A DNA stretch of 43,044 nucleotides from a virus. The stretch spans positions 1 to 43,044 of the IMG/VR virus record IMGVR_UViG_3300009008_000083. One strand, given 5' to 3'. Shown piece by piece: positions 1-43,044 of the stretch. Numbering within the stretch: the stretch's first letter is position 1; each line of letters starts with the position of its first letter. Position numbers and translations under genes: made by a program. Under the pieces are notes generated by a model. The model was not told the origin of the DNA, made no database searches, and saw only the letters and a program-made list of their open reading frames with translations.

Positions 1-115
1 CCTGACGTTCCGCCGTTGAGCAAACAAGGAAATCTAATGCACAATGGTCTGTATCTAGTTTGACGACCCGGAAGCCGTTAGCAAAGACCCCTAGCTTTTT
101 ACCCGTTACTTTCAT
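1..115 (-). CDS. Possible 5' part of an unrecognised minus-strand gene, cut by the window edge
   Basis: An open frame starts at an ATG at position 115 and runs without a stop to the left edge, giving about 38 residues beginning MKVTGKKLGVFANGFRVV. A purine-rich stretch (AGGGGTAAGG) lies just before the ATG and could be the ribosome binding site. The peptide is too short to recognise. If real, it is divergent from the plus-strand operon that begins at 174, and positions 116-173 would be the shared upstream region. The frame is short enough to be open by chance. Confidence 0.35.
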   Translation of the reverse strand, partial: MKVTGKKLGVFANGFRVVKLDTDHCALDFLVCSTAERQ

Positions 116-173
116 CGCCTTACCCCTGACCGCTACCCACACTTTACCGGTATGATGGGGTAGGAGGTATATC

Positions 174-410
174 ATGACACGATTTTTGGCGATCTTGACT
201 CTGTTTTTGCTGATCCCCGCATGTAGCCCGGCTTTGGTTACGTGTAAGACCCCTCAGACCAGCCGTTGTAATGGGCGTCTGGTGGAACTCTGTAGCCCAG
301 AGAAAGAATGGCAGGTCGTGATGGATTGCGACAACATGGGCGAGGACTGGGAATGCGGTCCCGTAGACAAAGGCCACGCCTGTGTTCCTAGCAAGGGGGC
401 GCAGAAATGA
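174..410 (+). CDS. Small cysteine-rich lipoprotein
   Basis: This 78-residue protein starts with a positively charged residue and a hydrophobic stretch (about residues 3-16) that ends in a lipobox-like LIPAC, so residue 17 is the likely lipidated cysteine. The mature part carries six further cysteines (C24, C32, C40 and three more towards the C-terminus), enough for three disulfides, which fits an exported, oxidised domain. An AGGAGG sits at 163-168 before the ATG. The stop overlaps the start of the next gene (ATGA at 407-410), so the two are translationally coupled. Phage lipoproteins of this size can act in superinfection exclusion or as outer-membrane spanins, but it has no spanin-like proline-rich or coiled-coil stretch. 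The spacing C...CxGxLxxC...W...C resembles disulfide-rich secreted proteins of Myxococcota and relatives. Function is unknown. Confidence 0.72.
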   Translation: MTRFLAILTLFLLIPACSPALVTCKTPQTSRCNGRLVELCSPEKEWQVVMDCDNMGEDWECGPVDKGHACVPSKGAQK

Positions 411-991
411 AACCAACCCCGGAACAAGTAAAAGCCTTTTGGGACCATATGTGCGGCAAGTACGGTTCGACCGTAGTTTCCAAGGCGGATGCTGAGGAGA
501 TGAAGCTCATTGCCAAAGCACTGGAACTCATCGGGATTCTGGATGCGGACAAGTTCCTCAACCAGTTCACCACGACCATTGGGTCCAAAATCTACACGCC
601 GTTTGAGGTGGGTGTCGAATCCAGCAAACACGATCTCTGGAACCAGATGGTAATCTGTGCCCATGAACATCAGCATGTCATTCAGGCTCAGACCATCGGA
701 GTAGAGTTTGCGACTCGGTATCTGATTGATCCTACGTGGCGGGCCGTATACGAGGGTGAAGCCTATAGGGTGTCCATGACCCTACTGGCTTGGAGAAACG
801 GCAAGGTGCCCCCCGTTACGGGCTATGTGAAGGTCATTGAGTCCTATGGGGTAGAAGGTGCCAGCCAGCAGTTCTTCAAGAAGTATCTTGAGATGTCCCG
901 TGCCACCCTCAAGGCGGGTGGTATCCCGGATGAGGCTGCCAAGGTCGCCATCGACTGGCTTAACGAACACACCCCGCAACTTCAAGCCTGA
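407..991 (+). CDS. HEHQH metallopeptidase-like protein
   Basis: This 194-residue protein contains HEHQH at residues 86-90, a match to the zincin HExxH motif in a hydrophobic helix context (MVICAHEHQHVIQ). The downstream YEGEAYR near 115-121 supplies acidic residues that could be the third zinc ligand, as in gluzincins. No signal peptide is evident, so it probably acts in the cytoplasm or virion unless it is carried out with the lipoprotein encoded just upstream. It overlaps that gene by 4 bp and converges with the methyltransferase fusion on the other strand, the two coding ends overlapping by 10 bp (982-991). These two are the only clear plus-strand genes here, so they are probably a separately controlled accessory operon. 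Substrate is unknown. The peptidase call rests on the motif alone. Confidence 0.65.
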   Translation: MKPTPEQVKAFWDHMCGKYGSTVVSKADAEEMKLIAKALELIGILDADKFLNQFTTTIGSKIYTPFEVGVESSKHDLWNQMVICAHEHQHVIQAQTIGVEFATRYLIDPTWRAVYEGEAYRVSMTLLAWRNGKVPPVTGYVKVIESYGVEGASQQFFKKYLEMSRATLKAGGIPDEAAKVAIDWLNEHTPQLQA

Positions 992-2898
992 CGAAACACC
1001 AGTACAGGCTCAACAGCGTTTTTCCGGTTCAACCCCGCCAAAGGCATCTCAAGAGTCTCTTCCAATACCCAACCCTCCTCCAATGCCGCTGTCTGGGTAA
1101 TCTGCACCAACGGAATCTTGGACACATCCGCAATGTTAAGCACTAGGCAGGGAGCAACACGGGCACTACGCATCACGGGTCTGAGGAACCCAGCAACCCA
1201 TTCATCCAATGAATGGTAGTTCTTCCACGTCTGCTCCCCACCCCGATACCGCTCCTGATGAAAATAGGGCGGAGAGGTAAACACCAAATCCACATCCTCT
1301 GGGGGTGTGAACGTCTCCGCCGGGCTGTGAACAACACCAGCACAAGCCCCCTTATCTAACACCTCAGCCAGTTCCTGATTGCCCTCCACCGTTGCCCGCT
1401 CTACATCCGTCCCCAGATACCGAACCCCAGCAGCCATAGCCCCCAACAAACGTCCACCATAACCCGCACAGGGATCCCAGACCAAACCCCCAGCAGGGCA
1501 GTACCGCTCATAGATGAACCGGGCCACAGTAGGACGGAACACAGTAGGTGTCCGACAGTTCATCGTCACAGCCCGCAATACCCGATGGGGTAACACAGGA
1601 TCACCCACCTTCAGTTGGAACCGTATCGCACGCAACAGATCACGTTCATCATGCCACGACTCCAAGGCACTCTTAGACCGCCACGCCCGTGCCTCGTAAC
1701 GATTCGGGAAGAAAGGCGCACACAGGGACAATCCAACCCGACGGTTCGGGCTTATGACACCATCCCGTAATTCCATCACCGCATTCCGTACCTTCAAGTA
1801 TTCGGCCTCAGACTCTGTCGGACCCAAACGAGCAGGTACGGGAAGGGGTGTACCCTGTAACACCTTGTAGATGTCATCCACCCATTGTTCCTGTTCCGCC
1901 GGGGGTAACGATGCCCACTTGGTTGAGTCATAAGCGGACAACAAATCTTGACCCCCTGTCATTGGTGTACCACCAGCCTTTCGGGGTCCGGGTCGTTGGT
2001 TCCGGGCGACCCCCGCCGCCCTCAATCTACGGGCCACAGTACTTTCCCCAACCTCAAGCAACTGAGCAATCTTTTTGACACTCATCCCGTGCCCGTACAA
2101 CTCCGCAGCACGCTCCGCAGTCAGCTTACGGGCATTACGGTGAACAACCTGACCGAGAAGCCGGTCCCCCGGCAGCTTGTATTTCATACAAGGATGCAGA
2201 TAGGGTTCTACCAACGCCCGAAACTCCAACCGTTGACGGGGAAAGCATATCGTCTGGTTTCCCCCGTCCCCATAGCGTTGCGGGTTGAGTCCCAGTGTTC
2301 GTAATGCTTTGAAGGCCCGGCGGCGACTAACACCGTCCAACCCGAAAGCAATACGAGGCTCACCCCGCAGGGTTACACCCCCATCGTCCATGTACCACAC
2401 AGCCAATACCAAAGGGGTCATTAGCTCAGAAAGATTCTCCGGGAACCGACGCTTACGGGACGGTGCCGGATAGAACAGGTCATAGAGTTCCCACAAGGGG
2501 TAGCAGGACACCGTTTCCAACCGACGACTACCGGAGGGGTTGCTCTGAGTGTTCGATATGTAGACGCCCATCTCACGGGCCTTCCAGTCCACATATGCAC
2601 TCTGTTTCTGACAATGGGAGTCATGGAACCGTGCTACCCCTTCCCGGTACGAACTCATCCAACCGTCCCCCAATAGAGAACCGACAATGATTTGGCGTTG
2701 CCGGTCTGATAAGGGAGGGAGCCTTCGGCTGATTCTTTCAGCACGGGGTATCGTTGGTATCCCGTACCTACGTCGCAAACGAGATACAGACGCCTGACGC
2801 ACACCCAGACGTTCCCCTATCTCAGCATCTGTCAAAAGATCCTCCTGATACCATTTGAGCAACTGAAAATGTGTGTCTTTGCTGTCCGCTAACGACAT
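982..2898 (-). CDS. LAGLIDADG homing endonuclease fused to a DNA methyltransferase, with two HTH segments
   Basis: This 638-residue protein is modular. Residues about 22-46 form a helix-turn-helix (DAEIGERLGVRQASVSRLRR). Residues about 62-245 look like a LAGLIDADG endonuclease, with the two acidic motifs IVGSLLGDG (71-79) and LAVWYMDDGG (165-174). A second helix-turn-helix follows (about 268-298, KKIAQLLEVGESTVARR). The C-terminal half (about 320-638) is an S-adenosylmethionine-dependent methyltransferase with motif I DPCAGYGGRLLG (475-486) and the amino-methyltransferase motif TSPPYF (541-546), which predicts N6-adenine or N4-cytosine methylation. There is no intein splicing block, so this reads as a fusion. 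A purine-rich site (AAAGAGGGG) precedes the ATG and a sigma70-like promoter lies further upstream. It sits beyond the head-operon terminator, so it is an independent unit, probably mobile cargo or a self-protection enzyme. Confidence 0.85.
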   Translation of the reverse strand: MSLADSKDTHFQLLKWYQEDLLTDAEIGERLGVRQASVSRLRRRYGIPTIPRAERISRRLPPLSDRQRQIIVGSLLGDGWMSSYREGVARFHDSHCQKQSAYVDWKAREMGVYISNTQSNPSGSRRLETVSCYPLWELYDLFYPAPSRKRRFPENLSELMTPLVLAVWYMDDGGVTLRGEPRIAFGLDGVSRRRAFKALRTLGLNPQRYGDGGNQTICFPRQRLEFRALVEPYLHPCMKYKLPGDRLLGQVVHRNARKLTAERAAELYGHGMSVKKIAQLLEVGESTVARRLRAAGVARNQRPGPRKAGGTPMTGGQDLLSAYDSTKWASLPPAEQEQWVDDIYKVLQGTPLPVPARLGPTESEAEYLKVRNAVMELRDGVISPNRRVGLSLCAPFFPNRYEARAWRSKSALESWHDERDLLRAIRFQLKVGDPVLPHRVLRAVTMNCRTPTVFRPTVARFIYERYCPAGGLVWDPCAGYGGRLLGAMAAGVRYLGTDVERATVEGNQELAEVLDKGACAGVVHSPAETFTPPEDVDLVFTSPPYFHQERYRGGEQTWKNYHSLDEWVAGFLRPVMRSARVAPCLVLNIADVSKIPLVQITQTAALEEGWVLEETLEMPLAGLNRKNAVEPVLVFRQA

Positions 2899-2944
2899 TG
2901 GACCGAACCCCTCTTTGAATTACCACCACCTTTTGTCTTTTGCA

Positions 2945-2973
2945 ACAGTAACAAACCTTGACTGGGGGGTCAA
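2945..2973 (-). promoter_or_regulatory. Candidate sigma70-like promoter for the endonuclease-methyltransferase gene, overlapping a palindrome
   Basis: On the minus strand TTGACC (2973-2968) and TACTGT (2950-2945) are separated by 17 bp, placing a start near 2938 and a leader of about 40 nt before the ATG at 2898. The -35 box is one arm of an inverted repeat, TTGAC-N6-GTCAA (2958-2973), which could be an operator. The -10 match is weak (3 of 6). Confidence 0.4.
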
Positions 2974-3016
2974 CGGGAATCGTCTGAGGAATCACGAAGG
3001 GTAGGGAGGAGTTAAC

Positions 3017-3054
3017 GAAAGAACCCGGCCCTCGTTAGAAGGCCGGGTTCTTTC
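3017..3054 (-). terminator. Intrinsic terminator after the major capsid gene
   Basis: A perfect 14-bp inverted repeat (3017-3030 and 3041-3054) encloses a 10-nt loop. The stem has a GGCCGGG core and A/T-rich outer bases, so the minus-strand transcript ends its hairpin in TTCTTTC followed by GTT. It lies 31 bp past the major capsid stop codon, where the long minus-strand operon would be expected to end. Its near symmetry means it could also work on the plus strand. Confidence 0.85.
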
Positions 3055-3085
3055 TCAGACGTGGGAATCTAACGATTCCGCCCGG

Positions 3086-3964
3086 TTACTGCCGGGTGAT
3101 CGTCAGACGTGCCAGCCCTCTCGGGTTGAACGCACCGATACCGAGATTCTCAAACACGCTGAAGCCGATGGTGCGAGCCTTCGGGTCGTCAGCGGAGAGA
3201 ACGGTCAGTTCGGTACGGACCGGGATTCTCCCAAAGTGTTCCGGCTCGCAGCAGATATACACCGTGCCGACCGGAACCAGACGGGAGGTGACAATCTGTG
3301 CGCCCCAGAGAACGGCCTGAAGGCCGGTCTTCAGGAGGTGGGCCTGAGACTCGATGTCCAGCACGTCACGACCGAACTTACGCAGGTCAGCGTAGTCACG
3401 GGCGTTCATGTAGACACGGGCCACATGCAGGTCGTGCCGCTCAATCAGCCCGAAGGCATCGGACAGGACTGCCGCCGAGATGGGGGCAACCACCGGAATG
3501 TCCGGGTTGAGCTGGGCTGCGAGGGAGTCGAACCCTGCGGTTGCGATGCTGTCCAGCACTGCAAACACACGTTCGTCCTCGGCTGCCTGAATCTGCGCCT
3601 TGGCCAGATCCTGCGACCGCTCGATGAGGTCGAAGCGGCGTTCCTTGATCTGGGTCAGCGGAATCTCAGGGTTGGAAGCGATCTCAAAGAGCGGGAAGAT
3701 CACACGACGGGGCTTGGTGACGGCCAAGATGTTCTGGCCTTCTTCACCAACCACGTATGCGGTGACATCCGGGTCTTTGTCGTAGATCGGAAGTGCCCCG
3801 TCGGGAAGCTGCTCGACCAAGAAGGTCTTGCGGCCTACCGCAGCGTAATCACGCCGTGTACGCAGGGGCTGGGTCATGGATGCAGCGAGCTTCTGACGTC
3901 CAGCAGGAGTCTTGATGTACTCGCCGATGATGCGCTGCTTGACAGCATTCGATACCTGGCTCAT
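3086..3964 (-). CDS. Major capsid protein (HK97 fold)
   Basis: This 292-residue protein is the likely capsid shell subunit. A flexible region around residues 45-85, with the charged stretch YDKDPDVTAYVVGEEG, fits the E-loop of HK97-type capsid proteins. It is followed by a long helix region (about 105-150) and a mixed alpha/beta C-terminal domain ending in FENLGIGAFNPRGLARL, where capsid proteins usually place their last A-domain strands. The ATG has a full-strength AGGAGGTGAT site in front, matching a highly expressed protein. It is the last gene before the terminator and follows protease, scaffold and decoration-like genes, the usual head order. The identification rests on pattern and position; no catalytic motif exists to confirm it. 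Confidence 0.8.
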   Translation of the reverse strand: MSQVSNAVKQRIIGEYIKTPAGRQKLAASMTQPLRTRRDYAAVGRKTFLVEQLPDGALPIYDKDPDVTAYVVGEEGQNILAVTKPRRVIFPLFEIASNPEIPLTQIKERRFDLIERSQDLAKAQIQAAEDERVFAVLDSIATAGFDSLAAQLNPDIPVVAPISAAVLSDAFGLIERHDLHVARVYMNARDYADLRKFGRDVLDIESQAHLLKTGLQAVLWGAQIVTSRLVPVGTVYICCEPEHFGRIPVRTELTVLSADDPKARTIGFSVFENLGIGAFNPRGLARLTITRQ

Positions 3965-3975
3965 ATCATCACCTC

Positions 3976-4680
3976 CTACAACCGCTGATCAAAGACGACT
4001 TCTGCCTGAGTAGCATCAGGAGCCATCTTGATCACGCCGATGTTGGTTGCACTTCCAGCCGTACCAGCCACTCCAGTACAGAACGACTCAGCCGTCAATA
4101 GGATCTGATCCATGTCTGTGGCGGTGCCCTCAGTGCTGAGACTCCACTTCGGCATCAGGAGCCCGTTGCGGCTGGCGATGAGGCCAACGCCGGGGGTCCA
4201 TGAAAGTGCCGTGCCCGCCAGCACTTCAGGGTCACCTGCGGTAGCGATGGCGAAGGTCTCATAGAGGCCGGTGGCATAGGTGCCCTGCCCAGAAACGTAG
4301 GGGCACTTGCCGGAAGCGACTGCCGGGGTGTTCTCAAAATCATTCCCGACTGCCGAGTTGATGAAAATCCCGAGTGCTCTGAAACCGTATGTCCCAAGGA
4401 CTTCGGTTCTCATTGCGACCTGCGTAGCGTTGCTGCCCGCTCCACCGATGAAGTTCTGCTGGCTGCTCTCGGGGCGTGCAAAGCACACCGAGCCAGACAT
4501 CACACCCGAAACGGATGTGTCAACACGGGTGGAGGCATTGGCCGATACCGCAGACGGGTTGGTTTGGGTGAACGAATCGTCAGTTGCAACACCGACCGAG
4601 TTCCTGATACCTACGTTCAGGATACGCAGTGCGCTGCTTGACTCCGTCCATCCCCCACTTGCCTGTCCATTCAGTGGCAT
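3976..4680 (-). CDS. Probable capsid decoration or minor head protein
   Basis: This 234-residue protein is rich in Gly, Ser, Thr and Ala with few charged residues, a composition typical of beta-structured virion surface proteins. No known motif is visible. It ends 11 bp before the major capsid start and has its own GAGGAGG ribosome binding site, so the two are likely co-expressed at high level. Many phages encode the decoration or cement protein directly before the capsid gene, and that is the inferred role. It could instead be a head fibre subunit. A GC-rich hairpin lies in the 136-bp gap upstream. Confidence 0.5.
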   Translation of the reverse strand: MPLNGQASGGWTESSSALRILNVGIRNSVGVATDDSFTQTNPSAVSANASTRVDTSVSGVMSGSVCFARPESSQQNFIGGAGSNATQVAMRTEVLGTYGFRALGIFINSAVGNDFENTPAVASGKCPYVSGQGTYATGLYETFAIATAGDPEVLAGTALSWTPGVGLIASRNGLLMPKWSLSTEGTATDMDQILLTAESFCTGVAGTAGSATNIGVIKMAPDATQAEVVFDQRL

Positions 4681-4722
4681 GGTAGCCTCCTCACTGAACC
4701 CTGTTTACAGGGGGTGTCAAGT

Positions 4723-4751
4723 GCCCCGGCGAACACCGTGCCCGCCGGGGC
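4723..4751 (-). promoter_or_regulatory. GC-rich hairpin in the leader of the decoration-like gene
   Basis: GCCCCGGCG (4723-4731) and CGCCGGGGC (4743-4751) form a perfect 9-bp stem with an 11-nt loop in the 136-bp gap between the scaffold-like and decoration-like genes. No T-run follows on the minus strand, so it is not a standard terminator. It may be an RNA-processing or mRNA-stabilising hairpin, or a partial attenuator that raises the ratio of capsid to scaffold message. A second small hairpin (CCCTG-TTTA-CAGGG, near 4700-4713) lies closer to the start codon. Confidence 0.4.
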
Positions 4752-4816
4752 GTTCACTATTATGGCCTTCTTATAGGGTTTCTAACGGAAAAACCCCTAA
4801 GAAAACCCCCGGAGGG

Positions 4817-6256
4817 TTAGCCCTTCGGGTTGAAAACGGGATCAACATCGGGGGCTTTGCTCCAGAGGTTGGACAACTCATCAACCTCACCGGGAGCAGA
4901 AGCCGTCCGAGTCTGGCTGCCCAAGCTCTGGACACCATTCGAAGGCTTGCGGGGCTGCGGACGCTGGGAAGCGGTCTTCTTGGCTTCCTTCTCTTCCTCA
5001 ACCTCGGCCTCTTCCTCTACTTCCTCTTCCTCGGCCTTCTTGCCGTCATCTTCTTCGGCCTCTTCTTCAGCCGCTACCTTGCCGCCGAAGATCTCAGCCA
5101 GAATTGCGTCATCCTCTGCCGTGGTGCCAACGCCCATCGGGTCATCGGTCATGGCAAAGATTCCGGCCTCGTCAACACGCTCATCCGCAGACGCTTCCTT
5201 GTCGTCGTCCTCGTCCGCAGCTTCGTCCTGATCTTCAGCCAGAATGGGCTCATCCAGCACAGGCTCATCCATGATGGGCTCTTCCACGATGGGCTCTTCC
5301 ATCATGTCCTCGGCCATCGGCTCTTCGCCACATGCCTCGGCTTCCATCTCGGCCAGCAGTGCAACTTCTTCCGGGTCAAGGTCGTCAACCTCGGTCTCAA
5401 CATCCATCACTGCTTCGGGAGCCATGTAGTCCATGAACTCATCGGCGGTGATGATGCCGTCACCATCGGTGTCAATGGCGTCAAAGAGTGCCTTCTTGGA
5501 GGTCCAGTCGTCGGCGGTGACAAAACCGTCGTTGTCGGCATCCATCGAAGCGAACAGGGCACGGTGGGCCTTCTTGCTGGCTTCCTCGACCTCTTCCTCT
5601 ACTTCCTCATCGTCATCGGCGGCCTTCTTGCTGGCCTCCTCGACCTCTTCCTCGGCGTCATCATCGTCAGCGAGCTTGGCCCGCAGACGGCGATTCTCTT
5701 CGATGAGTGCCGCAACCTTGGGGTCTTCGTCTTCCGCCAGAATCCCGTCGATGTCCTCGTCCGTTGCTTCCTTGCCGTCCTCTTCCTCTACTTCCTCGGC
5801 AAGGAAATCAGCGTTCTTGCCCAGACGTTCGGCGGCTGCAACGATCTGCTGGTCGCTCCAGTCCATCAGGTCGTATGCCTGATCTTCGATCATCTCGGAC
5901 GTGACATCTTCACGGTCCTCAAGCATCAGGTTGGCCAGCTTCCAGCACTTGGTGGCCTTGGCAGCTACCATCTGCTTGAGGTCGGCTTCCTTGGGAACCC
6001 GAGGAGGGCTCTGGTGTGCCGGGTGATCCTGATCCTCGGCATCGTAGCCGGGGGTTGCAGGGGGGTTGCCTTCCGGGTACGGCGGCTCGTGGACATCCTC
6101 TGCCCATGCGGAGGGGTCACCCTCTGCATATGCTTCGTATGCCGGATCATCTTGGTGGGCCGGATGGTCCTGATCCTCTGTGCCATAACCGGGGGTGGCG
6201 GGGGGAGCAGATGCGTTGCGGCCCGCCGCCCACGTCGTGCGTTCTCTCTTCTTCAT
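4817..6256 (-). CDS. Acidic scaffold/prohead-core-like protein with two EF-hand calcium-binding loops
   Basis: This 479-residue protein is extremely acidic, with long Glu/Asp/Ala/Lys stretches probably forming helices or coiled coils (about 150-235 and 385-428). Two adjacent EF-hand loops are clear: DADNDGFVTADD (239-250) and DTDGDGIITADE (262-273). The second has Glu at loop position 12 as in canonical sites, the first Asp. The N-terminus holds two copies of a segment of the type ATPGYxxEDQDHPAHQ (about 20-35 and 67-82). A compact helical segment with one cysteine lies at about 89-155. Its start overlaps the protease stop by 4 bp (ATGA) and it precedes the decoration and capsid genes, the usual place for a scaffolding or core protein. 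Calcium binding is a strong prediction; a scaffold role is inferred from charge and position. Confidence 0.72.
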   Translation of the reverse strand: MKKRERTTWAAGRNASAPPATPGYGTEDQDHPAHQDDPAYEAYAEGDPSAWAEDVHEPPYPEGNPPATPGYDAEDQDHPAHQSPPRVPKEADLKQMVAAKATKCWKLANLMLEDREDVTSEMIEDQAYDLMDWSDQQIVAAAERLGKNADFLAEEVEEEDGKEATDEDIDGILAEDEDPKVAALIEENRRLRAKLADDDDAEEEVEEASKKAADDDEEVEEEVEEASKKAHRALFASMDADNDGFVTADDWTSKKALFDAIDTDGDGIITADEFMDYMAPEAVMDVETEVDDLDPEEVALLAEMEAEACGEEPMAEDMMEEPIVEEPIMDEPVLDEPILAEDQDEAADEDDDKEASADERVDEAGIFAMTDDPMGVGTTAEDDAILAEIFGGKVAAEEEAEEDDGKKAEEEEVEEEAEVEEEKEAKKTASQRPQPRKPSNGVQSLGSQTRTASAPGEVDELSNLWSKAPDVDPVFNPKG

Positions 6257-7797
6257 TTCTCGCTCCTTTGTGACGACTGGTGGTTGCAGTTTTCCCCCTG
6301 AGTACCTCTCTGGGAGATGATTTTGCTTAACCTATAAAGGGTCCAAGCTTCTTTCGTTGTGGGTCTACGTCCTAACACGTCCTTGCACCCCAGAAAGAAT
6401 GCACGACGGGACTCAAACCCGTTGTAGCTGCCCAGCTTCAACGCCGCCCGATAAAGGGGCACTGGAACATCGACACCCACACGCTGATTGTACGATGCAA
6501 TACTGTCAATCAACTGGATGTCACTGGACGCCGTTCGGATCAACGCCTCAACACCGGCCTTGTAGACCTGAAGGGCCGCTTGCTTCTGCACGTTCTCATT
6601 CTGGCTGGTAGACTCTTCCGTTCCGGGAACGTCTTCCTGCTCAGCCAGAGAATCCTGCAACCGCTTACGAACCTTCTTAAGGAGATGGTCCGTAACCTGA
6701 TCCTCTACATCCTTGAGCGGGTTGGCAGGTTCGGCGGGGGCTGCGGCGTCATCACCGCCGCCTTCATCCTCCTCATCCATCCACCCGGCCAAGAAAGAAT
6801 TGTCTGTTACGTAAGCGGTCGCTGCTACGGGTGACGTACCGACACGCCCTACTACGGGCATCTCTACGGAACCACCGTCCACCTTGTAGGGGGCCGTGGT
6901 AGAAGCTGCCTTCTGTTCCTTCTCGTCAGACCACTCCGGGGGTGGAGTAGCCAGTACCGCAGCGGCTTTCTCGCTGATCTTGTCATTCGGTTCAAGGACG
7001 TTCCGCAATACGGCCCCAGTGAAAGCGGGCGTGGCAACCCAAGAAGCCTCAATGAACGTGACCCCGCCGGTTGGCCCTAGGGACTCATGCCCACACAATT
7101 CGGCTACCCGGTGACGGTTTCCCTGATCATCAAGGAACTGGTTGCCCTTCTCGTACTTGATATGCGGGCACATCTCAGTCTCATCGGCTGCCCAATGACC
7201 GCACTTGGTACAAATGGTCCCGTCAACGGTACAACCCATTGACAAGGTTCCCATCTTGCCATTCAGGATGGCCTCGACCAGTTCAGCATGCTTCCTATCG
7301 GTCGCAATCAGAATATCAACGTACAGTGAATCTCCGATGTCACGGGACACCGCATCAATGATCCGCCCCTTGGACAGATCCTCAACCTGAACATGCTCTA
7401 CGAAATTGTGCGCCCCAACAAACGTGTGAAACGCTTGTTTGAGCACTCCTCGTGACCATGCATCCATGTTGTTGTTAATGAAGCGGTCCGTGTCAGCGGT
7501 GATACGGAAATCCGAGAACTTACGGTTTACTCGGAACCCATCCTCAACTACCGACCCCGTCTTGAGTCCAGTCGGACTGAACACATCAACGGAAGCAACG
7601 ATAGTGGCATGGGTCAACAGGAACTGGGAGGGGTCGAACTGCTGTCCGAACAACTCACCCGCTCGGTCAACGAGATTGGAACCCAGTGTACTGGCCTGAA
7701 CCTTGGAACCCTTCCCCGCCACACGGATATTCTGCCACTCGGTCCGTGTCACAAGGGGTCTCACCACCGCAGCGTTAGCGTACTTCATGAAAGCCAT
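6253..7797 (-). CDS. Head maturation protease (prohead protease) with inserted zinc cluster and long C-terminal extension
   Basis: This 514-residue protein carries the hallmarks of herpesvirus/phage prohead serine proteases in its first 270 residues: HNFVEHV (130-136) supplies the catalytic His candidates, GTLSMGC (183-189) the Ser186 nucleophile, and the strand FIEASWVATPAF (248-259) matches the conserved E-x-S-x-V-x-x-P-A element near the domain end. Between them lies a cysteine/histidine-rich insert (C196, C199, H201, C210, H212, C235, H237), likely a zinc site not usual for the family. The remaining 240 residues are acidic and then helical and could be a fused scaffold or targeting part. 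It starts at an ATG behind GGGAGGTG, overlaps the upstream gene's stop by 1 bp and couples to the scaffold-like gene downstream. Its targets should be the scaffold and head proteins. Confidence 0.8.
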   Translation of the reverse strand: MAFMKYANAAVVRPLVTRTEWQNIRVAGKGSKVQASTLGSNLVDRAGELFGQQFDPSQFLLTHATIVASVDVFSPTGLKTGSVVEDGFRVNRKFSDFRITADTDRFINNNMDAWSRGVLKQAFHTFVGAHNFVEHVQVEDLSKGRIIDAVSRDIGDSLYVDILIATDRKHAELVEAILNGKMGTLSMGCTVDGTICTKCGHWAADETEMCPHIKYEKGNQFLDDQGNRHRVAELCGHESLGPTGGVTFIEASWVATPAFTGAVLRNVLEPNDKISEKAAAVLATPPPEWSDEKEQKAASTTAPYKVDGGSVEMPVVGRVGTSPVAATAYVTDNSFLAGWMDEEDEGGGDDAAAPAEPANPLKDVEDQVTDHLLKKVRKRLQDSLAEQEDVPGTEESTSQNENVQKQAALQVYKAGVEALIRTASSDIQLIDSIASYNQRVGVDVPVPLYRAALKLGSYNGFESRRAFFLGCKDVLGRRPTTKEAWTLYRLSKIISQRGTQGENCNHQSSQRSEK

Positions 7798-8405
7798 CAG
7801 TTCACCTCCCGGTGGGTCACCCGGATGCGATGGAAAGGCTTTGGCTGTCGCTCAACCTCTTCCGCCTCTGGGAAGCCAAGAATGTCACAACGCTTGATCA
7901 GGAACAGGCACTGGGGGCAACCGAGTAGCCGCTCACTCTTACCGCCCCGCCGCTTGTAGGACGCTGGCTTGAGGCACTGGCCCTTACACTTGGGGCACAT
8001 AATGGAGCCGCCATCCAGTTCAGCCTTGGTCGCACGGTACAAACGGTCAGCAGAGGCCCAGTACAAGGCTTTCTTGACCCATCTATCCGCAATCCGTGAG
8101 GCTACCTTGACAGGAGCAACTGGACCTCCGGGTACGGAAACCGAACCTGCACCGCCCGGAACATTGTTGTGATCCTGTGCGGGGGGCCGGTAGTCCTTGG
8201 ACTCGTACCTCTGGAGTTCCTCTACGGGTCTGCGTTCCGATCCGTGCGGCCATTCAACGTCAACCATGCCAATAGCGGGATAGACAGCGACGACCCGCCC
8301 GGTCAAATCTGAATTCCCGCTCTGGAAGGGATACACAATATCCCCCGGAGCGAACTCAGACGCCCGTTGCTGGTAATCGACGTATGCTGCCTTCCGGTCT
8401 GTCAT
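7797..8405 (-). CDS. Unknown head-region protein: SH3/KOW-like domain plus zinc ribbon
   Basis: This 202-residue protein has three parts. Residues about 12-60 (FAPGDIVYPF...LTGRVVAVYPAIGMVDVEW) look like a small SH3/KOW-type beta barrel. Residues about 105-125 contain RIADRWVKKALYWA, a version of a short motif that recurs in other virion genes here. Then CPKCKGQCLKP and GCPQC form a four-cysteine zinc ribbon (about 135-170). The whole suggests a nucleic-acid or protein adaptor carried in the head. It lies between the polyvalent/acidic genes and the protease, and its stop overlaps the protease start. Function is not recognised. Confidence 0.65.
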   Translation of the reverse strand: MTDRKAAYVDYQQRASEFAPGDIVYPFQSGNSDLTGRVVAVYPAIGMVDVEWPHGSERRPVEELQRYESKDYRPPAQDHNNVPGGAGSVSVPGGPVAPVKVASRIADRWVKKALYWASADRLYRATKAELDGGSIMCPKCKGQCLKPASYKRRGGKSERLLGCPQCLFLIKRCDILGFPEAEEVERQPKPFHRIRVTHREVN

Positions 8406-8414
8406 GGAGACCCT

Positions 8415-9011
8415 CTAGGCTGAAAGGTTGAAGCCGTGGCTGGCCTTCTTCTCAGCCGCTACATCTTCGGCCTCACCCTCGGACTCCTCACCCTCGACCT
8501 CTTCATCTTCCTCGCCCTTCTTGGCGAGCTTGGTGACGAGGCCCAGCATCTCGTTCATGCTGGCAACGTGGGGGGTCAAAAGGTCGAGTGCCTCGGCAAG
8601 ACGGTCCTCGGCGGCTTGCTTGCCGGGAGTCGGGTCGTCCCGCTCCTGATCCTCCAGCCCGCCTTCCTCTGCCTTCTCACGAAGTTCCCGGTTCTCCTGC
8701 TGGGAGAAGTGGCCGTCCATGTAGGACTCATCCGGCTCGTCTTCCTGCGGACCGGCCTTCTCTTCGCCAATCTGCTCAGGGTCAAAGCCCGGCTCTTTCA
8801 CAGGGTCATCACCATCAAGAGCTTCCTTGGTCACGGGGTCGATGCCCGCACGCCGCTCAATGTGGTCGCCCAGAAGGTCGCACTTGTGAATGAAATCTGC
8901 CGCCACTCGCTCAGGAATCCCCAGCGTCTCCCGCTCCTCATGGAGCAGCGTCGCCAGCCGGTCCAGCGTCCCGGTAACTTCCAGAGCACCCTTCTTTGTC
9001 AACTGTGTCAT
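8415..9011 (-). CDS. Acidic helical head-region protein, unknown function
   Basis: This 198-residue protein is acidic and predicted largely helical. It ends with a highly charged Glu/Gly/Ser tail and a short basic end containing EKKAS. A near-perfect GAGGAGG site precedes the ATG. No motif is recognised. The charge profile resembles scaffold, internal or core proteins of phage heads, and its place between the polyvalent protein and the protease agrees. It could be a second core component processed by the protease. Confidence 0.6.
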   Translation of the reverse strand: MTQLTKKGALEVTGTLDRLATLLHEERETLGIPERVAADFIHKCDLLGDHIERRAGIDPVTKEALDGDDPVKEPGFDPEQIGEEKAGPQEDEPDESYMDGHFSQQENRELREKAEEGGLEDQERDDPTPGKQAAEDRLAEALDLLTPHVASMNEMLGLVTKLAKKGEEDEEVEGEESEGEAEDVAAEKKASHGFNLSA

Positions 9012-9057
9012 CGTATCGCCTCCTCAAAACTGTCATTGCGGTAGACAGCTAGGGACA

Positions 9058-12000
9058 TCACGTCCTTCGCTCTTTATGGTCCCGATATAGAGAACAAACC
9101 GAAAAAAGTTTCGGCGTACCCCCCGGAAAAAAGAACCTATTTGCCCCCGCAGCCACAAACTTTTCATCCAGAACACCCGGATTTCCCTCTTCTAAAGCAG
9201 TCCTCAACTGAACTATTTTCGGGTGGTTTTCGTCCGTAATCCCGAAATCCTCCTCCATGACCCGCAACATTTCGGCGACCTGAATCAACTGGGCCTGATG
9301 GTCCAGTCCCTTACAGGATTCTTTGTCCTCAGCCTCGGCGAGACATTCATGGAACTTTTGAAGGGCCGATTTGAACTTGGGACTCTTCTTGACCCGCCGA
9401 TGAGCTTCTTCGGCCATCTCAGCGGACTCGGCCACATCCTTGGGAATCGGTAGGTCGCTCCCCTCTGGCACCCCGCCTTTTCTGCGTCCTTCAAACTCAG
9501 CCGTCGCAACAGCGTGCATCGAGGTCATGGTGTTCAGAGAAAGGTCACGCATCAAACCCCGGAGCATCTCACGCTGCCAAGGTTCTGTTAGTTCAGACAT
9601 TGCCTTCTGGATCATGCTCTCCAGTTCGCTGTCGCCACCCGCAAACAAGGTCGTCAGGTCATCATCACTCATCTCATCCATGTAGCCTCTGGCTTTCTCC
9701 CGCCCTGCGGGGCCGTAGAAATCCACGGACAACATGTCGCTGACGTCCTCTTTGTTGTCCTTGACCGTTTTGATCATCGACTTGGTCATCTGACTGGGTT
9801 CGCTAACAAGGGGGTTCCCGTCTATCATTCTGACATCCGGGTCGTCGTCCGCCGCTACGGACGCCAGCCACAAACCCTCCAACATCCGGGTCATCTGCTC
9901 ACGCTCGGCAGAATCCTCCGGCATATTGGTCAACTGTTCACTCGTCCGGTGAAAAGCCTCACGTCGGAGGTCAGAATCCAACTTGGAGAAATGCTCAAAT
10001 GCCTTCTTACCCCTTTCGTTCAGGGCATCTGAATCTTCCTTGCCTCCTGACAGGGGCAACACCTCGGTAGGGTTCGCCAGCACTTGGTGTGCAAAGGCAA
10101 GTTCGGCTGCCGATTCGCCGAACGATTCGGCGGACTGTCCCGGACGCTTGGCTCGGTTAGAGGCCGAGGACACCTCGTCTACCAGTTCCTCCGAAATGCC
10201 GGACAAAGAACGTCCCTTCAGTGATTTCCATTTGGAATGATATGCCTTGGCTGCTGCCTCTTGTGCGGTGTCGTTGTACTTGTCGTATTTGGAGGCAAGG
10301 GAGTCATCGGCTGCCTCTTGTGCGGTGTCGTTGTACTTGTCGTATTTGGAGGCAAGGGAGTCATCGGCACCCTCTAGAAACCCGTGTAGCTGGGTCACCG
10401 GAGGTTTTGATTCTGGGGGTTTGACCCCGGAACCCGATGACTCGTCCGGCTTCTGGGGCTTCTGGGGCTTCTCTTTCGTGTCTTGAGGCTTATCCGGCTT
10501 GTCCGGCTCTTCACCCTGACCTTTTGCAAACTCCTGCGCCTTCCCCTGATCCTTAAAGGTATGGGTGTTGCCCGCTGGGTTCATGCCTACCCAGCCCTTG
10601 TCAGTCTCCCAGACGTCTCCGGGCTTGTGTTCCGCTGCGAGTTTCCGCAACCAACGGGCCGCAACCCGCTTGTAGTTCTTGGACAGGTCTTTGTCCTTGT
10701 CCGCACCCTCGGTTTTCACATCAGGATCGTCGGGCTGCACTCTGTTCCGGCGGAGGTCTTGACGGGGAGGCTTCAACTTCGGTGCCGGGCGCACCATTCG
10801 CTCAGCTTCCTCGTCCTCTTTCTCTGCCGGGGTCTTGGTTGCCCACTTCTCGATACCGTCCGGGTCACGGCGTCCCCGCAATCGCTGTAGTCGTATAGCC
10901 GGACGAAGTTTCTCTTCCAGTGCCGTCAGGAACCCATCCGGGTGGTAACGCCCCTCTTTGGCTTTCTCAAATGCTCCAATAACGTCACGGGGATGGGGTT
11001 CTGGCACCGGAGTACCATGCTCACACCGGCAACCCTTACGAGGTGGGTTGGCGTCTTCACCCATCAAGACATGAACAGAGTGCTCATCACACCAGACCCA
11101 CTCATGCCCATTGGGACAGGAAAAACGGCTGGGCATCCCCCGTGTCTGCATCGAGTACCATTGACCGCACACGGGGCAATAACGATAGGGGTTGTCGTAC
11201 AAGCTCAGCGATTGCTGGAGACGCTCCTGATAGTATCCTTCGGGGGTGCCGTCCCAGTTGCTCGGTACCAACGTACCCTTGTAGGTCGTGGAGGCTTTCT
11301 TCTGACCCTTGGGCGTCGTCCCGTTGTGGGTGAACTGATCCTCCAACCCCGGCACAAGGTACTGAGACCGCAACGTCGCTGGCTCATGCCCTACCGTATC
11401 CGCAACCGCTTCAAGAGCCTTCTTGAACTCGGCCTTCAGAATCTTGTCCTTCTCCTTACGTGCGTGCAGGAGCTTCGGACCCTTAGCCCGTTCTTTCTTG
11501 AGAGCTTCTCTCATCTCCCGGTTCGCATGGAACCCCCGGATGTCCTTGGCTGTAATGTCATAGGGTTTGAGGTAGGTGTTGATGTCCGAGGCACTCACAT
11601 CCTCAAACACCTCGTCGTCTGCCCCCTTGCCCTTCAAAGCCTTCTTGAGAGCCGATACCAGTTTCTTATCCGTGACCTTCTTGTCGTGCTTGACGCCCGA
11701 TTTCCCTACGTACTTGAAGGTAACGCTGTTCCCGGAGAAGGTGATGTGCTTCTTGAGCCACCCAGTGACCCCGTAGTGCCCCTTTGAGGCGGACTCGTCA
11801 TTCCCTACCCGCTCGTAGGTTTCGTTGATTAGAGCTACCGCCAAGGCCGTCTGACGGGTCTTTCCATCCTCGGCCTTGAGGTCTTTCCCAACTTGGGTTT
11901 TCAGCTTGGGGAATTGGTCATCGAGTCGGTCGAGTCGCCGGGCCTTCTCCCGGTTGCGATGTTGGACCTGACCTTCGGTGTACTCGTAGACGGTCATCTC

Positions 12001-15000
12001 GCCGCCGTCCTGCTTCTTGACCGTCTTTTTGTCCTTGTACTTGCCCGCTGCACTTTTCAACCAACGGGCCGCAACCCTTTCGGAACTGGACTCCTCTACC
12101 GGACTGCCTCCGGTAAGTAGGGGGAAAGAATCGACCGGAATCTTCCACTCGCCCACTTCGGACCCGTCATCCCGCTTGATGTTGACGGCCATGTACTCGA
12201 CGGCCTTCTTCATATACCGGCGGGCAACCCGGTTGATAGCGGCACGCTTGCCCCATCTCTCTTCAAAGTGGTCTACATGATCACCCTTGAGCTTCTTCAT
12301 GGCGTACAGACCCAGAGCCTCACAGAAGTGCTCCTCCCAGTTCGTTGATGAATAAGGGGTTGGGAACTGACGTAGCTTCTGTATCTTCTTGCTCTTCTGC
12401 ATCTCAAACTGACGCAGATCGGCGACCGGGTAGGTCATGGGATGCAGCACCCCATTCTTGTCCTCGACATCAAAGTAGTACAGGCCGCCCTTGATCTCTT
12501 TGATGATAGGTCGGTATCCACGCTTGGTTCCTCGGTACAGAACGGGAAGTTTGTCCCCCACACTGGGGAGCTTTACGGAGTCGTCCTCCAACGCAACGTC
12601 TTTGCCGGACAGCCAATTGTGATACATCATCCAATTGGATTTGTCCGGGCCTCGGGCGAACTTGTCCAAGTAACGGTGTCCCAATTCGTGAACAAGAGCG
12701 ACGGCATCATCCCAGCTTCCATCTGATCGCCGGATGTAGATGTCATCTTCAGCACGGTAATACCACGCCACCGTCTTGGATTTCTGGATGCGGGCAACGA
12801 TGTAGATGTCCCCGTACAAGACCTTCTTGATCCCGGCGGGAATTTGGAGTCTCTTTATGGCAGCCGTGGCTTTCTTGATGATTGCCTTGACCTTATCCAG
12901 ATCACTGCCTTCCAACCCGATAGTGTTGTGAACGGTGAACGGACCCAACTTGAACTTCTCATCCCCTTCCGTCTTGTCGGGCCACTCATCACTCTTAAAC
13001 CGGAGCAGCCGAATTAATGCGCCGTTCTTTTCATACCACTTCAGAATGTCACGGGGCTTCCGGCGGGCACTCATGAACAGTCGTGAGGCTTTCTCAAACG
13101 CCTTGCGATCCTTCGCTGGGACACTCTTTTGATCCAAAATCGACCGAGCCAGTTCCCGCCCGCTCCTGATCAGGCCGTGCCACGCCCCCTCTAGGAACCA
13201 AGCATGTGTCCGAGGGTTATCCTCATCCCATCCCGGTTGAGACCGACCATAACTGAGGTCGTCACTGAAACCCTGTGCTGCATCGACGAATTGTCTGAAG
13301 TAGTACATGAAGCTCTTTGGCATCGCCATAGCTTCTTTGTCGGCTTCGGCCCGGCCCTTGTCATACCGAATCTTGAAGAGCTTGAGTTCCTTATCCTGCT
13401 TCCGGCCTTTGGGGTTCGGCTCAATGACCACGATGGGGTCACCGCTCTTCTCGTCCTTCTTGAACTCCTTGATCAACCCCCGCTTGTTCTTGTACTTGCC
13501 GTACAAAACCGGGTCGCCCTCATTCAAGGAAAAGGTCTCGGCTTCCGTCCCGGTTGCTGCTTTGCTCATCTGTTGTTTCACACGGGACTGCCATCGGGCA
13601 GGGCGGACCAACAGTGTTGGGTCATCCAACAGAACCTTACGGGCACGGGTAGTAATCTCTTGGATTTCCTTGCCCTTGAGTCCGAACTCCTTGATCAAGG
13701 CACCCATATCCAGACTCTTGCCCGGCTGGGACAAGAGAGCAACGAAAGATGCTGCCTCGGATGCGCTCATCTGCACCGTCAGTTCCCGGACCCGTTTGAG
13801 TTGGGGTCCATTCAGGAATGACAGTCGCTTACCAGAGGGCATCCCCAGATCCATGAGATCGAAAAGGAACTGTACGTCCGCCTTCTTGTCCGCCCAGTTC
13901 GCCAGTGCCTTCTGAAAGTTCCTGTCCGTCCGGGCAATCTCCTTCAACACATCGAGGAGTCCCAGCTTCTTCATCTCCAGCAATGCCTTCTTGCCCGTTC
14001 CTGCTTCGTAGAAGGTCTCAATCAGCATGTTGGACAAGTGACTGGAGGGGACATTCTTGAGCTTCTGTGCGTTCTTGAGGATGCTGGCCTTGACCTGTGA
14101 GTCAATCTTGAACCCGTACTTGATGAGGAACTTGATTGCCCGGATCATCCGGCTGGGATCATCTGAGAAGGTCTTGTCCGGGCTAGAGGGGCACCGCATC
14201 CAACCATCTTGAAGGTCACTGCGCCCGCACCCCGTCAGATCCAGAATCTCAGCCTTGTCAGGTCCATTCGCTAGATCATGAAGCCGCCACAGCAATGTGT
14301 TGAAGGTGAACTCTCGGCGGTTGATGTCCTCTTCGATGGTCGCCGGGGCTACCGTGTGGGGCTTGTACCCCTTTCCGGCCTCACCACCGTAAGATTCCTT
14401 CCGGGCGTTAGCAATCTCAATGACCTCGCCCTTGAGGGACTCGCCATCCAACACCCATTCACCCTTCACCGTGAGGATCGCAACACCGTACTGATTCGTC
14501 ACCAGACTCGTTTGAACTGGGATTGCCTTCTGGACCTTCTTGGCGAACCAGTCAGAACCTCTACCGTTCAAGGCCACCGAATCGATGACGACGTCGATAT
14601 CTTTGATAGGCTGATCGATAAGGAAGTTGCGTACCGCTCCGCCTACAACATAGACATGCTTGCCAACCCCTGATCTCTGGGCCACCCCGGACAGGAACTT
14701 CATCAAGGACACAGACTGCTGATGCTTTGAGGCATCAAGGTGACGCCGTGCAGTCCGTCCGGCCTTATTGAAGGGAATGATATGTAAACGGGGGAGACCC
14801 CAAACTTCCATCCCGTCAAAGGTCCAATCGACTACCGGGACATCATCCACATAGACGGAACCAACACCATCCATGTAGGAAAGAGTCGTATGGGGTTTGT
14901 AGACCAACGGGAAGCTGTCATCGACCTGAAAATCGTTTGAAATCAGTGCATCCCGGACCTTCCACCGGAGGGATGCCAAATCCCGGTCAAATCTCAGGGG

Positions 15001-15312
15001 CAGATACGCCACCCTGCGGTCTTTGTCCGGCTGGGGGAAATAGTCGACCGGCCCGGTGACACCCCGGACTGGAGCCTTGAACTCCATGAAGGTGTCCTCC
15101 AGTATCTGAAGGAACTCGGACTCTCGCTCTTTCGCCACGTCGCCGACATATAAGAAGGTGACATGACACGGGCTATTGTCCTCTGGTGCTCTGGACGGGA
15201 ACCCTTCGCATTGGTCCTCTGGCAGGGGGATAAACAGGCCAACACCTGTTCTATCACCGGTCTTCTTGCCGTCCTCTGCACTACCAAATCTGACTGTAGG
15301 TTGTCTGATCAT
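9058..15312 (-). CDS. Giant polyvalent protein: 2H phosphoesterase, CCA-type nucleotidyltransferase, HELGH metallopeptidase and topoisomerase IB
   Basis: This protein of about 2084 residues combines several enzymes. Residues 15-180 form a 2H phosphoesterase (2'-5' ligase-like) with HVTF (50-53) and HTTL (141-144). Residues about 220-470 match a poly(A)/CCA-adding nucleotidyltransferase, with GGAVRNFL (224) and the metal-binding DIDVVID (238-244). An SH3-like segment follows near 595-650. HELGH (875-879) marks a zinc metallopeptidase. Residues about 1080-1330 are a type IB topoisomerase with ERVGN (Arg1168), KDIRGFHANR (1256-1265) and the nucleophile in SQYLVPG (Tyr1318). A zinc-rich segment (about 1379-1431), a Pro/Lys-rich linker, a perfect 19-residue tandem repeat and a helical tail complete it. 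ATG 15312 is chosen for its GAGG site; ATG 15336 is possible but lacks one. Between portal and protease, it is probably packaged and injected. Confidence 0.85.
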   Translation of the reverse strand: MIRQPTVRFGSAEDGKKTGDRTGVGLFIPLPEDQCEGFPSRAPEDNSPCHVTFLYVGDVAKERESEFLQILEDTFMEFKAPVRGVTGPVDYFPQPDKDRRVAYLPLRFDRDLASLRWKVRDALISNDFQVDDSFPLVYKPHTTLSYMDGVGSVYVDDVPVVDWTFDGMEVWGLPRLHIIPFNKAGRTARRHLDASKHQQSVSLMKFLSGVAQRSGVGKHVYVVGGAVRNFLIDQPIKDIDVVIDSVALNGRGSDWFAKKVQKAIPVQTSLVTNQYGVAILTVKGEWVLDGESLKGEVIEIANARKESYGGEAGKGYKPHTVAPATIEEDINRREFTFNTLLWRLHDLANGPDKAEILDLTGCGRSDLQDGWMRCPSSPDKTFSDDPSRMIRAIKFLIKYGFKIDSQVKASILKNAQKLKNVPSSHLSNMLIETFYEAGTGKKALLEMKKLGLLDVLKEIARTDRNFQKALANWADKKADVQFLFDLMDLGMPSGKRLSFLNGPQLKRVRELTVQMSASEAASFVALLSQPGKSLDMGALIKEFGLKGKEIQEITTRARKVLLDDPTLLVRPARWQSRVKQQMSKAATGTEAETFSLNEGDPVLYGKYKNKRGLIKEFKKDEKSGDPIVVIEPNPKGRKQDKELKLFKIRYDKGRAEADKEAMAMPKSFMYYFRQFVDAAQGFSDDLSYGRSQPGWDEDNPRTHAWFLEGAWHGLIRSGRELARSILDQKSVPAKDRKAFEKASRLFMSARRKPRDILKWYEKNGALIRLLRFKSDEWPDKTEGDEKFKLGPFTVHNTIGLEGSDLDKVKAIIKKATAAIKRLQIPAGIKKVLYGDIYIVARIQKSKTVAWYYRAEDDIYIRRSDGSWDDAVALVHELGHRYLDKFARGPDKSNWMMYHNWLSGKDVALEDDSVKLPSVGDKLPVLYRGTKRGYRPIIKEIKGGLYYFDVEDKNGVLHPMTYPVADLRQFEMQKSKKIQKLRQFPTPYSSTNWEEHFCEALGLYAMKKLKGDHVDHFEERWGKRAAINRVARRYMKKAVEYMAVNIKRDDGSEVGEWKIPVDSFPLLTGGSPVEESSSERVAARWLKSAAGKYKDKKTVKKQDGGEMTVYEYTEGQVQHRNREKARRLDRLDDQFPKLKTQVGKDLKAEDGKTRQTALAVALINETYERVGNDESASKGHYGVTGWLKKHITFSGNSVTFKYVGKSGVKHDKKVTDKKLVSALKKALKGKGADDEVFEDVSASDINTYLKPYDITAKDIRGFHANREMREALKKERAKGPKLLHARKEKDKILKAEFKKALEAVADTVGHEPATLRSQYLVPGLEDQFTHNGTTPKGQKKASTTYKGTLVPSNWDGTPEGYYQERLQQSLSLYDNPYRYCPVCGQWYSMQTRGMPSRFSCPNGHEWVWCDEHSVHVLMGEDANPPRKGCRCEHGTPVPEPHPRDVIGAFEKAKEGRYHPDGFLTALEEKLRPAIRLQRLRGRRDPDGIEKWATKTPAEKEDEEAERMVRPAPKLKPPRQDLRRNRVQPDDPDVKTEGADKDKDLSKNYKRVAARWLRKLAAEHKPGDVWETDKGWVGMNPAGNTHTFKDQGKAQEFAKGQGEEPDKPDKPQDTKEKPQKPQKPDESSGSGVKPPESKPPVTQLHGFLEGADDSLASKYDKYNDTAQEAADDSLASKYDKYNDTAQEAAAKAYHSKWKSLKGRSLSGISEELVDEVSSASNRAKRPGQSAESFGESAAELAFAHQVLANPTEVLPLSGGKEDSDALNERGKKAFEHFSKLDSDLRREAFHRTSEQLTNMPEDSAEREQMTRMLEGLWLASVAADDDPDVRMIDGNPLVSEPSQMTKSMIKTVKDNKEDVSDMLSVDFYGPAGREKARGYMDEMSDDDLTTLFAGGDSELESMIQKAMSELTEPWQREMLRGLMRDLSLNTMTSMHAVATAEFEGRRKGGVPEGSDLPIPKDVAESAEMAEEAHRRVKKSPKFKSALQKFHECLAEAEDKESCKGLDHQAQLIQVAEMLRVMEEDFGITDENHPKIVQLRTALEEGNPGVLDEKFVAAGANRFFFPGGTPKLFSVCSLYRDHKERRT
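10253..10366 (-). repeat. Perfect 57-bp tandem duplication inside the polyvalent gene
   Basis: Two directly adjacent, identical 57-bp units (10253-10309 and 10310-10366) encode two identical 19-residue copies starting ADDSLASKYDKY. Identity at every third-codon position implies a recent duplication or ongoing homogenisation. The unit is in frame, so it only lengthens the protein. Copy number may vary between isolates. Confidence 0.97.
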
Positions 15313-15347
15313 GCCCAATCCTCGTACACTGGGCATATTCAATAGGC

Positions 15348-17051
15348 TTAGAACCGACCCCCGCCTTCCTCAGTGGGCTTCTCGTAATCAACACCCAAAG
15401 CATCGGCGAGTTTCTGCATCAGTTCAGGGGAGCCCTCTACCAGTGCATCGGCTGCCCGACCGTAGAGGGACCGGAGAAGCTCATTGAACGTAGCGTCGTT
15501 AAGGGTGAACAGGTCACGCTTCAACTTGTCCTTGGTGACAACCGGATCGATGTTGAGGAGGTCCAGAATCACATCGATGTCCAACGACCCCTTCTGGTAC
15601 AGGTTGAACAGGGCATCGAACGTGTCGCTGTTGTCCCGGAGTGCCAGACGGGTAAAGGACAAGCCCGGAACGATGACCTGCATGTTCCCGTCTTCATCCT
15701 CTTCAACAAACCCCATCCGGCGGCACATAGGACGGAAGAAATACTCCTCAACCAAATCCTGAAGTGCCTCACGCAGAAGCATGAATCGTGTGTTGATGAC
15801 CTCCAAATGGATGCGGTCACCGGAATAACTGGATTCACCGGACAAGAGGCTCTCGGTAACACCCAGACCGGCATACAACTGGCGGTCGGTCATATCGAAA
15901 ACCCATGACCAATCCGGCAGCCGCTGATCCGCCCCCATCTCCTCCCAGTTCACTTGGAAGTTCGTAATGATCGAGTAGTCGGGGTCTTGCAATGCAAGGT
16001 CCACCTGCTCCCGCAACTCCTCGGTCTGCTCATCATTCATGTGCTCGGCAAAGATCAAACGGAAAGGAGTCATGTGCCGAGAAGCAATCGATGTCAGTGA
16101 CTGACGGACCTTATCCCGGAAGATCAAGGTCCGCAAACACCGTTGGAGGATGGATTTCCCGTGCTCTTCGTAGTCCGACCGCTTCCGTTCCATCACATGG
16201 ATAAAGGAACCGGCATCGGGATCGGTGTTCAGGTTCAGGTTCTCACCATTCAGGATAGCCTCTACAATCTCTTGAGGCATACCCCCAACGACACGCTGAG
16301 CATGGGGATCACCCTGCTGGGCTTTGTCTACAACCGCTCGCTGCTTGCTGTCGGGTACGAACTGGATGAGCTTTTCATCGGTGAAAGCAAAACTCTCACT
16401 CTTCACCTGCTCAGGGGGCAACACTCGTACCGCAGTCCACCCCTTGTAGTTCTTCTTGAGCCACGCCACCTCACGTTCATCAGCGTCCTCATACTCTTCC
16501 CAGCGTTCTGCCAGCGTCCCGTCCGCCTTGACCTCCCGGACCAACTCGGCTCTCACAGTGTTCGGCATCTCCGGGTTGGTATCCTCACAGAAGATGTTGA
16601 CCACCCCTAGAAGGTTGTACTCATGGGTGATGGAGATCATCCTCTGGAGTAACTTGATCTTCTTGGCCCACCGTTCACAGAATCTCAGGGACCGTTCCGC
16701 CAGATCCCTGTTCTTTGCTTCGGGCATTCTCAACCGAATCTTGGACAGAGGTAACTCGGTTGTCAGATCAACGGCTTGTCCAACAAAGGGCTCATGGTCG
16801 TAGAAGAATCGATAAAAGTTGAGCTTTTCAGCCTGACTCTGCGGCAGTTCAAGGAAATCGGTAGACAGTTCGGGACTATAGAAGTTGCCCCCAGAACCCA
16901 TCACGGAACCACCGGCAGCCGGGAACCCCGTTGCTACCTTTGACCGCATTGCGGAAGTGATAATCTTCCCCGGCTTTCCCGTCTGAACCCCTTTACGAGT
17001 TGGTATGTCCCGGACCTCAACGGTGTGCTCCGGGTTGTTCTTCTTAGCCAT
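15348..17051 (-). CDS. Portal protein
   Basis: This 567-residue protein is the likely dodecameric portal at the DNA-packaging vertex. It has the length and layout of portal proteins: a flexible N-terminus, the opening YRFFYDHEPFVGQAVDLTTEL, a central alpha/beta wing, and the segment MTDRQLYAGLGVTESLLSG followed by a long helix (HLEVINTRFMLLREALQDLVE), which matches the late stem/clip region of phage portals. The C-terminus is acidic. It lies between the large terminase (with two small genes between) and the polyvalent/protease block, the standard packaging order. The ATG follows a G-rich site (GGGGGG). Family assignment is by pattern and synteny. Confidence 0.85.
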   Translation of the reverse strand: MAKKNNPEHTVEVRDIPTRKGVQTGKPGKIITSAMRSKVATGFPAAGGSVMGSGGNFYSPELSTDFLELPQSQAEKLNFYRFFYDHEPFVGQAVDLTTELPLSKIRLRMPEAKNRDLAERSLRFCERWAKKIKLLQRMISITHEYNLLGVVNIFCEDTNPEMPNTVRAELVREVKADGTLAERWEEYEDADEREVAWLKKNYKGWTAVRVLPPEQVKSESFAFTDEKLIQFVPDSKQRAVVDKAQQGDPHAQRVVGGMPQEIVEAILNGENLNLNTDPDAGSFIHVMERKRSDYEEHGKSILQRCLRTLIFRDKVRQSLTSIASRHMTPFRLIFAEHMNDEQTEELREQVDLALQDPDYSIITNFQVNWEEMGADQRLPDWSWVFDMTDRQLYAGLGVTESLLSGESSYSGDRIHLEVINTRFMLLREALQDLVEEYFFRPMCRRMGFVEEDEDGNMQVIVPGLSFTRLALRDNSDTFDALFNLYQKGSLDIDVILDLLNIDPVVTKDKLKRDLFTLNDATFNELLRSLYGRAADALVEGSPELMQKLADALGVDYEKPTEEGGGRF

Positions 17052-17054
17052 CTG

Positions 17055-17531
17055 TTATGCCCCCCTACGGGATTCCTGACGGGCTTGCTCCCGTCGGCGG
17101 CGGACCATCTCGTTACGGGTCTCTTCCGGTACCAGATCGGCCTCATCCGAAGGTGTGAGAACCCCCAGACCAGAAATCACAGATAATGCCCGCTGCAACA
17201 CCCGCTGGGCCTCATTTGCCCTTCGTACTCCCCGGCCTTGCCCAATACGGTCACAGACATCGATTACTCGCCGCAGGGCATCCTCGCCCGCCGCCAGCAC
17301 TTCCAATTCCTCATCCGCTACCGGGGGGTCCAACCGCATCAGATTGTCGATCAATGTGAGTACGTGACGGACGTTCCTCTGGGCCTCTTGTGCCCGGTAC
17401 ATGGAACTCCGGTCAGATGCACGACGAGCGACACTCAATCCCCGTCGCAATGCCTCCTCGCCCGCAGCAACGTGAATCTGAAACTCCTGATCCACCCGTG
17501 ACGAAGACAATCTGGCCCGAAGTCTTCCCAC
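17055..17531 (-). CDS. Small helical protein made of an internal duplication, unknown function
   Basis: This 158-residue basic protein contains two copies of a helical unit of about 45 residues: HVAAGEEALRRGLSVARR...AQEAQRNVRHVLTLID and VLAAGEDALRRVIDVCDR...ANEAQRVLQRALSVIS. The matching AAGE-ALRR and EAQR positions make the duplication clear. The start is a GTG directly after the preceding gene's stop (TAGGTG), so translation is probably coupled and the exact start is uncertain. It sits between terminase and portal genes, which suggests a packaging or head-completion accessory, but no family is recognised. Confidence 0.6.
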   Translation of the reverse strand: MGRLRARLSSSRVDQEFQIHVAAGEEALRRGLSVARRASDRSSMYRAQEAQRNVRHVLTLIDNLMRLDPPVADEELEVLAAGEDALRRVIDVCDRIGQGRGVRRANEAQRVLQRALSVISGLGVLTPSDEADLVPEETRNEMVRRRREQARQESRRGA

Positions 17532-17789
17532 CTAGGAACCCCACTTTCGTTTCCGGGTCAAGTAGCCCTGCTTCAAGGCACGCTTCGCAACCCGCTTCAG
17601 CAAATCAATATCCTGCGGCGACCCCCGAAAGACACGCTCCCAAGAGCCACCTGCTCTACGGAAAGCACCAGAGATCAAACTAAACTCCTCCGGCACTTCC
17701 TCTACCTTACCACCCAGAGTTGACTGGTAGATACGTTGGATGAATCTATGGTCCGCCCTGAGAGGGGTCCGTGGTGTCAGTTTTGCCAT
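17532..17789 (-). CDS. Small basic protein next to the terminase, unknown function
   Basis: An 85-residue basic protein whose ATG overlaps the terminase stop (TAATG) and whose stop abuts the start of the next gene, so it belongs to the packaging operon. The C-terminal LLKRVAKRALKQGYL is an amphipathic basic helix, loosely like the RVAxR motif seen in other head genes. No domain is recognised. It may bind DNA or connect terminase and portal functions. Confidence 0.55.
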   Translation of the reverse strand: MAKLTPRTPLRADHRFIQRIYQSTLGGKVEEVPEEFSLISGAFRRAGGSWERVFRGSPQDIDLLKRVAKRALKQGYLTRKRKWGS

Positions 17790-19645
17790 TAGTACCTCCC
17801 CCGAATAACGCCCGGTGACATCCGGGAACGCTGACGGTCCGGGCTGGTACCCATACGGCGAGCCTTCAAACGTGCCCTACGTGAACCCCTAGGGTCGGCC
17901 CCCTGACGAGTACCCGTGACACGCCCCTGCCCCTTACCCTTGGAGATGTATCCCTTGGAACTCATATGCTGACTGGCAACCCAGACCATCCGAGCCAGTG
18001 CATCGGACTGGTCATCATGTTTCCCGGCAATCTTCGGGGCATGGACCTCGATGATGTACTTGGAGTGCATGTGCGCCTGAAGTTCCAGTAGCTCCTGAAT
18101 ATATGAACAGTGCTCCTCGCCCTCTTTCACCGGGTAATCGAACAGAACCAACCTGCCGTCATACATCATGTCCTTGAGGTTCTTGAAGATTTCCGAGATC
18201 TTGGGGCGAGTCATGTGCTCTGTTTTGAGTTGCCTGAGACCTCTACGATTCAAAGCCTGTTCGAAGGGGATGCCCGCCCAATGGTCAAAGACACCGGCAG
18301 ACAAGTTGAATCTCTTGGATAACTGTAAGACCCAATCAGCGACCTCTTCAAACTCCAACCGTTCCCGCCCTTCATACTCCCCCACACCGGCTTTGATCTG
18401 ACCGATGTAGTCCAACACAATGCGGTCCTCGGAATTGAGGTGGCCGATGGCGATGGCGGAACCGTCCTGCTTCAACGCAATGTCGATCCCTACATAGTAG
18501 GAACGCCGTGGTGTTCCTATGCGAGCAGGGCGGAGGTTAGGGTCAATGCACTCTATAAGGTCATCCGGGTTCTCGATCCAACCCTTGGTACGGTCAGAGA
18601 AAGCGGCCCCGTACTCGGTAAAGAAGTTCGTGGGGTCTTTTGAGTAGTGCTTCTCAAACTCGCTCGCCGGGATAGTCGGATTGACCTCCCATGTAGGAGC
18701 TTGGATGCACAAAAGATTCTCAGCCGCCACACCCCCGGCCATCCCAATCTGGAACAGCTTATAGAACTGCCCCTGACGCCCCAACGGGGATGAAATTGAA
18801 ATGATACGCCCCTCAACGGGACCAATTGGGATCCGGTTGTCACTGGGGTCTTTCGGCGAGAAGGTCGAGGTCGAGGGTGTGACCGCATTGTAGACGCTCT
18901 CGGCAGAAGAGTGCCCCTCATCAGTGAAGTGGGCAACCTCATCCAGAATCACAACGATGTTACCGGCACCACGAAGTCCCTTTGCAATACAAGACGCAAA
19001 TGACACCCGCAACGTAGCACGGGCCGTAGGGTCGTCCGAATACCTGCCGTACCGGTCAATGTCATAAGGTGTCTGGAAACGGGCGTAGGACTGGGTGTTA
19101 TTCGCCGTATATGGACCAAAGAAGCCGCAGTTGCGGAAGTGCCCGGACACCTCTTGGTACAGGAGTCCCGCCTGATCCTTGCTCGTTGCAACGGACACAA
19201 TCTGGAGATTGTTGCTGGAGGGCAGCCCGTAGTAACCCTGCGGGTTACCCTTCAGGATGAGCTTATAGGTCTCATACCCAGCGATGATGGCTGCCAGAAA
19301 GGTCTTACCGCTACGGCGTCCGATTGGGAGAACCAGTTCCCGGCGTTCCTTACCCGGCACAACCTCCTTGATATTACTTCGTCCCTCCTCATACAAATAA
19401 CGGAGGTATGAAGCCTCGGTGTAGTCCCGGAATGTCTCTCGACGCCAATCTGAAATCTTGAAGGTCTCGGTGTCGTCCAGTTCCAGTCCGTAATGCGCCT
19501 TGAGGATGACTCTTTGGACGGGAAACAGCCTCATGTTCAAACCCCAAGGAGCTTCCACAAACGCAATCACATCGACCGGTTTGCGACCCCCCGAGGTATC
19601 AAGGCTCGTTCCTACATTGCGAACCAGATCTGAAATTCCGCCCAT
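17789..19645 (-). CDS. terL: Terminase large subunit (packaging ATPase-nuclease)
   Basis: This 618-residue protein is the DNA-packaging motor. The N-terminal ATPase has a Walker A of the terminase type, GRRSGKT (109-115), and a Walker B VVILDE (231-236) with its catalytic Glu, followed by the coupling segment ISISSPLG (292-299). The C-terminal RNase H-like nuclease starts with YVGIDIA (384-390; metal-binding Asp387) and ends with the acidic cluster HDDQSDALA (543-551). The last 60 residues are basic and glycine/arginine-rich. The ATG follows GAGGTCTAG. Upstream is a candidate small subunit; downstream are two small genes and the portal. Call is firm; the packaging strategy (cos, pac or other) cannot be read here. 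Confidence 0.95.
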   Translation of the reverse strand: MGGISDLVRNVGTSLDTSGGRKPVDVIAFVEAPWGLNMRLFPVQRVILKAHYGLELDDTETFKISDWRRETFRDYTEASYLRYLYEEGRSNIKEVVPGKERRELVLPIGRRSGKTFLAAIIAGYETYKLILKGNPQGYYGLPSSNNLQIVSVATSKDQAGLLYQEVSGHFRNCGFFGPYTANNTQSYARFQTPYDIDRYGRYSDDPTARATLRVSFASCIAKGLRGAGNIVVILDEVAHFTDEGHSSAESVYNAVTPSTSTFSPKDPSDNRIPIGPVEGRIISISSPLGRQGQFYKLFQIGMAGGVAAENLLCIQAPTWEVNPTIPASEFEKHYSKDPTNFFTEYGAAFSDRTKGWIENPDDLIECIDPNLRPARIGTPRRSYYVGIDIALKQDGSAIAIGHLNSEDRIVLDYIGQIKAGVGEYEGRERLEFEEVADWVLQLSKRFNLSAGVFDHWAGIPFEQALNRRGLRQLKTEHMTRPKISEIFKNLKDMMYDGRLVLFDYPVKEGEEHCSYIQELLELQAHMHSKYIIEVHAPKIAGKHDDQSDALARMVWVASQHMSSKGYISKGKGQGRVTGTRQGADPRGSRRARLKARRMGTSPDRQRSRMSPGVIRGRY

Positions 19646-19652
19646 CTAGACC

Positions 19653-20330
19653 TCACACGATATGACTCATCCTACTTCGTGCCTCTGTCTCCCATTCATC
19701 GCTCATATCCTGACTCAGCCGAGCAAACACGGTATCAACCATATCCTCATCCACACCGCATGCAATCATAGCCCCTCGGAAGGTCTCCAAGAGATACTGC
19801 AACACGGCTTTGAACCCCGGAGAGTTCAAATCCACGCCCTTCGCCACCAGTTGGTCACGCCTTTTGAGCCATGTGTCGGCCATCGCCTTCAGGGTGTTGA
19901 CCCGCCGGACGGAGATGCTACTGGACTCTCTGCCGTTCCGTTCGGCTTCTTGGCGTTCAAACCCTAAGCTGGCGGCCTCTTCCCCCAATGCCAGTACGAC
20001 CTGCTGAAGCACCTCGATGTCTTCCGGGCGGGTCTTGACGGAGGACAGAAGAGGGTCTTTATCAATGGCTTCCTTCTTCCGCTTCACCATTTCAGCAACG
20101 GCTGGGGTGACGGGGGCGAGTTCCACGCCCTTCGGACGACCCGGCTTTCCCTTCATCACAACAGGCTCACCGTCATCGGTTGTCTGAATCACATCATTCT
20201 TGGCTATTTCCTTGACCGGACGGTACTTCTTCTGCCCTTTTTCTGTGATAACCTGAACTCGGTGGGCATCCGGGGGGATCTTGGCTATCAGAGCTTCACG
20301 CTCGATGACATCTTTGGTTCTTTTCACCAT
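19653..20330 (-). CDS. Candidate terminase small subunit (DNA-binding, AT-hook-like)
   Basis: This 225-residue protein lies 7 bp before terL, the usual place for the small terminase. It carries KGKPGRPKG (60-68), an AT-hook-like motif, and a basic N-terminus, both consistent with DNA binding. The rest is mostly helical, as in small terminase oligomerisation domains. A strong AGGAGG precedes the ATG. No clear HTH is visible, so the role is inferred from position plus the AT-hook. Confidence 0.55.
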   Translation of the reverse strand: MVKRTKDVIEREALIAKIPPDAHRVQVITEKGQKKYRPVKEIAKNDVIQTTDDGEPVVMKGKPGRPKGVELAPVTPAVAEMVKRKKEAIDKDPLLSSVKTRPEDIEVLQQVVLALGEEAASLGFERQEAERNGRESSSISVRRVNTLKAMADTWLKRRDQLVAKGVDLNSPGFKAVLQYLLETFRGAMIACGVDEDMVDTVFARLSQDMSDEWETEARSRMSHIV

Positions 20331-20341
20331 GCGGCCTCCTG

Positions 20342-20872
20342 TTAGGCAAACAGGGGCGCACCAATCGCTGGGCTACCCCCGCCCATGAGACCCGTTGCAG
20401 GACTGAAGGGGGTAAAGTTGGTCACCGAACCGTGATGAACCGCTCGGAACTCCACCTCGTCAACCGGGCCTCCGCCATATGTTACCGTCACAGCGGCATC
20501 ATCTGCTACAGCCTGAAAACCGGGCAAGGCCGAGATAGCCGCTGCAATGTTGGTCGCCGTGTCCGCAACGGCGGCACCAATCTGGTATTCGACGCTGTTC
20601 ACAATCCGGTAGTCACCGAGTACAAGTTCGACCCGACCACCGCTGAAATCGTTATCCGCCACCGTGAAGGTGCCCGTTTGACTCGCTGTGACACCCCCCG
20701 CAAGGGTCATACGGGCATTTTGACCGGTACCACCGTCCTTGGAAACCGTCGTGAAAGATGCCGAAACCTTGAGAGTCGAGGGTGCCATATTGAGTGACGG
20801 ATCGTACCCTGTAGGTCGACTACCAACCAGCCGTGTAAAGGCAGCCGGTGCTCTAACTTTCTTGATGCCCAT
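20342..20872 (-). CDS. Virion structural protein with a tail-sheath-like beta domain
   Basis: This 176-residue Gly/Ala/Thr-rich protein contains the segment FTVADNDFSGGRVELVLGDY followed by EYQIGAAVADTATNIAAAI (about 83-134). The pattern 'value, VGxxxxxTAxNIAAAI' resembles a small domain found in phage tail sheath and other tail surface proteins. It is far too short to be a sheath. It sits just before the terminase genes in a block of unknown virion proteins. A strong GAGGTGAC site precedes the ATG. The likely role is an appendage, adaptor or decoration subunit. Confidence 0.55.
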   Translation of the reverse strand: MGIKKVRAPAAFTRLVGSRPTGYDPSLNMAPSTLKVSASFTTVSKDGGTGQNARMTLAGGVTASQTGTFTVADNDFSGGRVELVLGDYRIVNSVEYQIGAAVADTATNIAAAISALPGFQAVADDAAVTVTYGGGPVDEVEFRAVHHGSVTNFTPFSPATGLMGGGSPAIGAPLFA

Positions 20873-20884
20873 GTGTCACCTCAC

Positions 20885-23074
20885 CTACATATCGGGTCCG
20901 TCACCGAACAACACCCCTTCCAGAACCTCCGGTGCGGGAGCTTCCTCGACCTCGATGTTATCCAACGAGTCGTTGTTCAGGTCATATTCCTTCGTGTCAA
21001 ACAAAGCTGCGGTACTGACAGCGTCGGACCCGTTGGCCAAACGAATCATCTCCGCCTGATATGCCTTGGGGTCATCTGTAGGAACCACCGAGGTCAGCTT
21101 CTTATTGAACTGGGTGCAAACACCGTCAGCATTGGCGTAGACGCACTTGGTACACCGGCTCATCGCCATGACATGCTTGATACCGTTCGCCCGGTGCTTG
21201 GAAGCGGCTGCCTTGCAGCCCTTGGCTCCGTCCCCTACCGCATAGGCTGCGGCGTCCACATACAAATGACCGGACAGACCCTCGTGGGATTCCCGAATTT
21301 CATTCAGAAGAGGTGAGGCAGCCTTCAACAGACCAGCCGTGAACTTCGCACTCGCAAGCTGCATCAGGATATCGCCAGCGTCGCCCTCGGACATACGCTG
21401 CCGTGCCCACTTGAGCACCTTCACAATCTCGGTGCTCTTGTACCCCGATTCCTTGGCAACACGCTGAATCCGCAACGCCTCCTTAGAAGCCTTCGGGATA
21501 TGGTCCCCGGCGGTCAGAGGTGCCGCTTCCTGTGCGGTCCCCTCGTAGTCTTTCACCGGAGTGGCCTCCAACGCTTCCTTACGCTGACCCTGTGCAGCCA
21601 GAATTGCCGCTGCAATAATCTTGCGGGTCTCGGAAGCCGTTTTCCCGAGGCCAACGATGCGCTGGGCCTCTTCCTTGGTGAGGCTGCCGCTCTTGACGGC
21701 CCGCAGGAGGTCTTTCTTGACCGTTTCCTGCATGGATGCCTCTACCTGTGCCTCCTGCTCCTCCAAGGACGCCCAGACCCTCTTACGGGCTTCCTGTGCG
21801 CCTTCCGGGAGGTGCGCCCCGACACCGTCGTAGTTGGCGACATCAGCCGTTGCGGTCATCAGTTTGCTGGCGGTATGCAGCAGAACCTCCGGGATAGCCG
21901 GAGAATCATGCAGCCGGAGGGCATCTTCCTGCGAAAGCCGCCCAGCCTTGACCCACTTGGCAATCTGGAGTAACGCCTTTTTGCGTTTGTTGGTCGCAGC
22001 CTTCTGCTGGGTTGTCTCAATCACAACCTCGGGCTGCTCTGCCGCCAATGCGGTACGGGCCTCTTCCTCGGAAGCAACGGTAGGCTTCTCAACGGGCTTC
22101 GATGCAGGTTCCGGGGTCTGAATCCGGGGTCCATCCAAGAATGCCGCACGCAGGGTCTCACGGGGGTCACCGGACGCCAACTTATGACCAGCGGCCTCCA
22201 ACAAAGGTTGGTACACCGTGAGAGCTTCCTTCCAAGGTACCTCGGCGACCATCTGCTTGCTCAACTTGACCGCTACAGCTTCGTCATCGGTGACAACATA
22301 GCGTGCGGTACGGGCGGCCCGTTTCAACTCAACAGAGTATCTGCCGTTACGGAGGCTGGGGAATACAGAAGCCATCACATAGACGTTCCCCAGCAGTCCG
22401 TACTCATCATCCAGCTTGGCTGCGGCCTTCTGGTAAAGAGCCTCACGTTCGCTCAAAGCAATCTGAAGATCCGCTTTGATCTTCTTGAGGGGGTGGCCGA
22501 AATGGGCACGACGTAGGGACCGTACAACGGCGAGGCGAGCATCCTCTGCCGTAACCGTCGGTTCCGGGGTGTCATCCAAAGTTGTTTCATATGCGGCCTT
22601 CTCCCGGTCCAGTGCTGGAACGAGGTGGACACCGTCGGTCTGTCGGTCCGCTCCCCATGCTTCTTCCAACTGGGGAACCGCATCCAACGTGGCCTCGTTG
22701 TCGGGTAGGCGGTCAGGGTCTTGGCCCTGTGTTGGGTCGAGCCACAACAGGTCTAGCAAGGTTGCATCTTTCGCCAGCCCGCCTTCTTCCTCGGACAACA
22801 TCTCATCAAGGACGACACCGTCCTCTTCCGCCGTCAGGGTCTCCATATCCAGAGGAGCATCCGCTGCTTGAATGATCCCGTCGGGCAACCCGGACATGCC
22901 GTGTGTCTCAGGGAGCCTTGCTCCATCCTCAACACCTTCATTGTAGGATTCTGAGAACTGGAAACCGTCCAGCCCATAGTTGCTTCCCATCGTGAAGGTC
23001 ATCTCATCGCCGGGAAGGGCGGAATCACCTAGATGGTCTGTCCAGTCATTGCTCTTCTTTTTGGAGCCACTCAT
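20885..23074 (-). CDS. Large unknown virion-region protein with helical repeats and a C-terminal cysteine cluster
   Basis: This protein of 729 residues starts at ATG 23074 (MSGSKKKSND), chosen because it overlaps the upstream stop as ATGA and follows GAGAGGGTGAC. The first 150 residues are acidic. The middle is Ala/Lys/Glu-rich and helical, with short repeats of the type LLxxxKxGxLxxEEAxRI (for example LLRAVKSGSLTKEEAQRI). Near the C-terminus GCKAAASKH, SRCTKC (Cys641, Cys644) and GVC (Cys653) form a four-cysteine cluster that could bind zinc or Fe-S. No function is recognised. Size, acidity and position before terL suggest a structural or internal head/tail component, possibly cleaved by the protease. 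Confidence 0.65.
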   Translation of the reverse strand: MSGSKKKSNDWTDHLGDSALPGDEMTFTMGSNYGLDGFQFSESYNEGVEDGARLPETHGMSGLPDGIIQAADAPLDMETLTAEEDGVVLDEMLSEEEGGLAKDATLLDLLWLDPTQGQDPDRLPDNEATLDAVPQLEEAWGADRQTDGVHLVPALDREKAAYETTLDDTPEPTVTAEDARLAVVRSLRRAHFGHPLKKIKADLQIALSEREALYQKAAAKLDDEYGLLGNVYVMASVFPSLRNGRYSVELKRAARTARYVVTDDEAVAVKLSKQMVAEVPWKEALTVYQPLLEAAGHKLASGDPRETLRAAFLDGPRIQTPEPASKPVEKPTVASEEEARTALAAEQPEVVIETTQQKAATNKRKKALLQIAKWVKAGRLSQEDALRLHDSPAIPEVLLHTASKLMTATADVANYDGVGAHLPEGAQEARKRVWASLEEQEAQVEASMQETVKKDLLRAVKSGSLTKEEAQRIVGLGKTASETRKIIAAAILAAQGQRKEALEATPVKDYEGTAQEAAPLTAGDHIPKASKEALRIQRVAKESGYKSTEIVKVLKWARQRMSEGDAGDILMQLASAKFTAGLLKAASPLLNEIRESHEGLSGHLYVDAAAYAVGDGAKGCKAAASKHRANGIKHVMAMSRCTKCVYANADGVCTQFNKKLTSVVPTDDPKAYQAEMIRLANGSDAVSTAALFDTKEYDLNNDSLDNIEVEEAPAPEVLEGVLFGDGPDM

Positions 23075-23703
23075 TGTGTCACCCTCTCCCAGTACCGCTG
23101 GGCCAATCTCTCCGGCCCAGCCGATACACTTGCTCGCTTGATCATAGCCTCTTTGTCCATCTCGGCTTCTTCTTCCTCGGCCCATTCTTCTGGGTTGTCC
23201 TTGATCTCCTCAACATCCTCCATGATGTCCTTGACCTTCTCTCTCTCACGGGGGTCTTGTCCCTCTACTGCGGGATCCCAGTGAGAAGCATTGATCTCAT
23301 CATAAAGGGTGTCGGAAAGGGAGGAAAGAGCCTCGATAATGTTCATGAAGTTCCGGCGCATCTCAGAAATCTTTTGGATGTACCCCTTACCTCCCAACGA
23401 CCCATCGGGACTCACCTGTGCGGATTTGACCCTTGTGAACGTGTCGTAGGCGGATAGGGCATGGCCCATAGAGGCCAAAGACGCCCGGAGTGCTTTCGCC
23501 AGAGGCTTGCGGTACTTGGGGTTGAACTTGAAATCAGCGGAAATTTCACGTTCGGAAGGTCCGGGCTGACCCCAGCCCCATTGCTTATCGTCATTACCAC
23601 GATCCTTGATGAACCGGACTTCCCCGGCGGTCTTGGTACGGGCAGCTTTCTTTTGCATGTATCGCTCGGTCAAACGGGCGATCTGCTTTTCTTGGTCCTT
23701 CAT
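23071..23703 (-). CDS. Unknown helical virion-region protein
   Basis: This protein of 210 residues is given the start ATG 23703 (GGAGG with 5-nt spacing); an ATG at 23715 is possible but its GGAG is only 1 nt away. The N-terminus QIARLTERYMQKKAARTKTAGE is a basic amphipathic helix of the recurrent 'A-x-RY/RW-L/M' type. The remainder is charged and helical with an acidic C-terminal third (DIMEDVEEIKD...EEEEAEMDKEA). Its stop overlaps the next start. No family is recognised. Confidence 0.6.
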   Translation of the reverse strand: MKDQEKQIARLTERYMQKKAARTKTAGEVRFIKDRGNDDKQWGWGQPGPSEREISADFKFNPKYRKPLAKALRASLASMGHALSAYDTFTRVKSAQVSPDGSLGGKGYIQKISEMRRNFMNIIEALSSLSDTLYDEINASHWDPAVEGQDPREREKVKDIMEDVEEIKDNPEEWAEEEEAEMDKEAMIKRASVSAGPERLAQRYWERVTQ

Positions 23704-23751
23704 CCAGACCTCCATTCTCCTACCCCCCGGATCTCATAGGCTGATTATCAG

Positions 23752-24609
23752 CTACAACTGGGAGGGCAACTCCTCAACAGGAACCCCGAAATCCTCCGCA
23801 ATCGCTTGCTGATCCAGCCGGAATCCTCGGCCCGTCCATTCAATGTACCGATGAGCAACCATCCACACGACACGGGCAGCCAAGGTTGCGGGCAACAGTG
23901 AGAACGTCCCCAACTTAAATGCGTTCAACAGGAACCCCAGCCCGGAACTGGGAAGCGAAGCTAACAGGTCCGATAGGGACAATGACCCGGTGATTGCATC
24001 GGTCAAGCCTTGCATGTCCCATTCGAACTCAACCACGTTCATCCAGATCCAGATGTAGATTGCCGTGATCAGAATGGCGGACAGTGTCGGGGTGGCTTTC
24101 CTCAACCACTCCCCGAACTGGTCGGCCTTGACCTTTGCCTTGGCAAAAAATCGGGTAGCTGCTGGGGATTTCTTGATCAGCATGTCGATCAAGGCGTTCA
24201 ACCCGTGCAGCTTGCCCTTCTCTAATGTGTACACCTTCAAAGGCCACTTCTGAAATGCCTTGTCGATGACCCCCCGGAGTGCCTTGTAGCCCCGCTTGGC
24301 AAGTTCCTTGATGGCCTTGGGGATATCGGTCAACTTCTCGATTCCGAGGAGTTTCTTGAACCGCCCCCAAAGCCGGGGTGTCTTGCCGAACATCTTGATG
24401 AGTTGCTTGGCCTTCTGGACCAACCCTCGGAAGGCAACCCGCCCCGTGTACATTGGGAGGTAGAACCCCTCAAGAAAGGCTTGGACGACCTCGGGGGTCA
24501 AACCTTGGGCCGAAGCCCTTTTGGTATAAGTGGCGGGGATGTCGTAGACCTCTTGTACGGCTAACTTGACCAGATAACGGTCGGCGACCCTTTGGACTGC
24601 TGGTTCCAT
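23752..24609 (-). CDS. Unknown virion-region protein with membrane-active segment
   Basis: This 285-residue protein starts at ATG 24609 (MEPAVQRVADRYL) behind GGGGAGTAGGTG; a GTG at 24630 would overlap the upstream gene. The N-terminus has the recurrent motif RVADRYLVKLA (about 6-16), then YTKRASAQGL. The middle is basic and helical. At about residues 178-200 lies a clear transmembrane-like stretch (LSAILITAIYIWIWMNVV), and a second hydrophobic helix (about 235-260) follows. A virion protein with membrane segments could help DNA pass the cell envelope or be an internal ejection protein. That role is inferred; no family is recognised. Confidence 0.6.
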   Translation of the reverse strand: MEPAVQRVADRYLVKLAVQEVYDIPATYTKRASAQGLTPEVVQAFLEGFYLPMYTGRVAFRGLVQKAKQLIKMFGKTPRLWGRFKKLLGIEKLTDIPKAIKELAKRGYKALRGVIDKAFQKWPLKVYTLEKGKLHGLNALIDMLIKKSPAATRFFAKAKVKADQFGEWLRKATPTLSAILITAIYIWIWMNVVEFEWDMQGLTDAITGSLSLSDLLASLPSSGLGFLLNAFKLGTFSLLPATLAARVVWMVAHRYIEWTGRGFRLDQQAIAEDFGVPVEELPSQL

Positions 24610-24614
24610 CGCAC

Positions 24615-24947
24615 CTACTCCCCGAACCACTCCCGCTCTAGGGACTGGGATGCGAACATCGCTGACGGCAACTTAAGGCCCAGTGAGTTTGCGGCCTTGA
24701 AGATGTTGTTCCTGAGAAGTGAATTATCGGCCTTGAGACCATTCTTGGCGATCCACATCAACCGACTCAGAGCGTGCTCAGCCCCCCGACTGATCTTCAG
24801 TTCCTTGGCCAGCTTGTCCATAACCTCCCGCAACAATTTAGCGGACTGGTCATCCGCCCCGTGGAGGCTGCGATGGACACGCACCAAATCATCATAGTCG
24901 GCAAGTTGCCGGAGTATGTCCCACCCAGAATCTGATCCCGTTTTCAT
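24615..24947 (-). CDS. Small helical protein, unknown function
   Basis: A 110-residue protein starting at ATG 24947 (MKTGSDSGWD) behind GAGGGTG; this start sits 2 bp after the upstream stop and avoids a long overlap. The sequence is helical and mildly charged, with no cysteine or known motif. It lies in the virion gene block between two unknowns. Confidence 0.55.
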   Translation of the reverse strand: MKTGSDSGWDILRQLADYDDLVRVHRSLHGADDQSAKLLREVMDKLAKELKISRGAEHALSRLMWIAKNGLKADNSLLRNNIFKAANSLGLKLPSAMFASQSLEREWFGE

Positions 24948-24949
24948 CT

Positions 24950-25513
24950 CTACACCCTCAGCGGTTCGCCGTTGTCCTGAAACAACCTCTCGACTACGAA
25001 CTGGTCGCCGTCCTTGCGGAAGGACCACAGATCCTTTGTTGCCTTATGGACCAACTCATCCTGACGGGCGGTAGGTGCGAAAAAAGCCGTCAAATCACCC
25101 ATATCCGCCGCTACAATCCTGACGTTGTGGGCCTTCTTGGACTGCACACCCGCCAAGGTCATGTGCTCAGGGGCGATAGGACGGAACATGCCATCGTCCC
25201 AAAGGACGCACACCCGGTCATTGAACTCGGTCGTGTGACCGCTACTGGTCCGAACCGTCACAACGGTTCCTTCCAGCTTATCCGCCGGAATGTCCTCATA
25301 AGACAGGACGGAGCCGAGATTGGCCTCAAACTTCACTCTTGTCCCGGCCTCAACCGGACAGACAACGACATTCTCGCCCCGTTCCTTGTCCGTCAACTGG
25401 CGAACGCTGTTGTAGAAGCCACCATCCAGAGGTTTGCCTTCCAGAAAAGTGTCCATCCCGGACTCTCTCCCGTATGCCCCTGACATCTTATCCCAGAAAT
25501 CTCCGTGATCCAT
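24950..25513 (-). CDS. Unknown protein with SH3-like beta region
   Basis: A 187-residue protein with a strong AGGAGG site. Residues about 54-120 (VEAGTRVKFEANLGSV...LEGTVVTVRTSSGHT...VCVLWDDG) look like a KOW/SH3-like beta barrel similar in style to that of the protein at 7797-8405. The C-terminal part (ELVHKATKDLWSFRKDGDQFVVERLF) resembles a recurring phage tail of the type 'D-LWxFxxxGdxyVVERLF'. Function is unknown. Confidence 0.6.
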   Translation of the reverse strand: MDHGDFWDKMSGAYGRESGMDTFLEGKPLDGGFYNSVRQLTDKERGENVVVCPVEAGTRVKFEANLGSVLSYEDIPADKLEGTVVTVRTSSGHTTEFNDRVCVLWDDGMFRPIAPEHMTLAGVQSKKAHNVRIVAADMGDLTAFFAPTARQDELVHKATKDLWSFRKDGDQFVVERLFQDNGEPLRV

Positions 25514-25523
25514 ATCGATCCTC

Positions 25524-26780
25524 CTAGACCTTTCTTGTCGCTGTCCAACTCACACTCATGGTCTGCGCCTGTGCGAAGTTGATGGTGAATCCCGTCGCCA
25601 ACTTGTCTGTGATCCAAGGTGTGGCACCGCCCGCAATCTGCGAGGGCACTTCCAGACTCACCTGATATGAGTTGTTCAGGTGTGAAACCCCGAACGTAAC
25701 ATCTGCGGTTGCTGCGGCGGCAAATGCCTCGGTCCCGGAATCCCGTTCCATCATCACGGTGGACCCCGCATCCCCGGCCAGTGTACCGTAGGTTGTACCC
25801 TTCATCGTCAAGGCACAGGTTGAAAGGGTGACGTTCCCTAGTTGGCTGTTACGGACAACAACGGGCTGGTCCCCAGTGAAAGTTGCATTCGGGGCCGACC
25901 CGGTACAACCGTTCATCGTGAATGTTCCGCCCTCACCCGTGAAGGTTACGGCCAGAGGTGGGACCAACGTGGACTGGTAGCCCAGACCGAAACAGTTATC
26001 CAAGAACACGCCCTGAACGGTCTCTGACGGAAGTGTCCCAGTGTTGTCGATATCCACCTGCAACGCCGGGATTTGACGCACACCCTCCAACCACACTCCG
26101 GCGCAATTATCAAACAGGCACAGGGACAACTCCCCTGAGTCCCGCATGTCGCCGCCTTGCATATAGAGGAAGTTCACGGTGTCAGCCCAGATAGGACGGT
26201 TACCCGATGCAGCATTCGCAACCAACTGGCAGTTGTGCAGATACAAGCCGTCGGACAGAACCTCGGAAGCAGCGGCCCCCGTGACACGGACACATGCGTA
26301 CCCATTATGGACGTTGGAGATGTAGAGGTCACGGAACTCGATCCGTTGTGGCACTGTCCCCAGTGCCGCCTGAATCACAACTGTATGGTAAGCACCATCC
26401 CCGTTGGGAGTCGCTTCGGCCAAGGATTGAATGACCGCACCCCACCCCTGAATGATGACGCCGTCTCGGGCAATGTTCAGGGTCTCACGGTACACACCCG
26501 GCCCAACCAACACGATGTAGGGGTTGGTCGCACTGGAGGTCGCAGGGATCACATCCAACGCCTCCTGAATAGTGTTGTACTCCGCTCCCGCCCCGGAAGC
26601 CCCTACCGTGATGACATTGGCAATGGATTGAATCCCTGCCAACTGTGACAGGGTAATCCCGGACGTATTGGAAGGGTCAACGAACTCCAAAGAGCCATCG
26701 GTGGCTTTCCGAATCAGACGAGTACCAACCGAACCCGGCTCAAACTGGATCTGGTCAATGAGATATGGGTTCTGAGCCAT
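25524..26780 (-). CDS. Right-handed beta-helix appendage protein (tail spike/fibre-like)
   Basis: This protein of 418 residues starts at ATG 26780 behind GAGGTGATTG. The segment AGAEYNTIQEALDVIP, then NPYIVLVGPGVYRETLNI (about 63-100) is the classic opening of pectin-lyase-like beta helices. It continues with short beta coils (VIIQGWGAVIQS, IEFRDLYISNVHNG, ADTVNFLYMQGG). The C-terminal 90 residues are a separate beta domain. Such folds serve as receptor-binding or glycan-degrading parts of tail spikes, but no catalytic residues can be assigned. It sits with another beta-rich protein at the start of the virion block, away from any tail genes, so a head-attached fibre is also possible. Confidence 0.75.
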   Translation of the reverse strand: MAQNPYLIDQIQFEPGSVGTRLIRKATDGSLEFVDPSNTSGITLSQLAGIQSIANVITVGASGAGAEYNTIQEALDVIPATSSATNPYIVLVGPGVYRETLNIARDGVIIQGWGAVIQSLAEATPNGDGAYHTVVIQAALGTVPQRIEFRDLYISNVHNGYACVRVTGAAASEVLSDGLYLHNCQLVANAASGNRPIWADTVNFLYMQGGDMRDSGELSLCLFDNCAGVWLEGVRQIPALQVDIDNTGTLPSETVQGVFLDNCFGLGYQSTLVPPLAVTFTGEGGTFTMNGCTGSAPNATFTGDQPVVVRNSQLGNVTLSTCALTMKGTTYGTLAGDAGSTVMMERDSGTEAFAAAATADVTFGVSHLNNSYQVSLEVPSQIAGGATPWITDKLATGFTINFAQAQTMSVSWTATRKV

Positions 26781-26788
26781 CAATCACC

Positions 26789-27472
26789 TCACGCAAACAC
26801 GTCGTATCCCACAACGGCAGTTTCACCCTCACCCAACGTGTAGCCCAGCGTCAGAGTGAAACTGGCACGGGTCCGTTCAGAAACCCGTACAGGGAAAAAG
26901 CCATCGGGAGACAAAATGACGTGGTATGCAGACGTAGACATTGCCGAGGGGAACTCAACCTCTTTCGTCCCTGCATCCGCTTGTTCAAAGGTCACGGTGC
27001 CGTGGAAAGGACTCGTTCCCTGAGCCGCCACCAGCACAACATATCCAACTGTGACAGGTTCCTCCGCAGTTCCATATGTGGAGGATGCCTCCGCAATGAA
27101 ACTGGTGACCGTCTTGTTGGTAGTCCGCAAGGGAGTCCCATCGGGAGTCGTGTAGACTACCCGGTAGTTGGTGTTGTTGAGAACATCCGCAGCAATCGTC
27201 GCCGTCTTAGTCACATCCCCGGCAAACACAAGGTTCCCGGAATCCACCTGAGTCTCGGCCAGCAACTGGGTTACCAACGTCTTTGCGTCGTTCATGTCCC
27301 CGATAACAACGTCGGGCAAGCTGGTCACGGAATCCGTAATCAAACCGTAGGGGGTCCGCATGTTCCGAACGGACACGATGCTCTGGGCATCGACAACAAC
27401 ATCGTACAGGTAGGTCTCGCCCCCAGACGATGTTGAGAAGGTGAACACAACTTGCTGTCGGGTACTTGCCAT
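26789..27472 (-). CDS. Beta-rich appendage protein with two similar domains
   Basis: This protein of 227 residues starts at ATG 27472, overlapping the upstream stop (TAATG). Its C-terminal two-thirds hold two related units of about 70 residues: NYRVVYTTPDGTPLRTTNKTVTSF...VGYVVLVA and AYHVILSPDGFFPVRVSERTRASF...VGYDVFA. The shared PDG, SF and VGY positions suggest a duplicated beta-sandwich like those in phage fibre tips. It is paired with the beta-helix protein downstream and probably forms part of the same appendage. Confidence 0.6.
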   Translation of the reverse strand: MASTRQQVVFTFSTSSGGETYLYDVVVDAQSIVSVRNMRTPYGLITDSVTSLPDVVIGDMNDAKTLVTQLLAETQVDSGNLVFAGDVTKTATIAADVLNNTNYRVVYTTPDGTPLRTTNKTVTSFIAEASSTYGTAEEPVTVGYVVLVAAQGTSPFHGTVTFEQADAGTKEVEFPSAMSTSAYHVILSPDGFFPVRVSERTRASFTLTLGYTLGEGETAVVGYDVFA

Positions 27473-27756
27473 TACCACACCCCGGTCGTATCGAAACCTT
27501 TGTCCTCAAACCACTTGCCGAGTTTGAGCATCCCCCGCCGGTCATGCGACCATACCTCAACGTATTCGCCGCCTTCTGATGGGTCCACACCCAAATCAGC
27601 AATTCGATCCACCCCCGCTATGACGGTCTTGCCGTCACGGAAGGACCGAAGCAGGTTAGGCAGATTCTGGTAGCCCCTCGATCCGTAAAACACCTTGACC
27701 CGATATTCGGCCTTCGCCATCTTGCGAATCCAACGGCGGGCCACCGCACGGACCAT
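27472..27756 (-). CDS. Small unknown protein with RVAxRW-type N-terminus
   Basis: This 94-residue protein is placed at ATG 27756 (MVRAVARRWIRKMA) behind GCAGGTAG; a GTG at 27795 preceded by GGCGGGG would add 13 residues and cannot be excluded. The N-terminal AVARRWIRKMAKAEYRVKVFYG is the recurrent amphipathic motif. The rest (GSRGYQNLPNLLRSF..., GGEYVEVWSHDRRGMLKLGKWFEDKGF) is a compact alpha/beta domain of unknown function. It is the first gene of the appendage block and its stop overlaps the next start. Confidence 0.55.
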   Translation of the reverse strand: MVRAVARRWIRKMAKAEYRVKVFYGSRGYQNLPNLLRSFRDGKTVIAGVDRIADLGVDPSEGGEYVEVWSHDRRGMLKLGKWFEDKGFDTTGVW

Positions 27757-27852
27757 AACTACCTGCGTGTCTCTGCTGTTTTCTCTATCCGGCACAGTCT
27801 ACCCCGCCTGATATTCTACTTACCTTCCATCATAGGCGGAATAACGGCGGGA

Positions 27853-28458
27853 CTAGTGGACACAACGTAGGGTTCCCTCTTCACCGGAGGGCCGCTGTAC
27901 TTCCCGCAAGATGTTGAGATTGGCCGAGATGTAATCAAAGAGGGCGACGTAGCGAGCAAAGCGAGCGTTACTTCTCATCCGGGACAAGGAACGCAAAAAC
28001 CGGTGTCTCACCAGCCCCTGACTCACACTCAATCGTTTCGCTACCTCAGACTGGCAGGTGGTTTCCCACATCAACACCATAATCTGAACATCCAGAGGAT
28101 CGGCCAGATACCCCGCCATATCCTGTACCATCTGATCCTTCTCAACCCGTGGGAGGTTGAGAAGGAATCGTATGCGATCTGCGGCTCGGGCCAATCGGTA
28201 ACACACGGTTGGCTGACTAACACCAAAGATAGCTGCGATGTCTGTTTGTTTGAGGTGCTTGAAATAGTACAGGTCCACGAAATCTGCTTCCCGTGATGGA
28301 AGCATCTCCATTACCGCTTTGACATGAGCTATCTGATCCTGATCGTCCTCGGTGGGATCAGTCAGGATTGAATCCATGTAGGCAAGGCTGTCTTGGGATG
28401 CAAACCGGGACTCAATTTCCGTGGGGTCTAATACGCAGTGCCCGGACCAAGATGGCAT
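27853..28458 (-). CDS. Sigma-factor-like transcription regulator with two helix-turn-helix domains
   Basis: This protein of 201 residues starts at ATG 28458 behind a perfect AAAGGAGGAG. The segment EMLPSREADFVDLYYFKHLKQ then TDIAAIFGVSQPTVCYRLARA (about 51-92) matches sigma70 region 4: 'LP..e..v..l.y....s..eIA..lgvS...V..rl.RA'. A second HTH (SEVAKRLSVSQGLVRHRFLRSL, about 136-158) repeats the pattern. Region 2, which binds the -10 box, is missing, so it is not a full sigma factor. It may be a region-4-only sigma-like factor or an activator that recruits host polymerase to late promoters. It lies just downstream of the NusG-like gene and at the head of the virion genes, with its own candidate promoter. 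Confidence 0.75.
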   Translation of the reverse strand: MPSWSGHCVLDPTEIESRFASQDSLAYMDSILTDPTEDDQDQIAHVKAVMEMLPSREADFVDLYYFKHLKQTDIAAIFGVSQPTVCYRLARAADRIRFLLNLPRVEKDQMVQDMAGYLADPLDVQIMVLMWETTCQSEVAKRLSVSQGLVRHRFLRSLSRMRSNARFARYVALFDYISANLNILREVQRPSGEEGTLRCVH

Positions 28459-28528
28459 TTGACTCCTCCTTTCCAACAGCACAAAAAGACGAGGAGAAAC
28501 GCAGCACAAGGAGGGCAACTGTGTGATA

Positions 28529-28557
28529 ATACTACTTCGTTTCCGACGGTCCGTCAA
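28529..28557 (-). promoter_or_regulatory. Candidate sigma70-like promoter for the sigma-like gene and the virion operon
   Basis: On the minus strand TTGACG (28557-28552) and TAGTAT (28534-28529) are 17 bp apart, giving a start near 28522 and a leader of about 64 nt before ATG 28458. The -35 box matches 5 of 6 positions and the -10 box 4 of 6. It straddles the end of the NusG-like gene and the 73-bp gap. It would let the regulator and genes downstream be expressed apart from the replication genes. Confidence 0.5.
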
Positions 28558-29086
28558 GAACTCCCAACTCAAGGAAGACCAATGGGATGGTCGCAATAGC
28601 CTCAAGGGATCGTAATGTCACCTCGACAAAAGCATCTTCCTCAGCCACGCCACGAATGATCCCTTCCAAATTCCGGTATGTTCCTTCCGTGATCCTGACC
28701 CTATCCCCCTTAACCAATTCGGAACTGGTAATCTGACGAAGTTCTCTGCGGAGCTTGTGAATCTTGCGGTCGGAAACCGTAACCAACGTCCTCACGGGAC
28801 TGGTATGAGAGGAAAGCACTTGATTTATGTAGGGCTTCTTCTCTAGTTCGTAGTACAAGGTGTCCGGCAATCCCGTTGCGATAAAAGCATATCCCTCCAT
28901 CAATAGGATCGTGACGTTGCGGTTTCCTTTGCGGTAGGTGGAAGCGGGTATGAAAATCGGAAAATCGTGAGGGAGTTCCATCTCTTTACGGATGGTGTCG
29001 CCGAGGCTGCCGTCCTGAACTTTCTCCTCACCCAGCCTCGATAATTCGAGTGTTACCCACGTTCGGTCATCTCGATGATCCTTCAT
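28532..29086 (-). CDS. NusG/RfaH-like transcription elongation factor
   Basis: This protein of 184 residues has the two-part NusG layout. The N-terminal domain begins RTWVTLEL and shows the polymerase-binding pattern FPIFIPASTYRK...LLMEGYAFIA (about 42-70), equivalent to 'vFvP...r........PGYvFv'. The C-terminal KOW domain reads VKGDRVRITEGTYRNLEGIIRG (about 125-146), followed by two more strands. The start at ATG 29086 gives a normal N-terminus but has only an AGCGAGG close by, and it overlaps the clamp-loader stop by 20 bp. NusG paralogues such as RfaH act as antiterminators on chosen operons. Here it probably helps polymerase read the long virion operon. Confidence 0.8.
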   Translation of the reverse strand: MKDHRDDRTWVTLELSRLGEEKVQDGSLGDTIRKEMELPHDFPIFIPASTYRKGNRNVTILLMEGYAFIATGLPDTLYYELEKKPYINQVLSSHTSPVRTLVTVSDRKIHKLRRELRQITSSELVKGDRVRITEGTYRNLEGIIRGVAEEDAFVEVTLRSLEAIATIPLVFLELGVLDGPSETK

Positions 29087-30428
29087 GCCTCGCTCTGGCA
29101 TCAACAATGGCTTGCCGCAAGATGTTTGCGAACATGCCGTTCGTTTCCGGGGCCGGGGTCGCCCGCTTGATGGTTTTGAGGTCATCGACATTTTTGGACC
29201 CCCTCAAAACCAAAGGTTCACCCGTACTCGTAGTCATTTTACCACCTTGGGACGGGTTATGACCACTTTTCGGAGCAGGAGGTGGAGACACCCCCGTTTT
29301 CTGGGGTGGAGGGTTTACGGGCACCTCCTGTTGGACCGTCGAGACATGGGCGACAGGGACACCCCCTTTTCCATGGTGAAGGATGCCCACGTCACACAGG
29401 AGCATAGCGTTGTTAGGTTTGCGAGGGCGGGATGCAAACTGGTGGGCAATCCGCAACAACCCCTCACCGTGCTGGTGTCCTATCGCCCGTATCCGGTCGG
29501 CGTCAATGTGAGCCGGGGGGTTCAGGACACCCAGATGAATCTGATAGGCGAGGATGGCGAGTTGAGTCAAACGTTCGTAACACACCACCGGGGAGGTCTT
29601 CAGCAACACGGTCTTGACCGCCGCTATCGCCTTTGCCTGATCCTGCCCGATGCCCTCCAACACATCCAGATACGCTTGAGTCAGATCCAGATGGAGGTAT
29701 GAGACCACGTTCTCTTTGTTGATCGACCCCAACATCGAGATCCCCTCGATGGCCTTGAGGCTGTCCCGGATGTGGCACTCGGTCATTTCCGCCAGAGTGA
29801 CAAGCATCTCCTTCTCGTACTCAATGCCCTCCTTGTCACAGATGAAGGACATGCGGTCGGCGATCTCTTCCGGGGTCACGGGGTGGATGATGAATGCGGG
29901 CGCACACCTTGAGAAGATGGTCGCCCGCATTTTTTCGGGTTCCGTAGTGCAGAAAATGCAAACGAGTTTCTTGTCTTCCGTTCCCTGCTGGTGTTCCTCC
30001 AGCGGCTTCAACATCGCATCCAAAGCCGATGCCGAAAGCTGATGGGCCTCGTCAAACAGGTAAATCCGTTGCCGCCCTGTAAAGGAATCGTACTGGATTT
30101 CCTCGGTGATCTTCTGGATTTCAGCCTTGCCTGAATTCGTCGCCGCATCGACCTCGGTGAAATCCATCGAGGAACCCAACTCCAGAATCGACAGGCAAGA
30201 GGAACACTTATCACAGGGATCGCCCTCATCGGACGGCTGCTCACAAAGCAGGGATCGGGCAAGAATACGCCCTACGGTCGTCTTTCCTGACCCGTAGGGA
30301 CCGGCGATAAGGTAGGACTGGTGCCTACCCCTACCTGTAGCCACGAAACGCCGTAGAATCGTAATTGTGGCGTCCTGACCTAGGACATCTTCAAAACGTA
30401 GAGGCCGGTATTTGATATCGAGGCTCAT
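29067..30428 (-). CDS. dnaX: DnaX-like clamp loader (DNA polymerase III gamma/tau family)
   Basis: This 453-residue AAA+ protein opens and loads the sliding clamp using ATP. It begins KYRPLRFEDVLGQDA as in DnaX, then has Walker A GPYGSGKT (43-50), a four-cysteine zinc module (C62, C72, C75, C78), Walker B with DEAH (126-129) and the arginine-finger SRC motif (173-175). The collar region follows to about 320. The last 130 residues are Pro/Lys-rich and unstructured and look like a short tau-like tail. GGGAGTGCG precedes the ATG. A phage-coded DnaX fits with the DnaN-like clamp at 33310-34461. The other loader subunits (delta, delta') are not in the window, so it may work alone or borrow host subunits. 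Confidence 0.9.
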   Translation of the reverse strand: MSLDIKYRPLRFEDVLGQDATITILRRFVATGRGRHQSYLIAGPYGSGKTTVGRILARSLLCEQPSDEGDPCDKCSSCLSILELGSSMDFTEVDAATNSGKAEIQKITEEIQYDSFTGRQRIYLFDEAHQLSASALDAMLKPLEEHQQGTEDKKLVCIFCTTEPEKMRATIFSRCAPAFIIHPVTPEEIADRMSFICDKEGIEYEKEMLVTLAEMTECHIRDSLKAIEGISMLGSINKENVVSYLHLDLTQAYLDVLEGIGQDQAKAIAAVKTVLLKTSPVVCYERLTQLAILAYQIHLGVLNPPAHIDADRIRAIGHQHGEGLLRIAHQFASRPRKPNNAMLLCDVGILHHGKGGVPVAHVSTVQQEVPVNPPPQKTGVSPPPAPKSGHNPSQGGKMTTSTGEPLVLRGSKNVDDLKTIKRATPAPETNGMFANILRQAIVDARARHEGSSR

Positions 30429-30488
30429 CGCACTCCCGCAGTTACAACGTCACACTTACTACCCGCTTTGGCGCAGTGGACTACCGGG

Positions 30489-30953
30489 TTACACGACGGG
30501 ACTCTGATCCCCGAACAGTTCCTCAATCAGGTTCGGCGTCGGCGGGGCACCGCTGGTCCGCCACATCCCGTGCCGCTCGATCTCGCCCTTGTAGAAGGAC
30601 ACGTCAGCGGGTGCAACGTAGCACTTGATGGCTCCGGTCTGCTCGTTCTCATCGACCCGGCAAGCACACAGGTGGTGATCCAACAATGCCTGTTGCTGCT
30701 TCACGTTCATCTCGGCCCATGCATCCGCCGCCAGCGTGATAACGAACTTCCACTTGGTGTCGGTGAGGATGCCCAGAAGGGGTGCGGCCTTCGACGTCTT
30801 GCCGATGATATCGACCTCACCTACCGAAGAGGACTTCTCCTTGAACACAACAGCAATCTCGTCATCAACCAGTGCCAGATGGGGGTGGTGGTTTGCAATC
30901 AGGTCTTTCATCATCGTGAGGACGTCGTCCCCAGCTTTCCACATTTCAGACAT
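30489..30953 (-). CDS. Putative phage metallopeptidase family protein with a degenerate active site
   Basis: This protein of 154 residues starts at ATG 30953 behind GGAGG. Its layout matches the phage metallopeptidase-like family: LIANHHPHLALVDDEIAVVF near the N-terminus, then WKFVITLAADAWAEMN and QQQALLDHHLCACRVDEN, ending YKGEIERHGMW. Family members usually have an HExxH-type DHELCH; here the site reads DHHLCAC, so the catalytic Glu and second His are replaced. The codons are unambiguous. It may be a non-catalytic binding protein, or bind metal through Cys and His. It lies between primase and clamp loader. Confidence 0.6.
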   Translation of the reverse strand: MSEMWKAGDDVLTMMKDLIANHHPHLALVDDEIAVVFKEKSSSVGEVDIIGKTSKAAPLLGILTDTKWKFVITLAADAWAEMNVKQQQALLDHHLCACRVDENEQTGAIKCYVAPADVSFYKGEIERHGMWRTSGAPPTPNLIEELFGDQSPVV

Positions 30954-31659
30954 TCGAACCTCCAAAGGTTTCACGGACGGCATGAGCACCGCCTCTATCC
31001 CATATCTCTCCGGGGTCTTTCCCCCCTGAGAACTCGACTACCCAACATTTCAACCCTACCCGCTCCAGCAACTCACGGGCACCCATTCTTCTTTTGCCAT
31101 TCTCATCTACCCATCCCAACATAGCTTTCCGCCCTGTTTCATCTTGGTCATAGACCAGATAAACCCCCTCTCGGCAGAAGCGGCGCAGGAACTCAACGTG
31201 GGAGCGGGACAAATGTGCCCGCACGGACGCCAAAACAACGTCGCCTTTCGGAATGGCCCACTCCAAGGCACACAGATCGAAAAGCCCCTCAACTATCCAA
31301 ACACTCGCTCCAGACCATAGTGCTGGCATCGCCCGCCGGGTACCAATCCAAAAAGGATTCCAGTTCGATGCCGGAAGGCGATAATCCTGAATGTACTTTG
31401 CTCGGATAGACCGAAACTCCGCCCCTATGATGATCCCTCTGGGTGATCGGACGGGACAGACAAGGGTGCCTGACAACTTTTGCCCCCGGTCCCCATAGCG
31501 GGAACAGAATATCTGGTCTGGAATTGGTTCCGGGGTGGGCTGCCATGTGACGAAGCCCTCACTTTGGATGGTTTCATCCCTTGCCCCCCGGCTGTAGAGA
31601 TAATCTTCGGTCTCTTCCGTAAGTTCACACCGGGCGAGGGATTCGGCCAACCAATTCAT
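30946..31659 (-). CDS. TOPRIM-domain primase (DnaG-like catalytic core, no zinc-binding domain)
   Basis: This protein of 237 residues starts at ATG 31659, overlapping the upstream stop (TAATG) behind GAGGGAG. Residues about 60-90 (SGTLVCPVRSPRGIIIGAEF) match the N-terminal part of the DnaG core. The TOPRIM fold follows with its Glu in WIVEGLFD (121-128), the paired acids in YDQDETGRKA (170-179) and the late GKDPGEIW (213-220). It would make RNA primers for DNA synthesis. The zinc-binding CHC2 domain and the helicase-binding domain of DnaG are absent, so template recognition must come from another protein, perhaps the cysteine-rich one at 32228-32680. It could also be a TOPRIM enzyme of another kind, but the flanking core motif favours primase. 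Confidence 0.85.
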   Translation of the reverse strand: MNWLAESLARCELTEETEDYLYSRGARDETIQSEGFVTWQPTPEPIPDQIFCSRYGDRGQKLSGTLVCPVRSPRGIIIGAEFRSIRAKYIQDYRLPASNWNPFWIGTRRAMPALWSGASVWIVEGLFDLCALEWAIPKGDVVLASVRAHLSRSHVEFLRRFCREGVYLVYDQDETGRKAMLGWVDENGKRRMGARELLERVGLKCWVVEFSGGKDPGEIWDRGGAHAVRETFGGSNV

Positions 31660-32231
31660 TACTCCCTCGTCAGTATCCCCAGACTCCTGCTGGCGTTGTG
31701 AACGGATAGGACAACCTTGTCGCCGCCCATGTGACCCAACAACCCTACGAACTCCCGAATGCGAGGGACGACTACCGCCCATCCGTCTTCAACCCACGAC
31801 GTGGGGCGTGTGGGAATCCCAGCTTGCTTCGCTCGCAACCACTCGGGGATGTGATACTCGCCATCCTCGACCTGAAATTGGGGCACCAGAAGTTCAAGCT
31901 CACCCATTTCGTAGTAGTCAACGTGCTCGATAGCGGCCTTGAGACCCTCCTCAGAGTAGGGGTGTACGTTACCCCACCGCATCTCCCGGCCCTTCTGGGA
32001 TACCTCCCGCAGCACATCCATGAACAGGTCACCCGGTGACCCACAACTACGGACAGCGGCCTTGATGATATTTCCGGGGTGGGGTTCCTCAATCCAGAGG
32101 AGTGATCGGGTCGAGGACACAAGGTACGGTGCGGTCTCGGCACTCACATCGAACTCCATGATGAGAGGTGCAGTATTCTGCTTGGCTAACGCCTTCGGGC
32201 GGTATCGGATAACTTGTAGCAGATTGCTCAT
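31659..32231 (-). CDS. Unknown protein in the replication operon
   Basis: This 190-residue protein is translationally coupled on both sides: ATG overlaps the upstream stop (ATGA) and its TAA overlaps the primase start. A GGAGGACG site lies before the ATG. Visible features are an N-terminal basic stretch and a mixed alpha/beta body with many aromatics (VDYYEMGELELLVPQF, IPEWLRAKQAG). No cysteine cluster or known motif is seen. Tight coupling to primase suggests a partner in replication, for example a helicase loader or primase accessory; this is only inference from position. Confidence 0.55.
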   Translation of the reverse strand: MSNLLQVIRYRPKALAKQNTAPLIMEFDVSAETAPYLVSSTRSLLWIEEPHPGNIIKAAVRSCGSPGDLFMDVLREVSQKGREMRWGNVHPYSEEGLKAAIEHVDYYEMGELELLVPQFQVEDGEYHIPEWLRAKQAGIPTRPTSWVEDGWAVVVPRIREFVGLLGHMGGDKVVLSVHNASRSLGILTRE

Positions 32232-32680
32232 TCGTCCTCCGCACCGTCACAGGAACCGCTGGTCACCTCGGCGATATCCTCCTCCAGATTGGTTCCTCCC
32301 ATCACCCACAGCAATGCGGCAATGTCCGGGTACTCTGCGGCAATCACGCCCCGGTCGGACTGCATTAACTCGTGGAACTCATCCTTGACGGCATCCTTAG
32401 ATTTGCAAGGTTCCCACCACGGACAATCCTCACGGGCATACCGCAAACACGCCCGGTCTCTCTCGTCACAAAGGACAAGCCGGGGGCGAACTTCGGGGGC
32501 TTCTCTGAAATGACACAAGCAGACGGACACGGAATCGGACAGTTCAACGGGTTCATTGAACAGGCAGGTAGAGGGTTTCCTCTTGTACAACGCCTTCAGA
32601 CGTTTCTTGAGGTGGCGGAACATCACCTGCTTGAGTTTCTGCCGTACTTGCCCTGTATTGATCCCTGACTCGTCTGTCAT
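32228..32680 (-). CDS. Cysteine-rich small protein, possible zinc- or Fe-S-binding replication accessory
   Basis: This 150-residue protein has a basic, helical N-terminus (VRQKLKQVMFRHLKKRLKALYKRK) and eight cysteines between about residues 38 and 92, including VCLCHF and DCPWWEPC. Such a set can bind one or two zinc ions or an Fe-S cluster. The C-terminus is acidic. Both ends overlap neighbours by 4 bp. It lies two genes before a primase that lacks its own zinc domain, so it could supply template binding; this is a guess. Confidence 0.55.
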   Translation of the reverse strand: MTDESGINTGQVRQKLKQVMFRHLKKRLKALYKRKPSTCLFNEPVELSDSVSVCLCHFREAPEVRPRLVLCDERDRACLRYAREDCPWWEPCKSKDAVKDEFHELMQSDRGVIAAEYPDIAALLWVMGGTNLEEDIAEVTSGSCDGAEDE

Positions 32681-33309
32681 CTGGCACTCTCCAACTTTAC
32701 GCTACCCCGGCGGGGCACCAGTCGGTAAGCGTTATCGGCAGCCTCTACCAGTGCCTGATTGTGGGTCACCAACAGGACATCCATCCCAACACGCTGACAC
32801 AAGGTGGACAAAAACCGCCCCATGTTGACTACGTAGTTATGATCAAAGGCGGGAAGGGACTCATCCAGCATCAACAACGGACGCAGACCCCGCCGCATCA
32901 TGATAATGATCCGCAGCAGGACGGATTCCACCGTTGACACGGCACCCCCGAAAGCGTCTCCCCCCGTCCCCTCTACCTCATGGCCATCAACGTGCTTCTC
33001 GACGGTGATCAGTTCAACCGCAACCTTGCCCCGTTGAATATCGACATTGGATCGTACTCGCAAATCCTGATCATCGAACACGGCCCGCAAACCCTCGGTC
33101 TGCAAAGACTCGACGGCCTGAACACCGGACGTGACCTCTTTGTCGATTAGCTGCTGAAGAAGGGCCAACACCTGATCAAGCAGGATGGACTCTGCCTCCA
33201 AGGTAACAATCTCGGTCTGGACCTCATCGAGGTTCTTGGATACGGAATCTCTCCGCCCAATGGCTTGGTCCAACCGTGACCGTAGGTGTGTTACCGAGGG
33301 GATCGTCAT
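32677..33309 (-). CDS. C-terminal half of a Rad50/SbcC-type ATPase, encoded as a separate gene
   Basis: This 210-residue protein contains only the C-terminal half of an ABC/SMC-type ATPase. Residues about 8-75 form a coiled coil. An ABC-signature-like GGAVSTVES (121-129) is followed by Walker B LLMLDES (145-151) and the switch histidine VTHN (181-184). There is no Walker A and no zinc hook. Rad50 family proteins need both halves to hydrolyse ATP; the matching N-terminal half is encoded at 40421-41512. The ATG follows directly on the clamp stop with only a weak ribosome site, so translation is likely coupled to the clamp. It might partner the other half or another P-loop protein. Confidence 0.75.
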   Translation of the reverse strand: MTIPSVTHLRSRLDQAIGRRDSVSKNLDEVQTEIVTLEAESILLDQVLALLQQLIDKEVTSGVQAVESLQTEGLRAVFDDQDLRVRSNVDIQRGKVAVELITVEKHVDGHEVEGTGGDAFGGAVSTVESVLLRIIIMMRRGLRPLLMLDESLPAFDHNYVVNMGRFLSTLCQRVGMDVLLVTHNQALVEAADNAYRLVPRRGSVKLESAR

Positions 33310-34461
33310 CTATCGCATCCATGCAATCATGAACAAGTACTCGTCGCCGCCATCACCGTTCTCATCGGCGTTGCGGGTCTCAACTGCTCTGAGATACCCA
33401 ATCTTGCGGTGGACATTGGCCCCTACCTTGACGGTGGGACTCTCCAACGCCTCAAGGACATTCAGGTAATCGGTAGACCCAACCTCAAAGGTCTCCGGGA
33501 GATCTTCGAACCCGTCACCTCGGCCTACGTCCGAAGTCGTGATGTTCTGTGTGTCCAAACCCCCGGCATGGTTGGTCTGCTGCAACACGATAGGGTTACC
33601 GTCCGCCGGGCGGGTCACCTTGAGCCGGACACCCTCCTTGGGAGAGTTGGACCGGAGCTTCCGCATCGCAAGGACAGCCCGGTCACGGTTGAACTCCCAC
33701 CATTCCTGCTCCATGTCGCCCGGCTTGGCCAGCTTCGGGAACGGTACTCGGAACCGAGAGGCACCGAAGAACGCCCCGTCACCTCGTTGGAAGAACAGGC
33801 AGCGGTCATGTTCCATCAGCATAATTTCATCGCCGACGTTGGACAGGAAATTGACCACGCTGGGCACATCCTTGACATGCAGCCGGAGGCTCGACTCCTC
33901 CATCCCCGGAATGGTGATCATGGCTGCGGCCATCTTGTTGGTAGCCATCAGAATCCCATCCCGCACTTCGCAAACGCACATCGGAGAATTCTCATCCTGA
34001 GATGCAAAGACCTTGGCGCAGTTCAAAGCCTGAACCAGACGGTCGGACTCGACCGTGGCAACCTTCTTGGACGCTGACAACACGGAATCCCAATATGGGA
34101 AATGATCGGGGTTGAGGGACAGGAACGTGGAGTGGTTCTTTTCGGCCCCGGCCTCATAGACCTTGGTTTTCTTGGTCTCCGGGTCGTGTGACAACTCCAG
34201 CACGATGTCATCGGACATGAGCTTGACCAGTTCCCGGAACGCCGGACCCATCATGGTAAAGGAATTCCCTTCCTCTTGGAGATCCGCAACGAAGGAGCAA
34301 CCGGCCCCCAAACGACCGTGTGCGGACAACACCTCAACACGCCCATCGGCCTTGGCCTTTCTGAACAGGTAGTGCCCCGTCAGGTCCGAGGTGGAACTCA
34401 TCGCTGGGGTGACGAGAGTCAAGGCTTCCTTCAAATCACGGCTGGCAACGGAAAACTTCAT
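33310..34461 (-). CDS. dnaN: DnaN-like sliding clamp (DNA polymerase III beta subunit)
   Basis: This 383-residue protein starts MKFSVASRDLKEALTLVTPAMS, the typical opening of beta clamps, and its length fits the usual 370-390 with three repeated clamp folds. Further segments agree: SLNPDHFPYWDSV resembles the linker before the second domain, and FNRDRAVLAMRKLRS the third-domain helix. It would form a ring that tethers the replicative polymerase. A GGAGGG site precedes the ATG, which overlaps the stop of a small coiled-coil gene. With DnaX (29067-30428) it forms a phage-coded clamp and loader pair. Sequence is divergent, so confidence rests on start, length and context. Confidence 0.78.
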   Translation of the reverse strand: MKFSVASRDLKEALTLVTPAMSSTSDLTGHYLFRKAKADGRVEVLSAHGRLGAGCSFVADLQEEGNSFTMMGPAFRELVKLMSDDIVLELSHDPETKKTKVYEAGAEKNHSTFLSLNPDHFPYWDSVLSASKKVATVESDRLVQALNCAKVFASQDENSPMCVCEVRDGILMATNKMAAAMITIPGMEESSLRLHVKDVPSVVNFLSNVGDEIMLMEHDRCLFFQRGDGAFFGASRFRVPFPKLAKPGDMEQEWWEFNRDRAVLAMRKLRSNSPKEGVRLKVTRPADGNPIVLQQTNHAGGLDTQNITTSDVGRGDGFEDLPETFEVGSTDYLNVLEALESPTVKVGANVHRKIGYLRAVETRNADENGDGGDEYLFMIAWMR

Positions 34462-34730
34462 TCTGAACCCTCCAAAAATGGTGTGACCTGATCTTCTGCG
34501 GTGGCAATCTTCTCCTCAATCGCCGTGACCTCGGACGCAAGCCGTTCACCCAGTTGTGTTATGACATCATCTATCTTGGCAGGATCGACCTTACGTGCCC
34601 GGAGGTCGGCATCAATGTCCTCCAACTCCGTGCGAGCACTTTCCAGTCTGCCCTGTACCCTTTGCTGATTCGCCCGGACCGCATCTCGGCGAGAGACGAG
34701 GTCCAGAAGCTGCTGTTTGGCATCTCCCAT
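34458..34730 (-). CDS. Small coiled-coil protein
   Basis: A 90-residue protein almost wholly predicted as coiled coil (LLDLVSRRDAVRANQQRVQGRLESA..., EKIATAEDQVTPFLEGSE). CGGAGGTAG precedes the ATG. Its stop overlaps the clamp start by 4 bp (ATGA). Given that a Rad50-type ATPase is split in this phage, this could be a separate arm segment of that complex or simply a clamp partner; there is no cysteine hook. Confidence 0.55.
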   Translation of the reverse strand: MGDAKQQLLDLVSRRDAVRANQQRVQGRLESARTELEDIDADLRARKVDPAKIDDVITQLGERLASEVTAIEEKIATAEDQVTPFLEGSE

Positions 34731-34748
34731 TGTCTACCTCCGATATTC

Positions 34749-35753
34749 CTACTCGCCCTTCTTCTTAACCGACCCCCCTCCAAATGAAAGCATCCCGGCT
34801 TCATTGTGGATTTGGGCTAGAGAATCGCTCTTCGGCTTACGGGCTCTTCGGTTGGCTGCTTTCTGGGCCTTTCGTTCCGGGCACTCTTTCTCCCAGTCGC
34901 AGAACTTGCATGTTTTCGGGGAGGGTGTTGCTTCAAACTTCTCTTTGTTCATCGCTTTGCGGGCATCAACGGCACGTTGGGCCAGACCCTTCAGGTCATC
35001 CATCGTGAAATCAACCCACTCTACACCGGGTTCTTTCTCGCCCGTGTCATTGCCCTCGGCATCCAACTTAGGGTCGCCGTAGGGGTAACGGAAATAGGTA
35101 AATCCAACCCTGTCCGGCATCTTTCTGTAGCATAGGTAGTAGAGAAGGGCATACCAGCGTAACTGGTCCGGGTCGGTGAACGTCATCAGCCCGCCCTTCC
35201 CATCCTTGTACCGCTTGCTGTTCTTGCCGTCGAGAATACTCACCCCGACATAGGGTTCGGACTCACGCCGTAGGATAACGTCAGCACGCCCCCCTACGGG
35301 GTTGTACTTGTCAATGTAGGCGACAAGATCAACCTCACCCCTAGCATATGGACCGAGCAGCATGTGGGCCTTCAGCGTCCGCATATAACCCATCACACCG
35401 TTCTTCACCAACCGCCAGAGTTCATCCCTCGGGGGTGCAACACGCCAGTCAACATAGGACCGAGCCAACTCTCGCTCAAAGGCTTTGTGAGCGATATCAA
35501 TCAGCTTGGCCTTCAGGATTGGTGGGGCCAACGTCTTCCACAACTCGTCGTTATAGAACAACTCGATGGCTTCCTGAATCGCAATCCCCATCACGGCATG
35601 GTGAGCCGACCGCTTCTCAGCAATCGGCTTCCGACGACCGGGACCACCCCCACAATCGATGGCACCCCAACCTCGGGACCACAGAAACCGCTGTGGGCAT
35701 TGTTCAAAGGTATCCAACGAAGACCAGTAAAGTGTGAATCGCTTCCGGGGCAT
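34749..35753 (-). CDS. PD-(D/E)XK nuclease of the Cas4/AddB type with Fe-S cluster
   Basis: This 334-residue protein is a RecB-family exonuclease. The first cysteine is in FEQCPQRF (Cys19), and three more close the protein in CKFCDWEKEC (C282, C285, C291), the C...CxxC-x5-C layout of Fe-S-bearing AddB/Cas4 nucleases. The nuclease core has GGRADVILR (metal-binding Asp), ILDGKNSKR (the D-x-K pair) and QLRWYALLYY (the conserved Gln motif). The C-terminus is basic. The ATG follows a perfect AGGAGGAGGG. It probably resects or processes DNA ends in the recombination module with RecA and the Mre11/Rad50 proteins. There is no Cas1 or CRISPR array nearby. Confidence 0.85.
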   Translation of the reverse strand: MPRKRFTLYWSSLDTFEQCPQRFLWSRGWGAIDCGGGPGRRKPIAEKRSAHHAVMGIAIQEAIELFYNDELWKTLAPPILKAKLIDIAHKAFERELARSYVDWRVAPPRDELWRLVKNGVMGYMRTLKAHMLLGPYARGEVDLVAYIDKYNPVGGRADVILRRESEPYVGVSILDGKNSKRYKDGKGGLMTFTDPDQLRWYALLYYLCYRKMPDRVGFTYFRYPYGDPKLDAEGNDTGEKEPGVEWVDFTMDDLKGLAQRAVDARKAMNKEKFEATPSPKTCKFCDWEKECPERKAQKAANRRARKPKSDSLAQIHNEAGMLSFGGGSVKKKGE

Positions 35754-35805
35754 AACCCTCCTCCTGATGTCCTACTATACTACCCATTAAAATGGGATGG
35801 GAGGG

Positions 35806-36966
35806 TTACTTCCGGTCAAAGGACTGCACAATCTCCTGACAGACCTGATCCAAGAAGTTGTAGTTAGGAACCTTGGGGAGTACAGAGGTACGGGACAACT
35901 CAAGAAGCTCCACATCCTGCTTCTCTGCCCATTCCATGAGGGTCTCATAGGACCAGACACCATCCCGGATAGCCAGCAACTCTTCCGCATCGGGACGTCG
36001 AACCAATACCCGGCCCGTCTCAAGCGTCTCCCGACACATCCTCATCAACCTGACAAGGTGCAGACCATGCTTGGTGTCGTACCCGAACTTTGCTTCCAAT
36101 GCTGCCCGCTTCTCGTTCCGGTTTTTCTTCCAGTCCTGATAGTGCTTCCAATCCGTATGTGCCGCCTTGTACCGTCTCTCCCGACCCATCAATTCGATGA
36201 AGTTCTCATCAAGCCCAATGTGTCGAGCCGCCGCCATGAACTTCTCATCGGACCCTACGTTGATGTCCTGCATGTAGCGGTGGATCTGCTCCCGGATGTA
36301 GACCTTCTCGGACTCGGGGAGATCACCGTAGTCAATCTCCCATGAGTCAATCTGCTTGTTCACCGCAGCTTCCGCAGCCGCCAACTGGTCCTTGGGGATC
36401 AAGGTGGTCTCCGGGAGGTCGTAGTCCGCCCTCTCAGGCTGCTTCTCCGGCGGGTCCAACAACCATTTGCGGTGGGTCTTGATCCGTTTGAGTTGGGCCA
36501 TTGCATAACCCCGGAACCGGTGAACCACCTTTCGGCTCAGGAAATCGTACCTATGGTCCAACAGACGCTCACCAGCCTTGGACGTGATCAGGATGTCGGA
36601 CGGGTCGGTCCACAACACCTCAATGATGTTGGGGTTGCAGTCCGCTGCCAGCTTGCAGAACTTGCGGATATCGAAGATCACGGCATCCACCGGCTCCGCC
36701 ACCCACTCGGCGGGCATCCCCTGCTGCTCCAGATACCAAAGGTTATCCTCACCCAGAGGAGCCTTCCTGATCTCCGTCTGCTCAAAGTTGAGTCTAAACC
36801 CGTCCCTGTACGTCCTAGGAGGCACCGTAACGCCCTTGAAATCCATATCGCTATCAGGACGGTGTGTACCGTATGCACGGCTACCGTGGGCCACGTACAG
36901 GATTGTACGGGACACGAGCCACTCAAGATTCCCGTCATAGGGAATTCGGAACGTCTGCTTCTTCAT
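35806..36966 (-). CDS. RlaP-type nucleotidyltransferase (RNA repair, DNA polymerase beta superfamily)
   Basis: This 386-residue protein has the nucleotidyltransferase signature HGSRAYG (27-33) followed by the metal-binding DSDMDFKGV (38-46), and the downstream YLEQQG...DAVIFDIRKFCKLAADCNPNIIEVLW that typifies the RlaP family (RNA ligase-associated polymerase-beta fold). RlaP proteins are predicted to act in RNA repair with RNA ligases. A long helical C-terminal half follows. The ATG has TAGGAGAGGT in front. It shares the operon with a Pnkp-like end-healing enzyme (37893-38864), which supports an RNA-repair role. A ligase is not in this window. The substrate is unknown; a toxin-like MNT function is a less likely alternative. 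Confidence 0.8.
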   Translation of the reverse strand: MKKQTFRIPYDGNLEWLVSRTILYVAHGSRAYGTHRPDSDMDFKGVTVPPRTYRDGFRLNFEQTEIRKAPLGEDNLWYLEQQGMPAEWVAEPVDAVIFDIRKFCKLAADCNPNIIEVLWTDPSDILITSKAGERLLDHRYDFLSRKVVHRFRGYAMAQLKRIKTHRKWLLDPPEKQPERADYDLPETTLIPKDQLAAAEAAVNKQIDSWEIDYGDLPESEKVYIREQIHRYMQDINVGSDEKFMAAARHIGLDENFIELMGRERRYKAAHTDWKHYQDWKKNRNEKRAALEAKFGYDTKHGLHLVRLMRMCRETLETGRVLVRRPDAEELLAIRDGVWSYETLMEWAEKQDVELLELSRTSVLPKVPNYNFLDQVCQEIVQSFDRK

Positions 36967-36973
36967 ACCTCTC

Positions 36974-37303
36974 CTATCCCCTCGTCAAATCGATGGGGTA
37001 TGAACCCGTGTGGATGGGTTTGTCAAAGTATCGGCAGTCCTGATCGGGACACTTCCAGTTGAGTCTGTCCGCCGGGACCATCCAGGTGTTGCAAGCCCCG
37101 CATGTGGGTGCTTTGCAAAGCGAAAACATATTGAAGTTCACGTTATCCACGGTCCGGTATCCCTTCCCCGTGTCGTGGAACACATGGCATTTCCCGCAAT
37201 ACCGGTTGTTCACATCATTGGGGTTGTAAGAGACACAGCCACAACGCAGACACTCGATAGAGACGTGGTCCCCACGCCGTTTGATCTTGTACGTATCGCC
37301 CAT
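36974..37303 (-). CDS. Small protein with several zinc-binding CxxC motifs
   Basis: This protein of 109 residues starts at ATG 37303 behind AGGAGGTCATTATC. It contains IECLRCGC, YCGKC, LCKAPTCGAC and WKCPDQDC, enough cysteines for two zinc ribbons. Such proteins often bind nucleic acids. It is in the repair operon between a smaller zinc protein and RlaP. No specific family is recognised. Confidence 0.6.
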   Translation of the reverse strand: MGDTYKIKRRGDHVSIECLRCGCVSYNPNDVNNRYCGKCHVFHDTGKGYRTVDNVNFNMFSLCKAPTCGACNTWMVPADRLNWKCPDQDCRYFDKPIHTGSYPIDLTRG

Positions 37304-37343
37304 GATAATGACCTCCTGACAAGAAGGTCTCTTCATAGGGTGG

Positions 37344-37532
37344 TCAACGACAGTCACGACACTGCGCCTGATTCGTCAGAAGATCGGCCCCGTCCTTTCC
37401 CTGCCCCGCCATTCGGCGGATACCAAAATCATCCAGAGGCTTCAATCTCTGACATGCAGGGCAACGCCGATGAACGATGCCTTTGATGATCCTATCACCC
37501 CTGATACGTACCGTGTCTCTAGCAGTTGCCAT
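37344..37532 (-). CDS. Very small zinc-finger-like protein
   Basis: This protein of 62 residues (ATG 37532 behind GAGGTGTGAGG) has CPACQ and CRDC near its ends, separated by LKPLDDFGIRR and a short basic loop. The pattern 'RCxxCxxxKPLxxF...QxxCRxC' matches the small zinc domain often found next to HNH nucleases, but the HNH part is absent. It may be a remnant or a stand-alone zinc domain. Confidence 0.5.
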   Translation of the reverse strand: MATARDTVRIRGDRIIKGIVHRRCPACQRLKPLDDFGIRRMAGQGKDGADLLTNQAQCRDCR

Positions 37533-37541
37533 CCTCACACC

Positions 37542-37883
37542 TCAGTTCAACTTGCTCTTGTCCGGGGGTAGCTCACCCCACTCGTCTATCTCCTCGTCCT
37601 CGTCTCTACCCCCAAAGATGCGGTCCCAACCCTCCCGGTACGCCCGTGACGCAACCTTCGGTGACCCTTTGCCGCCTTCTTGCACAGGAATCCATCCGTT
37701 CTTATCGGGTGGGCCGATAACCTCTAGTGACCCTTCGGGCTTTTCGGACTCGGGATCAAGAGGTACGGCGGTCCCAACCTCAACGGGAACCTCGGCCCCG
37801 TCATCAAGGGTCTTCTTGCGGGCAATCAGCCGCTCACCGGTATCGGGGTCTACAACTGGACCGAGCTTGATCTTGTCCTTCAT
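37542..37883 (-). CDS. Unknown small acidic protein
   Basis: A 113-residue protein with GAGGGG before the ATG. The first 65 residues are Pro/Val/Glu-rich and probably extended; the C-terminus is acidic. The only notable stretch is KVASRAYREGWDRIFGG (about 75-91), an amphipathic segment. It is packed between the Pnkp-like gene and a zinc protein. No function is recognised. Confidence 0.5.
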   Translation of the reverse strand: MKDKIKLGPVVDPDTGERLIARKKTLDDGAEVPVEVGTAVPLDPESEKPEGSLEVIGPPDKNGWIPVQEGGKGSPKVASRAYREGWDRIFGGRDEDEEIDEWGELPPDKSKLN

Positions 37884-37892
37884 TGAAACCCC

Positions 37893-38864
37893 TCAACAAC
37901 CGAAGAACTCCTTGGCGTCCTTGTACTGGAACCCGCACCGCTGGGCAAATGTAGCGTCGCTCTTCATATCACCCACCATGATGCACTGAGCCGGGTCCAG
38001 TTTGAACTTCTCGACCAGCAACGCTCCCATACCCGGACAGGGCTTCCGCCAGTAGGACTTGGGCGGGCCACCCCGGTCGATGGCGTACAGGTGGGCCTCC
38101 ACCTCGACACCCATGAGGCGATCCGTTTCCCGGAAGCAATCGGAGGCCGCAGCGTTCGTCAGGTAGCCCTTCTCGCCCGGCTTGCGGGACACCCCTGACT
38201 GATTGGACACGCCGAACAGACGGTAGCCCTGATCCTTGTACCGCTGGAGCACCTCCCCCCGCTGAGGGAGCACCTCTATATCCGAGGTGCTCGTTGGCCA
38301 CTTCTCACCGCTCTTAGTCACTCGCAGGGTGCCATCGTAGTCGAGCAAAAGAGCCTTGTTCTTGTACTCGGCGGGGAGGTCCAGACGGAAGGGGTACCGC
38401 ATGACATCGACGAAGCCCTCGTCCGCCGTCGGTTCCTCAAACTTCTTGAAATAGGCGAACTGCGCCGCCGGGGGGAACATATTGGGGTCGTCCTTGTAGT
38501 CGGCGTATTCGTTGCTGTGAAGGAGACTACCGTTCTTGCGGACCTGACGAAGGGACGCCAAGAACTGCGCCTCTCCGAGACTGGTATCCAGCCAGAAGCA
38601 CTTGATGGGAAGGCCCAACTCCTTCGCTACCGTCATGACCACGGCCCGGTGTTCCACCGTCGGGTGCGTGTTGTCCAACACGAATTTGCGGGCACCCTTG
38701 GCGTACTGGTCCCGCATGTACTGGTACATGGCCCCATCCAGAGCCATCGTGTTCCCGCCCAGTTCGTCCCGGTTGACCCGGACGTGGTGGGGGTAGTAGG
38801 TCTGTGCGACCGTGCTCTTCCCGCTACCGGGCGGGCCAGCCAAAATGACGATTTCACCGCTCAT
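37893..38864 (-). CDS. Bifunctional polynucleotide 5'-kinase / 3'-phosphatase (T4 Pnkp type)
   Basis: This 323-residue protein has a kinase then a phosphatase domain, the same order as T4 Pnkp. The P-loop AGPPGSGKST (9-18) is followed by NRDELGG (31-37) and LDNTH (63-67), typical of the kinase. The HAD phosphatase starts LLLDYDGTL (172-180), then VSNQSG (219-224) and MVGDMKSD (296-303). It heals broken ends by adding a 5' phosphate and removing a 3' (or 2',3'-cyclic) phosphate, leaving ends ready for a ligase. The AGGAGGTG site is strong. In T4 this counters tRNA cleavage by the host; with RlaP in the same operon a similar RNA-repair role is likely, though it could also serve DNA repair. Confidence 0.9.
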   Translation of the reverse strand: MSGEIVILAGPPGSGKSTVAQTYYPHHVRVNRDELGGNTMALDGAMYQYMRDQYAKGARKFVLDNTHPTVEHRAVVMTVAKELGLPIKCFWLDTSLGEAQFLASLRQVRKNGSLLHSNEYADYKDDPNMFPPAAQFAYFKKFEEPTADEGFVDVMRYPFRLDLPAEYKNKALLLDYDGTLRVTKSGEKWPTSTSDIEVLPQRGEVLQRYKDQGYRLFGVSNQSGVSRKPGEKGYLTNAAASDCFRETDRLMGVEVEAHLYAIDRGGPPKSYWRKPCPGMGALLVEKFKLDPAQCIMVGDMKSDATFAQRCGFQYKDAKEFFGC

Positions 38865-38901
38865 AGTTCGGCACCTCCTAGTGACACTACTCCCGGACCG
38901 G

Positions 38902-39417
38902 CTAGTATGATCCAGATTTCATAACCGAAAGGTCTTGTTTCCAATCGGACCAGCCGGACCGATACCGCCATGAGGAGGTCACCTCCTCAACGTGAGACGT
39001 CACTTCTTCATCGGACCATCCGTTGACCTTCTTGAGGTGGTTCAAGCAACGAGCCACACCCGATGGTCCCTCGGTCGCAGAAACCCGACCAATATGTTTT
39101 ACCTGATGACACAAAGGACACAGGGCAATCAGACGGTCAAGCCGTTGGACGTGGGTTGCATCATCGTAGTGCCACACCTCATGACACTCTACGGGCCAGT
39201 TGAAACCCTGATCCACACCGGAAGCCCCGCACACCTCACATCGGTAATCGGCCCTCCTGTAAGCCATCTTTCGCAGACGGTCCCACTCGGACCGGGACAG
39301 AATCTTGCGAAGGTTCCTTTCCCACAGGGGTTCCGGGACCATCTCAACCGTCAACAGGAGCTTCTCCCGTGCCGGTTCGCCGGGGATATCATCCCCAAAA
39401 GTGAAATGTCCTGACAT
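38902..39417 (-). CDS. HNH endonuclease
   Basis: This 171-residue protein has the HNH zinc pattern: CEVCG (about residues 60-64), the catalytic-strand segment VECHEVWHYDD, then LCPLCHQVKH. The N-terminal and C-terminal thirds are helical. GGGAGGTC precedes the ATG. It is located between the Pnkp-like and Mre11-like genes. Free-standing HNH proteins in phages are often homing endonucleases; this one could also be part of the recombination module. The adjacent genes look intact. Confidence 0.82.
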   Translation of the reverse strand: MSGHFTFGDDIPGEPAREKLLLTVEMVPEPLWERNLRKILSRSEWDRLRKMAYRRADYRCEVCGASGVDQGFNWPVECHEVWHYDDATHVQRLDRLIALCPLCHQVKHIGRVSATEGPSGVARCLNHLKKVNGWSDEEVTSHVEEVTSSWRYRSGWSDWKQDLSVMKSGSY

Positions 39418-39452
39418 AATGACCTCCCGGAAGAACTACTCCGGGACGGAGG

Positions 39453-40424
39453 TTAGGAAGCCCCCACGCTTTCCAGATAGGCGATGGTGCGCTCCCGGAC
39501 GGGATCGGATAGCCCCGGCATTGACCGGACCTCATCCAACAGGGACGCACCCTTACGTTTGCTGAGTGCCGCAAGGATATTCTCGACCAGCGTCTCAACG
39601 GTCTCCTTCCGGTTGGTCTCCCGGTCCCTACGTTCAAGGTCAAACACTTGTTCCGGGGGGAGAATCTCCAACGGGGTGGGAACGACCTTGACCCCCTTCT
39701 TTGTGAAGGTGAGAACCGCACAGGATGGGGTTCTTGCTAGGTCATCAATCGCAATGGAACCCCGAGACAGGCTCCCCACGTTGACAATCCATTTGGACCC
39801 GTGCTGAACAGCCCCTTGGTCCTTGTGCCAATGTCCGAAACACCAAACGTCCGGGTCCAGATTGGCCAAGTCCCCGTAGGCTACAATGTCCTCAGCCTCA
39901 AACATTGTGCCGCCCTTGGAGCTACCCAGACAATGAACCATCACAACGAGGTAGTCCTCCTCGCCCTTCGTGATGGTCGTAAATCGGTTCATATCATACT
40001 GCGTTCCGTGATAGGGGATGCCGACAACACGAACCGTGACCCCTTTGTTAGTGAACACCGCCTCATGCTCGTTGTAGCACCGCTGAAACACACCGGTATC
40101 AAACAACACAGCCAAGGGGCTTTCATCGAGGTACTCAATGTTCCCGTATTTGACGTCGTGATTTCCCACATTGCCATAGACGGGACAAGGGTATGCCTTG
40201 TGACAACTGGCGACACGTCGCACGAGTTCATGGGTGTTGCGACCGGGACTCTTGATATGGAAGAAATCGCCGCCGTCCAGCACCGCTTGAGCCTGAGCTT
40301 TCTTGGCTATGGTCCCAACCTGATCCAGCTTGCCCAGTAAGGTCTCTGTCCAATCGTCAGTTCGGGACTGCGGGGGTTGATCCGCAAGATGCACGTCAGA
40401 ACGCCATACCAGTGTCACACTCAT
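39453..40424 (-). CDS. sbcD: Mre11/SbcD-type nuclease (T4 gp47-like)
   Basis: This 323-residue calcineurin-like metallophosphoesterase has the ordered metal-binding motifs: RSDVHLAD (Asp10, His12), LDGGDFFH (50-56), GNVGNHD (84-90), VMVHCLG and FGHWHKD. The C-terminal third includes a helical Rad50-binding-like part. Mre11 nucleases work with Rad50 ATPases to trim double-strand ends. Here it overlaps the stop of the Rad50 N-terminal half (ATGA, 40421-40424), so both are made together, just after RecA. GAGGTGCTGC precedes the ATG. Confidence 0.92.
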   Translation of the reverse strand: MSVTLVWRSDVHLADQPPQSRTDDWTETLLGKLDQVGTIAKKAQAQAVLDGGDFFHIKSPGRNTHELVRRVASCHKAYPCPVYGNVGNHDVKYGNIEYLDESPLAVLFDTGVFQRCYNEHEAVFTNKGVTVRVVGIPYHGTQYDMNRFTTITKGEEDYLVVMVHCLGSSKGGTMFEAEDIVAYGDLANLDPDVWCFGHWHKDQGAVQHGSKWIVNVGSLSRGSIAIDDLARTPSCAVLTFTKKGVKVVPTPLEILPPEQVFDLERRDRETNRKETVETLVENILAALSKRKGASLLDEVRSMPGLSDPVRERTIAYLESVGAS

Positions 40425-41512
40425 TGCAGCACCTCGTCACACCCGGCATTCCCACATACGGGGCAAGCCTCTAACCCGCCCAACATCGACCGGACAGAAT
40501 CCTCCAACTGCTTCAGTTCGGTTTCTGCACTCTCCAACTCGGTTTCATCCGCAGCGATACGGTCCAACACCTTGGACCGTCGAACCCGGAGACCTTCCAG
40601 TACGGTACGAGCCTCTAGCAACTTGTCTGCCGTGTCCGTATCGACATCGAGTTCTACGTCCTCGACACCCTTCATACGTTCGATACGGCCCACAACCCGT
40701 TCACGTTGGGTTTGGATGCCTTGTAGCTCCGCAACCTGCGTTTGTAACGTCTGTGCCTCGGCAAAGAACTCGTCACCCGGCACTTCCACATCGGCGATAG
40801 GCGCAAGTTGGTCTACCTGTGCCGTCGCTATCACCCGCCGGTCTCTCAGATCCTCCAGTGACTCCAAAGCCTTCCCTATCCGGGTTGCCAAAGCAATGGA
40901 CTCCTCAATGGCCCCAACCTCATCCACGACCTCATCCAGACCATCGAACTGTTCCAGTTCACTCTGTAAACGAATCTCATCCGTCTTGCGGATCTGCAAG
41001 ACGTTGTTCCCCTTACGGCGGTCTGACGCTGCCTGTCGCAGGGCATCATTGAGAAACCCGACCCGCTCCACATCGGCGATTGATTCCGCCATGACGGAAC
41101 CGGGTTGGTCTAACAGGAAGATCTGGTTGAATTGAGGGGCTATCTGAGGCCATAGCTCCCGGTTCCCGGCGTTGATAGGGGCGACCCCTAATGCTCGCAC
41201 CTCATCCGGTACTGCTTGCCCCGGATGAATAGGGTCGCCCCCATTGATAACGTAGGTGGGCTTGTCGGTCCTCTTGCGGCCTTTTGTCCACTCCAAGGTC
41301 TGCCCGTCATCGAACTCAACATGGACGGAACAGGAATCGGCCCCGGTACGGATGAAAGCTGTACCTCTGGTATTCTGGAAGGCACCCCGAAGTGCCCGCA
41401 TGACAGCGGATTTCCCGGTGTTGTTGGACCCAGTGATGACGGTCATCCCGTCAATTTCAAACTGGATGTCCTCCAGAGACTGATAGTTCTTGATGTGGAC
41501 CTTGACCGCCAT
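40421..41512 (-). CDS. N-terminal half of a Rad50/SbcC-type ATPase ending at the zinc hook
   Basis: This 363-residue protein begins as Rad50/SbcC does: VHIKNYQSLEDIQFEI, then Walker A TGSNNTGKSA (27-36), and a Q-loop-like QIFLLDQPGSV. A coiled coil fills about 170-345. It ends in ACPVCGNAGC, a CxxC zinc hook (C350, C353), right before the C-terminus. The return coiled coil, ABC signature and Walker B that should follow are absent from this gene; they are encoded at 32677-33309. It lies between recA and the Mre11-like gene, with overlaps to both. The complex would need both halves to work as an ATPase. Confidence 0.85.
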   Translation of the reverse strand: MAVKVHIKNYQSLEDIQFEIDGMTVITGSNNTGKSAVMRALRGAFQNTRGTAFIRTGADSCSVHVEFDDGQTLEWTKGRKRTDKPTYVINGGDPIHPGQAVPDEVRALGVAPINAGNRELWPQIAPQFNQIFLLDQPGSVMAESIADVERVGFLNDALRQAASDRRKGNNVLQIRKTDEIRLQSELEQFDGLDEVVDEVGAIEESIALATRIGKALESLEDLRDRRVIATAQVDQLAPIADVEVPGDEFFAEAQTLQTQVAELQGIQTQRERVVGRIERMKGVEDVELDVDTDTADKLLEARTVLEGLRVRRSKVLDRIAADETELESAETELKQLEDSVRSMLGGLEACPVCGNAGCDEVLQ

Positions 41513-42807
41513 TACTCAACCTCGGTGGGAGGCTCCTCCCCGGTAGGACTACCCGGAAACTTCCCATCCAAGATACCCTGCAACTCGCTGACGACCTCGG
41601 CATCAACGTCAATGTCATCCGGGTCTTGCGTAGCGGCAACGGTCGGCACCGAGGCGAGAGCTTGCAGTGCCATCTCCTTGAGGTCGTCCTCCTTGTCGTG
41701 CTTACGGATAGCGGCCTTGAACTTGTCCAGACCCTGCTCCTTCAACACAGCACCGGTGGGCAACTCCCATGTGTACCATCCACCGCCACCCTTTTTGATA
41801 AGCCCGTAGGCAACGGAAATCTCGATCATGCTGCGAAGATCATCGATCCCGGCCCCGTACTCCAAAAAGAAGAACGCCTGACGACCCTGTGCGGCAGAGA
41901 CCTTGCACTTGTCGATCCGACAAACCACCTTGTTGGCGGTCGCAACATCTTCCATCTTCCGGGTCAAAGCATCCCGCACCTTGCTCTTCTCAGTGCCGAT
42001 GCGACGGAGGGTCATACGCAGTTCCGAATAGAACTTCCATGCCCAACCACCCTGCTCGGTCGTGGTTGGCCCACCGTAGCCGCCGCCCCCGGTGTTGATC
42101 TTGCTGCGAATCTGACTGATCCCTACAACGCAGGTGTTGGTACGGGAGATCATGGCTTTCAACTGCGGGAGATACTCGGACCACTTTGCGGCCTTGGCTC
42201 CCACCCGGCCAATCTCACCCTTCTCTACGATCTTCTGTTCCCACTGGGCCTGAGTCGCCCCGGCAGCAACGGAATCAATAACCACCAGATCCACACCGGC
42301 CTTGGCCATCCCCCAAAGGTAGGCCATTCCCTTTTCCAGCGTTTCTGGCTGCACCAGAAGGAACTGCTCGGGGTCTTCAACTGGAACACCCAACGCCTTA
42401 GCGTAGGCGATGTCAATGGCATGTTCCCAGTCGATGTAGCAAACCTCACCCCCGTTCGCACAGGTCTCAGCCGCAACATGCAACGCCAACGTGGTCTTCC
42501 CGCTGGCCTCGGCCCCGTAGATGTTGACCAGACGACCTCGGGGAAGACCCGGACATGGCATCACCCCCATGCGGTTCGGGATACCTCCAATGAGGTGATC
42601 TACCACAGAGGAACCGCTAGGCAGGTGAGGGTGCGACCGCTGAAAGCGATCCTCATCCACCGCAACTACGCTGTCCTCATCGTCCTTGAAAATCTTGGAC
42701 ATGACCGCACGGGCCTGTCCCAACGCACCTCCCTTCTTCTTTTTCGCTGGTGCCTTCTTGCGAGGCTTCTTGGTTTTCGTACCGTCGTCATCCTTCTTTT
42801 TGACCAT
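41512..42807 (-). CDS. recA: RecA recombinase
   Basis: This protein of 431 residues starts at ATG 42807, 6 nt after AGGAGG; an adjacent ATG (42810) is only 3 nt away. After a Lys-rich N-terminus it has the RecA core: LVNIYGAEASGKTTL with Walker A (98-105), YIDWEHAID with the catalytic Glu, DLVVIDSVAA (Walker B), and ISQIRSKINTGGGGYGGPTTT matching loop L1/L2 regions. It coats single-stranded DNA and drives strand exchange. It is longer than E. coli RecA (353) through a basic N-terminus and acidic C-terminus. It is the second gene of the visible recombination operon and its stop overlaps the Rad50-N start. Confidence 0.95.
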   Translation of the reverse strand: MVKKKDDDGTKTKKPRKKAPAKKKKGGALGQARAVMSKIFKDDEDSVVAVDEDRFQRSHPHLPSGSSVVDHLIGGIPNRMGVMPCPGLPRGRLVNIYGAEASGKTTLALHVAAETCANGGEVCYIDWEHAIDIAYAKALGVPVEDPEQFLLVQPETLEKGMAYLWGMAKAGVDLVVIDSVAAGATQAQWEQKIVEKGEIGRVGAKAAKWSEYLPQLKAMISRTNTCVVGISQIRSKINTGGGGYGGPTTTEQGGWAWKFYSELRMTLRRIGTEKSKVRDALTRKMEDVATANKVVCRIDKCKVSAAQGRQAFFFLEYGAGIDDLRSMIEISVAYGLIKKGGGGWYTWELPTGAVLKEQGLDKFKAAIRKHDKEDDLKEMALQALASVPTVAATQDPDDIDVDAEVVSELQGILDGKFPGSPTGEEPPTEVE

Positions 42808-43044
42808 CATCGTCCTCCTGCTGTGTCCACCGGAAAAACCGCTCGTCTTCCCTATACAAGATACCCCTTTTGATCGTCTGCCCTGCCCTCTTCCCACGCA
42901 CATAAGTATGAATCAGCGTGAACTGCTTTTTCTCAACAGGAGTCAGGTCCGATTCTTTGAGTTCCCCATCCAGAAACTGCCAAAATCGACAGGCAATGTA
43001 GGCGACCCAATAGGCGTCCGCCTCATTATGGTTCCAACGTCCCG
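42788..43044 (-). CDS. Probable RuvC-like Holliday junction resolvase, C-terminal part (5' end outside window)
   Basis: An open frame enters from the right edge (in phase from 43042) and ends with TGA at 42788-42790, overlapping the recA start by 20 bp. About 84 residues are visible: NHNEADAYWVAYIACRFW, then LTPVEKKQFT and a basic end. The NEADA-x-W/L-x-A motif followed by LTPxE resembles the last acidic motif and C-terminal helix of RuvC-type phage resolvases. The neighbouring recombination genes agree. The N-terminal catalytic part is outside the window. Confidence 0.6.
   Translation of the reverse strand, partial: GRWNHNEADAYWVAYIACRFWQFLDGELKESDLTPVEKKQFTLIHTYVRGKRAGQTIKRGILYREDERFFRWTQQEDDDGQKEG

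Follow-up and report, generated by a model that had tools for sequence, protein, structure and literature searches.

A modular head-locus protein of huge phages joins predicted RNA-end enzymes to topoisomerase IB and carries a recurring RVAxRYL peptide

How huge phages select the enzymes that are carried into the cell is an open question, and it is raised here by a single giant gene among head genes. We analysed the whole 43,044-nucleotide stretch of IMG/VR record IMGVR_UViG_3300009008_000083 (the window), in which a giant polyvalent open reading frame (ORF) spans positions 9058–15342 of the minus strand and encodes 2094 amino acids; its start is uncertain (TTG at 15342 or ATG at 15336). An earlier note, made from the sequence of the window, had described one giant frame at 9058–15312 with about 2080 residues. 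The single frame stood, while its coordinates and length are revised as given here. Colinear fused relatives ruled out an assembly artefact or a chance frame as the source of this 6.3-kb ORF.

A giant open reading frame between portal and protease genes

The placement between portal and protease that the earlier note had reported was supported by profile matches. The portal gene (15348–17051, minus strand) matched phrog_16240 (1.3e-27) and the head maturation protease gene (6253–7797, minus strand) matched phrog_18299 (2e-13), with TerL also near the giant ORF. Two small minus-strand genes separate the ORF from the protease: several relatives have one of them (8415–9011) joined to the C-terminal module, and the other (7797–8405) encodes a tag-like peptide, RIADRWV, at residue 104 (8076–8096).

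The chain holds domains with unrelated predicted activities (2H phosphoesterase, nucleotidyltransferase and topoisomerase IB, by profile and model) and is encoded among virion or late genes, with portal, TerL and protease adjoining it here and likewise in relatives. Its assignment to the polyvalent proteins, made in the earlier note, agrees with the locus among head genes and with the InPase, LPD1, GNAT, PRTase and DarB-like domains carried by orthologous ORFs. Among the domains of the polyvalent network, MPTase-like and 2H domains occur in the window chain itself, and InPase, LPD1 and DarB-like domains in its orthologues. In the part of their survey considered here, Iyer et al. (2017, PMC5512222) describe polyvalent proteins that are likewise long multi-enzyme chains with late or virion neighbourhoods, variable architectures, and zincin-like peptidase and 2H domains. 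That part describes neither a CCA-type class II nucleotidyltransferase nor topoisomerase IB (TopIB). By comparison with it, the protein here stands apart in its fixed portal-protease site, in a core module conserved at the C-terminus and in the peptide RVAxRYL.

On balance, we favour the reading that this is a polyvalent cargo protein of the prohead core, ejected with the DNA, bearing RVAxRYL as a capsid-targeting-like tag and serving RNA-end repair and DNA relaxation by TopIB. Made late with the head genes, the protein would be incorporated into the prohead core by means of its conserved C-terminal module; the RVAxRYL helices, also present on other tagged proteins, would act as capsid-targeting-like tags. 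The neighbouring prohead protease or the chain's own metallopeptidase might trim it and, judging from its class and locus, it would be ejected together with the DNA.

Enzymatic modules of the chain

Structure prediction had been proposed as a check on the domains, and AlphaFold models compared by Foldseek gave the 2H, CCA-type nucleotidyltransferase and TopIB folds. The 2H module (14770–15270, minus strand; residues 25–191) contains H60-x-T62 and H151-x-T153, and the HxT...HxT pair was invariant in 24/24. A Pfam search of the window protein gave no 2H match; PF13563 was found at 7e-11 on a homologous 2H module. The family profile retrieved LigT/ThpR phosphodiesterases from the PDB, and the AlphaFold model resembled drCPDase, LigT and Usb1 (5e-6 to 4e-4). 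The adjoining CCA-type (class II) nucleotidyltransferase module (13573–14724, minus strand; residues 207–590) accounts for a PolyA_pol match (PF01743) at 6e-14 in the giant ORF. Its sequence matches in the PDB were CCA/PAP enzymes, its AlphaFold model was closest to CCA-adding enzymes (4e-10), and the class II motifs GG, DxD, RRE and DP[ST]R are kept, with E replacing the D of RRD in 19/20. Both RNA-end domains named in the earlier note were upheld.

The 2H and CCA modules are often adjacent among relatives, and the chain contains no ligase. A tRNA-end chemistry is plausible for the pair, with predicted substrates; in the new host, the two modules would mend RNA or tRNA 3' ends damaged by host defence. 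An injected protein might instead direct its 2H and nucleotidyltransferase modules at immune signals or host RNA, by degrading cyclic or 2'-5' oligonucleotides and by tailing RNA, with TopIB and the peptidase as separate host-takeover activities. We consider this rather unlikely, as the best 2H matches are to RNA 2',3'-cyclic phosphodiesterases (LigT, ThpR and drCPDase), the top-ranking structures for the nucleotidyltransferase are CCA-adding enzymes, 2H and CCA modules are repeatedly found next to each other, and HAD_SAK RNA-repair domains belong to the same set. It would, however, account for the weaker likeness of the 2H model to a viral 2'-5' oligoadenylate phosphodiesterase and a poxvirus cGAMP PDE, for the weak Acb1 match of a tagged 2H protein in LR745208, and for the similar scores of PcnB and CCA models on the nucleotidyltransferase, all below cut-offs. 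The part of the survey considered here (PMC5512222) also proposes, from their lack of ligase partners, that polyvalent 2H domains act as RNases or degrade oligoadenylate.

The TopIB catalytic module (11317–12048, minus strand; residues 1099–1342) matched PF01028 at 5e-29 and, by sequence in the PDB, D. radiodurans TopIB. Its catalytic residues (R1178, K1214, R1269, H1319 and Y1328) were invariant in 18/18, so the full catalytic set reported earlier is present. Variola TopIB was the closest solved fold to the AlphaFold model (3e-10), and bacterial TopIB also matched. Close relatives of this TopIB were found in only 2 of 84,980 species, both of them metagenome-assembled contigs. Poxvirus particles contain TopIB as a free enzyme that serves early transcription. 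Unlike that enzyme, the putatively packaged phage TopIB is fused to RNA-end enzymes and a head-locus module. It may act on incoming DNA: being ATP-independent, it would relax the arriving genome for early transcription and replication. Together with the RNA-end enzymes, it hints that relaxed DNA and intact tRNAs are possible first needs of the genome.

Support for the other segments was more mixed. The zincin-like metallopeptidase module (12247–13176, minus strand; residues 723–1032) has H885, E886 and H889 and a distal glutamate in the region of E1004 or E1008. The HELGH motif of the earlier assignment and a distal Glu were invariant in 15/15, and the metallopeptidase call rests on this HExxH+E set; the module's profile had no sequence match in the PDB and no zincin was among the top 50 Foldseek structures. 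A small module, 'GDPVLYGKYKNKRG' (13357–13527, minus strand; residues 606–662), recurs in relatives and, judging by its sequence and by strands in the model, probably has an SH3/KOW-like fold. The segment previously called zinc-rich is a Cys-rich stretch, possibly zinc-binding (10993–11217, minus strand; residues about 1376–1450). The stretch is present, but it is private to this phage: its profile retrieved itself alone and its model had pLDDT <50, so that a conserved domain is not supported.

Module shuffling around a constant C-terminal part

The clade consists of huge phages, with contigs of up to 619 kb, and its domains are shuffled within a fixed locus. Relatives shuffle, split or fuse the modules, while the C-terminal part is constant. 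The main group keeps the order TopIB, KPPR motif, core, with the 2H, CCA and metallopeptidase modules varying; in one group, TopIB is located outside the portal-protease interval. The motif KTPAEKED..KPPRQDLR (10720–10848, minus strand; residues 1499–1541) is conserved even in relatives without the enzymes. It precedes the C-terminal module (9358–10242, minus strand; residues 1701–1995), proposed as the prohead-core part, which gave a confident helical AlphaFold model with no match among solved structures. The earlier note was silent on this module and on the RVAxRYL peptide. It had called the enzyme combination unusual, a description that does not hold within the clade: by our count, CCA and TopIB share a single chain in at least 13 distinct phages, including this one, and 2H, CCA and TopIB together do so in 8. 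From these gene arrangements, the portal-protease interval appears to be an expandable cargo site in the clade.

The protein might not be injected at all, but act during assembly or inside the producing cell. Its enzymes would then work in late DNA and tRNA metabolism (TopIB in packaging or in replication, CCA on the many phage tRNAs) and would simply be translated together with a head-core gene. Genomes G001 and G002 each have about 70 tRNAs and a tmRNA, and relatives also have standalone TopIB and CCA ORFs, as this would predict. In G002, which has a CCA module, CCA is encoded in 65 of the 70 tRNA genes, so the module is not needed for maturation of its own tRNAs; in G001, a crude test found encoded CCA in only 23 of 68, so the enzyme may serve tRNA maturation there. 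The fusion to a conserved head-locus module and the company of ART-PolyVal, InPase, LPD1 and DarB-like domains argue against a non-injected role, which we regard as improbable.

A cargo role in the prohead core has parallels in known heads. In T4, the prohead-core genes for gp67 and gp68 also lie between portal and protease (20-67-68-21-22-23; PMC9026906), and the internal proteins IPI-III and Alt include an ADP-ribosyltransferase (Alt; PMC9026906), as does the set of tagged proteins here. We found no sequence homology between the T4 capsid-targeting or core proteins and the proteins here. In the parts of the phiKZ and SPN3US sources considered (PMC10052503, PMC13282480), inner-body and ejection proteins likewise belong to huge-phage heads, with much internal protein thought to enter the cell and maturation by a prohead protease. 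Those proteins are mostly separate, no RVAxRYL-like tag is described in these parts, and no homology to them was found here.

The RVAxRYL peptide

A recurring peptide, RVAxR[YWF]L, lies between the modules of fused chains and at the termini of modules that stand alone; effector-like proteins encoded elsewhere carry it too. The giant ORF has three copies on the minus strand: RVARRYM (12211–12231; residues 1038–1044), RVAARWL immediately ahead of TopIB (12058–12078; residues 1089–1095) and RVAARWL (10648–10668; residues 1559–1565). A further tag in the window, RVADRYL (24571–24591, minus strand), lies at residue 14, near the N-terminus of another gene (23752–24630). Tagged proteins elsewhere in the genomes include ART-PolyVal, HAD_SAK_1, a C39 peptidase, DnaJ, a second TopIB and a 2H protein. 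No tag was found in one relative (G020).

The motif occurred 12 times in one genome (0.4 expected), 14 times in a second (0.5 expected) and 64 times in clade loci (1.0 expected). Inside enzymatic modules the count was 0/71. The first controls (three other huge phages, 100 kb of E. coli and 50 kb of Myrna) were small and mostly AT-rich, and two wider control sets were added; in 231,881 amino acids of unrelated phage genes there were 0 matches. Shuffles, reversed and scrambled motifs and the unrelated phage genes ruled out a composition effect; one relaxed variant of the motif, beginning with an acidic residue, had 5 matches. Randomised codons ruled out a DNA element or recent duplication. The existence of the peptide, its specificity and its placement between modules are established, and they are new here; we found no paper on the motif letters RVAxRYL in the open-licence literature.

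The T4 capsid targeting sequence (PMC9026906) is also a short peptide common to unrelated effector-like proteins of one phage. It differs in being N-terminal and cleaved at L/I-x-E, whereas RVAxRYL stands at both ends and between modules, has other letters and lacks a cut consensus. A doubtful alternative is that RVAxRYL is a prohead-protease processing site or an inter-module interaction helix, marking cutting or docking rather than loading. The tag is located at module borders, head proteins of T4 and phiKZ type are cut beside short motifs, and the T4 targeting sequence is itself removed. However, L/I-x-E, A-x-E or A-E followed the tag in just 12–13 of 105, and small proteins of one domain commonly bear the tag at their very C- or N-terminal end, where a cut would serve no purpose.

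If RVAxRYL is instead a loading tag, it may be a plug-in code, such that any protein gaining the helix would enter the prohead and then the host, and the giant ORF would encode several cargos in a row, each with a tag of its own. We put this forward tentatively, with belief that stops a little short of even. If it is true, the tag would let the list of injected effectors of each phage be read from sequence. As the tag is absent from the examined controls and marks known effector domains, the arsenal of uncultivated phages would become predictable and testable, and the tag could serve as a tool to load proteins into large phage heads.

The polyvalent protein and its gene neighbourhood

The giant ORF of this 43-kb IMG/VR virus contig occupies 9058-15342 on the minus strand (2094 aa); it contains a tandem repeat at 10253-10375 (57 bp, 2.2 copies, 96% match; DDSLASKYDKYNDTAQEAA). 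On the minus strand, gene order starts with TerL, which two small genes separate from portal; the giant ORF comes next, then another two small genes (8415-9011 and 7797-8405) and the prohead protease. After the protease follow, in order, an acidic protein with EF-hands, one small gene and MCP, with MCP and scaffold named from position and conservation in relatives. This order confirmed the place between portal and protease claimed in an earlier note, which had also correctly described a single giant frame. The parallel order in T4 is portal 20, 67, 68, protease 21, scaffold 22, MCP 23. Pfam finds a pair of EF-hands (2e-10) in the acidic protein (4817-6256, minus strand), which is placed where a scaffold would be expected; calcium binding in a prohead scaffold is possible. 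An ORF (982-2898, minus strand) adjoining the major capsid gene resembles, on visual inspection, a LAGLIDADG homing endonuclease in its N-terminal part and, in its C-terminal part, which has an SPPY motif, a DNA methylase.

Profile searches and structure prediction recovered all three of the 2H, nucleotidyltransferase and TopIB folds that had been proposed. TopIB matched PF01028 (5e-29) and its model variola TopIB (Foldseek, 3e-10), and all five catalytic residues were invariant across 18 relatives. The nucleotidyltransferase matched PF01743 (6e-14), the tRNA nucleotidyltransferase phrog (3e-29) and, as a model, CCA-adding enzymes (Foldseek, 4e-10). Its family alignment retained the GG, DxD, RRE and DP[ST]R motifs, the second G seemingly lost in some rows reflecting 2H-only fragments. 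The 2H module of the window protein by itself fell below the profile threshold; its family profile matched LigT/ThpR structures (6e-6), homologues matched PF13563, and its model matched drCPDase. The putative metallopeptidase kept HExxH and a distal Glu in 15/15 sequences, and its fold was not matched, no zincin being among the top 50 structures. The supposed zinc-rich segment exists as a Cys-rich stretch, private to this phage and lacking a usable structure model.

A modular site of proposed cargo in relatives

We collected 67 relatives' loci via portal and 147 via TopIB alignment (80 of these kept), from contigs of up to 619 kb. Module maps placed the cargo site between portal and protease. 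Relatives differed in the order of the 2H, CCA, SH3-like and metallopeptidase modules and in how these were joined: some (L057, L085, L002) had them on separate ORFs, others fused them in pairs or into one chain, which reached up to 2806 aa. In the main group a conserved succession ran from TopIB through the KPPR motif, the C-terminal module, the 8415-like gene and the 7797-like gene to the protease; in another group, TopIB was a standalone ORF of ~350 aa upstream of portal. The KPPR motif and 7797-like gene were kept also in phages without the enzymes. We infer that the C-terminal part is a head gene and the N-terminal part cargo.

On sequence grounds the giant ORF is assigned to the polyvalent proteins (PMC5512222), because Pfam and PHROGs searches of 28 cargo-type ORFs found InPase, LPD1, GNAT, PRTase, HAD_SAK, PAP2 and DarB-like domains. 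This part of the earlier interpretation stood. The enzyme combination, thought unusual, is normal within the clade: by module maps, CCA and TopIB share a single chain in 13 distinct phages, including this one, 2H, CCA and TopIB are fused in eight, and four (window, L006, L026, L063) have all four enzymatic modules. Section headings of PMC5512222 include 2H and minimal Pol-beta NTases; a CCA-type enzyme and TopIB are absent from those headings, and "topoisomerase" appears once in the paper. What is new and testable is the modular cargo site, together with the common RVAxRYL peptide.

Four relatives had large insertions (L007 11771-20188; L063 2260-5532; L072 14881-17676; L204 15059-19174), located within the CCA module (intein and LAGLIDADG, 3e-12), the portal (LAGLIDADG) and the protease (intein/Hint). 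The TopIB ORF of another (L002 1854-8180) has, by eye, Ntn-hydrolase-like (CIIAGRKFDDDVCLFKNRDR) and ParB-like segments; Pfam detects neither.

A shared RVAxRYL peptide

The window protein carries three copies of RVA[AR]R[WY][LM] (residues 1038, 1089 and 1559), and two other window genes carry further RVAxRYL copies. Using simple longest-ORF gene calls, as for the counts that follow, we found 12 matches to R[VIL]Ax[RK][YWF][LIVM] in the 536-kb relative G001 vs 0.4 in shuffles, 8/12 of them within 15 aa of a protein end; reversed or scrambled patterns gave 0-1. Copies also exceeded expectation in G002 (14 vs 0.5), G009 (4 vs 0.35), LR745208 (4 vs 0.7) and the clade loci (64 vs 1.0). G020 (L136-L150), a relative without TopIB, had zero in 290 kb. 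The motif was defined after its sighting in the window and relatives; as guards, a matrix trained without G001 found 15 matches there vs 0.4 (score 14), and control phage genes gave 0 copies in 161,195 aa (T4-like) and 70,686 aa (Myrna-like).

Among 136 non-redundant cargo ORFs, 71 copies lay outside enzymatic modules and 0 inside; the modules account for 33% of residues across the tested ORFs. The significance of this contrast is overstated, since related copies preceding TopIB are not independent events. Standalone modules had a copy at the ORF end (2H, L213/L225; CCA, L211; metallopeptidase, L083; TopIB, L193/L227). Codons differed at random among copies; thus selection acts at the peptide level. 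Aligning 105 copies gave a consensus of about SxAxRVA[AS]R[YWF]LxA, with no cut site.

Tagged proteins outside the cargo locus included ART-PolyVal (5e-9), DnaJ (2e-11), SWIM, ferritin-like, HAD_SAK (2e-15) and C39 peptidase (1e-8) proteins, a 2H protein in LR745208 (5e-13) and a second TopIB (3e-17) followed by the tag and an HExxH segment. In G002 (C1:81025-84575; L118 1025-4575) the second TopIB is divergent, with two tags and an HExxH segment; it adjoins a tagged HAD_SAK protein, immediately beside the phage tRNA array.

Possible loading and ejection

The 10-residue T4 capsid targeting sequence loads unrelated proteins into the prohead, and some are ejected (PMC9026906). RVAxRYL resembles it in pattern of use, but differs in position, letters and cleavage, and so is not T4's signal. 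The giant protein and tagged proteins may be loaded into the prohead via the core and ejected with the DNA. The 2H and CCA-type modules would then repair RNA ends in the new host, and TopIB would relax DNA there. The reading as tRNA repair gains some support from G002, in which CCA is already encoded in most tRNA genes (65/70 by a crude test; 23/68 in G001 by the same test). Both genomes carry ~70 tRNA genes and a tmRNA (G001, L097-L099; G002, L118-L120).
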